From the NCBI GenBank assembly GCA_021298725.1, contig JAJTDU010000003.1, positions 1 to 55,662 of the forward strand: 55,662 nucleotides of DNA. Reading direction: 5' to 3'. The notes beneath the pieces were generated by a model. The model saw only the letters and a list, made by a program, of their open reading frames with translations, was not told where the DNA came from and did not search any database. This document shows positions 1 through 55,662 of the stretch, piece after piece. A program made the position numbers and the translations under genes. The stretch is from Verrucomicrobiaceae bacterium. GTDB lineage: Bacteria; Verrucomicrobiota; Verrucomicrobiia; Verrucomicrobiales; Verrucomicrobiaceae. The first letter of the stretch is position 1; each line of letters starts with the position of its first letter.

Positions 1-677
1 CGTCCGTGGAATACCGCACCATCAAAGACTCCACCCCCGATGGGCTGGTGCCGCCCGTGAAGGGACCGATGCTCGACTGTGCTCGCGCCCTCCAGTTCTG
101 CCGCAGCAAGGCCAAGGAGTGGAACCTCGACAAAACCAAGGTCGCCCTGTCCGGTGGTTCCGCCGGTGCCTGCACGAGCCTTTGGCTGGCCTTTCATGAT
201 GACCTTGCCGATCCCACCAGCGCCGACCCGGTCGCCCGCGAATCCACCCGCGTGCTTTGCGCCGCTGTCTCCGGTGCGCAGACCACGCTCGACCCTCACC
301 AGATGCGTGAATGGACGCCCAACAGCAAATACGGCTCCCACGCCTTCGGCATCGTGTGGGATGCGAAGAAGAAAATCGGCTCCTTCCAGATGTTCTACGA
401 CGCCCGCGAGGGCCTTCTGCCATGGATCAAAGAATACTCGCCCTACGAACTCGTCACCCCCGGCGACCCGCCCGTCGGCCTCTACTACAGCGCCCCGCCC
501 AACCTCGGTCACGACGAAAAAGACCCCACCCACACCGCGAACTTCGGCGTGAAGCTCAAAGAACACTGCGACGCCCACCAAGTCCCCTGCGACCTCGTCT
601 ATCCTGGCGCACCGAACGTGAAGCACGCCACCGACAACGATTACATCAAGGCGCATCTGCGGCCGGAGCTGAACTGA
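1..677 (+). CDS. alpha/beta hydrolase (esterase/lipase-like), 5' partial
   Basis: ORF open to the window edge; GGSAGA nucleophile-elbow-like motif (VALSGGSAGACTSLWLAF) and C-terminal VKHATDNDYIKAHL. Confidence 0.65.
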   Translation, partial: SVEYRTIKDSTPDGLVPPVKGPMLDCARALQFCRSKAKEWNLDKTKVALSGGSAGACTSLWLAFHDDLADPTSADPVARESTRVLCAAVSGAQTTLDPHQMREWTPNSKYGSHAFGIVWDAKKKIGSFQMFYDAREGLLPWIKEYSPYELVTPGDPPVGLYYSAPPNLGHDEKDPTHTANFGVKLKEHCDAHQVPCDLVYPGAPNVKHATDNDYIKAHLRPELN

Positions 678-772
678 GGCGGGCCACATCATCGCCTGAA
701 ATATGAAACGTTTCCTCGCTGACACCCTGCTGCGCACCATCTTACCCAATCGTAGTCAAAAAAACTCAATCC

Positions 773-1854
773 ATGAGCAAACGTAAACCCACCACCAGCA
801 GCCGCGCCAAAAAGAAGGCCGAGGTCTCTCTCGTGCGCTCCTCAGCGGCGGAATACCTCACCTTTGTGGCGGCAGGAGGTGCCTCGGAGAGCAGCGTGGA
901 GATGCGTTACGAGGATGAGAACATTTGGCTGACGCAGCGCATGATGGCGGAGCTTTACGGGGTCTCTATCCCGGCCATCAACCAGCACTTGAAACGGATT
1001 TTCAGCGACAACGAGCTGGAGGAATCGGCAGTGATTAAGCAATACTTAACCACTGCCGCCGACGGCAAGGCCTATCAGACGAAGCACTACAGCTTGCAGG
1101 CGATCATCGCCGTCGGGTTCAAGATCGAGAACGAGCGGGCGGTGCAGTTCCGCAAATGGGCTAACCAGATCGTCAAGGACTACACCATCCAAGGTTGGAC
1201 GATGGACTCCGATCGTCTCAAGCAAGGTGGGCTCCTGACCGACGAGTTTTTTGAGCGTCAGCTCGAAAAAATCCGCGAGATCAGGCTCTCAGAGCGCAAG
1301 TTCTACCAAAAGATCACAGACATATCACAGACATCTACTCCACAGCGCTGGACTACGACCCATCAGCAACTGCGACGAAGCGCTTCTTTGCCGCAGTTCA
1401 GAACAAGATGCACTACGCCGTGCATGGTCAGACAGCAGCCGAAGTGATCGTGGAGCGCGCCAATCATCAGAAGGAGAACATGGGGCTGACGAGCTGGGAA
1501 GCCGCCCCCAGAGGCAAAATTCAGCGTTACGATGTCTCCATCGCGAAGAACTACCTCTCAGAATCCGAGCTGGGGCAGATGCAGCGCATCGTCTCCGCAT
1601 ACCTCGACATGGCGGAGATGCAGGCGATGCGGAAGATCCCGATGACCATGGAAGACTGGGAAAAGCGATTGAGCGGATTCCTTCAACTGTGGGACCGCGA
1701 GATTCTTCAGGATGCGGGCCGGGTAAGCGCCGAACTGGCAAAAGCCTACGCTGAGAGTGAGTTTGAGAAATATCGCATCATGCAAGATCGCCTCTTTGAA
1801 TCGGACTTTGACCGGATGCTCAAGCAACTGCCGCCGGAGGGTGACAGCCTCTGA
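773..1854 (+). pseudogene. rhuM: RhuM-family protein, frame broken by an 11-bp tandem duplication
   Basis: ORF 773-1447 carries the RhuM N-terminus (WLTQRMMAELYGVS..INQHLKRIF); the C-terminus (NKMHYAVHGQTAAEVIVERA..SIAKNYLSESEL..FESDF) continues in another frame; removing one copy of atcacagacat (1313-1334) restores one frame. Confidence 0.85.
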
Positions 1855-1910
1855 GAGAAGGTAGAACCTCTACCATGACCACTCTCTCACCCGCCAATTT
1901 TCCCTACCCC

Positions 1911-2864
1911 ATGAACCGTCGTCGCCTCCTCCAACTCGCCGCTCTCACTCCTCTCGGAGCCGCCACAGCCCACGCTGCTTATTCGCCACGCCCACGCGTG
2001 GGCAAAGCACACTTCACGCCGACGTTGAATGCGTATTCCTTCCTCGAACAGCTCAATGCCAATATCGCCGATCCACAAACGGGCATCGACCTCTTCGGCG
2101 TGTGCGATTTCTGCGTGAAGCATGACATCGAGGCCGTGGACCTCACCGGCTACTTTTTCCCCGGTTATCCGAATGCGCCGTCGGACGACTACATCGCCCG
2201 CATCAAGCGCTACACGCATGATCGCGGCATCACGATCAGTGGCACCGGTGTGAAAAACGACTTCGCCACGTCGGACAAGGCGGTGCGGGCCGAGGGCGTG
2301 GCTCTGACAAAGCTCTGGATTGAGGTCGCCGCGCGGCTCGGTGCGCCGGTGGTGCGCGTGTTTGCCGGTCCGCAGCAAAAGAATTCGAAGGACTGGCAGG
2401 GCGCTGCTGGAGGTGCTTCACGCGATGAGGTGGAGAAGTGGATGGCCGAGGCGCTGAGCGAGTGCGCCGAGCATGGCGAAAAACATGGCGTCATCGTCGC
2501 CGTGCAAAATCACGGCGACTTCCTCACTACCGGACCGGAGCACGTCAGTCTGCTGCAGCGCGTCGATCACGCCTGGTGCGGTGCGCTGGTGGACACCGGC
2601 AAGTATTTCACCGCCGACCCCTATGCCGACATCGCCCTGATGGTGCCGCACGCGGTGAACTGGCAGATCAAGGAAACGCTCGGCAGCAGCCTCAAAACCC
2701 CGCCCACCGACTACACGAAGATCGCCAAGATCATCCACGCTGGCGGCTATCGCGGCTTCGTGCCCATCGAAACCCTCTCCATGGGCCGCAAAGACTACGA
2801 TCCTGCCTTCGAAGTCGTCAAAGTGCTCGCCGCGATGCGTGCGGCGATCGCGGAGTTGAAGTGA
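1911..2864 (+). CDS. sugar phosphate isomerase/epimerase-like TIM barrel protein with Tat-like signal peptide
   Basis: MNRRRLLQLAALTPLGAATAHA leader; xylose isomerase-like/AP endonuclease 2 fold motifs (VAVQNHGDF, ALVDTGKYF, GYRGFVPIE). Confidence 0.75.
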   Translation: MNRRRLLQLAALTPLGAATAHAAYSPRPRVGKAHFTPTLNAYSFLEQLNANIADPQTGIDLFGVCDFCVKHDIEAVDLTGYFFPGYPNAPSDDYIARIKRYTHDRGITISGTGVKNDFATSDKAVRAEGVALTKLWIEVAARLGAPVVRVFAGPQQKNSKDWQGAAGGASRDEVEKWMAEALSECAEHGEKHGVIVAVQNHGDFLTTGPEHVSLLQRVDHAWCGALVDTGKYFTADPYADIALMVPHAVNWQIKETLGSSLKTPPTDYTKIAKIIHAGGYRGFVPIETLSMGRKDYDPAFEVVKVLAAMRAAIAELK

Positions 2865-3223
2865 CACGCCGTTTCCACATCCTCCATGCATCGTTTTGCT
2901 GCTCTGTTCTCTCGTTTATCCGGTTTCCGCCGCCGAGCCCTCCCTACACACTTTTTGCCGAAGTGATGCCGCCTTGGCGGTCCTGCCACCAAGCGCGCCA
3001 GCGCATCGACAGGTCTCTGCTGACTTTCTGTGCCTTTCCATATCTAACGCTGGCTGCGGATGGCAGCTGCCCTCGTGGGGTGACACGCGAGCAGACGTTG
3101 CCATGGTTGGGGTGCGTCAGCCCTGCGTGAAAATGTCCGTCAGGATTTATAGGATTGCTTTTTTTTCAGCTCTGGCCAATTCTCAAAACAATTCCAATTT
3201 TGGATCTCACCCTCGTCAGCCTC

Positions 3224-3655
3224 ATGAAACTCACTCGTTCCCTGTTCTGCCTCTCGGTTCTCGCCGTTTTGTCTCTCTCTTCCTGCACAAGTGCAGATGG
3301 TGGATCATGGTGCCGCCGTGGGACACCTTGGCCGCCTTCTTCCAGCACGAACTCACCGAGTGGAGACGCCTCTCATATCCTGTCCGTGGGAAACAGGCCG
3401 ATCCACGCCCATCGAATCGGCCTCGTCTCTCCCAACGCAGCTGACAGCTATGGCGGCTACGGTGGTGGCTTCAACAGCGGCTATGCCATCTACCCCATGC
3501 CCACCGAGCGGTATGGTGACTACTTCAATCCAGAAAACGACCTGAGTTTGGTCGGTCACGGCTGGGACCGCTACACCACCGTGTTCACCAACACTTCTCG
3601 TCCTGCGGCCAGCCAGCCTGCTCTCCAGGCGGCTCCGATGACTAACAGCAAGTAA
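3224..3655 (+). CDS. putative small lipoprotein
   Basis: MKLTRSLFCLSVLAVLSLSSCTS lipobox; followed directly by a strong terminator. Confidence 0.6.
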   Translation: MKLTRSLFCLSVLAVLSLSSCTSADGGSWCRRGTPWPPSSSTNSPSGDASHILSVGNRPIHAHRIGLVSPNAADSYGGYGGGFNSGYAIYPMPTERYGDYFNPENDLSLVGHGWDRYTTVFTNTSRPAASQPALQAAPMTNSK

Positions 3656-3671
3656 GCAGACCCATTCATGA

Positions 3672-3710
3672 GCGGCGTTTCAGACGAGTGGTCTGAAACG
3701 CCGCTTTTTT
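3672..3710 (+). terminator. rho-independent terminator
   Basis: Perfect 14-bp stem gcggcgtttcagac/gtctgaaacgccgc, 5-nt loop, then T6. Confidence 0.9.
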
Positions 3711-3730
3711 GTCTTCAAATGCCAACGCTG

Positions 3731-4603
3731 TCACTCATAAAGGCGGAACAGGCCGCTATGGTCGAGATCACCGCAGCCTTTTTCGTGAACTAACTTCTCC
3801 CACTGGGCTAGCGAGTTTTTCAAGGTGGGTGAGTCGAGACCGACGGAGTCGGCAAGTTGGGACATGAGGCGCACATCCTTGAGCTGGAGTGTGGCGCGGC
3901 CGCCAGGGGCGAATTCGCGACGCACCATGCGGTCGCCGTGCAAATCGAGGATGCGGCTTTCGGCGAAGCCGCCGAGGAGCGCTTTGCGGACGAGCGCGGG
4001 ATCGACGCCGGAGAGTTCAGCCATGCGCAGTGCCTGGGCGACGGCGTCGATGGTTTGGGCGACGATGAGCTGATTGGCGAGCTTGGCCACCTGCCCTGCC
4101 CCGCTGAGGCCGAGATGGGTGATGTTTTTGCCGACGACTTGGAAGATCGGCAAAGCGCGCTGGAAATTCGCCTCACTGCCGCCAGCCATGATGGTGAGTG
4201 TAGCGGCTTCGGCTCCGACCTGGCCGCCGGACACGGGCGCATCGACCCAGTTCACGCGATCGGCCCATTTTTTCGTCTCAGGCACGCCAGTGGTGCCGAA
4301 GTCGATGATGAGGGCGTCTTTGTGCAGTCCTTCGATCAAACCACCGGGGCCAAAGACGACGTTTTCGACGACATCGGTCATGGTGAGATTGATGCAAATG
4401 GCGCCAGGGCCGATTTCGCGGGAGAGTTCAGGCAAACTAGCGGCGCGACGCATCCCAAGTGCCACGGCGGCCTCGGCCGGCGCATCACTGCGATTCCAGA
4501 CGACGACCTCCGCCCCCGCTTCGTGCAAATGACGCGCATTGGCCCGGCCCATGTTGCCGAGTCCGACGAATCCGATCTTGTGTCCTTTGAGTGGCTTGCT
4601 CAT
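3731..4603 (-). CDS. NAD(P)-dependent oxidoreductase, 3-hydroxyisobutyrate dehydrogenase/L-threonate dehydrogenase-like family
   Basis: IGFVGLGNMGRANARHL N-terminal Rossmann motif; VNWVDAPVSGGQVGAEAATLTIMAGG; GQVAKLANQLIV. Confidence 0.85.
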   Translation of the reverse strand: MSKPLKGHKIGFVGLGNMGRANARHLHEAGAEVVVWNRSDAPAEAAVALGMRRAASLPELSREIGPGAICINLTMTDVVENVVFGPGGLIEGLHKDALIIDFGTTGVPETKKWADRVNWVDAPVSGGQVGAEAATLTIMAGGSEANFQRALPIFQVVGKNITHLGLSGAGQVAKLANQLIVAQTIDAVAQALRMAELSGVDPALVRKALLGGFAESRILDLHGDRMVRREFAPGGRATLQLKDVRLMSQLADSVGLDSPTLKNSLAQWEKLVHEKGCGDLDHSGLFRLYE

Positions 4604-4659
4604 GTCTGGTGAACTCACATCAGGTAACCACCGATGGCAAACTCCTTCCCAATCCACGC

Positions 4660-5634
4660 ATGAAAATCATCATCACCGGCGGCGGCGGCTTTCTTGGCTC
4701 CCAGCTTGCGCAGAAGCTCCTCGAACGCGGCACTTGGAACAGCCGGCCGATCACCGAGATGGTGCTGCTGGACGCGTTTTTCCGCGAAGAACCGACCGAT
4801 GCGCGGGTGAAGCAGGTGAAGGGCGACATTGGCGACCGGGCGACGGTTTTGGCCACCACGGGCACTCAGTTCGATGTGATCTTCCATCTGGCCTCCATGG
4901 TGAGCGGGGAGTGCGAAGAACGCTTCGATGACGCGATGCGCGTGAACCTGGAGGGTGGTAGAAATGTGTTTGAGGCGGCACGGGCGGCGGAAGGACGGCC
5001 ACGAGTCGTGTTTGCGAGCAGCGTGGCGTGCTACGGCGGCCTGGACATGTCGCAGATGATGTCAGACACCACCAAACAACTGCCGCAGACGACCTACGGC
5101 ATGACGAAGGCGATGTGTGAGATGATGGTGAACGATCACACACGCAAAGGCCACTTCGACGGCCGCAGCGTGCGCCTGCCGACGGTGATCGTGCGCCCAG
5201 GCAAGCCTAACGCAGCTGCGTCGAGCTGGGCCAGCGGCATGTTTCGCGAACCGCTCAATGGCGAAGCCTGCCATCTGCCGATCCGCCGCGATCAACCGCA
5301 TCCGATGACGGGCTATCGCACGGTGATCGAGTCGTTCATCGCTTTGAGCGAGGTGGAGGAGTCCAAACTCGGCAAAGATCGTGCCTATGTGCTTCCCGCG
5401 CATCGCGTGACGCCGCAGATCGCGGAGAAGGTGATCCAAGAGGTCGCCGCAGCACGAGGAATCAAGCTAGGATCGATTGTGGATGCGTTTGATGCGCGGA
5501 TTCAAGGCATCGTGGATAACTGGCCGCAGCAGGTGGATGGCTCACGCGCTGTGGAGATCGGTCTGCCGCGCCCGCCGGAGCTGAAGGTGATCGTTGAGCA
5601 GTACGTTGAGGACTTTGGATCCAAGTCATCTTAG
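4660..5634 (+). CDS. denD: NAD-dependent epimerase/dehydratase, D-erythronate dehydrogenase-like
   Basis: MKIIITGGGGFLGSQLAQKLL; YGMTKAMCEMMVNDHTRKGHFDGRSVRLPTVIVRPGKPNAAASSWASGMFREPLNG. Confidence 0.7.
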   Translation: MKIIITGGGGFLGSQLAQKLLERGTWNSRPITEMVLLDAFFREEPTDARVKQVKGDIGDRATVLATTGTQFDVIFHLASMVSGECEERFDDAMRVNLEGGRNVFEAARAAEGRPRVVFASSVACYGGLDMSQMMSDTTKQLPQTTYGMTKAMCEMMVNDHTRKGHFDGRSVRLPTVIVRPGKPNAAASSWASGMFREPLNGEACHLPIRRDQPHPMTGYRTVIESFIALSEVEESKLGKDRAYVLPAHRVTPQIAEKVIQEVAAARGIKLGSIVDAFDARIQGIVDNWPQQVDGSRAVEIGLPRPPELKVIVEQYVEDFGSKSS

Positions 5635-6563
5635 CAACGACGGTGGATGAGGCACTTGAAGGCGGTTCCTGCGCCTTCAGCGTCGAGAAGCTGTGATGAG
5701 GCATTGTGTGGCTGAAGAAATTCGGCCAGATTTTGCTGCGTGGTCGGCTCCAGGCCGAGTTCGAGTAGCCAGGCAGCGTAGTCGGTGAAATTGATGTCTG
5801 CAGTGATGTCCTGGCGGCCTGGGTTGGCGTAGAGGTCGGTGCCGGTGAGCCTTTGATGCAGCAGGTAGGCGCGCAGCGTGCCGTGCGGACGGCGATGGTA
5901 GAGCTGCGGAAAGTCATCGCCGTAGTCGATGCTGAGCATGGAGCCGCCTTTCCAATGCGGCGTCCAGTGGTGCAGCCAGTCGCGGATGCTGGGATGCAGC
6001 TCGCAGCGCTGACCGTCTTTGAAGGTGGTGTGACGCAGAGCACTGAAGTGCGCGGAATCGAGCTGATGCGGGTGTAGTTGCTCAGGCACCCAGACTTCGT
6101 GCCAGAGACCGTTTTGCCACTGCACGAGCGTGGCGGGGAAGGCATCGAGCAGTTCGTTGTGATAGATGAAGGCGTGACCTTCAGCGTGGGAGAGAGCGGA
6201 TTCGAGGTCGTGGTGCCAGTGGGCTTTACTGCCGAGTTGCTTTTGCTGCTGTTCGCGCAGCACAGGGGAAGTCTCGACGATGTGGAAGGTGAACTGACGG
6301 CGCTGCCACCAGCCCAGGGCTTGCCGCACAGCGGCCATGAGCGAGCCATCGCCCGCGCCGACTTCGATGATGTGACGGATGCTCGGCTGCGCTTTTGACT
6401 CGGATTTGAGCCAGGCGGCCATGGCGCGTCCCAGGCAGGGGGAAAGCGTGGCGGACGTGGCGAAATCTCCGCGTGCGCCGACGCTGCGAATGTGCCGGGT
6501 GTAGTAGCCGCGTTCGGGATCGAACAGGGCACGGGCCATGAAGGTTGAGAATGGCTCGGCCAT
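5631..6563 (-). CDS. class I SAM-dependent methyltransferase, MidA/NDUFAF7 family
   Basis: FMARALFDPERGYYT; HIIEVGAGDGSLMAAV; FIYHNELLDAFPA; LSIDYGDDF. Confidence 0.8.
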   Translation of the reverse strand: MAEPFSTFMARALFDPERGYYTRHIRSVGARGDFATSATLSPCLGRAMAAWLKSESKAQPSIRHIIEVGAGDGSLMAAVRQALGWWQRRQFTFHIVETSPVLREQQQKQLGSKAHWHHDLESALSHAEGHAFIYHNELLDAFPATLVQWQNGLWHEVWVPEQLHPHQLDSAHFSALRHTTFKDGQRCELHPSIRDWLHHWTPHWKGGSMLSIDYGDDFPQLYHRRPHGTLRAYLLHQRLTGTDLYANPGRQDITADINFTDYAAWLLELGLEPTTQQNLAEFLQPHNASSQLLDAEGAGTAFKCLIHRRC

Positions 6564-6578
6564 TTGAAGCGAATCGTT

Positions 6579-7865
6579 TCAGCGAAGTGCTGCAGAACCA
6601 GAGTTCCGCGCTCCGAAGCTGCGGATGATTTCATCCGCGATGATTTCAAGCCCCTCGCTCACGATGTGCTGTGGCTGCGAATAGGTGAGGCGCAGGCATT
6701 CGTGTGGGTGCCGCCACTCCTGGTCAATGCCGTAGGCGAAGTAGTGGCCGGGGATCCCGAGGACTTTGCGCTCTTTGAGGCGACGATAGAGTTCCTTCGC
6801 CGGAATGGGCAGGCCGTTGATCCACAACCAAAGGAAGAAGGCTCCTTCTTGCGTGTGTAGTGCCCACGGAACGCGGTCGCCAAGCGCATCGGCTAGCACG
6901 GATTTGGCGAAGTCGGAACGTTCGCGATAGAACGGGCGGATGACCTCAGGGCCGAGCTTGATGAGCGTGTCGTCCTTGAGCAGCGGCATGAGCAGCGCCT
7001 GGCCGAGGTTGCCATTTGCGAGGGAGACGATGGCATTCATGTTCGACAGCGCTTTCACGATGGGCGGATCGGCAACGATCATGGCGGTGCGAACTCCGGG
7101 AAGGCCGACCTTGCTCATGCTGATGCTGAAGATCATGCCGGGCTGCCATTTCGGCTGGAAGCCGTTGTGGATGACACCAGGAAACGGATGACCGTAGGCG
7201 TTGTCGATGATGAGCGGGATGCCATGCGCGTCGGCGAGCGTGTGGAGGCTGTCGAACTCGTTTTGAGTGAGGACGTTCCCGGTGGGATTCGTGGGGCACG
7301 AAACACACATGGCGGCGATGTCAGGCGTGATGCGCAGGCGGTCGAAATCGACGTGGTATTTGATCTCATGCGGCGCAGTTTCGACGATGCGCGGCAGGCA
7401 GGCGGTGAACTGGCCTTCAGTGAGCGACTGAGTGGCGTAGCCGATGTATTCGGGCAGCAGCGGGAAGAGAATGCGTCGCTTGGACGAACCGGTCTGGCCT
7501 GCGAGGAGATTGAAGAGCAAGAAGCAGGCGCTTTGGCTGCTGGGCATCACGGCGATGTTTGCGCTGGTGACGTTCCAACCGCACTCACGCTGGAGAAACG
7601 CGGCAAAGGCTTCACGAAAGAGCGGATTACCGCCTGGCGGGTCGTAATTGAGCAGGGTGCGGTCGATGCTGCCGTCATCGAGCATGGCGCGCATGCGCTC
7701 GCGCCAGAGCTGCTGCACCTGAGGAATGGCCGCAGGCTGGCCGCCACCAAGCATGCGCATGTCAGGGTGTGTGGTGAGCGCAGCTCCGCAGTCATCCATG
7801 AGTTCCTGGATACCGCTAGGCCCGGCAAGGCGCATGCCGATGTCTGAGAAGGTGGTGTGCATCAA
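6579..7865 (-). CDS. avtA: PLP-dependent aminotransferase, valine--pyruvate transaminase-like
   Basis: GNPLFREAFAAFLQRECGWNVTSANIAVMPSSQSACFLLFNLLAG; SMSKVGLPGVRTAMI around the PLP lysine. Confidence 0.75.
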   Translation of the reverse strand: MMHTTFSDIGMRLAGPSGIQELMDDCGAALTTHPDMRMLGGGQPAAIPQVQQLWRERMRAMLDDGSIDRTLLNYDPPGGNPLFREAFAAFLQRECGWNVTSANIAVMPSSQSACFLLFNLLAGQTGSSKRRILFPLLPEYIGYATQSLTEGQFTACLPRIVETAPHEIKYHVDFDRLRITPDIAAMCVSCPTNPTGNVLTQNEFDSLHTLADAHGIPLIIDNAYGHPFPGVIHNGFQPKWQPGMIFSISMSKVGLPGVRTAMIVADPPIVKALSNMNAIVSLANGNLGQALLMPLLKDDTLIKLGPEVIRPFYRERSDFAKSVLADALGDRVPWALHTQEGAFFLWLWINGLPIPAKELYRRLKERKVLGIPGHYFAYGIDQEWRHPHECLRLTYSQPQHIVSEGLEIIADEIIRSFGARNSGSAALR

Positions 7866-8317
7866 GAGCCGACGGAGGTCTGCACCCAGTCGCGAATACT
7901 GAAGCTTGGCGCGGCTTTTTCAATCTGCCATCTGCCATCCGCATTGAGCCTGAAGCTACCGACCCAGCGCTGATGCCATTCCTCAGGCGCGATCATGCTG
8001 AGCTGGCGTTTGCCTTCGACCTCATAGAGATGGTACATCTCGCCGCAAATGGGCTCGAAGCCGAATTGGCTCTCGTAGATGAGCTTGTTCCAGTTGAAGG
8101 CGTCGATGACCTCCATGTAGCGCTCCTGAATTTCGACCATCTCCTGCTGCAGCTCACGCTCGACTCGGGAAACGCCGCGAGATTTGAAATTGGTGAGATC
8201 CTGCGGGATGATTTTGGCGGCGAGACGCGAAACGGGATACGGCAGGTAATTGCCGCGAGGCTCGGGGGCTTGCAGGGCTGCGTCGATAGGGTCCAAAACA
8301 GGGCTGATGTGGGTCAT
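7862..8317 (-). CDS. DUF2452-like conserved protein
   Basis: IQERYMEVIDAFNWNKLIYESQFGFEPICGEMYHLYEVEGKRQLSMIAPEEW; overlaps the avtA start. Confidence 0.6.
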   Translation of the reverse strand: MTHISPVLDPIDAALQAPEPRGNYLPYPVSRLAAKIIPQDLTNFKSRGVSRVERELQQEMVEIQERYMEVIDAFNWNKLIYESQFGFEPICGEMYHLYEVEGKRQLSMIAPEEWHQRWVGSFRLNADGRWQIEKAAPSFSIRDWVQTSVGS

Positions 8318-8392
8318 AGGATGTACGGGAGGAACGCAGGATCAAGATGGTGCTTTGATTTGAAAAGCGGCATCACGGGCTTACGATGTGAA

Positions 8393-8941
8393 ATGAAGAA
8401 CGTCTCAAAACTGTTGGGTGTCGCCTTGTTTTCAGCGCTGCTGGCGTCTTGTGCGTCGCGCACGATGGACAGCGTGCCCACCGCGCAGGAACTGGAAGCT
8501 TACGAACGAGTGATCAAATCCCGCATGCAGGGAGAATACGACGAGCTGGCACGCCTGCGTGCCCGGGGCGCAATCAGCCAGGCAGACTACGAGGAGCAGA
8601 AGCGCAAGCTGGACTCGAAGCTGGCGGAAAAGGTGAATGACGCGGCCTGGAACAAGCATTACTTGGCCGAATCCGAGCGCAAAGCCGATGGCGTACCGAC
8701 GCCGGACGCGCCGGTGGCATTGAGTCCTGGCGCGATGGGGGGGGAATCTTTTTACCGGCCTTCCTACCAAAATTACGGGCAGGTCACAGGCATGAGCGGT
8801 GTCGGAGGGATGGGCAGCATGCGCGGGGCGAATGAGCAGATCAGCAACGCTCAAACCGTGCGCCAAGACGCGATGTCTGCCGGGGGGACTTTTTTGTCTA
8901 AGCCGCCACCGGGTTCGGTTTACGATGACGCTATGCGGTGA
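8393..8941 (+). CDS. putative lipoprotein with short-C-terminal-domain-like (SHOCT-like) segment
   Basis: MKNVSKLLGVALFSALLASCAS lipobox; YDELARLRARGAISQADYEEQKRKLDSKL resembles SHOCT. Confidence 0.6.
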   Translation: MKNVSKLLGVALFSALLASCASRTMDSVPTAQELEAYERVIKSRMQGEYDELARLRARGAISQADYEEQKRKLDSKLAEKVNDAAWNKHYLAESERKADGVPTPDAPVALSPGAMGGESFYRPSYQNYGQVTGMSGVGGMGSMRGANEQISNAQTVRQDAMSAGGTFLSKPPPGSVYDDAMR

Positions 8942-9009
8942 TTGACGCTGCTGGACTTGTCCTCAGCCTTGGGAGCCTGGGCCTTTTCATTCCAATAACT
9001 TAAAAAGCG

Positions 9010-9044
9010 AAAAGCCCTGTGAGGATGACCCCCACAGGGCTTTT
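9010..9044. terminator. bidirectional rho-independent terminator
   Basis: aaaagccctgtg / cacagggctttt stem between convergent genes. Confidence 0.85.
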
Positions 9045-9091
9045 GTTGGCAGGTTACCCTGCCACATTGACCTCACAAAGAGGCCAACGAA

Positions 9092-9247
9092 TTACTTCTT
9101 GGCAGCTTTCTTGGCAGCCTTCTTAGCAGCCTTCTTAGCAGGAGCCTTTGCGGCGGCTTTCTTAGCAGGAGCCTTTGCGGCGGCTTTCTTAGCAGGAGCC
9201 TTTGCGGCGGCTTTCTTGACGGCCTTTTTTGCAGCTTTCTTAGCCAT
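9092..9247 (-). CDS. putative 51-aa histone H1-like Lys/Ala/Pro protein (internal start in the ppdK frame)
   Basis: [21 protein letters not shown]...; AGAGGA Shine-Dalgarno 8 nt upstream of the ATG; terminator immediately downstream. Confidence 0.6.
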
Positions 9248-12097
9248 AGTGTTTGTCCTCTGTTTGTTGTTGGTTGCGTTGTTGTTTTGTTTTGCCACAG
9301 ACGCGCTTTTGACGGCACCTCCACGGACATTTTTTCCTGCGGAGACCGAAGCGGTCGCGCGCTTTTCTTCGATCGCAGCCTGCGCAGCGGCAAGGCGGGC
9401 GACGGGAACTCGGAAAGGACTGCAACTCACATAAGTGAGGCCCACACGGTGGCAGAATTTGACGCTGTCAGGATCACCGCCGTGCTCACCGCAGATACCG
9501 AGCTTGATGTCGGGCTTGGTCTTGCGGCCTTTGGCGATGGCGATCTCGATGAGCTGACCGACGCCGGTCTGGTCCAGAGTGGCGAAGGGGTTCTTCTTGA
9601 AGATCTCGTTCTCGGTGTAGGGCATCAGGAAGCTGCCCATGTCGTCACGGCTCATGCCGAGAGCGGTCTGGGTGAGATCGTTGGTGCCGAAGCTGAAGAA
9701 CTGCGCCGTTTCGGCGATCTCATCAGCCGTCAGTGCTCCACGCGGCACTTCAATCATGGTGCCAACGAGATAATCGAGCTTCACTTTTTTCTCGCTCATC
9801 ACTTCTTTCGCAACTTTATGCACGATTTCGACCTGGAGGTCGAGTTCTTTCTTAAAGCCGACGAGAGGAATCATGACCTCAGGCTTCACCTTGATCTTCT
9901 TCTTCAAAACATCCGCTGCCGCTTCGAAGATCGCACGCGCCTGCATTTCCGTGATCTCAGGATACGCGATGCCGAGGCGGCAGCCGCGATGTCCGAGCAT
10001 CGGATTGAACTCGTGCAAGGCCTGCACGCGAGCGGTGACTTTTTCAACAGGGACGCCCATCTTCTTGGCAAGTTCTGCCTGGGACTTCTCGTCATGCGGA
10101 ACGAACTCGTGAAGAGGAGGATCAAGCAGACGAATCGTCGCGGGCAGTCCTTTAAGAGCCGTGAAGATGCCAGTAAAGTCCTCACGTTGATACGGAAGGA
10201 GTTTCGCGATCGCGGCTTTGCGGTCGGTGAGGTTGTCCGCGAGGATCATCTCACGAACGGCGTCGATGCGGTCACCTTCAAAGAACATGTGTTCCGTGCG
10301 GGTGAGGCCGATGCCCTGCGCACCGAATGCGATGGCGTTCTGCGTCTGCTCAGGTGTGTCGGCGTTCGTGCGGACCTGAAGGCGGGTGGCCTTGGAGCAC
10401 CAGCTCATGAGCTGGTTGAAGCTCTTGAACTTCTCAGTGCTCTGAGCTGCCTTGTCTCCGCTGATCATGCCGGTGATGATCTCGGAATGAGCGGTTTTGA
10501 GCTGGCCAGCGTAAACGATGCCGCTGGTGCCGTCGATGGAGAGATAGTCACCTTCATTGAAGGTCTGACCTGCAACGGTGACCGTCTTCTTGTCGTAGTT
10601 GATGTCGAGAGCAGCGGCACCGCAGATGCACACTTTACCCATCTGACGGGCAACAAGAGCCGCGTGGGAGGAAACGCCACCGCGCGCGGTGAGGATGCCT
10701 TCCGCAGCGATCATGCCACGAAGATCTTCAGGGCTGGTCTCATTGCGGACGAGGAGAACCTTCTCACCTTTTTGCTCGGCGATGACGGCACGGTCGGCGT
10801 TGAGGTAGATCTTGCCAGAAGCGGCACCAGGACCGGCTGGAAGACCCGAGGCGATGGCCTTGGCCTTCTTCACCTCGGCAAGGTCGAAGATCGGAGCGAG
10901 AAGTTGCTCGAGCTGATCGGCAGGATTGCGCAGCACGGCGGTCTCCCAGTCGATGAGCTTTTCCTTCACCATGTCGATGGAGAACTTCAGAGCGGCGGCT
11001 GCAGTGCGCTTGCCGTTGCGGGTCTGAAGCATGAACAGTTTGCCTTCCTGCACAGTGAACTCGATGTCCTGCACGTCTTTGAAATGCTTTTCAAGCGTCT
11101 GGCGAACTTTCATCAGCTCGGCATACGACTTCGGCATTTCCTTCTTCAACTGGGCCACTGGCTCAGGAGTGCGCACGCCAGCCACGACGTCTTCGCCTTG
11201 GGCGTTGATGAGGAACTCCCCGTAGAACTCGTTGACGCCGTTGGCAGGGTTACGCGTGAAGGCCACGCCGGAACCGGAAGTGTTGCCGGTATTGCCGAAG
11301 ACCATTGCCTGCACATTCACGGCGGTGCCCCACTCGGCGGGGATGCCATATTTGCGGCGGTAAACGATCGCGCGATCGTTCATCCATGAACCAAACACAG
11401 CGCCAGCAGCGCCACGAAGCTGATCCCACGGATCACTTGGGAAATTCTTACCGCTGCGCTCTTTGACGAGCTGCTTGAAGCGTTTCACGAGATCCTGTTG
11501 GTCTTCGGCAGTGAGATCGCTGTCGAGGATGTCCTTGTGATACTTCTCGTGCTTGAACTCCTCAATGATGGTCTCGAAGGGCTCATGGTCTTCACCTTCG
11601 CGCTTCTGCACGCCCATGACGACGTCACCATACATCTGAACGAAACGGCGGTAGCAGTCCCAAGCGAAGCGCTCGTTGTTCGTCGCGGTCACGAGTGAGA
11701 GAACGGTCTGGTCATTGAGGCCAAGGTTCAAAATCGTGTCCATCATGCCGGGCATGGAGTCACGCGCGCCAGAGCGCACAGCGACGAGAAGTGGGAAGCC
11801 TTTGGCATCACCGAACTTGTAGCCCATGATCTTTTCCATGCTCTTGACCGCTGCTTCCATCTGCGCCTGAAGCGCGACAGGATAGGTCTTCTTGTTCTCG
11901 TAGAAATAGGTGCAGACCTCGGTGCTGATGGTAAACCCGGGAGGCACTGGGAGGCCGATGCGGCTCATCTCCGCGAGGTTGGCACCCTTGCCGCCCAACA
12001 ATGCTTTCATGGAGCCGTCTCCGTCTGCTTTCCCTGCTCCGAAGGAATAGACATATTTCTTTTTATCTGCGCCGCTTTTGGTTGCTTGCTTTGCCAT
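9092..12097 (-). CDS. ppdK: pyruvate, phosphate dikinase with in-frame C-terminal Lys/Ala-rich extension
   Basis: [44 protein letters not shown] phosphohistidine domain; [29 protein letters not shown]; no stop before the KA-rich tail. Confidence 0.93.
9134..9214 (-). repeat. three perfect tandem copies of a 27-bp unit
   Basis: cttagcaggagcctttgcggcggcttt x3 (9134-9160, 9161-9187, 9188-9214). Confidence 0.97.
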
Positions 12098-12403
12098 AGA
12101 TTTTGCCGGTTGCTTGATTCGAACCGTGGTTGTGTGTGTGTTCAGTGAAGGATGGGACGCGGATTTATAGCGTTCGATTATATGATGCAAGCATTTGTTG
12201 ACAATCAAAAGTTCGGAACCCAACCGCATGGCAAGTAAAGCGTGTCATGCGCTCTTGGAAAAGCTCACGCTGCATTCGTGAACAATGATGAAGATCACCT
12301 GTCCTGATGAGAGGTATTGACGTGAGTATTTAAAACCGATTAAATTCACACGCGTTGAATCTCACACAGTAAGCGCAAGAAAATCCATCCTCCAAAGAAG
12401 ACC

Positions 12404-13060
12404 ATGAAAACCAACCGCCCCATCACTTCATCCAGCCGCCAGGGCTTCACGCTCATTGAGCTGCTGGTCGTCATCGTCATCATCGGAATTCTCGCAAGCT
12501 TAGTGATGTCACAGGCCACCAAGATGATGGAAGACGCGCGCAGACTTCAGGTGCAAACCGTCATTAAAGATCTGCGCATCGCGATCGACAGCTATCAAGT
12601 CGATTACAACCGTTATCCGGTCGACTCCAGCATGCTGAGCGGTTCTGATGGTGAAGACGCTCCAGAATTTGAAACGGATGAAAACACCGGCCTCGTCAGC
12701 GCCTTGATGAGCACCGGTGGCAGCGCTGGCGGTGCCACCGGCGGAGGCGTCAATCTGAACCCCAGAGACATCAAGTATATCGACCTGCCTTTGGCCAAAA
12801 ACGGGATGTTTGGACTCGTGGGTGCTGCCCCGCCCTACAAGCTCGTGGATCTCTGGGGGCAGACCTACCGCGTGTTGCTCGACACCAACGGTGACAAGCA
12901 AGTCATGAATCCCGACCTGAACAATTCCGATCCTAAAATCGCGCAAAACCCCAATGGCCCCCCACCCGAAAAACTCCCCACCGAAGTGGCCATCTACAGC
13001 ATCGGTCAGGACAAAACGGCAAGCACCAAAGACGACATCGTCTCATGGCGCCAGAAGTAA
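12404..13060 (+). CDS. type II secretion/pseudopilin GspG-like protein with prepilin N-methylation motif
   Basis: GFTLIELLVVIVIIGILASLVMSQATKMMEDARR; C-terminal YSIGQDKTASTKDDIVSW as in major pseudopilins. Confidence 0.85.
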   Translation: MKTNRPITSSSRQGFTLIELLVVIVIIGILASLVMSQATKMMEDARRLQVQTVIKDLRIAIDSYQVDYNRYPVDSSMLSGSDGEDAPEFETDENTGLVSALMSTGGSAGGATGGGVNLNPRDIKYIDLPLAKNGMFGLVGAAPPYKLVDLWGQTYRVLLDTNGDKQVMNPDLNNSDPKIAQNPNGPPPEKLPTEVAIYSIGQDKTASTKDDIVSWRQK

Positions 13061-13082
13061 GGCAGCTAAACCTCAGTGATTC

Positions 13083-13115
13083 AAAAAACGCGACATGTTT
13101 AATGTCGCGTTTTTT
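13083..13115. terminator. bidirectional rho-independent terminator
   Basis: aaaaaacgcgacat / atgtcgcgttttt hairpin between convergent gspG-like gene and nuoE. Confidence 0.88.
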
Positions 13116-13125
13116 ATGACTTCGC

Positions 13126-13626
13126 TCAGGTGTATTTCGCCAACAGCTCGCCCGCCCTCTCCGGAGCGACCTTTTCGTAAAAGTCGTCCTCCACCATGCA
13201 GACAGGGCCGAACCCACAACTCGCCAAACACTCGGCAAACTCGATGCTGTATTTTCCATCCTGACTCACCGCGATGGGATGATGATGGTCCGTATGAGAG
13301 CGGTCTATACCGGCTTTTTGGCAAAGAGACTCCATCAACTCGTAGCTACCGGCCATGGCGCAGGAGAGTGTGCGGCAGACGCGGATGTGGAACTTGCCGG
13401 GAGCAGTCTGGCGGAAGCCAGGGTAAAAAGTCACTACCTCAAGCACTTGAATCGGCTCCAAACCAAGCTTGGCGGCCACCCAGGCCACGGCTTCGTCACT
13501 GATGAAGCGAAAATGATGCTGCAGGAGATGCAGCAGCGGCAGCACCGCGCTGCGCTTCGATACGGGATAGTGCGAGATCGCCTCATCCATGCGTTTTTCC
13601 AACTCGGCTGGAACTTCAAAGGCCAT
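13126..13626 (-). CDS. nuoE: NADH-quinone oxidoreductase subunit E
   Basis: VLEVVTFYPGFRQTAPGKFHIRVCRTLSCAMAGS; ECLASCGFGPVCMV 2Fe-2S thioredoxin-like motifs. Confidence 0.93.
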   Translation of the reverse strand: MAFEVPAELEKRMDEAISHYPVSKRSAVLPLLHLLQHHFRFISDEAVAWVAAKLGLEPIQVLEVVTFYPGFRQTAPGKFHIRVCRTLSCAMAGSYELMESLCQKAGIDRSHTDHHHPIAVSQDGKYSIEFAECLASCGFGPVCMVEDDFYEKVAPERAGELLAKYT

Positions 13627-13659
13627 GCGTGCGTGTTCGGGGAGAAAGTGGGTTGGAAA

Positions 13660-14919
13660 TCAGCGGTCACACTCGCCCATCACGAAATCCAGGCTGCCGA
13701 GCACGGCAGGGATGTCGCTGAGCATGTGTCCAGGGATCAGTTTGGAAATGATGCTGAGATTCAGGAAGGAGGGGCTGCGAATTTTCAGACGATGGGGCAC
13801 ACCGCCGCCTGTGCTGTTGATGTAAAAGCCCAACTCACCCTTCGGATTCTCAGCAGAGAAATAAACCTCTCCCGCAGGCGCGTCGATGCCCTGGGTAGAA
13901 ATGATGAAATGGTGGATGAGTTCCTCCATCTTCATCATCACTTTTTCTTTTTTGGGCAGCAGGCCTTTGGCGTCTGCCACATTGATCGGCCCGCCGGGTA
14001 GGTTTGTTAACACCTGACGCAGGATGCGCACGCTTTGACGCATTTCCTCCAGGCGCACGAGGTAGCGGTCATAGCAGTCGCCCTTTGTGCCTACGGGCAC
14101 GTCGAACTCATACTTATCGTAGTCGAGATAAGGCCGGGCTTTGCGGATGTCATGCTCGACGCCTGATCCACGTAAATTGGGGCCCGTGATGCCATAGGCG
14201 ATGGCCTCTTCCTTGGAGATCACGCCGACGTCTTGGGTGCGCTCCATGAAAATGCGGTTTCGAGAGAGCAGCTTGTCAACCTCATCAATCACCGGCTCCA
14301 GCTCGCTGAGGAAACGCTGCACGGAATGCACGAAGCCATCTGGCAAATCGCGGATCTGTCCACCCACGCGGGTGTAGCTCGTAGTGAAGCGTGCTCCAGT
14401 GAGCTGCTCGCAGAGATTGTAGATTTTTTCGCGCTCTGTGAAGGTGTAGAGGAAGACCGTCATAGCCCCCACATCCATCGCAAACACCCCGACTCCCAGC
14501 ATGTGTGCGGAGATACGGGCCAGCTCGCAGCAAATCACACGGATCGCCCTGCCTCGCTCGGGAACTTCCCAGCCCATGAGTTTTTCCACGGCTAGGGCGT
14601 AGGCCACATTGTTCGCCAGCGGTGCCAAGTAATCGAGCCGGTCCGTGTAGGGCACGAACTGGTTGTAATGCATGTTCTCGGCGATTTTTTCGTCACCACG
14701 ATGCAGGAAACCGACATCAGGATCGGCTTTGGTAATGATCTCGCCGTCCAGTTCAAGCACCAAGCGAAGCACACCATGCGTGGCCGGATGGCTTGGCCCC
14801 ATGTTGAGCACCAATTTCTCGCCCACGATGTCCTGGGTCGTCTCTTCCACAGCTTCGAGATGCCGAGCCACCTTCGCGGCGGTATCCGGAGCTTCGTATT
14901 CTCGGGTGACGGTGGGCAT
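13660..14919 (-). CDS. nuoD: NADH-quinone oxidoreductase subunit D
   Basis: LNMGPSHPATHGVLRLVLELDGE; GFLHRGDEKIAE; C-terminal AVLGSLDFVMGECDR. Confidence 0.96.
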   Translation of the reverse strand: MPTVTREYEAPDTAAKVARHLEAVEETTQDIVGEKLVLNMGPSHPATHGVLRLVLELDGEIITKADPDVGFLHRGDEKIAENMHYNQFVPYTDRLDYLAPLANNVAYALAVEKLMGWEVPERGRAIRVICCELARISAHMLGVGVFAMDVGAMTVFLYTFTEREKIYNLCEQLTGARFTTSYTRVGGQIRDLPDGFVHSVQRFLSELEPVIDEVDKLLSRNRIFMERTQDVGVISKEEAIAYGITGPNLRGSGVEHDIRKARPYLDYDKYEFDVPVGTKGDCYDRYLVRLEEMRQSVRILRQVLTNLPGGPINVADAKGLLPKKEKVMMKMEELIHHFIISTQGIDAPAGEVYFSAENPKGELGFYINSTGGGVPHRLKIRSPSFLNLSIISKLIPGHMLSDIPAVLGSLDFVMGECDR

Positions 14920-14955
14920 GAAAAAAAGCGGGGCTGAACTCTGAGGTTAAACCTA

Positions 14956-15009
14956 CCTATCTATGCTGCCCAAACAGCGGCAAGGCGATTTTGTGAAAAA
15001 TTTCACAAG
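14956..15009 (-). promoter_or_regulatory. putative nuoD promoter with CRP/FNR-superfamily-like palindrome
   Basis: 18-bp palindrome TTGTGAAA-AA-TTTCACAA (14991-15008), TTGCCG at 14978-14983, 16-nt spacer, GATAGG at 14956-14961; same layout upstream of nuoI. Confidence 0.6.
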
Positions 15010-15070
15010 CGCCGCTTTGAAGGCCTCATTCAATCCACCCAAACACAAGGAAATAGACCGCTTGAAAAAC

Positions 15071-15949
15071 TCAGGTCCCCAGCGGCTCTACATCGACGCC
15101 CACACCCACCGTGTGATGCCCGCCGCCAGTGATGATGCCACGCACGGGGCTGACGTCGGAGAAATCACGACCGTAGGCCACGGTGATGTGGTCGAGCGAG
15201 GTGAAGCAGTCATTGGTGGGATCGAAGTCCACCCAGCCAAACCTGGGGACAAAGCAGGAAGCCCAGGCATGCGAGGCATCCACGCCGACGAGGCGTGGTT
15301 TCCCCACAGGCGGGTGGGTGCGCAGGTAGCCGCTGATGTAGCGGGCAGGCAGGCCCATGGCACGCATGCTGGCGATGGCGAGATGCGCGAAGTCCTGGCA
15401 GACGCCACGTTTTTTTTCCAACACCTCAGCCAGTGGCGTGCTGACCGTGGTGGCCTTCGGATCGAATACGAACTCACGATGAATGCGTGAGCAGAGATCT
15501 GCGGCGGCGGTGAGAATTGGCCGACCGGGTTTGAAACTGGGCAGGGCGAAGTCACGCAGCGGCATCTCATGCACCAACAGCGGACTGCGGAAGACGAATT
15601 GGCAGGGGTCGAGCAGGTCGATCGGCACCGGATCACGAAACAGCGCGGCCACATCCTCCCAGGGAGGCGTTTGCGCCGGATCAGGCTGCAACACGGGAGC
15701 TAGGGCCACGAGACTGCGCGAGGTGACCTCGAACCGCCCGTGCAGCTTTTGAATGGAGAAGCAGGAGACTTGGTTGCCGAAGGAGTCTTTGTGCTCGGTG
15801 AGCAGATCAGGCTCGGGATCGAAGCTGAGGGTAAACTCCTTACAGCGCTGCGTTTCCGTGTCGCGCGGACGCAGCCGGGCTGCGTGATGCGAGACCGCCA
15901 CCGGGGCGCTGTAGGAATAGGTGGTGCGATGAGTGATGCGGTAATTCAT
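15071..15949 (-). CDS. transglutaminase-like family protein (bacterial transglutaminase N-terminal + transglutaminase core)
   Basis: MNYRITHRTTYSYSAPVAVSHHAARLRPR; KKRGVCQDFAHLAIASMRAMGLPARYISGYL; DASHAWASCFVPRFGWVDFDPTN. Confidence 0.9.
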   Translation of the reverse strand: MNYRITHRTTYSYSAPVAVSHHAARLRPRDTETQRCKEFTLSFDPEPDLLTEHKDSFGNQVSCFSIQKLHGRFEVTSRSLVALAPVLQPDPAQTPPWEDVAALFRDPVPIDLLDPCQFVFRSPLLVHEMPLRDFALPSFKPGRPILTAAADLCSRIHREFVFDPKATTVSTPLAEVLEKKRGVCQDFAHLAIASMRAMGLPARYISGYLRTHPPVGKPRLVGVDASHAWASCFVPRFGWVDFDPTNDCFTSLDHITVAYGRDFSDVSPVRGIITGGGHHTVGVGVDVEPLGT

Positions 15950-18540
15950 CGCGCGGGCGGCGGCGGTTCGGCGGCAGGGTCGGAATCGCTGCTGCTGATG
16001 GTGGAATGGGCGAAGTAAGCGGCGGTGAGCGCGTTGTTGAGCGCGGGCATGGCATCAATGAGCTGCCGAAGCAGCCTAGCGACCTGTGTTTGAGACCACT
16101 GGCCTGGCTCGACGCGGGCGAGTTCCGTGGGATCACACAATTGAAGGTTGGTGCTGTTTTCCAGCAACACGCGCATGGCCGGGGTGAGCACGGCGGAGCT
16201 TTGCTCACGCGGCAGGTGCTTGAACTGCTGGTCGATGCGCTCAAACTGGAAACGCAGGCCGCGCGGATTGAGTTCGTCCAGCATGAGCAGGTCATACACG
16301 GCAGCGAGTTGTGGCAGCAGGCTGTAGCGGTTGCGGTAGGTGATGGTGCTGTCGCCGACTTCGAGAATGGCCTCAAGCAGGCTTGGATTTTCTGCGTCTG
16401 CACTGCGCAGACCAGCCAGCAGCAGCTCGCAGATGTACACGGTGCGCTCGATACGGTGCCCCATGTCGAGGAACATCCAGCCTTGGGCGCGCGTCATGTT
16501 TTCCTTGGCCAGGCCGTGGAAGGAGGCCAGCTCGAGAATGATGCGGGTGAGGACATTCAGCGCGTCAGACATCGGCGTGATGCTGGGCGTGTTGTCATAG
16601 GTGTCCAGGGCATCACTGAGCAGGCTGATGACGCGCCAAGTGTCCACGGAGATGCGGTCACGCAGCAGGATGCCGATGCGTTGGATGTGAGAGACACTGG
16701 AGCGGATGCTGGCGGGATGATGCGCGTCGAAAATGGCCTCCAGGAGCCGGGCTTCGATCTGTTCTTGCTGGGAGGCCAGCACCGAGACGTCCGGCAGGTC
16801 TTCGAGCACGCCGAGGCTTTTCAGTGTTTCTAAAAGCGGCATCAGCAGCGGCGTCTCGCTCATGCCGCTTTCAGGCGAGCAGCGCAGCAGCGTGGAGCGC
16901 AACAGACGGGCGCTGGACTCCGCGCGCTCGGCGTAGCGGCCCAGCCAATACAAATGATTCGCCACACGGCTGCCGAGATTGTGGCCGACACGGCGCAGCT
17001 CGACCGGTGTGCGCGTGGTGGAGAGCAGCGTGACGTTTTCCACCGGCCCCTCGCTGAGAACCCAGGTATCCTTGCTGCTGCCGCCTTTTTGCATGGAGAC
17101 CAGCGGGGAGTCCGTGCTGGCCGCGACGCGCGTCAAAGCGCCCGGCATAGCCATGTAGCCATCTTTCGTGGCCACGAGATAGACACGCACGCTGATCGGC
17201 TTGTGAACGAGCCTGCCGTCTTCCCAAGTCGGCGCGGTGGAGAAGGTCATCTTTTCCTGGGCGGCCCAGCGGTCCGGCGCAAAGCGTAGGCGCTCGATGA
17301 AGGCTGCACGTTCGGCGGCGGCGAGGTTCTCACCGAAATGAACCTCGCGACCGCGCACGCGGAAGGCGCTCTTGATGACGAGCTGGTCGATCCGTTGCTC
17401 CACCTGCCTTCGGGGCGTCTCCTGGCCGCACCACCACGTCGCCACGGAGGGCATGAGCAAGTTTTCACCAAGCAGTTTGCGGCACAGCCCGGGAAGGAAG
17501 GCCATCATCGCTGGTGCTTCGGCCAAGCCGGAGCCCATGGCGTTCGCCAGAGCCACGTTGCCAGCACGAACAGCGCGCACGAGGCCGGGCACGCCGAGCA
17601 TGGAGTCGTTGCGCAGCTCCAGCGGATCGCAGAAATCGTCATCCACACGGCGCAGGATGACATCCACCGGCTCCAGGCCGCTGAGGGTCTTCAAATACAC
17701 GCGGTCGTCGCGCACGGTGAGGTCTTCGCCCTCCACCAGCGTGTAACCGAGATAGCGGGCCAGGTAGGCCTGCTCGAAATACGTTTCATTGTACGGTCCC
17801 GGTGTCAGTAGCACCACACGCGGCTCTCCCGCCGGCCGTGGGGCCAAGGCGGCGAGGGACAACTGCATCTGGCGGAAAAATCCGGCCAGACGCCGCACCC
17901 GCGCGTCACGAAACACCTCCGGCAGCAGTCGGGATGTAATGAGGCGGTTTTCCAGCGCGTAACCCGCGCCCGTGGGAATCTGTGTCCGGTCTGCGATGAC
18001 CCACCAACGACCGTCCTTGGCGCGAGCGATGTCGGCTCCATACACCTGGAGCGGCTTGGCGTTCGGAATCTTGATCCCGTGGCAGGGACGTAGATACGCT
18101 GGTTGCGCGAGCACCATCGCCGCCGGCATGTCACCTTTGCGGATCAGCAATTGCGGACCGTAGCTGTCGGTTAGGACTGCGTTGAGCAGCGTAGCGCGCT
18201 GGATGAGCGCCTTTTCGATGCCCGCCCACTCGACTGCCGAGATCACAAACGGCACCGGATCCATCTGCCAGGGCGTGTCCAAACCCTTGGCATCGTAAAT
18301 GTTAAAAGTCACGCCGCGTTCGGCCAACAGACGGCGGCTGGTGTCAGACAGGCGTTTGACTCCGGCTGAGTCGCGGCGCTGCAGATCAGCGATGACCTGC
18401 TCATAATGCGGCCGCACCTTGCCGGAGGCATCCCTCAGCTCGTCGTAATGTCCAGCGGCCCCAGGAATGTCCGCACGTGGAGCCACAATCCGTGGAGCAG
18501 CGGCAGCGAGGGGTGTGGAGCTTTGGAATTGAGAAATCAA
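15946..18540 (-). CDS. circularly permuted ATP-grasp + alpha-E domain fusion protein
   Basis: N-terminal CP-ATP-grasp motifs (LTPGPYNETYFEQAYLARYLGYTLVEGEDLTVRD) and C-terminal alpha-E (NHLYWLGRYAERAESSARLLR). Confidence 0.9.
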   Translation of the reverse strand: MISQFQSSTPLAAAAPRIVAPRADIPGAAGHYDELRDASGKVRPHYEQVIADLQRRDSAGVKRLSDTSRRLLAERGVTFNIYDAKGLDTPWQMDPVPFVISAVEWAGIEKALIQRATLLNAVLTDSYGPQLLIRKGDMPAAMVLAQPAYLRPCHGIKIPNAKPLQVYGADIARAKDGRWWVIADRTQIPTGAGYALENRLITSRLLPEVFRDARVRRLAGFFRQMQLSLAALAPRPAGEPRVVLLTPGPYNETYFEQAYLARYLGYTLVEGEDLTVRDDRVYLKTLSGLEPVDVILRRVDDDFCDPLELRNDSMLGVPGLVRAVRAGNVALANAMGSGLAEAPAMMAFLPGLCRKLLGENLLMPSVATWWCGQETPRRQVEQRIDQLVIKSAFRVRGREVHFGENLAAAERAAFIERLRFAPDRWAAQEKMTFSTAPTWEDGRLVHKPISVRVYLVATKDGYMAMPGALTRVAASTDSPLVSMQKGGSSKDTWVLSEGPVENVTLLSTTRTPVELRRVGHNLGSRVANHLYWLGRYAERAESSARLLRSTLLRCSPESGMSETPLLMPLLETLKSLGVLEDLPDVSVLASQQEQIEARLLEAIFDAHHPASIRSSVSHIQRIGILLRDRISVDTWRVISLLSDALDTYDNTPSITPMSDALNVLTRIILELASFHGLAKENMTRAQGWMFLDMGHRIERTVYICELLLAGLRSADAENPSLLEAILEVGDSTITYRNRYSLLPQLAAVYDLLMLDELNPRGLRFQFERIDQQFKHLPREQSSAVLTPAMRVLLENSTNLQLCDPTELARVEPGQWSQTQVARLLRQLIDAMPALNNALTAAYFAHSTISSSDSDPAAEPPPPAR

Positions 18541-18701
18541 ATCGCGGGGGCTGGGAGAAGGAAGCAGGGGAAGGCTGACAGTAGGAACCGTTTGACTTCA
18601 CGCATCCCCTTTCTTGCGCAGCATGCGCAAAGGTCGTGCCAGGAATTTTCGCCCCCCGGATGAAAACGCGTTCATGATTTGGCACGGATCTGCGGATCAG
18701 T

Positions 18702-19322
18702 TCAAAATGGCCACTCGATCTCCGTCTCGCCGTGCATGATTTCAGCGAGGATGGGCACGTCGAGGAAGTGTTCGAGTGCCATGCGGTTGCTGATGCTGGC
18801 GGCGTCGCGCTCGTCTTTGACGTAGTTCAGAATGATCCCGGCGCAGGTCAAGCCGCGTGCTTGAATGTTACGGACGGTGAGAATGGTGTGGTTGAGGCAG
18901 CCGAGCTTGTTGTTCACGACGACGATGACGGGCAGCGCCAGCCGCTGCGCGAAGTCGGCCATCGTGGAAAACTCGTTCAGCGGCACTTCCCAGCCGCCCG
19001 CGCCTTCGATGAGGACGTGTTCGTGCTTTTCCGCGAGTTCATGGTAGCACGCGATGACTTCATTCAGTTCAAAGCGGCGGTTTTCCATCAAGGCGGCAGC
19101 ATACGGCGCGGCGGGGACTTTGAACCACACGGGATTGACCTCCTCGACGGTCAAACCTTCGCTGCTGGCGTTGGCGAGATGAATCGCGTCGTCACGCTGA
19201 CCGCAGACGAAGGGCTTGAAGCCGGCGACGCGTTTGCCAGCGCGTTTCAAAGCTTCCAGCAGCAGGCAGGTGACATAGGTCTTGCCTGCGTCGGTGTCGG
19301 TGCCGGTGATGAAGTAATGCAT
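18702..19322 (-). CDS. bioD: dethiobiotin synthase
   Basis: MHYFITGTDTDAGKTYVTCLLLEALK P-loop; VLIEGAGGWEVPLN. Confidence 0.92.
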   Translation of the reverse strand: MHYFITGTDTDAGKTYVTCLLLEALKRAGKRVAGFKPFVCGQRDDAIHLANASSEGLTVEEVNPVWFKVPAAPYAAALMENRRFELNEVIACYHELAEKHEHVLIEGAGGWEVPLNEFSTMADFAQRLALPVIVVVNNKLGCLNHTILTVRNIQARGLTCAGIILNYVKDERDAASISNRMALEHFLDVPILAEIMHGETEIEWPF

Positions 19323-19382
19323 TTTGTTCTCTGTTCCCGGTTTGCGCCACCTCAATAGAGGACGGCGCACCGAGAACCAAGT

Positions 19383-20744
19383 TTATCCAATCTGCGCAAG
19401 GATGGCGGAAGCGATTTTGTCGGCCTGGGCTTCGAGGTATTCGACGTCACGGCCTTCCACGAGCAGGCGGATGAGTGATTCGGTGCCGGAGTAGCGCAGA
19501 AGCACGCGACCGTAGTCGCCGAGCTTCTTTTCGGTCTCCTTCATGATTTTTTGCGCCTCGACGAGTTCTTCAATGGGCGGCTTGGTGCGCACGCGGAGGT
19601 TGCGGGAACTCTGCGGGAATTTTTTCAGGCACTTGCGGAGCTGGCTGAGTGGCTCGCCGGTTTCCTTCATGATGCGCAGCACTTGCAGGCCAGCAATGAG
19701 GCCATCGCCAGTGGTAGCCCAGTCACCAAAGATGATGTGGCCGCTTTGTTCGCCGCCGAGGTTCAGGCCGCGTGAGCGCATTTCTTCAAGCACATAGCGA
19801 TCACCGACACCGGTGCGGATGACGCGACCACCGAGGCGGGAGACGAGATCGTCGAGGCCGTAGTTGCTCATCACAGTGACGGCGAGGGTATTCTGCTTGA
19901 GCGTGCCTTTGCGCAGCATGGCTTCGGCGGCGATGGCCATGAGCTCGTCACCGTCGAGGGCGATGGCTTCCTCATCGCAGAGCGCGATGCGGTCCGCGTC
20001 GCCATCATGGGCGATGCCAGCCTGCGCCTGAGATTGACGCACGATGCGCTCGATCTCCTCGGCATGCGTGCAGCCGCACTCCTCGTTGATGTTGAAGCCG
20101 TCCGGCTCGGAATGAAACACCTGCACATCAGCTCCGAGCTGCTCCAAGGCGAGGGCGCTGGTGTAAGAGGAGGCACCATGGGCGTTATCGAGCGCGACGC
20201 GCATGCCGTCGAGACGCACGCCTTCCATGGAGGCGATGGCGTGCGCGACGTAGCGATCCACGCCATCGGCACGTTTGGTGATGCGGCCAATGCCACGGCC
20301 TTCGGGGCGTGGTGTGTCTTCATTGCCGAGGACGAGGCGCTCGATGGCGATCTCGGTCTTGTCATTGAGCTTGTGACCGTCGCCGTGGACGAATTTGACG
20401 CCGTTGTCTTTAAACGGGTTGTGGGAAGCGGAAATGATGACGCCAAAGCTCGCACGAAGCTGCGCACTGAGCATGGCCACGGCCGGGGTGGGAAGCTGGC
20501 CGACGAGAATGACATCGACTCCGGCGGAATTCAGGCCTGCGGCGAGCGCGGATTCCAGCATTTCTCCGGAAGCGCGGGTGTCGCGGCCCAGGACGACCTT
20601 TGGACGCTCCCCGCCCTCCGGTTTGCCGCCGAGTACGACGGCGGCGGCCTGCGCGAGGCGCATGACGAACTCAGGGGTCATGGGATGACGATTGGCCACG
20701 GCACGAACGCCGTCGGTGCCGAAGAATTGGCGCTTTTCAGACAT
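19383..20744 (-). CDS. glmM: phosphoglucosamine mutase
   Basis: FGTDGVRAVANRHPMTPEF; GVIISASHNPFKDNGVKF; LRYSGTESLIRLLVEGRD. Confidence 0.95.
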   Translation of the reverse strand: MSEKRQFFGTDGVRAVANRHPMTPEFVMRLAQAAAVVLGGKPEGGERPKVVLGRDTRASGEMLESALAAGLNSAGVDVILVGQLPTPAVAMLSAQLRASFGVIISASHNPFKDNGVKFVHGDGHKLNDKTEIAIERLVLGNEDTPRPEGRGIGRITKRADGVDRYVAHAIASMEGVRLDGMRVALDNAHGASSYTSALALEQLGADVQVFHSEPDGFNINEECGCTHAEEIERIVRQSQAQAGIAHDGDADRIALCDEEAIALDGDELMAIAAEAMLRKGTLKQNTLAVTVMSNYGLDDLVSRLGGRVIRTGVGDRYVLEEMRSRGLNLGGEQSGHIIFGDWATTGDGLIAGLQVLRIMKETGEPLSQLRKCLKKFPQSSRNLRVRTKPPIEELVEAQKIMKETEKKLGDYGRVLLRYSGTESLIRLLVEGRDVEYLEAQADKIASAILAQIG

Positions 20745-20778
20745 AGGACGCGCGTTCTAGCGCAGGACATCCGAGGTG

Positions 20779-21069
20779 TCAAAGCCCGGCGGCACGGCTG
20801 AGTCCCGGGGCAGCCGGTGGCGGCGTCACCACCGGTTCGAGTTGTGAAGGAGCTTCAGCAGGAGGTGGGAGCACAGGCGCGAGCTGTGATGGCGCTGGAG
20901 AACTGGCGGGCGGCGTGATCCTCACAGGCGCCGGTGCCATGTAAGGCTGCGTGTAGCGCACATCCTGCGCCTTGATCATGAACCAGAACAAAAAGGCCAG
21001 CAGCAGAGAGATGATCTTTTCACGCCAGTTGCGGGTGATGAGTTGTTTAAGCTGATGTCCCCAATTCAT
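20779..21069 (-). CDS. small membrane-anchored Pro-rich protein, CdaR/YbbR-like N-terminal TM stub
   Basis: ITRNWREKIISLLLAFLFWFMIKAQ resembles the YbbR/CdaR N-terminal TM; located between cdaA and glmM; remainder is PPxxP-rich. Confidence 0.6.
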   Translation of the reverse strand: MNWGHQLKQLITRNWREKIISLLLAFLFWFMIKAQDVRYTQPYMAPAPVRITPPASSPAPSQLAPVLPPPAEAPSQLEPVVTPPPAAPGLSRAAGL

Positions 21070-21859
21070 GAGCGCCCTCCTTTTCGTGTTCCGCCGCCGC
21101 TTTCAATGCGGAGCCTTCGTTCAGGATCTCATTGATGCGCTGCCGAAGCTCCGCCGGTTCTAGGTCGTGCTCCAGTTTGCCCTGGTAGCAGATGGAAAGC
21201 GCACCGGTTTCTTCGGAAACCACGAGCGCAATGGCGTCTGTCTCCTCCGAAATGCCCATGCCTGCGCGATGGCGCAGGCCGATGGCGCGGTCCTGGATCT
21301 CACGCTGGCTCACGGGAAAGACGCAGCCTGCTGCGGAGATGCGGCCCTGGTCAATGATCGCTCCGCCGTCGTGCAGGGAGGTCTTGGGATGGAAAATCGT
21401 AGTGATCAGTTCCGGCGTGATGACGGCGTCGAGCTCCACGCCGGACTCGGAGTAGGGTTTCAGGTCGATGCCACGCTTCAGGGCAAACAACGCGCCGCAG
21501 CGGTGGGAGGAGAGCCGCTGCATGGCCTCCATCAGCACATCCAGCGCCTCAGGGTCGGGCCGGTTGAAGGAAAAAATGCGGCTGCTGCCCAGTTCGGCCA
21601 GCACGCGCCGCAATTCCGGCTGGAAGATGATGACGAGCGCGATGGCGAGGAAGACCGAAAAGCGCTGCAGTAGGCTGCTGATGACCGAAAGCTCCAGCAG
21701 CAAAGAGATGAGCGCTAGGCTCAGCAGCAGGACCATCAAGCCGGTCAAAATGCGCGCTCCACGTGTGGCACGGAAGAACAAATAACCATGATACGCCAGC
21801 GCGGCGAGGATGATGATCTCCACGCCGTCGCGCCAGTGCTCTGTCAAAAAGTCCCACAT
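21047..21859 (-). CDS. cdaA: diadenylate cyclase CdaA (c-di-AMP synthase)
   Basis: LHDGGAIIDQGRISAAGCVFPVS and GLRHRAGMGISEETDAIALVVSEETG DAC-domain motifs; N-terminal TM helices. Confidence 0.93.
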   Translation of the reverse strand: MWDFLTEHWRDGVEIIILAALAYHGYLFFRATRGARILTGLMVLLLSLALISLLLELSVISSLLQRFSVFLAIALVIIFQPELRRVLAELGSSRIFSFNRPDPEALDVLMEAMQRLSSHRCGALFALKRGIDLKPYSESGVELDAVITPELITTIFHPKTSLHDGGAIIDQGRISAAGCVFPVSQREIQDRAIGLRHRAGMGISEETDAIALVVSEETGALSICYQGKLEHDLEPAELRQRINEILNEGSALKAAAEHEKEGAHELGTSA

Positions 21860-21964
21860 GCCTACGCTTCGTGCTGCTGAGCATGAACCATGGCACGGGC
21901 AGATTCGTTTCTCAAAAGAAGAATCGTTTGGGCGGAGGATTCACGCCGGTTAGGATAGAAATGC

Positions 21965-24295
21965 ATGCCGCCACCCACCCAGCCAGCGCGTCCGACCCCG
22001 AAGCAGAGCGATCTGTTCGGTGTGGTGGAGCTTGCGGTGCCGTCTCAGGCTGGGACGCGCGTCGCACGGGTCCAGCTCGAAGGCGCCGCGGCGATGGAGC
22101 TGGATTACGCCATTCCAGATGAAATGGCGGCGAAAGTGGTCGTGGGATCACGCCTGATGGTGCCGCTGCAAAACCGCCGCATGAACGCGGTGGTGCTGGA
22201 ACTGCTCGATGAGTCGCCACATCGCGGCAAGCTGAAGGAAATCGCGTCGATCATCGGCCAACGACCGATGTTCACTTCGGGACTGGTCAAACTGGCGCGG
22301 TGGATCGCCGAGTACTACGTCGTCTCGCGGCATCAGGTGCTGCGCACGATGCTGCCACAGGCGGTGCGGGACAAACCGGGCAGCTTCGTGATGGACAGCC
22401 ATCTCAAACTCGTGAAAGAGCCTGCGCCCGCCGAGTTTGAGAAGCTCCGCAGCAAAGCGCCGATGCAGGCGCGTGTGTTGGACATCCTAAGCAGTTACAA
22501 AGGCGAGGCGACGCTGAGCCAGATCCGCCAGGACGTGCCGCGAGTGGCCACCATTCTCAAACCGTTGCTCAAAGCAGGCTGGATCACCCGCAGTGAGGTA
22601 CGCGTGGAACGCGATCCGTTTCATGACGAGCAGTTCCTGCCCAGCCAGCCGCTGACGCTGACGGAGGAGCAGCAGGCAGCGTATGATCGCATTTTGAAGG
22701 TGATTGAATCACCCGAGAAGTCGAAGCCGATCCTGCTGCATGGCATCACCGGCAGTGGCAAGACGGAGGTATATTTGCAGGCGATTGCGCGTGTGATCGA
22801 GCGTGGCGGCACCGCTCTGGTGCTGGTGCCTGAAATTGCGCTGACGCCGCAGACGATTGAGCGCTTCAAGGCGCGTTTTTCTACGATCAAGGACCGCATC
22901 GCCGTGCTACACAGCAATTTAAGCGAAGGAGAACGCCACGACGAGTGGTTCAAGATTCACGAGGATCGCGCGGACATCGTGATCGGTGCACGCAGCGCCA
23001 TTTTCGCACCGCTGGAGCGGCTGGGCATCATCATCGTCGATGAGGAGCATGAGCCTTCGTTCAAGCAGGACGAAACGCCGCGCTATCATGCACGGGATGT
23101 GGCCGTGGTGCGTGGCAGCCTGGAAAAATGCGTCGTTCTGCTCGGCAGCGCCACCCCGAGCCTGGAATCCTTCGAAAACGCCGCCAGCGGCAAGTACGAG
23201 CTGCTGCACCTGACGCAACGCACGGACGGGCGCACGCTGCCGCTGATCCGCATCGTCGATATGCGCATGGAGCGGCGCAAAGGCACGGGAACGAGCGTGG
23301 CGAACGCAGGAATCCTCTCCGAGAAGCTGCGGGCGGCGATCACGGCGCGCTTGGAGAAAAAAGAGCAGACGATCCTGTTTTTGAATCGTCGTGGCTTCAA
23401 CACCTCGCTGACCTGCCTCGGCTGCGGCGAGACGGTGCAGTGCCAGGATTGCAGCATCCCGATGACGCTGCACAAGCACGAGAACCGACTCGTCTGCCAC
23501 GTTTGCGGCTCCCGGCGGCTGCCGCCGTCGAAATGCCCTTCGTGCCATGAACCGGGTCTCAAATTCACCGGATTCGGCACCGAACGCGTCGAGGCAGTGG
23601 TGCGCGAGGTGTTTCCGCAAGCCCGAGTCGCCCGCGTGGACACGGACACCATCCAGCGCAAAAACCAGCTCCGCGACCTCCTGCGGGAGTTCCGGGCGCA
23701 GAAGATCGACCTCATGATCGGCACTCAGATGATCGCGAAAGGCCTCGATTTCCCAAATGTGACGCTGGTGGGTGTGCTGAATGCGGATCTGGCGCTGAAT
23801 CTGCCAGATTTCCGAGCAGCAGAGCGCACGCTGCAACTTTTGGTGCAGGTGGCAGGCCGCGCTGGGCGTGGCGAGGTCAAAGGCGAGGTCGTGGTGCAAA
23901 CCTATGCGCCGCACAGCCCGGCGGTGCAGTTTTCCCGCCACAACGATTTCGAAGGCTTCGCGCAGCAGGAGCTGGAGCAGCGCCGGGCCTTTCATTACCC
24001 GCCGTACACGCACGTCGTGCTGCTCGCCAGCCGGGGAAAACACGATGCGATGGCCGAATTTGCCCTGCAAACGCTGCATCGGAGACTGTTGGAGGGTTTG
24101 CCAGAGGGCGTGATCATGGGTGAACCCGCCCCCTGCGCGATGGCGAAGGCTCACGGGCAGTTCCGCTTCCAGCTTTTGCTGCGCGCTCCGAAGATCCGCC
24201 CGTTGTGCCGCCATATCCAGCAGGTGATCGCAGCCACGAAGCTGCCGGAAGACGTGATTGTGACCTGGGATGTCGATCCGGTCTCACTTTTGTGA
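21965..24295 (+). CDS. priA: primosomal protein N' (PriA helicase)
   Basis: LLHGITGSGKTEVYLQAI; DEEHEPSFKQDETPRYHARDVAV; LGCGETVQCQDCSIPMTLHKHENRLVCHVCG zinc motifs. Confidence 0.95.
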   Translation: MPPPTQPARPTPKQSDLFGVVELAVPSQAGTRVARVQLEGAAAMELDYAIPDEMAAKVVVGSRLMVPLQNRRMNAVVLELLDESPHRGKLKEIASIIGQRPMFTSGLVKLARWIAEYYVVSRHQVLRTMLPQAVRDKPGSFVMDSHLKLVKEPAPAEFEKLRSKAPMQARVLDILSSYKGEATLSQIRQDVPRVATILKPLLKAGWITRSEVRVERDPFHDEQFLPSQPLTLTEEQQAAYDRILKVIESPEKSKPILLHGITGSGKTEVYLQAIARVIERGGTALVLVPEIALTPQTIERFKARFSTIKDRIAVLHSNLSEGERHDEWFKIHEDRADIVIGARSAIFAPLERLGIIIVDEEHEPSFKQDETPRYHARDVAVVRGSLEKCVVLLGSATPSLESFENAASGKYELLHLTQRTDGRTLPLIRIVDMRMERRKGTGTSVANAGILSEKLRAAITARLEKKEQTILFLNRRGFNTSLTCLGCGETVQCQDCSIPMTLHKHENRLVCHVCGSRRLPPSKCPSCHEPGLKFTGFGTERVEAVVREVFPQARVARVDTDTIQRKNQLRDLLREFRAQKIDLMIGTQMIAKGLDFPNVTLVGVLNADLALNLPDFRAAERTLQLLVQVAGRAGRGEVKGEVVVQTYAPHSPAVQFSRHNDFEGFAQQELEQRRAFHYPPYTHVVLLASRGKHDAMAEFALQTLHRRLLEGLPEGVIMGEPAPCAMAKAHGQFRFQLLLRAPKIRPLCRHIQQVIAATKLPEDVIVTWDVDPVSLL

Positions 24296-24366
24296 ATTGG
24301 GGAGAGTTGATGAAGAATCGAAGGGGACGTTGACATCATGCTTCCTGATTCAATATTCAGCTCTTC

Positions 24367-24864
24367 ATGACGACTGCGCCGCGCACCTCCCGTTTTTGCC
24401 TTGGATGCCTAGCCATCCTGGCCTTTGCCCTCTCTGCGTGCTCAAGCGCAGTCAATGGGCCGGGAGGACGCATCAGCAAGGTGAAGTACATTCACGTGAT
24501 GCCTGGCTACTCGCCTGAGACGATCGCACCCGACGTCCTGTTTGAGTACCAACGCCTCCTACGCGGCGCGGTGACTGCGGCAGATTACAGAGAAAGATAT
24601 GGCCACTATTACACCGTGTTGTGGAAGGCGGCTGATCGTGATGCCGGGCCAGTGACCGTGCGCTTTGAATGTTTGCAGGCGCTCTCCGGCCTCCAAAAGC
24701 GTGTGCAGGAGCAGGTTGTCGATAACATCCGACGTGATAATGTTTCCAAGTTTCAGGTCACCGGCGAAGAATATTTAAAAAGCGGCCGTGTGACGGCGTG
24801 GCGCGTGAGCGTGCTGCGTGGCAACGAAGAGCTGGTCAGCCAGCAATCGGCGCTCTGGAACTAA
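24367..24864 (+). CDS. putative lipoprotein of unknown function
   Basis: FCLGCLAILAFALSACSS lipobox. Confidence 0.6.
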   Translation: MTTAPRTSRFCLGCLAILAFALSACSSAVNGPGGRISKVKYIHVMPGYSPETIAPDVLFEYQRLLRGAVTAADYRERYGHYYTVLWKAADRDAGPVTVRFECLQALSGLQKRVQEQVVDNIRRDNVSKFQVTGEEYLKSGRVTAWRVSVLRGNEELVSQQSALWN

Positions 24865-24876
24865 CTCTCGCAACGC

Positions 24877-25407
24877 ATGACGCCCCCCACTCACATACTT
24901 GTCGGCACCATAGGACGCGTTTTTTGGATGAGGGTGGACGGACGAGGCACTTTCCAAAACAGCCTGCAGGCCAAGAAGGCGCTCCAGCGCGTGATGGGCC
25001 AGGGAGTGAAGGATTTCGTCGTCGATTTGGAGCGCTGCCCCATGATGGACTCGACTTTCCTGGGCATGCTGACCGGTGCGGCGCTCAACCTCCGCGAAGC
25101 AGGCGGTGGCACTCTCAGTGTGCTGAATGCGAACCAGCGCAACCTGCAACTGCTCACGAGCCTAGGACTGGATCACATCCTGGATCTGGACCAAGACGGA
25201 CATCTTTGGACGGAGGAGCGCAGACAGGCCTGCGAGGCGCTTCAGCACTGCGGAGAGACCAATGAATGCAAAGAGGCGCAGACCGAGCATGTCCTCGCCG
25301 CGCATCTGGCCCTGGCAGGCGTCAGTGCCGCGAATGAGTGCCGCTTTCATGATGTGATCGAGTTTCTGGAAAAAGAGCTGGAGGAGCATGTCGTCGTCCA
25401 AGCCTGA
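24877..25407 (+). CDS. STAS-domain anti-anti-sigma-like protein
   Basis: VKDFVVDLERCPMMDSTFLGMLTGAALNLREAGGGTLSVLNANQRNLQLLTSLGLD, with the serine of the DST motif. Confidence 0.8.
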   Translation: MTPPTHILVGTIGRVFWMRVDGRGTFQNSLQAKKALQRVMGQGVKDFVVDLERCPMMDSTFLGMLTGAALNLREAGGGTLSVLNANQRNLQLLTSLGLDHILDLDQDGHLWTEERRQACEALQHCGETNECKEAQTEHVLAAHLALAGVSAANECRFHDVIEFLEKELEEHVVVQA

Positions 25408-25445
25408 AACGCCGCCGGAATGAGCCGGGAGCGTTGTTTGACACC

Positions 25446-26894
25446 ATGACCACTTTCCTCCTTGTCCTGTGCGTGCTGTTGCTGACGGCAGGACTGATCT
25501 TGCTGGCCAAGGTCGCGCGCCAGCAGAAGGCGGCCCTGGCCGCTCTTCGCGCCGAGGAGGAAGCCATCGTGGCCGAGGAGCGGCGCATGTTCCATTACCT
25601 GCATGACTTGGGCGAGGCGACTTGGCGTGACGATCAGCAGGCATCCATGTACCGGCTCATCGTCGAGGGCGCGGTCCGTGTCACCCAGAGCACGGGTGGG
25701 GCGCTTTATTTGCTCGATGAGGCCACGCAGCGGCTGGTCCCGCGGCATTACTCGGATTTTTGTGCGCCCCTCATCTCTGTGCCCGAGCGTGTGCGGCAGC
25801 AGATGAATGAAAATCCCGCCGCGCTTTTGAGTACTCTGCGCATGCATGCCGTGGCGGCGGACGAGGGGCTGCTCGGCGATATTTACGACAGGCAAAAGAC
25901 CGAACTGCTGCCAGACCTCGGCCTCGATGCGCGACTGGGCCCCAAACTGGTCACTTCGCAGCAAGGCGTCATCGCCATGATCGGCCCGCTGAGCTTTGGC
26001 ACGCGCCGACTAGGCGTATTGGCTGTCACCGCACCCAAGGAGGGCCGCAACTACAACGCCAATGACTTCGAGGTCTTCAACTCGCTCATCGAGCAGTCTG
26101 CCTTCGCCTTGGCCAATGCGGCCGCGCACAAAGATGCCGCGAAAAACCGCATGGATCAGCAGGAACTGCTCAACGCCAGCCAGATTCAACAAGTGCTGCT
26201 GCCAGATCGCGATCCCGAGGTGCCAGGTTTCGTCATCGCGGGAAAAAACATCCCCGCGCGCACTCTCAGCGGGGATTATTTCGATTATTTGAAGCTGCCG
26301 AACGGTAAATTCGGCCTCGTGATCGCCGACGTTTCCGGCAAGGGTATCGGTGCCGCGATGATCACCGTCATGTGCCGCACGCTCATGCGCGCCAAGGCCC
26401 CAAACGCCGCCACCCCCAGCGCCGCGCTGGCCGCGGTGAACCGCCAGATCGCTCCAGACATCCGGGAGGACATGTTCATCACCATGTCTTACATTGTGGC
26501 GGAAAAAGACGGCTCGAAGCTCACTTTTGCTCGTGCTGGGCACAATGCCGCCCTCGTCTGGCGCAAGGCAGACGGACGGGTCGAATCGCTCCACCCACCC
26601 GGTCTCGGCGTCGGCATCGACAAAGGCGATGTCTTTGAGCGTGTGACCAAGGATCTCGAGTTTTCGATGCAGCCCGGTGACTGCCTGCTGCTCTACACCG
26701 ACGGCGTGAACGAGGCGATGGACCCGAAGGGCATCGAATTCGGCGAGGAGCGCGTGCAGGACCGGCTGGCCAAATACGCCCCGCTGGGCCCCCGGGCGGT
26801 CATCGGCGGCATCATCTCCGACCTGGAGCTCTTTCTCAAAGGCCGACGCTCGCACGATGACATCACCTTGATTGCCATGCAGAAGACGGCATAG
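25446..26894 (+). CDS. membrane-anchored GAF + PP2C/SpoIIE (RsbU-like) serine phosphatase
   Basis: N-terminal TM; GAF-like region; IPARTLSGDYFDYLKLPNGKFGLVIADVSGKGIGAAMITVMCRTLMR; LLLYTDGVNEAMDPKG; RSHDDITLIAMQ. Confidence 0.9.
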   Translation: MTTFLLVLCVLLLTAGLILLAKVARQQKAALAALRAEEEAIVAEERRMFHYLHDLGEATWRDDQQASMYRLIVEGAVRVTQSTGGALYLLDEATQRLVPRHYSDFCAPLISVPERVRQQMNENPAALLSTLRMHAVAADEGLLGDIYDRQKTELLPDLGLDARLGPKLVTSQQGVIAMIGPLSFGTRRLGVLAVTAPKEGRNYNANDFEVFNSLIEQSAFALANAAAHKDAAKNRMDQQELLNASQIQQVLLPDRDPEVPGFVIAGKNIPARTLSGDYFDYLKLPNGKFGLVIADVSGKGIGAAMITVMCRTLMRAKAPNAATPSAALAAVNRQIAPDIREDMFITMSYIVAEKDGSKLTFARAGHNAALVWRKADGRVESLHPPGLGVGIDKGDVFERVTKDLEFSMQPGDCLLLYTDGVNEAMDPKGIEFGEERVQDRLAKYAPLGPRAVIGGIISDLELFLKGRRSHDDITLIAMQKTA

Positions 26895-26926
26895 TCGCGC
26901 CCCTCCAAACCCCCGCGAATCATCCT

Positions 26927-27454
26927 ATGACCGAGCCGAGTCCCGAAACGACCCAGCAAGCAAAGCCCGAAGACGTTGCCAATCCAGAAGCCGCCGCTCC
27001 TGTTGAGGAAACCGCGCCGCTTAACCCCATCACCGCGCTGACGCAGGAGGTAGACCGCTGGAAAGACCTCTCCTACCGCAGCCAGGCGGAGTTAGACAAC
27101 TTCAGCAAACGTGCCGACCTCCTCCGCGCCCTCTTCCCCATCCTCGACAATTTCGACATGGGACTCGAAGCCGCCCGCGCCGAGTCAGAGAAATCCATGA
27201 TTTTCATGGGCATGAGCATGGTCGGCCGCCAGCTCCACGATTTCCTGCGTGAAAGTGGCGTGCAGGAGATTGAGGCGCTGGGCAAGACTTTTGACCCCAA
27301 CCTCCACGAAGCCGTCTCGCAGGAAACCAGCGCTGACATCGCCGAAGGCACCATCCTTCGAGTCACACGCCGTGGTTACAAGCTCAAGGACCGCATGCTC
27401 CGAGCCGCGAGTGTCATCGTTTCCAGCGGTCCAGCACCCACCCCTGAGGCGTAA
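26927..27454 (+). CDS. grpE: nucleotide exchange factor GrpE (shortened coiled coil)
   Basis: [64 protein letters not shown]. Confidence 0.88.
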
Positions 27455-27471
27455 CCCTCTTTCATACCCTC

Positions 27472-28632
27472 ATGGCAGACAAACGCGACTATTACGAAGT
27501 GCTCGGCGTCCCACGTGACGTCGCAGCCGAGGACTTGAAAAAAGCCTACCGCAAGCTCGCGGTGAAATTCCACCCGGACAAAAACCCGGATGACAAGAGC
27601 GCCGAAGGCAAGTTCAAGGAGGTCGGTGAAGCCTACGACGTGCTCAGCGACGAGCAAAAACGCGCCGCTTATGACCGCTACGGGCATGCCGCCTTCGCTG
27701 GTGGCATGGGCGGTCCCTCCGCCGGTGGCGGTGGCTTCCACGACCCCTTCGATGTGTTCCGCGACGTCTTCGGTGGCGGTGGTGGTGGTGGCATCTTCGA
27801 GCAGTTTTTCGGCGGCAGCGGAGGTGGCGGCGGAGGCCGTCGCCGCGACGGCCCACAGCGTGGCAATGATCTGCGCTACGGCATGGAGATTTCCCTCGAA
27901 GACGCCGCGCATGGCGTGGAGCGTGAGATCGAGTACGAGCGCAGCGCCTCCTGCAAGCCCTGCTCCGGTTCCGGTTCCGCCAGTGGCGGTGGTGGCAAAA
28001 AAGGCTGCCGCACCTGCGGTGGTGTTGGCCAAGTCATCAGCTCACGCGGCTTTTTCCAGATCCAGCAGACCTGCCCGGACTGCAACGGCAGCGGCGAGAT
28101 GATCAGCGATCCCTGCCGCGTTTGCAGCGGCACTGGGCGCTCCAAAGAACGCACCAAGGTGCGCGTCAAGGTGCCTGCGGGCATTGAGGACGGCTCCCGC
28201 TTGCGCTCCACCGGAAATGGCGACCTCGGCGTCAAAAACGGCCCGCCAGGAGACCTTTACATCGTCATCCAGGTCAAGGCCCACGAGATCTTCGAGCGCG
28301 AGGGAGACGACCTGCACTGTGACCTGCCGCTCTCCTTTGCCATCGCTGCGCTCGGCGGTGAGATCACCGTGCCCACGATGGAGGCTAAGGCCGCCGTTAA
28401 AATCCCCGCCGGCACGCAAAACGGCACCACCTTCCGTCTGCGCGGCAAAGGCATGAAAGTTCTTGGCGAAGACCGCCATGGTGACCTCTACGTCCATGTC
28501 CAGATCGCCGTGCCGACGAAGCTCAACGGCGAGCAGCGCGAGAAACTCGACGTTTTCGCTCAGTCCCTCGGCGAGCAGTCCTCGCCGATGGAAGAAAGCT
28601 TCTTCGAGAAGGCGAAGAAATTCTTCCGCTGA
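27472..28632 (+). CDS. dnaJ: chaperone DnaJ
   Basis: [35 protein letters not shown] domain; four CxxCxGxG-type zinc motifs. Confidence 0.97.
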
Positions 28633-28638
28633 TCCAGC

Positions 28639-30900
28639 TCACTCCGCGTAGCGCAGGAAAGCCTTCCTGCGCTGCGTGAACTGCGCCAGCTCTTCGCTCC
28701 AACCCTCGATCACCTTTTTCCAAGACTCGCCCGCGCGGATCGCTTTCACGCTCTTGTCGTGGTTGAGCAGCGTGTTGACCTTCTCCAGCGCGAAGGACTT
28801 TGGATAGAGCCGCTGCAGCACGGTCGCGATAGCGAGGCCCGTTTCCACGGGCTGCAAAACATCACGATTTGTCATGGCGATGCGTACTCCGCCGCAGGCC
28901 ACGCCTTGGAACACACTTGCCGTTGGTGTGAAGCGCACCGGTGTGAACCGTACACCGGGCAGACCAAGTTGGTTCAACTCATGCGCCAGCCGCAAATCGT
29001 TCACATAGGGCGCTCCCAGCACCTCAAAGGGCGAATCAGTGCCACGGCCAACACTGATGCTGAATTCGAGTAGTCCGATACCGGGATAAAGCTGCGCGGC
29101 ATTCAAGGTGCGCATGTTTGGTGACGGATGGATCCATGGCAGGCCGGTTTGATCGAACAACATGCCTCGCCGCCAGCCTTCGACGGAAATCACCTTCAAA
29201 TCGCAACCCTGGGCGCGTTCCGCGTTCATCATCGCCGCCAGTTCGCCCGCCGTCATGCCGTGGCGCAGCGGAATGGCATGCGTAGCCGTCTGCTTTTCCT
29301 CATCAAGCACCGCCGGACCTTCCACGGCGAGTCCGCCGATGGGATTCACACGGTCCAGGACATAAAACGCCTTCTTTGCCTTCGCCGCCGCCTCCATGCA
29401 CAGCCGCAGGGTGCCGATGTAGGTGTAAAAGCGGCAGCCAATGTCCTGAATGTCAAAAACGAGCGCGTCGAGATCCGCAAGCTGTTCCGCCGAAGGGGCG
29501 CGACGCTCACCGTAGAGGCTCAGCACTGGCAAGCCGGTCTTTTTGTCCTTGGTGTCGCCAATCTTCTCCTGATCCAGCTCCCCACGGATGCCGTGCTCTG
29601 GGCTGAAGAGTTTCTTGAGCTTCACCTCGGGCGCGGCGGCCAGCAGGTCAATCGTGCTGCGCCGCTGCGCGTCGATGCCGGTCTGGTTCGTGATCAAACC
29701 GATCCGCAAGCCCTTCAACTCGGCAAACTTGCGGCGCACGAGCACGTCGATGCCGTTCAGCACCGTCGGCACCTCTTTTTCATCACGCGGCCAGGGTGGG
29801 CCGCCTGCCGTGAATCGCATTCCTTGTGCCACCGTCGTGCCGATCTCCTCATACAAGTCGCGCACGCTGCCCTGGCCGTCGGGATGCAGCCGGGAGCTCA
29901 TGAAAATGACCAAGGTCTTGGTCTGCGGCTCGATCCACAGGCTCGTGCCGGTGAAACCTGTGTGACCGAACGATCCAAGCGGAAACCGCTTCCCACGCGG
30001 CCGGCTGAAGGCCGAATCGATGTCCCAGCCGAGTCCGCGCCGCTCAAACACCGTCGCGATGGTGTGCGGTGTTGTCATGAGCCTCACCGTTTCTGCTTTC
30101 AGCACGCCAGCGCCGTTGTTCAGGATCATCCGCGCATACTTCGCGAGATCGCCCGCCGTCGTGAACAAACCTGCGTGCCCCGTGACGCCGCCCATCTTGC
30201 GCGAGGTCGGATCATGCACCACGCCGCGCAGCATCACGCCGTCTTGATCCTTCTCCGTCGGCGCGATCCGCAGCTTCCAGTCTTCCGGCGGCAAAAAACG
30301 CGTGGAATCCATCTTCAGCGGCCCAAACACGTTCTTCGCCGCGAACTCGTTCAAAGCCGACCCACTCACGCGCCGCACGATTTCGCCGAGCAGAATGAAG
30401 TTGATGTCTGAGTAGCGGAAAAACCGGTCTGGCGGCCGTTCGGGCTCCAATTCGACCGCACATCGAATGCCCGTCTCATAGCCCGTCCACTCCGGCTCTT
30501 TCGGAATTCCCGACCTGAGGCCCGAAGTGTGTGTCAGCAGATGCCGCACCGTGATTCCTCCGCGAAATTCCGGAAGGTAGCGCCGCACCTCCGCCTCCAG
30601 CTCAATTTTGCCCTGCTCCATCAGGATCAAAACACTCGGCAACGTCGCCACCACCTTCGTCAGTGACGCCACGTCAAACACCGTATCCTCCGTCATCGCC
30701 TCCTTGGCTGGTGAAAGCGTTCTTTGGCCTTCCACGAGCGTCATCGTCTTCTCCCCGCTTTCCACATGCAGCACCGCCCCCGGCGGATTCCCCTTCGCCA
30801 CCGCTCTGCGCACGACTTCGCGCACAGGATCAAACTCGTCCGCTTGGACGAGAGAGCAAAAAAACAAGAGTGGGAGCAGGCAGCGCATGGTGAACTTCAT
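28639..30900 (-). CDS. fusion: beta-lactamase-family serine hydrolase + DUF1343/NamZ exo-beta-N-acetylmuramidase-like domain
   Basis: N-terminal FDVASLTKVVATLPSVL (SxxK) and signal peptide; C-terminal LRIGLITNQTGIDAQRRSTIDLL..LFSPEHGIRGELDQ..DIQDIGCRFYTYIGTL. Confidence 0.88.
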   Translation of the reverse strand: MKFTMRCLLPLLFFCSLVQADEFDPVREVVRRAVAKGNPPGAVLHVESGEKTMTLVEGQRTLSPAKEAMTEDTVFDVASLTKVVATLPSVLILMEQGKIELEAEVRRYLPEFRGGITVRHLLTHTSGLRSGIPKEPEWTGYETGIRCAVELEPERPPDRFFRYSDINFILLGEIVRRVSGSALNEFAAKNVFGPLKMDSTRFLPPEDWKLRIAPTEKDQDGVMLRGVVHDPTSRKMGGVTGHAGLFTTAGDLAKYARMILNNGAGVLKAETVRLMTTPHTIATVFERRGLGWDIDSAFSRPRGKRFPLGSFGHTGFTGTSLWIEPQTKTLVIFMSSRLHPDGQGSVRDLYEEIGTTVAQGMRFTAGGPPWPRDEKEVPTVLNGIDVLVRRKFAELKGLRIGLITNQTGIDAQRRSTIDLLAAAPEVKLKKLFSPEHGIRGELDQEKIGDTKDKKTGLPVLSLYGERRAPSAEQLADLDALVFDIQDIGCRFYTYIGTLRLCMEAAAKAKKAFYVLDRVNPIGGLAVEGPAVLDEEKQTATHAIPLRHGMTAGELAAMMNAERAQGCDLKVISVEGWRRGMLFDQTGLPWIHPSPNMRTLNAAQLYPGIGLLEFSISVGRGTDSPFEVLGAPYVNDLRLAHELNQLGLPGVRFTPVRFTPTASVFQGVACGGVRIAMTNRDVLQPVETGLAIATVLQRLYPKSFALEKVNTLLNHDKSVKAIRAGESWKKVIEGWSEELAQFTQRRKAFLRYAE

Positions 30901-31006
30901 CCTGCCAAAAACGCCGCCGCGCTGGCGATTTCTTTTCTTCTGCCACCTAAGCGGAGGAAGTGATCTTGCAGCTTGATGTTATAACACGCGTGCGTACGCT
31001 CTGCTC

Positions 31007-31237
31007 ATGCTCCTCGAACTCAAGCTCCGTAAAATTGGCAATTCCGTCGGTGTCATCCTGCCCAAGGAGGCGCTTTCTCATCTCCAAGCGGATGAAGGAG
31101 ATGCCGTAACACTCACCGAGGGGACGGATGGACGGCTGCTGCTCTCTTCGCAGAAAACGGCGGTCAGCGAGCAAATGCGCATCGCCAAGGACATCATGCA
31201 GCGTTATCGCAACACCCTGCGGGAGCTTGCCAAATGA
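31007..31237 (+). CDS. AbrB/MazE-fold antitoxin
   Basis: MLLELKLRKIGNSVGVILPKEALSHLQADEGDAVTL; overlaps the downstream toxin by ATGA. Confidence 0.85.
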   Translation: MLLELKLRKIGNSVGVILPKEALSHLQADEGDAVTLTEGTDGRLLLSSQKTAVSEQMRIAKDIMQRYRNTLRELAK

Positions 31238-31626
31238 ACACGGAGCCTGAATGGGTGCTGCGGGACACGGTGCTTCTTCTGCACGAGCAGTCGCTCGCCG
31301 AGCATGGCGGGACGGCAGGCATCAGGGATGAAGGACTGCTCGACTCCGCGCTCGGCAAGCCGATGAACTTGTTCGCCTACGGCGAGCCTGCCATCTATGA
31401 CCTCGCAGCGAGCTATGTGTACGGCTTGGTGAAGAACCATCCCTTCCTGGACGGAAACAAGCGCACGGGTTTCGTGACGGGCGTGCTTTTCCTCGCTCTC
31501 AACGGTTATCGGCTCACAGCCGGCGAGGCGGATGCCGCCATCCGCACGCTTGCTCTCGCGGCGGGCGAGATGACGGAAAAAGCCTACGCCGCTTGGCTGG
31601 AGACGAACTCCACCAAGCCTGAGTGA
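31234..31626 (+). CDS. doc: Fic/Doc family toxin (death-on-curing type)
   Basis: VYGLVKNHPFLDGNKRTGFVTGVLFLALNGYRL (HxFxDxNKR motif). Confidence 0.9.
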   Translation: MNTEPEWVLRDTVLLLHEQSLAEHGGTAGIRDEGLLDSALGKPMNLFAYGEPAIYDLAASYVYGLVKNHPFLDGNKRTGFVTGVLFLALNGYRLTAGEADAAIRTLALAAGEMTEKAYAAWLETNSTKPE

Positions 31627-31646
31627 GGACGCGTCCGCTTGGCAGT

Positions 31647-33005
31647 TTACTTCTTTTTCTTCTTGGCTGTCGGCTTGCCGGCCTTCGGGCTTTCGAAAGT
31701 CGGCGCGACGGTGCCTTTCTCCCATTCGGCGATGGCTGCGGTGAGATCCTTCACGACCTCAGGCTTCTCGGCGGCCAGATTCTTCGTTTCGCCGACATCA
31801 GCGGCCAGATCGTAGAGTTCGGCCGTTGTCTGGCCGAGGCGCACGAGCTTCATGCGGCCTCGGCGCACCGCGTTGTTGCCGCCAGGGCCGCCGGAGCGCC
31901 AGAACAGCAGCTCATGCGGTGCTGCACTCGTTTCGCCGGTCAGAAACGGCAGCAGATTCACGCCATCGAGGTTGTTGGGGGTGAGATCAGACGATTCTGC
32001 GGCGGCGAGCGAGGTCGGCAGGAAATCGAGGGCGATCACCGGTTGATCATAAACGCCTGGCTTGATCTTCACGGGCCAGCTCACGAGAAACGGCACACGC
32101 ATGCCGCCTTCATACACCGCGCCCTTCGCGCCGCGCAGCGGTGAGTTATCGGTGAAGTTGGTGCCGCTCTTTCCAGCGAGATTCGGCCCGCCGTTGTCGC
32201 TGACGAAGTAGATCAGGGTATTCTCGCGTTGCTTGGTTTCATCCAGCTTTGCCATCACCCCGCCGATAGCTGCGTCCAGCGCACAAATCATCGCCGCGTA
32301 AGTGCGCCGGCTGGTGTTTTCGATGTGTTTAAGCTTTTCCAGCCACTCCTGCGGTGCCTGGAGCGGTGTGTGCGGCGCGTTGAAGGCCAGATAAAGCATC
32401 CAGGGTTTCCCGTCAGCGTGCCGCGCGACAAACGCCGCCGCTTCATCTCCAAACTGTTCGGTGAGGTATTTCGTCTGCGCCTCGTCCTTACCGTTGCGGT
32501 TCAGTGGGATCTGATATTCCGGGCCTCCTTTGTCGCCGGGGAAATACACATGGCCGCCGCCCAGTGCGCCGAAGTACTCGTCAAAGCCGCGCTTCATCGG
32601 ATGAAACTGCGGATGCGCGCCGAGATGCCACTTGCCGACTGCGCCCGTGGCGTAACCCGCCTGCTGCATGAGCGCTGGAAAGGTCGTCTCACTCAGCGCA
32701 AGACCCGCCGTGGTGCTCTCCGGCAGCCATGCGGGATTGTTTTCATGCCCGAAGCGATGCTGGTAACGACCGGTCATCAAACCCGCCCGCGTCGGGCTGC
32801 AAAACGGATGTGAGACGTAGCCGTTCGTGCAGCGCAGGCTTTGGGCAGCCAGTTTGTCGAGATGTGGCGTCGGAATTTCTTTCGAGCCTTGGAATCCAAC
32901 GTCGTTGTAGCCGAGATCGTCGGCCACAATGAGCAGCACATTTGGTTTGGCGGCCCAAACGGGCGCGGCAAGCAACAGGGAGGCGAAAAGAATGAGGAGG
33001 CGCAT
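31647..33005 (-). CDS. family S1 sulfatase (arylsulfatase-like) with signal peptide
   Basis: KPNVLLIVADDLGYNDVGF; HPFCSPTRAGLMTGRY formylglycine motif; VGKWHLG. Confidence 0.92.
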   Translation of the reverse strand: MRLLILFASLLLAAPVWAAKPNVLLIVADDLGYNDVGFQGSKEIPTPHLDKLAAQSLRCTNGYVSHPFCSPTRAGLMTGRYQHRFGHENNPAWLPESTTAGLALSETTFPALMQQAGYATGAVGKWHLGAHPQFHPMKRGFDEYFGALGGGHVYFPGDKGGPEYQIPLNRNGKDEAQTKYLTEQFGDEAAAFVARHADGKPWMLYLAFNAPHTPLQAPQEWLEKLKHIENTSRRTYAAMICALDAAIGGVMAKLDETKQRENTLIYFVSDNGGPNLAGKSGTNFTDNSPLRGAKGAVYEGGMRVPFLVSWPVKIKPGVYDQPVIALDFLPTSLAAAESSDLTPNNLDGVNLLPFLTGETSAAPHELLFWRSGGPGGNNAVRRGRMKLVRLGQTTAELYDLAADVGETKNLAAEKPEVVKDLTAAIAEWEKGTVAPTFESPKAGKPTAKKKKK

Positions 33006-33079
33006 GAAGAAGCGCAGGAACGCTGATTCCAGTGGCATGTTTCAGTGCTGTGGTCTCGGCTGCGATCCGGTTCAAGGTT

Positions 33080-36000
33080 TCATCCGAGCCGCTGATCCAG
33101 CGTGAAGGGAAACTCGGGATTGGGCACCGCCGGAGCGACTTTCATCTTCCCAGGCGTGTGCCCGTGGCGGAAGAAGCGGGCGAGGCGGCGGCTTTCGGCC
33201 TCGTAGGCGTTCACCGGGAAGGTTTCATAGCTGCGACCGCCAGGATGCGCGACGTGGTAGGTGCAGCCGCCGAGGGAGCGCTGGTTCCACAGATCAACGA
33301 GATCAATGGTGAGCGGCGAATGCACGCCGACGGTGGGCTGCAAGCAGCTCGCCGGCTGCCAAGCGCGGTAACGCACACCAGCCACGTGCTCACCGTTCGT
33401 GCCGGTGGGATGCAGCGGCACGGTTTTGCCGTTGCAGGTGATGGCGTAACGGCCTTCGACGAGGCCCTGGGCCTTGATTTGGATGCGTTCGAGCGAGGAA
33501 TCGACGAAGCGCACCGCACCACCGGCGCTGCCTTCTTCACCGAGCACATGCCAGGGCTCCAGCGCTTGGCGGATTTCGACGTGGACGTTGCGTGAGGACC
33601 AGTCGCCGCTAAGCGGGAAGCGGAACTCGTGATGCGGGGCGAACCACTCCGGCTTGAGCTCGTAACCGGCGCGGCGGGTTTCGTCGCACACGTCTTCAAA
33701 GTCGCTCCATGAGAAGTGCGGCAGCATCCAGCGGTCGTGGATGTCCGTTCCCCAGCGCACGAGCGGAGCTTCGTACGGCTCCTTCCAGAATCTTGCGATG
33801 AGCGTGCGCAGCATCAGCGCCTGCGCGAGGCTCATGCGCGCATGCGGCGGCATTTCAAAGGCGCGCATTTCCAGCAAGCCGAGACGGCCGGTGCTGCTGT
33901 CGGGCGAGTAGAGCTTGTCGATGCAGAATTCGGCGCGGTGCGTGTTGCCGGTCGAGTCGATGAGTAGGTTTCGATACAAGCGATCCACGAGCCATGGCGG
34001 CACATGGCCGGTTTGCTCGGCGGCTTTGAAGGCGACCTCCAGCTCGTAGAGCGAATCGTTGCGCGCTTCATCAATGCGCGGGCTCTGGCTCGTGGGGCCG
34101 ACAAACAGGCCGCTGAACATGTAGGAGAGCGAGGGGTGATTCTGCCAGTAGCTCACGAGGCTACGCAGCAAGTCCGGACGACGCAGGAACGGACTGTCTT
34201 TGGGCGATTCCGCGCCCATGACGATGTGATTGCCACCGCCGGTGCCGGTGTGGCGGCCATCGACCATGAACTTCTCCGTGCCGAGGCGTGTCTGCCGCGC
34301 TTCCTCGTAGAGCGTCTCGGTGATGTTCACCATCTCGTCCCAGCTCTTCGCAGGATGCACGTTCACCTCAATGACGCCGGGGTCGGGCGTGATTTTCAGG
34401 GCATGAACACGTGGATCAAAGGGCGGCGCGTAGCCTTCGATGACGATCGGCTGGTCCAGGGCGAGCGCGACATCCTCCACCGCGCCGAGGCAGCCCAAAT
34501 ACTCCTCCAAGCTCTTGGTCGGCGGCATGAAGATGAAGAGCTTGCCATCGCGCGGCTGCACGCAGAGTGCGGTGCGCACGATGGTGTCGGCAGACTGCCC
34601 CAGAGCAGGCGGCTGCGCGGCGGGATCAATGAGCTGGGCGCGTTCTTCCTCGCTCAATTCCTCCAGACCGAGCGGGCCGCGACGTTGCGCGAGTTTTTTC
34701 CAAAACGAAGGCGGCACTCCGGCGATGCCGCGAACAAATTGCTGACGCGATGGCAGGGGATCGCGATCCTCCAGCGGATCGAGTTCGTGATGATAGGGAT
34801 AGTCGGTGGATTTGACCCAGGGCTGTGAATCGAGCGGCAGCCGCAGGCCGATGGGTGAATCCCCCGGCACGAGGTAGCAGCGCTCGGCACGCAGGAACCA
34901 CGGACCAGTCCCCCAGCCATCTTCCACGGGTTGGAGCGGCAGCACATGGCCGATGATTTTGTCGAGGCCCTGCTCGAAAACTTTGGCCAGGCGCTCGCGC
35001 TCCTCCTTCTCCTTGAGGTTCGATTTATGGGGATCGACGTTCACCGGGAGCTTCCGCTCACGCCAGAGGTAGTAGAAGGCGTCTTCATACGTCGGCATGA
35101 TCCATTTCCCGCCGCAGCCGAGGCGCTCGGCCAGCGCGTGAATGAATCGCGCGGAGTGGGTTTCATTCACGCCGTAATCGGCCTGCATGTCGGCAAACAG
35201 ATGTGGATGCGCCCACACGGGCTGGCCGTCTTTGCGCCAGTAGCAGCCGTAGGACCAGCGCGGCAGCGACTCGCCGGGATACCATTTACCCTGTCCATAG
35301 TGAAGGAAGGCACCAGGGGCGAAGCGGTTCTTTAAACGCTTCATCAGTTCGTCAGAAAGACGGGCCTTCATCGGTCCTACCGCCGTTGTGTTCCACTCAG
35401 GGCCTTCCATGTCGTCGATGGAGACGAAGGTCGGTTCACCGCCCATGGTGAGGCGGATGTCGGCGGCCTTGATTTCCTTATCCAAAGCATGGCCGAGTGC
35501 GGCGATCTCTGCCCACTGCTCCTCGGTGTAAGGCTTGGTGACACGGGGCGACTCGAAGATGCGCTCCACCTTCATGTCGAACTCGAACTCTGTTTCGCAT
35601 GGCTCCACCAAGCCACTGATCGGTGCCGCACTGCCGGGGTCAGGTGTCGCCGCGAGCGGGATGTGGCCTTCACCGGCCAGCAGGCCAGAGGTCGGGTCAA
35701 ATCCGATCCAGCCGGCACCTGGCAGATACACCTCGCACCAAGCGTGCAGATCCGTGAAATCAACCTCCGTGCCGCTGGGGCCGTCCAGGGACTTCACGTC
35801 TGCTTTGAGCTGAATCAGGTAGCCGCTAACGAAACGGGACGCGATGCCGAGCCGACGCATGACCTGCACCATCAGCCACGCGGAGTCACGGCACGAGCCG
35901 CTGCCCTTCGTCAGAGACTCGTCAGGCGTCTGCACCCCCGGTTCCAGGCGAATGGTGTAGCTGATGTCTTGCCAGATGCGCTGATTGATCGCCACCAACA

Positions 36001-36451
36001 CATCGATCGTGCGCGGCGGCCACGGCTTCATCGCCAGCAGATCCTTTTCGATCGCGGAGTAGTATTCCGTGAATTTGGGCGTCAGATCGAGGCACTTCAA
36101 AAACGGGGCCAATTCGTGGTCCAGGGTAGCATCGTAGTCGAAAGGGAAATGCTCCGCGTCGGGCTCCAGGAAGAAGTCGAATGGATTGAGAACCGACATC
36201 TCGGCCACCACATCGACCTCGACGGTGAATTCCTTGGTTTTCTCCTCAAAGACGAGGCGGGCGAGGTAGTTTGACTGCGGGTCCTGCTGCCAATTGATGA
36301 AATGCTTCTCGGGCGTCACCTTCAGCGAGTAGCTCAGGATACGTGTGCGCGAATAAGGCGCGGGCCTCAGCCGGACCACCTGCGGACCCAGGGCGATGGG
36401 GCGTTCGTACCGGTAGCTGGTGCGGTGGTGAAGGGCGACGTGGATGGACAT
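33080..36451 (-). CDS. large transglutaminase-like + DUF2126 protein
   Basis: N-terminal bacterial transglutaminase (VALHHRTSYRYERPIALGPQVVRLRPAPY; GSCRDSAWLMVQVMRRLGIASRFVSGY) followed by DUF2126-type sequence (HTGTGGGNHIVMGAESPKDSPFLRRPDLLRSLVSYWQNHPSLSYMFSGLFVG). Confidence 0.92.
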   Translation of the reverse strand: MSIHVALHHRTSYRYERPIALGPQVVRLRPAPYSRTRILSYSLKVTPEKHFINWQQDPQSNYLARLVFEEKTKEFTVEVDVVAEMSVLNPFDFFLEPDAEHFPFDYDATLDHELAPFLKCLDLTPKFTEYYSAIEKDLLAMKPWPPRTIDVLVAINQRIWQDISYTIRLEPGVQTPDESLTKGSGSCRDSAWLMVQVMRRLGIASRFVSGYLIQLKADVKSLDGPSGTEVDFTDLHAWCEVYLPGAGWIGFDPTSGLLAGEGHIPLAATPDPGSAAPISGLVEPCETEFEFDMKVERIFESPRVTKPYTEEQWAEIAALGHALDKEIKAADIRLTMGGEPTFVSIDDMEGPEWNTTAVGPMKARLSDELMKRLKNRFAPGAFLHYGQGKWYPGESLPRWSYGCYWRKDGQPVWAHPHLFADMQADYGVNETHSARFIHALAERLGCGGKWIMPTYEDAFYYLWRERKLPVNVDPHKSNLKEKEERERLAKVFEQGLDKIIGHVLPLQPVEDGWGTGPWFLRAERCYLVPGDSPIGLRLPLDSQPWVKSTDYPYHHELDPLEDRDPLPSRQQFVRGIAGVPPSFWKKLAQRRGPLGLEELSEEERAQLIDPAAQPPALGQSADTIVRTALCVQPRDGKLFIFMPPTKSLEEYLGCLGAVEDVALALDQPIVIEGYAPPFDPRVHALKITPDPGVIEVNVHPAKSWDEMVNITETLYEEARQTRLGTEKFMVDGRHTGTGGGNHIVMGAESPKDSPFLRRPDLLRSLVSYWQNHPSLSYMFSGLFVGPTSQSPRIDEARNDSLYELEVAFKAAEQTGHVPPWLVDRLYRNLLIDSTGNTHRAEFCIDKLYSPDSSTGRLGLLEMRAFEMPPHARMSLAQALMLRTLIARFWKEPYEAPLVRWGTDIHDRWMLPHFSWSDFEDVCDETRRAGYELKPEWFAPHHEFRFPLSGDWSSRNVHVEIRQALEPWHVLGEEGSAGGAVRFVDSSLERIQIKAQGLVEGRYAITCNGKTVPLHPTGTNGEHVAGVRYRAWQPASCLQPTVGVHSPLTIDLVDLWNQRSLGGCTYHVAHPGGRSYETFPVNAYEAESRRLARFFRHGHTPGKMKVAPAVPNPEFPFTLDQRLG

Positions 36452-36604
36452 GCGGGGGCTGGTGCGGGCAGGAACTTAATGCCTGCTGGGGTCTAACTAG
36501 CAAGTTCACGGCCAATCTTGGATTTCGGCATGGAAAAACGGCTCTCATACCTTGCCACCCCTCGATTTCGCGAGACTATGCGCCCGCATTTCCCAACCCC
36601 AACC

Positions 36605-39600
36605 ATGCCCAAGAAACCAACCACCCCATCCACGATCCGCCACATCAAAAAATTGATGGTCGCGAACCGCTCTGAAATCGCCATCCGCGTGATGCGGGCG
36701 GCTACAGAACTTGGGCTGAAAACGGTGGGCATTTATGCGCAGGAGGACCGCTTTTGCCCGCATCGCTTCAAAGCGGATGAGGCTTACGAATTGAACAAGG
36801 ACAAAGGGCCGCTTGGAGCTTATCTGGACATCGAAGGCATCGTGACTTTGGCGAAGGAAAAGGGCGTGGATGCGATTCATCCCGGTTACGGCTTCCTGTC
36901 GGAGAATCCCAAGTTTGCGCAGGCTTGTGCGGACGCGGGGATCATCTTCGTCGGACCTGAGGCGAAGATCCTCGACATGATGGGCGATAAAACGGCGGCA
37001 CGCGAAGTGGCACGCCGGATCAAGGTGCCGATCCTCGAAGGCACGGATGAGCCGGTGAGTGATCGCAAGGAAGCGATCGCTGCGGCGAAGAAGATTGGCT
37101 TTCCGCTGATCATCAAGGCGGCCTTCGGGGGTGGTGGTCGTGGCATGCGCATCGTGCGTGAGGCCAAAGAGAAGTGCAGATTTTGGCCGATAAACACGGC
37201 ACGGTGCTCCATTTGCACGAACGCGACTGCTCCGTGCAGCGTCGCCATCAGAAGGTCATCGAGCAAGCGCCGAGCTATGGCGTGAAGCAGGAGATCATTG
37301 ATGGTCTTTGCGATGCAGCGGTCAAACTGGCCCGTGAAGTGAACTACACGCACGCTGGCACCGTCGAGTTCCTGGTCGATCACGAATCGGGTGAGTGGTA
37401 TTTCATCGAGATGAATCCACGCATTCAAGTGGAGCACACGGTGACCGAAGAGATCACTGGCATCGACATCGTGCGCAGCCAGATTTTGATCGCTCAAGGC
37501 CATGCGATGCACGCGGAGCCTCTGGCGCTGCCTGCACAGGACAAGATCGAGAAGAGCGGTTTCGCGATTCAGTGCCGCATCACCACCGAAGACCCCGAGA
37601 ACGGCTTCACGCCGGACTTTGGCAAAATTTTGACCTACCGCAGCGCCGGTGGCTTCGGCATCCGACTCGATGGCGCTCTCGGCGCCACCAACGCGGTCAT
37701 CACGCCGTATTACGACTCCATGCTGGTGAAGATGACCGTCTTTGCCCGCACCTACCAGCAGGCGCTGGACCGCATGGATCGCGGCCTGCGTGAGTTCCGC
37801 ATCCGCGGCGTGAAGACGAACATCCCGTTCCTCATGAACGTGGTGCATCACCCCGAGTTCATGGCGGGTCAGGCCACGACGCGCTTCATCGACAACAATC
37901 CCGATTTGCTCAAGTTCGTCGCCCGCAAAGACCGTGCGTCGAAGCTGCTCAGTTACCTCGCCGACACCATCGTGAACGGCAATCCGCATGCGAAGGGCCA
38001 CAAGATCGACAAAGCCTTCACCGCACCGCCCATTCCGAAGAGCGATCACCGCGTCGAGCCTGCCAAAGGCACGAAGCAACTGCTCACTGAGATGGGGCCG
38101 GAGAAGTTCTGCAAAGACTGGGTCGCCAAGCAGAAGCGTCTGCTCATCACCGACACCACGATGCGTGATGCGCATCAGTCGCTGCTCGCCACCCGCATGC
38201 GCACCTTTGACATGCTGGCTGTGGCCGATGCCGTGGCACGTCGCACGCCGAACCTTTTCTCTCTCGAAATGTGGGGCGGTGCCACCTTTGACGTGAGCAT
38301 GCGCTTCCTGCGCGAAGATCCGTGGGAGCGCCTGCGGCAGATCCGCGCCAAGGTGCCGAACATCCTGCTCCAGATGCTCTTCCGCGGCTCGAACGCCGTC
38401 GGCTACACGAACTACCCGGACAATGTGGTGAAGGGCTTCATCAAACATGCCGCCGAGAATGGCATGGACATCTTCCGCATCTTTGACTCGCTGAATTATC
38501 TGCCCAACCTCAAAGCTGCCATGCAGGCTGTGCGTGAAGACACCACCAGCATCTGCGAAGGCACCCTCTGCTACACCGGCGACATCCTCGATCCGAAACG
38601 CGACAAGTATGATCTCCAATACTACGTCCGCCTCGCCAAGGAGCTGGAGAAGATGGGTGCGCACATGCTTTGCATCAAAGACATGGCGGGTCTTGTGCGT
38701 CCCTTTGCCGCGAAGAAGCTCGTGAAGGCCCTCAAAGATGAAGTCGGCATCCCGATTCACTTCCACACGCATGACACCAGCGGCGTGAACGCCTCCAGCT
38801 ATCTCGAAGCCGCCATCGCCGGTGTCGATGCGGTCGATGCCGCCATCGGCTCCATGTCAGGCGGCACTTCGCAGCCGAACCTGAACTCCATCGTCGCCGC
38901 TTTGCAAAACACGCCGCGAGACACCGGCCTCGACAGCGAAGCCTTGCAGGAATTCAGCGACTACTGGGCTGCCGTCCGGGCTTTCTACAAGCCCTTCGAC
39001 ACCGCCGAACCCTACGGCACCGCCGAAGTCTATCTCCACGAGATGCCCGGCGGCCAATACACCAACTTGAAGGAGCAGGCCATCGGTATGGGCCTCGGCC
39101 CGCGCTGGCCCGAGATCGCCCACGCTTACGCCGAGGTGAACCAGCTCTGCGGAGACATCGTCAAGGTCACGCCATCCAGCAAAGTCGTCGGCGATCTCGC
39201 CATCGAGTGCGTCGCCCGTGGCGTGAAGCCCACCGACATCTTCAACCTCACTGGCACGAAGTGGAGCAAGGACGTCACCAGCATGTTCGAAGGCTGGCTC
39301 GGCGAGCCTTTCTACGGCATGGAGGCCAACAAGGCCGCCGACAGCCGCAAAAAGTGGAACAAGCTCGCGGATGCCATCGTCGGCAAAGGTGGCAAGCGCA
39401 TCAAAGGCCGCCCCGGCACTCACGCCGCGAAGATCAACCTCGCTGACGTCCGTGCTGAGCTGGAGCAGAAGCTCAAGAAGAAGCCCACCGAAGACGATGT
39501 GTGGAGCTACCTCATGTATCCTGATGTCTTCCTGAAGTTCGCCGACTTCCGCAAAACTTACGGCGACGTCGCCGCGCTGCCCACGCCCGCCTATTACTAC

Positions 39601-40020
39601 GGCCTGCAGGACAAAGAAGAGATCCACATCAGCCTCGAAGAAGGCAAAACGCTCTTCGTCCGCCTCCTCAACATGACCGAGGCCGACTCCAACGGCCAGC
39701 AGACCGCCATCTTCGAGCTCAACGGCTACCCACGCCACACCACGGTCACCAACAAGCTGCTCGCCAAAAACGCCATCACCAAAACCAAAGCTGATCCCGC
39801 CGACGCCACCCAAGTCGGCGCCCCCATGCCCGGCATGGTTGCCAGCATCGCCGTCAGCGTCGGTCAAAAGGTCAAAGAAGGTGACACCATCGCCACCCTC
39901 GAAGCCATGAAGATGTTCGCCGCCGTCGCCTCCCCCGGAGCCGGCACCGTCAGCGAGATCTGCATCAAGATCGGCGAAAGCGTCGAGAGCAAGGACTTGC
40001 TGGTGAGGCTGGTGAAATGA
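36605..40020 (+). pseudogene. pyc: pyruvate carboxylase, disrupted by deletion/frameshift in the biotin carboxylase domain
   Basis: Frame 1 (to 37285) MVANRSEIAIRVMRAATELGL..FGGGGRGMRIVREAK; frame 2 (from 37174) VQILADKHGTVLHLHERDCSVQRRHQK..carboxyltransferase TDTTMRDAHQSLLATRMR..EAMKM biotinyl domain; ERYIxxPRHIE region missing. Confidence 0.88.
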
Positions 40021-40030
40021 TCCCCATGCC

Positions 40031-40294
40031 ATGATTCGAGCCGTCCTCGACACGAATGTCTTTCTGTCCGCGCTTCGTTCGCAGGACGGAGCCTCATTTC
40101 AAATCGTGGACAGGCTTGAGCGTGGTGAGTTCACTCGGGTGCTCAGTCAGACCGTTTTAGCAGAGTATGATGAAGTATTGAACCGCGGCCAAGAAGGAGC
40201 GTACCTCGGTCGATCAAATGGTCGCCTGGGCGGCATGCGTGCCCTACTCGATATGGTTCCGCACGCTCCGCCAATGTCAGGAGATGAGCCATAA
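40031..40294 (+). pseudogene. PIN-domain putative toxin (COG1569-like), C-terminally truncated
   Basis: MIRAVLDTNVFLSALRSQDGAS..VLSQTVLAEYDEVLNR; 87 aa, lacks the C-terminal acidic motifs of the family. Confidence 0.65.
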
Positions 40295-40327
40295 CTAACC
40301 AGCCATATCACCTGCTTTCCCTAAACC

Positions 40328-40399
40328 TCACCCGGCGACGGCATCGTCAGCGAAATCTGCGTCGAGAACAAGGATCTGGTGGTGAGACTGGTGCAGTAG
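40328..40399 (+). pseudogene. decayed duplicate of the pyc 3' end (biotinyl domain tail)
   Basis: SPGDGIVSEICVENKDLVVRLVQ* vs pyc SPGAGTVSEICIKIGESVESKDLLVRLVK*; nucleotide alignment needs one 18-nt gap. Confidence 0.85.
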
Positions 40400-40638
40400 C
40401 CTCTCCAGTCAGACTGACAAGTCTTCACCATACGCCATAGGTCAGGTGGGGCCGGAAAACACAAGACGCTGACCGTTCATGTCATTGCTTGGACCGAGAC
40501 GCTTGCCATGACCCCTTGGAAGAGCCTTCGCGCCCGGCCGCGACATGCCCGAAGTATTCGCCAGTCATTTCATCCCCAGGAGTGCCGAGCGTTAGGGAGC
40601 ACTCTCCTGGGACGCTGCGAACCTTGAGTGCGCCTCGG

Positions 40639-42102
40639 CTATTTTGCCGACACGACCGCAGGAGAGGCGGTCAGCACCTTTTGCAGGGGCTTGGGATAGA
40701 CGCCGAGGATGAGGATGATCAAGACGAGGACACCGGCGACGGCTTTGGAGGCGGTGCTGAGGGTCAGGGCGGTGGTTTCGACGCCTTCAGTGGTGTACAT
40801 CGCGAGGATGGTCTTGAAGTAGTAGTAGAAACCGGCGGCGGCGGCGATGACAGCGCAACTCAGAGCGCCCCAGTAGCCATGGTCGGCGAGGCCGAGGAAG
40901 ACGAACAGCTTACCGATGAACCCAGCGGTGAGCGGCAGTCCGGCAAGGGAGGCGAAGGAGATCGTCATGAACAAAGCCAGCGTCGGATTGCGCTTGGCGA
41001 GGCCGGTGAAGTCCTTGATGTCCTCGCCAAGGCCGTTGGCACGCATGAGACCAAGGCCGAGGAAGCCGAGGACAGTCATGGGCAGGTAGGTGGCAAGGTA
41101 GAAGGCGACGATGCCGCCAGAGGAGAGTTCAAAGCGGGCGGTTTCGCTGCAGGCGAGGGCGAGAAGCAAGTAGCCGGCATGCGAGATGCTGGAATAAGCC
41201 AGCAGGCGCTTCACGCTGGTCTGGAACATGGCGGGCAGACTGCCCAGCAGCACGGTGAGTGAGCCGATGACGAGCAGGAAGGCCTGAACCTCGGTGCTGA
41301 TGATCGAACCGGTGGCGAGGAAGGCCTCCAACGCGCGAGTGAGGACGACAAATCCGGCAGCTTTCGAACCAACAGAGAGGAAGGCGGTGACAGGAGTCGG
41401 AGCGCCTTGATACACATCCGGCACCCACATGTGGAAGGGCGCGGCGGCGACCTTGAAACCGAGGCCGCAGAGAATGAGCGCCGCACCAAAGAGCGCGGTG
41501 GATTTGCTGGTGGCCGGGTTGGCGAGCGCCTTACCAATGCCCTCAAAGCTCATCGTTCCGGTGGCTCCGTAGATCCAGGCGATGCCATAGACAAGGATGC
41601 CGGTCGAGAGTGCACCGAGAATGAGGTATTTGACGCCCGCTTCGAGACTGAAGGCGCTTTTGCGGGCGAAGGCGACAAGGACGTAGAAACTGACGGTGAC
41701 GAGTTCGAGCGCGACGAAGACGGTGACCAAATCACGCGCGGAGGCCATCCACATCATGCCGGAGCAGACGATGAGCGGCAGGCTGAACATCTCAGCCAGT
41801 TTGCCATCGACGGTAAAGCGCGTGAGGTAGGGCGCGCACTCAAGCGTGAGCCAGAGCACGAGCAGCGTGATGACGATGGCGAAGCCTTTGTAGAACAACG
41901 CGAGCGTATCGAGCTGATGCCAGGGCTGCATGAAGCTAGGCAGCGGGGCTCCGCAAAACGGCAGCAGCACGAGCGCGAACGCGGTGCCGGCAATGGCAGT
42001 AAGGCCGAGGGTGCGGCGGGAGATGTCTGGCTTGAAGGCCTCGACGAGCAAAAGAACAAGCCCGAGGAGGGCGAGACCGGCTTCGATGGTGAAAACGCTC
42101 AT
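40639..42102 (-). CDS. nuoN: NADH-quinone oxidoreductase subunit N
   Basis: Multi-TM antiporter-like subunit; AAPFHMWVPDVYQGAPTPVTAFLSVGSKAAGF. Confidence 0.94.
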   Translation of the reverse strand: MSVFTIEAGLALLGLVLLLVEAFKPDISRRTLGLTAIAGTAFALVLLPFCGAPLPSFMQPWHQLDTLALFYKGFAIVITLLVLWLTLECAPYLTRFTVDGKLAEMFSLPLIVCSGMMWMASARDLVTVFVALELVTVSFYVLVAFARKSAFSLEAGVKYLILGALSTGILVYGIAWIYGATGTMSFEGIGKALANPATSKSTALFGAALILCGLGFKVAAAPFHMWVPDVYQGAPTPVTAFLSVGSKAAGFVVLTRALEAFLATGSIISTEVQAFLLVIGSLTVLLGSLPAMFQTSVKRLLAYSSISHAGYLLLALACSETARFELSSGGIVAFYLATYLPMTVLGFLGLGLMRANGLGEDIKDFTGLAKRNPTLALFMTISFASLAGLPLTAGFIGKLFVFLGLADHGYWGALSCAVIAAAAGFYYYFKTILAMYTTEGVETTALTLSTASKAVAGVLVLIILILGVYPKPLQKVLTASPAVVSAK

Positions 42103-42111
42103 GGCAGGGGC

Positions 42112-43575
42112 TTACAGCGCGGATTTCATGAGGTTAAGCAGCAGCCAGGGGCAGCAGCCGGTGACGAGCAGGGTGGCGGCGAGCAGGATGAAGGGCAGAC
42201 GCTGCGAGAAAACGGGGTCGGTCATGAACAAGCCAGTGTTGGCGCTGCCATGGAAGATATTGCGGTAGGCGCGCAGCATGTAAACGGCGCTCATCACAAC
42301 GCCCCAGAGCGCGAGGATTACGGTCCAGTGCAGATTGGAAAGCTCTCCTGCCTTGAACTCAGTGAAACTGCCCGCAAAGACCATGACCTCTCCCGCGAAG
42401 TTGGCGAGACCCGGCAGACCGATGCTGGCGAAGGCTCCGAAGGCGAATAAAACGGTGAAAGCAGGCGCGTGGGTGGCAAGACCGCCGAGCTTATTGTATT
42501 CCAAGGTGCCAAGCTGGTTGCGCATCCGACCACAGAGGCCAAACAGCAGCGCGATGGACACACCATGCGCAAACATCAGCAGAACCGCGCCTTTGAGCGC
42601 GATCTCGGTGCCAGCGGCGAGGCCGAGGAAGATGTAGCCCATGTGCATCACACTGGAATTAGCAAGCGTGTCATCCAGGCGGTTCGCATGGATGGTGACG
42701 AGGCCCATGACGAGGATGTTGCCCAGCAGCATGAGCAGCAGCGCGTTTTGCACCCACTCGACCTGAGCTCCTTGAGGCAGCAGTGGCAAAGCGATGCGAA
42801 TGAGGCCGTAGAGGCCGAATTTCTTCAATACGCCGGAGTGCAGCATGGCAACCGGAGTCGGTGCGGTGGCATAGGCTGGGGCAGCCCAGCTATGGAAGGG
42901 GAAGAGGCTGACGAGCGTGCCAAAACCAAGCAGCAGCACGAAGAAAATCTGCGCCTGCTTGGCCACCGGTAGCGGCGTGAGCTGGGCTTGGTTGCGCAAC
43001 GCTTCGAGGTCAAAAGTGAGCTTGGAACCGCCGCTGAACTCCAACACGACCCAGGCGAGACCGGCGAGCAGCACCAAACTGCCCGCACCAAGGTAAATCG
43101 TGGCTTTCCAGGCGACGGCCTTGCGCTGCGCGGCATCCGCACGGCCGTGAAGCGCGATCATGAGGAAGGTCGGGATCAACGCCAGCTCATGGAAGGCGTA
43201 GATGAAGAAAACGTCCGTGGTGAGAAACGCGCCCATCGCACCGCCGCCGATCAGCAGCGAGGAGATGTAGAAAATATTGGGCCGGTCCTCGATCTGCCAC
43301 ACAGCGGCCAGCATCACCAGCGAGGTGAGTAGGGCGAGGGTGAGCGAGACACCATCCGCGCCGACGGCGAAGCTGATGGCCGGATTTTCGAGCACCACGC
43401 GGGCGTTGGTGAAGGCGAGTCCCGCAGGTTTGGCGGCATACTGCACGCTGGCGTAGAGCACGAGCGCTAGATTGACGAACGTGGCCCCGAGGGAGGCGGC
43501 ACGGGCGGGCGCACCGAGCCAGACCGCGAGGGCGGCCAGCAGCGGGAGTGCGATGATGATTTCAAGAACGCTCAT
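42112..43575 (-). CDS. nuoM: NADH-quinone oxidoreductase subunit M
   Basis: FYISSLLIGGGAMGAFLTTDVFFIYAFHELALIPTFLMI; LFPFHSWAAPAYATAPTPVAMLHSGVLKKFGLYGLIR. Confidence 0.95.
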   Translation of the reverse strand: MSVLEIIIALPLLAALAVWLGAPARAASLGATFVNLALVLYASVQYAAKPAGLAFTNARVVLENPAISFAVGADGVSLTLALLTSLVMLAAVWQIEDRPNIFYISSLLIGGGAMGAFLTTDVFFIYAFHELALIPTFLMIALHGRADAAQRKAVAWKATIYLGAGSLVLLAGLAWVVLEFSGGSKLTFDLEALRNQAQLTPLPVAKQAQIFFVLLLGFGTLVSLFPFHSWAAPAYATAPTPVAMLHSGVLKKFGLYGLIRIALPLLPQGAQVEWVQNALLLMLLGNILVMGLVTIHANRLDDTLANSSVMHMGYIFLGLAAGTEIALKGAVLLMFAHGVSIALLFGLCGRMRNQLGTLEYNKLGGLATHAPAFTVLFAFGAFASIGLPGLANFAGEVMVFAGSFTEFKAGELSNLHWTVILALWGVVMSAVYMLRAYRNIFHGSANTGLFMTDPVFSQRLPFILLAATLLVTGCCPWLLLNLMKSAL

Positions 43576-43587
43576 TCAATTTTTCCA

Positions 43588-45465
43588 TCAATGGCCAAGG
43601 CGGGGCAGCACAAATACGACAAGATAAACCACGGCGATGACGCCGCCGCCGAGCAGGAAGGTGTAGCCTTGCAGATGACCGCCTTGCAGCATGCGGGTGG
43701 CGGCTCCGAGACGGGCGATGATCGCCGCAGGCAGGCGGGCGACGATGCCATCGACAAACACACGCTCAAGCGCGGTGACGATCCACGCCAAGCCGTCCTG
43801 GCAGACGCGGACGATCACGGTGTAGATCTCGTCGAAATAGAACTTGTTAGCGAAGAGCTTGATGCTGATTGGGTCCTTATCCTTGCCGCGGTAGAGATAG
43901 ATGGCAGCGCCTGCTCCCAGGATGAGGGCGGCGAGCGAGGCGAACAGCACGGTCTGATGGCCTTCAACGTGCGGCGGTTTCATGGCTTGCAACGGCGCGG
44001 CGAGCACGTCGTAGCCGGAGAGCACGGAGAAGATCGACAAAATCGCCAGCGGCAGGATCATGACCATCGGGGCTTCAGTGGCGTGATGCGCGGAATCGGT
44101 GCGGGGTTTGCCAAAGAAGGCCACAATGAGCAGTCGCGTCATGTAAAACGCCGTCAGTGCTGCCGTGGCCGCTCCAGCGAGGAACAATACTTTGCAACCA
44201 CTGTCATAAGCGGCTCCGAGAACGGCTTCCTTGCTCCAGAAACCGCTCAGGAACGGCACACCCATGAGAGCGGCGGTGCCAATGGCGAAGGTCCAGAAGG
44301 TGACTGGCATGTGCTTGCGCAGGCCTCCCATTTTCCAGATGTCCTGCTCGTGGTGGCAGGCATAAATCACCGCGCCAGAGCCAAGGAAGAGCATCGCCTT
44401 GAAGAAAGCGTGCGTGTAGAGGTGGAACATCGCGGGATGTCCCGGATCGGCCGCGTGCGCTCCCTGGTGCCCGTGCTGCGCGGCCATCGCCACTGCACCG
44501 ACGGCCATGACCATGTAACCGAGCTGAGAGAGTGTGGAGTAAGCGAGCACTCGCTTGATGTCGTTCTGCTGCGTGGCCATCAGCGCGGCGAGCAGCGCGG
44601 TGCCACAGCCGATGCCGGCGATGATTTCTGCCGCAAGAGGCGAGGCGGTGACGAGGAAACTGACCCGCACGAGCATGTAAACACCCGCCGCGACCATGGT
44701 GGCGGCGTGGATAAGCGCGGAAACCGGCGTGGGGCCTTCCATCGCGTCCGGAAGCCACACATGCAGCGGGAACTGGGCGGATTTGCCAACTGCGCCAAGG
44801 AAGATGCACAAAGCGGCAGCGGTGGTGAATCCGGCACTGTAACCCGGCGCATCCGGACGCAGCGGGCCGGAGGTGAAGGCCGTTTCGAGGTCGATCAGAT
44901 TCACATTGCCGCCGTTCGCGCCAAACAGCAGCAAGATGCCGATCATGAAGCCAAAATCGCCGATGCGGTTGGTGAGGAAGGCTTTTTTGCAGGCCTCGGC
45001 AGCGCTGGCCTTCTGATACCAGTGGCCGATGAGCAGGTAGGAACTCAAGCCGACCAGCTCCCAGAAGATGAACATCATGAACAGGTTTCCGGCCAGCACG
45101 ATGCCGGTCATGGAGAACATGAAGAGCGACAGCGAACCGAAGAAGCGTGGTTTCGCCTCGTCATCCTTCATGTAGCCGAGGGAGAAGATGTGAACCAGCA
45201 TGCCGACGAAGCTGACGATGAACATCATGCCGCGGCTTTGCTTGTCGATCAGCGCGTCGATGCCCGCGTTGAAGGTTCCGACTTCGATGAAGGGCAGCAG
45301 CAGGCGGTTATCGTCGTCCGCCGCCAAGAAGAACAAGCAGGCGATGAAGGAGATGATCGAAGAACCGAGGGAGATGAGGACGGAGGCCCCTTTGAGCTGA
45401 CGATGCCCCAGGAGGATGAGGAGCGCCGAGAAGAAAGGCAGCAGAAGGATGATGCTGGCGTGCAT
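43588..45465 (-). CDS. nuoL: NADH-quinone oxidoreductase subunit L
   Basis: FWELVGLSSYLLIGHWYQKASAAEACKKAFLTNRIGDFGFMIG; VGKSAQFPLHVWLPDAMEGPTPVSALIHAATMVAAGVYM. Confidence 0.96.
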   Translation of the reverse strand: MHASIILLLPFFSALLILLGHRQLKGASVLISLGSSIISFIACLFFLAADDDNRLLLPFIEVGTFNAGIDALIDKQSRGMMFIVSFVGMLVHIFSLGYMKDDEAKPRFFGSLSLFMFSMTGIVLAGNLFMMFIFWELVGLSSYLLIGHWYQKASAAEACKKAFLTNRIGDFGFMIGILLLFGANGGNVNLIDLETAFTSGPLRPDAPGYSAGFTTAAALCIFLGAVGKSAQFPLHVWLPDAMEGPTPVSALIHAATMVAAGVYMLVRVSFLVTASPLAAEIIAGIGCGTALLAALMATQQNDIKRVLAYSTLSQLGYMVMAVGAVAMAAQHGHQGAHAADPGHPAMFHLYTHAFFKAMLFLGSGAVIYACHHEQDIWKMGGLRKHMPVTFWTFAIGTAALMGVPFLSGFWSKEAVLGAAYDSGCKVLFLAGAATAALTAFYMTRLLIVAFFGKPRTDSAHHATEAPMVMILPLAILSIFSVLSGYDVLAAPLQAMKPPHVEGHQTVLFASLAALILGAGAAIYLYRGKDKDPISIKLFANKFYFDEIYTVIVRVCQDGLAWIVTALERVFVDGIVARLPAAIIARLGAATRMLQGGHLQGYTFLLGGGVIAVVYLVVFVLPRLGH

Positions 45466-45474
45466 GGCGTCTCG

Positions 45475-45792
45475 TTATCCCTGAAGTTTGGTGACGGACT
45501 CGACATCGACACTCTGCTTGGTGCGGAAGAGAGCCACGATGATGGCAAGACCCACAGCCACCTCAGCGGCGGCCACGGTGATGGTGAAGAACACGAGCGA
45601 CTGCGCAGTGTAGTCTGGCAGGCTGTTCACGAGATGGAAGCGGGAAAAGCCGACCAGCGCGAGGTTCGCGGCGCTGAGCATCATCTCCAAGCACATATAA
45701 ACGATGATGATGTTCCGGCGGGCGATGACGCCTGCCAGCCCGAGAGCAAACAGCATGCCGCTGACGACGAGGTAATGACCGAGCGTGATCAT
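45475..45792 (-). CDS. nuoK: NADH-quinone oxidoreductase subunit K
   Basis: ITLGHYLVVSGMLFALGLAGVIARRNIIIVYMCLEMMLSAANLALVGFSR. Confidence 0.95.
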   Translation of the reverse strand: MITLGHYLVVSGMLFALGLAGVIARRNIIIVYMCLEMMLSAANLALVGFSRFHLVNSLPDYTAQSLVFFTITVAAAEVAVGLAIIVALFRTKQSVDVESVTKLQG

Positions 45793-46373
45793 GGCGCGCT
45801 GCTCCTTTCGCGTTTGCTGAGCACCACGACGCCGATGGTGCCAACGAGCAGCAACAGGCCGACGACTTGGAGGTGGAAGCCGTATTGGTCAAACAACGTG
45901 AAGCCGATGAGTTTGGCGTCTGGCAGCGTGCCTTCCTTGAGGTCGTTCGTGATGGTGGGCAGCGCGGCAGCACGGCCGATCTTGCCTGCGGCCTCGGTGA
46001 GGGCCAGCGGGGTGTCAGTGGAGCTTTTCTTGGCGATGGCCGAGCTGCTGACAACCGTGATGATTTGCAAGACGAGCAGCACGGCGATGAGCACGCCGGA
46101 GATGATCGGGGCGAAGCTCAGCTTTTTGCCTTCCTCCGCTTTGATGTCCAGCAGCATGATGATGAAGAGGAACAGCACCATCACAGCGCCTGCATAAACG
46201 AGGATTTGGATCACGCCGATGAAGTAAGCGTCGAGGCTCAAAAATAAGGCCGCGAGTCCTACAAAGCAGGCGGCGAGTGACAAAGCGCAGGAAACCGGGT
46301 TGCGTCCCGTGACGACCATGAAGCCGAAGCCCAGGGTGATCAATGCCAGCAAATAGAAGAGCAGCGGAGGCAT
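45789..46373 (-). CDS. nuoJ: NADH-quinone oxidoreductase subunit J
   Basis: NPVSCALSLAACFVGLAALFLSLDAYFIGVIQILVYAGAVMVLFLFIIMLL. Confidence 0.94.
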   Translation of the reverse strand: MPPLLFYLLALITLGFGFMVVTGRNPVSCALSLAACFVGLAALFLSLDAYFIGVIQILVYAGAVMVLFLFIIMLLDIKAEEGKKLSFAPIISGVLIAVLLVLQIITVVSSSAIAKKSSTDTPLALTEAAGKIGRAAALPTITNDLKEGTLPDAKLIGFTLFDQYGFHLQVVGLLLLVGTIGVVVLSKRERSSAP

Positions 46374-46918
46374 CACTTCAATTCGTTCCACTTGTTCACC
46401 AGCCCCACGCGCTGGCCGCCGATTTCATAGAGGCGTTTTTTGTCGTGGACCATCTCCTGGCGTGAGAGACCGGTGATGGCGTAGTCTTTGCGCAGGTAGA
46501 TGGCCTGCTCCGGGCAAACCTCCTCGCACATGCCGCAGTAAATACAGCGGATCATGTCGATTTCGAACTCCTTGGGCCGCTTTTCGACCTTAGCCCACGG
46601 ATCGTCGCTCGGGATCTCTCCAGGGGTGATTTTGATGGCCTTCGGCGGGCAGATGAACTCGCAGAGTTGGCAGCTCACACAGCGCTCGCGGTCATGCTCG
46701 TCGGTCACGAGGGCCGGGGCACCGCGGTAGTGCTCAGGAAGCTGGTCGTCCCACTTCTGCTCCGGATATTCCATCGTCATCTTCGGCTTCTTACCGGCGA
46801 TTTGCAGGAAAGTCTTGATGCCATGGCCGACGGTGATTTTCAGGCCCTTGAGGAGCGTGGAAATGAACCAGCGTTCATGCCAGGCGAGCTTGGGGCGTTG
46901 TACGGTGATGGTGGCCAT
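46373..46918 (-). CDS. nuoI: NADH-quinone oxidoreductase subunit I
   Basis: Two 4Fe-4S motifs: CVSCQLCEFICPPKAI and CIYCGMCEEVCPEQAI. Confidence 0.95.
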   Translation of the reverse strand: MATITVQRPKLAWHERWFISTLLKGLKITVGHGIKTFLQIAGKKPKMTMEYPEQKWDDQLPEHYRGAPALVTDEHDRERCVSCQLCEFICPPKAIKITPGEIPSDDPWAKVEKRPKEFEIDMIRCIYCGMCEEVCPEQAIYLRKDYAITGLSRQEMVHDKKRLYEIGGQRVGLVNKWNELK

Positions 46919-46951
46919 TGCGCGGGTTCCGCAGGGTAAAAAGAGTCTCCG

Positions 46952-47005
46952 ATTATCCAAGTCTCCCGCAGAGCGGCAACCGCTATTTGTGAAAAATTTC
47001 ACAAG
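46952..47005 (-). promoter_or_regulatory. putative nuoI promoter with CRP/FNR-superfamily-like palindrome
   Basis: 18-bp palindrome identical to the nuoD one (46987-47004), TTGCCG at 46974-46979, 16-nt spacer, GATAAT at 46952-46957. Confidence 0.65.
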
Positions 47006-47046
47006 GTCCGACACCAGCCTGGCTGGCAGTCATCCATCGAGGCATG

Positions 47047-47086
47047 AAAAAAGTTCAGCCCCTGCTGCTGGGAGGCAGTCAGGGGC
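47047..47086 (-). terminator. rho-independent terminator for the HHH-domain gene
   Basis: On the minus strand GCCCCTG...CAGGGGC followed by TGAACTTTTTT. Confidence 0.6.
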
Positions 47087-47115
47087 CGAGAGGAAGCGCC
47101 AAGGTTTTTAGAAGC

Positions 47116-47571
47116 TCACTTCGTTTCCTTTTTCTTCTCGGGAGACTTTTTCTTAGCCGGGGCTTTCTTCTTTTCGGTCGCAGGCTCGTCTTTTTTCTCC
47201 GGCTGCGGGAAGCCGGCTTTTGCGTGGGCGACCATTTCAGCAAAGGTGGCCTCACCAATGCCCTCGACTTTCGTCACATTGGTCACATCGGCAAAGGGAC
47301 GGGCCTTTTTGATCGCGGCGGCACGGGTTTTGCCCACGTTCGGGATGGTCATCAATGCCGCTTCGTCACCATCGTTGAGCAAAGTGAGCAGCTTGGTTTT
47401 TTGCGATGCCGTCAGCGTTTTGGCGACCGCTTCGACCTTGGCGGACGGTTGGGCTGCCTCAGCGGCAGGAGCCTTTGGTTTGGTGGTGCTCTTTTTCTTG
47501 GGAGCTGTCTCAGCGGCAGTCAGAGAAAGGCCGAGTGCAAGGATGGTGAGGATGGATGCAAGTGTTTTCAT
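47116..47571 (-). CDS. secreted helix-hairpin-helix protein with Lys-rich tail
   Basis: Signal peptide MKTLASILTILALGLSLTAAET; MTIPNVGKTRAAAIKKARPFADVTNVTKVEGIGEATFAEMV (HhH pair); tail KKKAPAKKKSPEKKKETK. Confidence 0.7.
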   Translation of the reverse strand: MKTLASILTILALGLSLTAAETAPKKKSTTKPKAPAAEAAQPSAKVEAVAKTLTASQKTKLLTLLNDGDEAALMTIPNVGKTRAAAIKKARPFADVTNVTKVEGIGEATFAEMVAHAKAGFPQPEKKDEPATEKKKAPAKKKSPEKKKETK

Positions 47572-47724
47572 GAGTTAGGATAATCAATAGACTTGGCTAG
47601 GCTAGCCGGTTGGCTGTTTGATTGTCGAGCAAAAAATTGAATTGTCCCTTAATTTTTCTGAAACACCTCTCCATCTAAAATCTCGACACACAGAGTCGCT
47701 TCCTCCAGAGTTTCCTTCCTAACC

Positions 47725-48963
47725 ATGAATTTGTCTTCTTTTCCCTTTTTGGCTGTGGTGTTGATCTCAGCCGCCGCCCTGCACGCCCAGTCTCCAGCTC
47801 TGCGCAGTTGGACAAGTACGGATGGGCGGAAGATGGAAGCCGCTTTCGTCGCCCTTGAAGGTGATGCGGTGAAGGTTCGCTTGGCGAACGGTAGCACCGT
47901 CGATGTGCCGCTGGCTCGGCTTTCAGCAGCAGACCAAACCTTTGCCAAAAGCCAGACTGCTACGCCAGCGCCGCCCTCCGCCGCTCCAGGCGAGGTCGCC
48001 GCCAGCAAGACCTGGCCGCGCTCCTTCTCCCTACCGGACCGCCCTGAGGTTGTGGTCGTCAAGGAAGACGCCGAGAAGAACGAGTACATCTACCGCTCGC
48101 CGCATTATGAGTTCCAGTGCGACTCAAAGCTCGGTTCCAACGTGGTGCGCGAGTTCGGGCGCATCTTTGAGTCCACCTGGATGCTGAACTGCATGCTGCC
48201 GCTCGATTTGAAGCCCCAGCCCGAAAAGCTGCGTGAGATCTTCCTGGCGCGTCTGTTCACCCAGAAGAGCGATTACATGGAGGCCGGCGGCATCGAAGGC
48301 TCCGCTGGTGTTTACATGAGTGGAAAAAAAGCGCTCATGGTGCCGCTGCAAAGCCTCGGGGTGAAGATGGTCGGCAGCCGTGTCTCTCTGGAAAACAACA
48401 GCGACGATGACATGGCCACGCTCATCCATGAGATCACGCATCAAATGATGAACCACTGGCTGGGGCGGCTGCCCACATGGTACATTGAGGGCAGCGCCGA
48501 GTATGTCGAGATGCTGGAATACAAGCGCAACGGCGGCTTCAGCTTCATCGGCTTGGGTCGTCAACTGCAAGGCTACGCCCGACGCATGAACTACTCAGGC
48601 GGTGGCAAAAGCTTCACGATGATCGACCTGGAAGAGCTCATGACCATCGACGGTCGTCGCTGGGCCGCCGCACTCGGCCAGGACGGCGCGGCCACTGAAA
48701 ACTACGGCTCCGCCGGTTTGCTGACCTATTACTTCTACCATCTCGACGGCAACGGCGACGCGGCCAACATCATCGCCTACCTGCGTGAGATCGAGAACGT
48801 GAAAACCAATGAGGAGGAGCAGGCGGCGGTGAAAAAGCACCTCATGCGCGAGCGCACCTACGCCCAGCTCGGCGAAGACGTGAAAAAAGCCCTTCGCAAG
48901 GAAGGCATCGACATCAGCTTCTTCTCTCCGGGCAAGAACGGGGCCGCAACGTCCACGAACTGA
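47725..48963 (+). CDS. secreted SHD1-like domain + HEXXH (DUF1570-like) putative metallopeptidase
   Basis: RSWTSTDGRKMEAAFVALEGDAVKVRLANGSTVDVPLARLSAADQTF (SHD1-like); LIHEITHQMMNHWLGRLPTWYIEGSAEYVEML. Confidence 0.7.
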   Translation: MNLSSFPFLAVVLISAAALHAQSPALRSWTSTDGRKMEAAFVALEGDAVKVRLANGSTVDVPLARLSAADQTFAKSQTATPAPPSAAPGEVAASKTWPRSFSLPDRPEVVVVKEDAEKNEYIYRSPHYEFQCDSKLGSNVVREFGRIFESTWMLNCMLPLDLKPQPEKLREIFLARLFTQKSDYMEAGGIEGSAGVYMSGKKALMVPLQSLGVKMVGSRVSLENNSDDDMATLIHEITHQMMNHWLGRLPTWYIEGSAEYVEMLEYKRNGGFSFIGLGRQLQGYARRMNYSGGGKSFTMIDLEELMTIDGRRWAAALGQDGAATENYGSAGLLTYYFYHLDGNGDAANIIAYLREIENVKTNEEEQAAVKKHLMRERTYAQLGEDVKKALRKEGIDISFFSPGKNGAATSTN

Positions 48964-48965
48964 GC

Positions 48966-49909
48966 TCAGAGCATGGCAGCGAGGTCCGTCGCGAGCTGTT
49001 TCGCCTCATGCACCGGTCGTTGGGCCTCGCGCTCAACTGGCAGCACGGAGAGATCGGCTTCGTTGAAGACACGCACGGCCATATGTAGCAGGCCGTCTTT
49101 GATCCAGGTGTGTGCGCCCACGGGTGTCTGGCAGCCGGCACCGAGGATTTTCAAGAACTCACGCTCGGCGATGACGCGTGATTCGGTCTCCGCATGATTG
49201 AGCGCACGAATCGTCTCGATGGAGGCCGCATCACTCGCACGGCATTCGATGGCGATCGCCCCCTGGCCTGCGGCAGGAAGGAAGGTCACGGGATCCAGAG
49301 TCAGGGCGCTCAGCGTCTGACCTTCGATGTGAATTTGATCACCCTGCATCAAGCCCAGGCGCAGCAGACCAGCGGCAGCGAGCAAAACGGCATCCAGCGG
49401 CTGATCGCCGAGCACTTTCTTCACGCGCGTGGGCACATTGCCACGAATCTCGACAATCTGCACATCAGGACGCAGAAACTTGAGCTGTGCGGCCCGGCGC
49501 ACGCTGCTGGTGCCCACACGCGCCCCTTGCGGCAGAGTTTCAAGCGTGAAGGGCTGGGCAGTGATGAGTACGTCCTCAATCGCGGCACGCGGCAGCACCG
49601 CGGCGATGGTGAATCCGGCGGCGAGATCGCTCGGCACATCCTTCAAGCTATGCACGGCGGCGTCGATTTGGCCGTTTTCGAGGGCGATTTCGAGTTCCTT
49701 GATGAAGATGCCCTTGTCCACCTGCGCCACGTCGCTGAATTCGGAGAAGCGCAGGTCCTGGCGCTTGTCGCCGCTGGTCTGGATGATCTGGCGCTCAATG
49801 CAATGCGCAGGTGAGGAAACGCGGTTTGCAGCTCCGCCGTGACCATGTTCGTCTGGGTGAGGGCCAGTTCGCTGCCGCGGGTGCCGAGGGTGATTTTTTC
49901 GATGCTCAT
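48966..49909 (-). pseudogene. hemC: hydroxymethylbilane synthase, frame broken by a 5-bp tandem duplication
   Basis: MSIEKITLGTRGSELALTQTNMVTAELQTAFPHLRI in one frame, ERQIIQTSGDKRQDLRFSEF..VDKGIFIKELEIALENGQIDAAVHSLKDVPSDL in another; the aatgcaatgc duplication (49797-49806) explains the shift. Confidence 0.9.
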
Positions 49910-50982
49910 GAAGTGAGAAAGCCGGGCTGGTTGGTGACGGGCGAATGAAGAAAGCCGAACTTTTCGAGTTGTTCCTCAATGATGCGCTCGCAGGCGGCGA
50001 GCTGGCGCTCGCGCTCGCGGCGGCCTTCGTCGGCGATGGTCTGGAGGGCGTCAATGTCGTAGAGATAGACGCCTTCGATCTCGTTCACGGCGGGATCGAC
50101 GTCACGCGGCACGGCGATGTCGATGAGCAGGAGCGGCTCCCAGCGGCGTTTGCGCATGGTTTGCTCGATTTGCTCTGGCTTGATGACGAAATGCGGGGCG
50201 CTGGTGCTGGAAATGATGACATCCACCTCATGCAGGGCGTGCTCCCACTCGTCGAACTTCATCGCAGTGCCCTTCATCTCCTTGGCGAGCTCCACGGCCT
50301 TATCGTAGCTGCGGTTGGAGACGATGATGCTCTTCGCACCGCGAGAGAGCAGGCTTTGCGCGCAGGTGCGGCTCATTTCGCCCGCGCCGACGAGCATGAC
50401 GCGGCATTCCTTCAAATCGTGGACTTTTTCGGCGAGATCCACCGCCACGCTGCCGACGCTGGTGGAACCGCGCTGGATGGTGGTTTCGTTGCGCACCTTT
50501 TTGCCGACGGTGAAGGCCTGCTGAAAGAGCTTATTGAGCGTCTTGCCCGTCGCACCGGTGTCGAGCGCGGTTTTATAAGCCGCTTTGACCTGACCGAAGA
50601 TTTCCGTCTCGCCGAGCACCATGGAATCGAGTCCGCTGACGACGCGGAAGAGGTGCCGTGCGGCTTCGGCGGAGTCGAGGTTATACAGCACCAGCGCCTC
50701 GGCATGCTCGGGCTGGAGCTGGAAATGCTCCACGAGGTAATCTCGCAATGCCGCGTGGCCGTGATCGCCGCTGGGCAGTGCGTGGGTGGCATAGAGTTCC
50801 ACGCGGTTGCAGGTGCTCAGCACGACGCTTCCCTCAAAGCCAGGCAAACCACGCACCTGCTGAACCGCCTGCGGCACCTGCGCTTCGGGGAACGCGAGAC
50901 GTTCACGCACCTCGACGGGCGTGGTTTTGTAGTTCAGGCCCACACAGACGAGGCCGCCATGGTTGTCAGTCGGCTCAGGCAT
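49906..50982 (-). CDS. hemA: glutamyl-tRNA reductase
   Basis: LVCVGLNYKTTPVEVRERLAF; VVLSTCNRVELYAT; VLGETEIFGQVKAAY; VGAGEMSRTCAQ. Confidence 0.95.
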   Translation of the reverse strand: MPEPTDNHGGLVCVGLNYKTTPVEVRERLAFPEAQVPQAVQQVRGLPGFEGSVVLSTCNRVELYATHALPSGDHGHAALRDYLVEHFQLQPEHAEALVLYNLDSAEAARHLFRVVSGLDSMVLGETEIFGQVKAAYKTALDTGATGKTLNKLFQQAFTVGKKVRNETTIQRGSTSVGSVAVDLAEKVHDLKECRVMLVGAGEMSRTCAQSLLSRGAKSIIVSNRSYDKAVELAKEMKGTAMKFDEWEHALHEVDVIISSTSAPHFVIKPEQIEQTMRKRRWEPLLLIDIAVPRDVDPAVNEIEGVYLYDIDALQTIADEGRRERERQLAACERIIEEQLEKFGFLHSPVTNQPGFLTS

Positions 50983-51751
50983 GCGTCACGATCCAGAGCG
51001 AGATGAAGGGCAGAATGAAGCCGATGACGGCCAGCCAAGCGGTTTTGCGCGGCGAGGTGAAGTGCCGCCACATCAGAATGCTGATGACCGCATACAAGGC
51101 CCATACGACCCACGAGAAAATCAGCTTGGGATTCGAGACCGAGGTTTGCAGCGCAAAGGAGATGCCCAGCGCGATGCTCAGCAGCAGCAAACCGAGACGC
51201 ACCAGACGCTGGATCGCGTTCGACAGCCCCTGGATCGGCGGCAGTTGATAAAACAGGCCGCCGATCTGATGTTTTTTGAGCAGGCGCTCCTGGATCAAAT
51301 ACATGACACCCGTGATGCAGGCCAAGGCGAACGCCGCATACGCGATCAGCGCCACGGCGGCATGCAGCTCGACCAGCGCATTGATTTTTCCTTTCGGTGC
51401 GTAAGGGGCGAAACCACCGACTAGCGCCATCATCTGCATGATGCTGAGGAGTGGCGCGGTGAAAACGCCGAGCAAGGACAACCGGAAGGCCGGGCCGACG
51501 AGGAAATACAGCAGCAGAATGCTCCAGGCGATGAAGACAAGGATGTCCGGCAGGCTTTTCATGGGGCACTGGCCGACTTCCTGCCCACGGAGGTAAATGA
51601 AGGCGGTTTGCAGCACGAAACCGCCCGCCATGAGCATCAACTGCGCTCGTCCCTGCTTCCAGGCACCGGATTTCAGCGCCTGCAAGGCCTGCACCACCGC
51701 GCCCACAAAGGTGAGCGTGGCCGCGAGCAAGAGCTGTTGGGAAAGTGGCAT
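50975..51751 (-). CDS. cytochrome c assembly protein family (CcsA/HemX-like)
   Basis: Multi-TM; LVELHAAVALIAYAAFALACITGVMYLIQERLLKKH; FSWVVWALYAVISILMWR; directly upstream of hemA. Confidence 0.85.
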   Translation of the reverse strand: MPLSQQLLLAATLTFVGAVVQALQALKSGAWKQGRAQLMLMAGGFVLQTAFIYLRGQEVGQCPMKSLPDILVFIAWSILLLYFLVGPAFRLSLLGVFTAPLLSIMQMMALVGGFAPYAPKGKINALVELHAAVALIAYAAFALACITGVMYLIQERLLKKHQIGGLFYQLPPIQGLSNAIQRLVRLGLLLLSIALGISFALQTSVSNPKLIFSWVVWALYAVISILMWRHFTSPRKTAWLAVIGFILPFISLWIVTHA

Positions 51752-51857
51752 GGAGGGCGCGGATACTCGCGGGCGTGAGGCAGTTTCGCAAGGGTGAAGG
51801 CAATTACAGCGGCAATGTTGCCATCGCTTGCGCATCCCCGCATCTCCTCCATGATCG

Positions 51858-52397
51858 GTGGCCATGGCCCCTGACATTCTCGACCGCATTCGCAGCACGA
51901 TTCGTGACGTGCCTGATTTCCCGAACCCGGGCATCCTTTTCAAGGACATCACGCCGGTATTGGCGAATCCAACGCTGCTAGCGCAGACGATTGATGGCAT
52001 GATCGAGGCCACGGGCATCACGCAAGTGGACAAGGTCGTGGGCATCGACGCGCGTGGCTTCATTTTCGGCGCTTTGATCGCGGAACGGCTCGGCGCGGGC
52101 TTCATTCCGGTGCGGAAGAAGGGCAAGCTCCCCTGGCAGACGCGGGGGGTGGATTACGCACTGGAATACGGCACGAACACCGTGGAGATCCACCTGGACG
52201 CCATCATGCCCGGCGAGACGGTCCTGCTGGCGGACGATCTGCTGGCCACGGGCGGCACAGCGGGCGCGGCGCTGCATTTGATCGAGCAAGCAGGCGGCCA
52301 AGTGCTGGGTAGCACGTTTTTCATCGAGCTTTCCTTCCTCAGCGGACGTGAAAAAGTCGCCGGTTCCGGCCCGGTCCATTCTTTGATCACTTACTGA
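51858..52397 (+). CDS. apt: adenine phosphoribosyltransferase
   Basis: IRDVPDFPNPGILFKDITPVLANP; VLLADDLLATGGTAGAALHLIEQAGG PRPP motif. Confidence 0.95.
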   Translation: MAMAPDILDRIRSTIRDVPDFPNPGILFKDITPVLANPTLLAQTIDGMIEATGITQVDKVVGIDARGFIFGALIAERLGAGFIPVRKKGKLPWQTRGVDYALEYGTNTVEIHLDAIMPGETVLLADDLLATGGTAGAALHLIEQAGGQVLGSTFFIELSFLSGREKVAGSGPVHSLITY

Positions 52398-52408
52398 GGC
52401 ACGGCGCG

Positions 52409-55213
52409 ATGACGGAACGCGAGTACCTGCGCCACCTGAACAAAAGTGCGCAGAAATTTTTCCCGCTCGAGGACAAGGTGCCTCGTGGTCGCACGGAGAC
52501 GCTGCGCCAGGCGAAGCGCTTCTTGAAAATCAAGGAACAGCGGATCAAGCAGCGGCACCGCACGACTGGCTTCAGCGGCAAGGAAATCTGCCGCATGCGC
52601 TCGGACGTGATCGATTATTTGGTGCGCGTGCTGTGGGAGGAAAGCGTGGCCGCGCTGGCACCCGAGGTGCGGGCGAAGCTGAATGTGAGCGTGGTGGCAC
52701 ACGGTGGCTACGGCCGCCGCGTGATGAGTCCGGGCAGCGATGTGGATCTCACCTTCATGTTTCCTGGCAACAGCGGCAAGGTCAGCCAAGAAGTGGCGCA
52801 GTTGATTCGCGACTACCTGCTCTATTTTTACGATTTGAAGTTCAAGGTCGGCCACGGAGCGCGAAGCGTGGGCGAGTGCATCACCCTGGCGAACGAGAAC
52901 ATCGAGACGAAGACCGCGCTGATGGAGGCGCGGCTCATCACCGGCCAGCCTGCGGCGTTTGAGGAATTTCGCGCCCGGTTTGACAAAGAGTGCATGAACG
53001 GGCGCGAGGAAGAGTTTCTGAAGCTGCGCCAACTCGACCTGGCCACACGCCACGCGAAGCAGGGCGGCACGCCCTTTGTGCAGGAGCCGCATGTGAAAAA
53101 CGGCTGCGGCGGCTTGCGCGACTACCAGAACCTCATCTGGATGACCTATGCGCGGCATCGCACGCTGAACCCGAAGGATCTCGTCGGTCTCGGCCTCATT
53201 TCCAAATCGGGCTGGAAGGAGGTGGCGCAGGCCTATGACTGCATCTTGCGCGTGCGCAATGAGATGCACTACACGGAGAAACGCGCCGAGGATTTACTCA
53301 CCCTGCGTCTGCAGGGGCCCGTGGCTACGAACCTCGGCTACCGCCATAAAACGCTGCTCCGCCGCATTGAGGCGCTGATGCATGACTACTACACTGCCAC
53401 CCGCGATCTGCTACAGCGCAGCAGCGAGGTGATGGACCGCTTCCACCTCCAGCAGCTCGAGACTGGCGAGAAGAAAGGCCGCCTCATGGGCTTCCTGGCC
53501 CGCAGTCGCAAAGAAAAGCAGCAGGAGCGCTTCGACGGCTTCGTCCGCAAGCACGAGCGCCTGTATGCTGAGGAGAACAGAATCTTCAAGGATGACCCGG
53601 AGCGGCTGATGCGCCTCTTCCTTCACACACAGAAGCGCCACCTCCGTCTCAGCCCGGATGTTTTCCAGCTCATCCAGGAAAGCTTCAGCCTCGTGGACAC
53701 CCGCTTCCGTTACAGCAAGGCCAACCGCGAGACCTTCGAGGCCATTCTTTCGCACAAGGGGGACGTGGCGCGCACCCTGCGGCAGATGCACCGTGTCGGC
53801 TTCCTGGGCCGCTACATGCCGGAATTCGGCGCGCTCACCAATCTGGTGCAGCATGAGTTCTTCCACCTCTACACCGCAGACGAGCACACCCTGCGCACCC
53901 TCGACAAGCTGGACGAACTGAGCGATCCCACGCTCAAGGGCACCGAGCTCTTCCAGCAGCTCTTTCATGACCTGCAGCAGCCCTATGTGCTCAACCTCGC
54001 CCTGCTGCTGCATGACGCCGGACGCGCCGCGAACAAAAAGACGCACAGCGATGAAAGCACGATGCTGGCCGCCGCCGTCAGCCGCCGCCTCCAGGTCAAA
54101 GGCGAGCGCCGCCGCCTGCTGCTCTTCCTGGTGGACAATCACCTGCTGATGTACCGCACCGCCACGACGAAGAGCCTCGAAGACCCGCAGGTCATTGAGG
54201 AGTTCGCCGCCATCGTGCGCACCAAGGAGTACCTCGACACGCTCCTGCTCATGACCTACGCGGACTCCAAGGGCACGAGCGACAAAAGCTGGTCTGGCTA
54301 CAAGGAGGCCTCCATCCGCCAGCTTTACCACAGCACGCTGCGTTTCATGAACGCCCCGGCGGATTTCATGAGCCACGCTCAGGTGCCCGTGGTCGAGCTG
54401 ATGGCGGAGGTCAAACGCCGCCTCGGCGCTGAGTTTGAGGCCGAGACGAAAGCGCACTTCCGCCACATACCGCCCTCGTACTTCAATTTCCGCGAGGCCG
54501 AAGCCATCGCCGCGCACATCCGTCAGTTCCGCCAGTTCTTCGTGCAATTGATCCAAGAAGAAGCCGCCGCCGGTCTGCTGCCCGTCATGACCTGGGAAGA
54601 TCACCCGGACCAAGGCTACAGCGAGCTCACCGTCGTCTGCTGGGACCGCCACCTGCTCTTGGCACGCATTTCCGGCGCTCTCGCCGCTGAAAGCATCAAC
54701 ATTCTCAGCGCGGACCTCTACCAGCGTGCCGACCACCTCGTGCTAGACACTTTCCGCGTCTGCAACACCAACTTCGCCGCCGTCACTTCCAAAAGTGCCC
54801 GCGCCCGCGTGGAAGAGTCCGTGCGCAAGGCCTTCAGCGGGCTGCAATTCGACTTCAGCGACGCCATCCGGCTGAAGCTCGGCAAATCCATCACCATGCT
54901 TGATGAGATTGGCGATGAAATCCCGCAGCGCATCTATGTGAACAACAATCTCTCGCCGGATCAAACCGTGCTGGAACTCCAGCTCGTGGACCGTCTCGGC
55001 TTGTTGTACGACCTCTTCATGGCCATCGGTAAGCTGAGGTTCAGCGTCACCCACGCACGCATCAGCACGGAAAAGGGCGTCGCCATCGACGCCATCTATG
55101 TGCAAGACGAAAACGGCCACAAACTGACGGAGCGCACGCAATTGGACGCTCTAGCGAACGCCGTTCACGACGCGGTGCATGTGCGACTGCGCATTCCTGG
55201 AGTGGAATGCTAG
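52409..55213 (+). CDS. glnD: [protein-PII] uridylyltransferase/uridylyl-removing enzyme
   Basis: VVAHGGYGRRVMSPGSDVDLTFMFPG nucleotidyltransferase; LLLHDAGRAANKKTHSD HD domain; two C-terminal ACT-like regions. Confidence 0.9.
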   Translation: MTEREYLRHLNKSAQKFFPLEDKVPRGRTETLRQAKRFLKIKEQRIKQRHRTTGFSGKEICRMRSDVIDYLVRVLWEESVAALAPEVRAKLNVSVVAHGGYGRRVMSPGSDVDLTFMFPGNSGKVSQEVAQLIRDYLLYFYDLKFKVGHGARSVGECITLANENIETKTALMEARLITGQPAAFEEFRARFDKECMNGREEEFLKLRQLDLATRHAKQGGTPFVQEPHVKNGCGGLRDYQNLIWMTYARHRTLNPKDLVGLGLISKSGWKEVAQAYDCILRVRNEMHYTEKRAEDLLTLRLQGPVATNLGYRHKTLLRRIEALMHDYYTATRDLLQRSSEVMDRFHLQQLETGEKKGRLMGFLARSRKEKQQERFDGFVRKHERLYAEENRIFKDDPERLMRLFLHTQKRHLRLSPDVFQLIQESFSLVDTRFRYSKANRETFEAILSHKGDVARTLRQMHRVGFLGRYMPEFGALTNLVQHEFFHLYTADEHTLRTLDKLDELSDPTLKGTELFQQLFHDLQQPYVLNLALLLHDAGRAANKKTHSDESTMLAAAVSRRLQVKGERRRLLLFLVDNHLLMYRTATTKSLEDPQVIEEFAAIVRTKEYLDTLLLMTYADSKGTSDKSWSGYKEASIRQLYHSTLRFMNAPADFMSHAQVPVVELMAEVKRRLGAEFEAETKAHFRHIPPSYFNFREAEAIAAHIRQFRQFFVQLIQEEAAAGLLPVMTWEDHPDQGYSELTVVCWDRHLLLARISGALAAESINILSADLYQRADHLVLDTFRVCNTNFAAVTSKSARARVEESVRKAFSGLQFDFSDAIRLKLGKSITMLDEIGDEIPQRIYVNNNLSPDQTVLELQLVDRLGLLYDLFMAIGKLRFSVTHARISTEKGVAIDAIYVQDENGHKLTERTQLDALANAVHDAVHVRLRIPGVEC

Positions 55214-55443
55214 GTGGACTTAGCGCCGTGGTGCTCTTGGTGGCCCTAGTCGCCGATTTGTCCCTGCGAAAAGTGGTGCTGGCGGCCACCGTGGGCAATG
55301 GCGGCAAGATGCCCCAGCCGGGCCTCATCAAACCAGAGGCCAAACCACACGACGCGAAGGCATGCGCCTCGTGGTGAATGCAGACTCCGACACTGGCAAG
55401 GCCTTGCTGGCAAGACACCGGCCACGCTAGCCGCCGCCCCAGC

Positions 55444-55662
55444 CTATTTCAGCAACCCACTGTCCGTGAGCCATTCGATGAGGCGTTGAGGCCAGCGGGA
55501 GGCGGCGGTGGGTTTGGCGTCGGGTTTGTAGCCGAAACCGTGGCCGGCGTTGGCGTAGAGGTGAAGCTCGGCGGGGACTTGAGCGGCTTTGTATTTGAGG
55601 TAGAGAGTGGCCATGCCTTCGGAGATGTCTTGGCGATCGTGATAACCGGCGGCGATGAAGAG
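55444..55662 (-). CDS. alpha/beta hydrolase C-terminal fragment, 5' partial at window edge
   Basis: Minus-strand translation LFIAAGYHDRQDISEGMATLYLKYKAAQVPAELHLYANAGHGFGYKPDAKPTAASRWPQRLIEWLTDSGLLK*. Confidence 0.7.
   Translation of the reverse strand, partial: LFIAAGYHDRQDISEGMATLYLKYKAAQVPAELHLYANAGHGFGYKPDAKPTAASRWPQRLIEWLTDSGLLK

Follow-up and report, generated by a model that had tools for sequence, protein, structure and literature searches.

Nuo operons of the window and their upstream palindromes

The window, that is the whole stretch of 55,662 nucleotides analysed here, carries two separate groups of genes for respiratory complex I (nuo), both on the reverse strand. The first group consists of nuoD, encoding the 49-kDa subunit (13660..14919; Pfam PF00346 and NCBIfam NuoD TIGR01962), and nuoE, encoding the 24-kDa subunit (13126..13626; Pfam PF01257). 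The second group begins with nuoI (46373..46918), whose product has 4Fe-4S domains and matched the NCBIfam NuoI model TIGR01971 slightly below cut-off (E 1e-31). It continues with nuoJ (45789..46391; Pfam PF00499), nuoK (45475..45792; Pfam PF00420), nuoL (43588..45465; Pfam PF00361 and PF00662), nuoM (42112..43575) and nuoN (40639..42102). The last two encode antiporter-like subunits with the PF00361 domain and were named from gene order. The NuoD protein of the window was 92-95% identical to NuoD of Prosthecobacter-type Verrucomicrobiaceae, and by this sequence the source bacterium is a Prosthecobacter-like Verrucomicrobium. NuoD proteins 75-94% identical to that of the window were also found in metagenome assemblies labelled Akkermansia muciniphila (L159, L161, L207 and L234). 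These labels look wrong.

As the sequence-only reading had noticed, each of the two operons is preceded by a copy of the same 18-mer, TTGTGAAAAATTTCACAA. The copies are located at 14991..15008 upstream of nuoD and at 46987..47004 upstream of nuoI, and their identity extends to 20 nt, with one extra base on each side of the 18-mer. On the reverse strand, towards the gene, both read TTGTGAAATTTTTCACAA; we regard them as predicted Rex operators of the nuoDE and nuoIJKLMN operons, respectively. The distance from operator to start codon is 72 bp for nuoD (ATG at 14919) and 69 bp for nuoI (ATG at 46918). The sequence TTGCCGCT lies exactly 7 nt from the palindrome on the gene side at both nuoD and nuoI. 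At the same distance, a -35-like element, TTGCCG, was recognized by sequence on the reverse strand of each promoter (14978..14983 for nuoD and 46974..46979 for nuoI). Positions, extent and distances of the two copies were thus as previously described. With up to 3 mismatches allowed, dinucleotide shuffles of the window gave 0.20 matches, and both of the actual copies are perfect.

Distribution of the palindrome in this genome and in relatives

The assembly searched was 3.49 Mb in size and 81.7% complete. The pattern TTGTGAANNNNTTCACAA occurred six times genome-wide, compared with 0.003 expected from base composition and none for the reversed control pattern. Five of the sites were the identical 18-mer and one had a variant centre. 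Profile searches of the downstream genes placed all six directly upstream of respiratory operons. Besides nuoDE and nuoIJKLMN in the window, they precede nuoH on contig C99, atpB (the gene of the F0 a subunit) on C1 and two gene runs on C116, namely nuoBC, whose site has the variant centre, and a second run. The second run encodes a multihaem cytochrome c, an Fe-S/molybdopterin-like protein and an NrfD-like protein; it had no match to a dedicated model, and from its domain order we read it as a putative alternative complex III (ACIII, ActABC). Sites at nuoG, nuoF and the cytochrome c gene were not seen in this genome because nuoG begins at the edge of contig C27, nuoF proper is missing from the assembly, and the cytochrome c gene is located downstream within the ACIII gene run.

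It had been proposed from the window that a shared element coordinates the separated nuo operons and is dedicated to complex I. The first part is strongly supported. The second part did not hold, because sites are also found at the ATP synthase and ACIII genes. A genome-wide search for the palindrome, suggested at the same time as a way to further nuo and respiratory genes, led to nuoBC, nuoH, atpB and ACIII here and to nuoF and nuoG in relatives, and the random scatter over the genome that would have spoken against a regulatory role was not seen.

Genomes of the same genus had 4-9 sites each, typically 8, and no control match. Sites were classified by tblastn and Pfam: every one in G018 and G010, the majority in G003, a part in G019 and a single site in each other genome. 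The classified sites of the genus were located at nuoB, nuoD, nuoF, nuoG, nuoH (heading nuoHIJK) or nuoI, atpB, actA and a gene for a mono-haem cytochrome c; one site of the genus set (L027) was left without a class. A single site precedes nuoH-I-J-K in G018, whereas nuoH and nuoI, which are apart in the genome of the window, have a site each. Other families added nuoE, nuoM, a polyprenyl synthetase gene and a gene for an NADH-dehydrogenase-like flavoprotein. At four loci from other families of the order (L261, L263, L103 and L114) the palindrome was found at the start of the polyprenyl synthetase gene, perhaps that of a quinone side-chain enzyme, which suggests that quinone supply may be part of the regulon. 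One site in G034 was near the gene for phosphoglycerate kinase, a possible extra target. Overall, almost all operons of the respiratory chain and of ATP synthase in this bacterium and its relatives are preceded by the site.

Conservation in close relatives, the other point raised from the window, was evident: a perfect palindrome was located within 250 bases upstream of nuoD at 70 of the 80 related loci, and it was also found upstream of nuoI in two relatives (L031 and L033). Mobile elements can yield identical 18-mers, and repeats arising in this way or by chance would have no regulatory meaning. The flanks of the sites differ, however, the site is kept before orthologous genes in many genomes, and both the excess over expectation and the restriction to respiratory operons argue against such an origin. 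Conservation together with the coherent targets refutes this explanation, to which we assign a negligible probability.

Identity of the regulator

Both sites of the window contain the core TGTGA-N6-TCACA, an arrangement of CRP type, and had been taken for CRP-type sites. The published Rex operator, TTGTGAAN4TTCACAA (PMC5355995, PMC8376106), contains the same core, and the 18-bp palindromes found here match it. The inner half-sites are common to both kinds of operator. In contrast to CRP-type sites, the palindromes here keep the outer TT/AA and the A/T positions adjoining the centre, as Rex sites do. A profile search for the Crp-type DNA-binding domain HTH_Crp_2 (PF13545) gave no match in the genome itself; in the relatives there were three clear matches only, and the remainder were near or below cut-off. 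The palindromes therefore occur without a consistently accompanying Crp-type protein, and it is the presence and location of rex that tracks them. The Rex operator fits better, and the regulator of these sites is most likely Rex, a sensor of NADH/NAD+, not CRP.

A protein of the Crp/Fnr family that binds TGTGA-N6-TCACA and activates respiratory operons would be compatible with the half-sites, and the upstream position of the operator would suit an activator. Against it stand the missing HTH_Crp_2 domain, the Rex-like flanks of the half-sites and the palindromes adjoining rex itself in two distant genomes (see below), so we consider such a binder highly improbable; the test of PF13545 in the genome and its relatives lent it no support. 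Rex and another regulator might also use the same sites, given the sequence overlap between the half-sites of Rex and those of CRP, and given that rex occurs together with a clear Crp-type gene in G026, G034 and G036. Most site-bearing genomes are without a clear Crp-type gene, however, and shared use of this kind is very unlikely.

Within the order, 38 of the 41 genomes with sites also had rex, whereas none of the 21 genomes without sites did (Fisher 1e-13). The site-bearing genomes in which it was not found are the window's assembly (82% complete), G009 (90%) and G027 (83%), and the rex gene of the window's genome presumably lies in the unassembled part. The correlation represents few independent losses, because the site-less genomes mostly belong to one genus with small genomes, g2, which we take to be Akkermansia. 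In its family, f2, the 20 genomes of g2 (e.g. G031 and G035) had neither rex nor any perfect palindrome, genera g15 and g17 had both, and g16 (G248) had neither. The Rex proteins of the genus and of relatives in the order matched nine NCBIfam Rex models above cut-off as well as solved Rex structures, with both the DNA-binding and the NAD(H)-binding domain of the family. Nine aligned Rex proteins had in common a TQLRKDL...GxFGxRGxGY region and a GxGNLG nucleotide-binding loop.

Two distant members of the phylum carry the palindrome 31 nt upstream of rex, at 308351-308368 of contig C11 in G089 (L246) and at 135142-135159 of contig C22 in G196 (L247). This location would fit autoregulation. Among the rex loci of the genus, most had no site at up to 3 mismatches and none had a perfect one, and it seems that autoregulation was gained or lost between the genus and the distant members of the phylum. 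Apart from G089 and G196, distant genomes of the phylum had perfect palindromes with no clear target, some of them inside ORFs. Many genomes outside the order had rex and zero or one perfect palindrome, and the large regulon of near-perfect sites therefore looks like a feature of Verrucomicrobiales.

Promoter layouts and proposed regulation

The operators were found in two promoter layouts. In class A (nuo and atpB), all 64 sites have a TTG starting 5-7 nt past the operator, and in 94% it is TTGC; in the shuffle control this spacing turned up in 5 sites on average and in 12 at most. A -10-like block rich in A and T is located at offsets 23-27 from the TTG, which corresponds to a spacer of about 16-17 nt, and we infer that the centre of the operator lies near -50. 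In class B, seen at actA and cytochrome c of the genus, the operator comes after a -35 element, TTGCAA, and a -10 element, TATTCT or TAATCT-like; it starts about 9 nt past the -10 element and ends 18-33 nt ahead of the ATG. This position, over the predicted start, is the layout of a repressor.

At Luteolibacter-like nuoD promoters, CCTTGCGA...TTATTC is retained even though the palindrome is degraded. The core promoter therefore seems to be independent of the operator, and since nuoD apparently does not need the operator for its core promoter, repression is favoured over activation. For TTGCCGCT, the best reading is the -35 end of a putative core promoter. Its reading as the site of a second regulator was rejected because TTGC and the -10-like block outlast the palindrome at Luteolibacter-like nuoD. 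Six loci with a nuoD of Luteolibacter/Akkermansiaceae type (L212, L218, L222, L223, L225 and L231), in which the palindrome is decaying and the -35/-10 core is intact, make up a natural operator-loss series.

We propose that the palindromes are operators for Rex and that NADH-relieved repression tunes the whole respiratory chain, a reading to which we give a probability of about 85%. At a low ratio of NADH to NAD+, the Rex dimer would bind the operators and hold down the promoters of the main operons for oxidative phosphorylation, that is those of the complex I loci, of ACIII and cytochrome c and of ATP synthase. A rise in NADH would release Rex, and the entire chain would be expressed together. 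At the nuo and atp promoters Rex would be bound directly upstream of the -35 element, abutting the contacts of sigma and of the alpha subunit; at the ACIII and cytochrome c promoters an operator over the transcription start would act as a classical roadblock. Both Rex binding and the direction of its effect are inferred. The weakest step of the model is the direction in class A, as an operator that precedes the -35 element by an almost constant distance would suit an activator as well.

It is possible that Rex acts by position, activating nuo and atp or recruiting polymerase to them, and repressing ACIII and cytochrome c where the operator covers the start. The near-constant 5-7 nt between operator and -35 element in class A, as against the downstream location at actA and cytochrome c, would agree with this. 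We consider it unlikely, however: Rex is a repressor in the papers found (PMC5355995, PMC8376106), the nuoD core promoters of relatives with an eroded palindrome are nearly unchanged and show no sign of compensation, and the spacing differs among orthologous groups within its range of 5 to 7 nt. It is likewise doubtful that Rex of Verrucomicrobiales is a dual-mode master switch that supports complex I and ATP synthase and blocks ACIII and cytochrome c. If it were, one redox sensor would set the ratio of the complexes, beyond their level alone.

Repression by Rex has a precedent in Streptomyces avermitilis, where Rex governs nuo and atp in this way and the operators of both overlap the -35 region (PMC5355995). 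The two regulons share the operator consensus, the nuo and atp operons and respiratory targets in general. They differ in that S. avermitilis has a single nuo operon and mismatched sites overlapping -35, whereas the nuo genes here are dispersed and have near-perfect operators upstream of -35. In addition, ACIII is a target here, sites at cydABCD or hem were not seen, and rex of the genus is without an autoregulatory site. The Rex regulons of Firmicutes (S. aureus, B. subtilis and streptococci; PMC8376106, PMC6018154) share the 18-bp palindrome and the protein family with the system described here. The targets named there are mainly genes for fermentation and NAD regeneration, in contrast to aerobic respiration and ATP synthase here. 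The open-access literature searched yielded nothing usable on a Rex regulon in Verrucomicrobia. Within that literature, the verrucomicrobial Rex regulon, its dispersed nuo operons each with a near-perfect operator, the ACIII target and the two promoter layouts appear to be new.

From sequence alone, complex I, ACIII and ATP synthase are predicted to be under one common switch that senses NADH, across the widespread Verrucomicrobiales. Complex I, encoded at separate loci, would be kept in step by a copy of the operator at every operon start, and the split nuoH and nuoI pieces each bear one. The promoter layout is evolutionarily replicated and can readily be tested.

Other genes of the window were noted in passing. 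A 753-aa ORF (28639-30900) combines a beta-lactamase-like domain with domains of the exo-beta-N-acetylmuramidase NamZ, which suggests a role in peptidoglycan recycling. A 1123-aa transglutaminase/DUF2126 protein, a putative amidoligase, is encoded at 33080-36451, and a separate small transglutaminase-like protein is encoded at 15071-15949.
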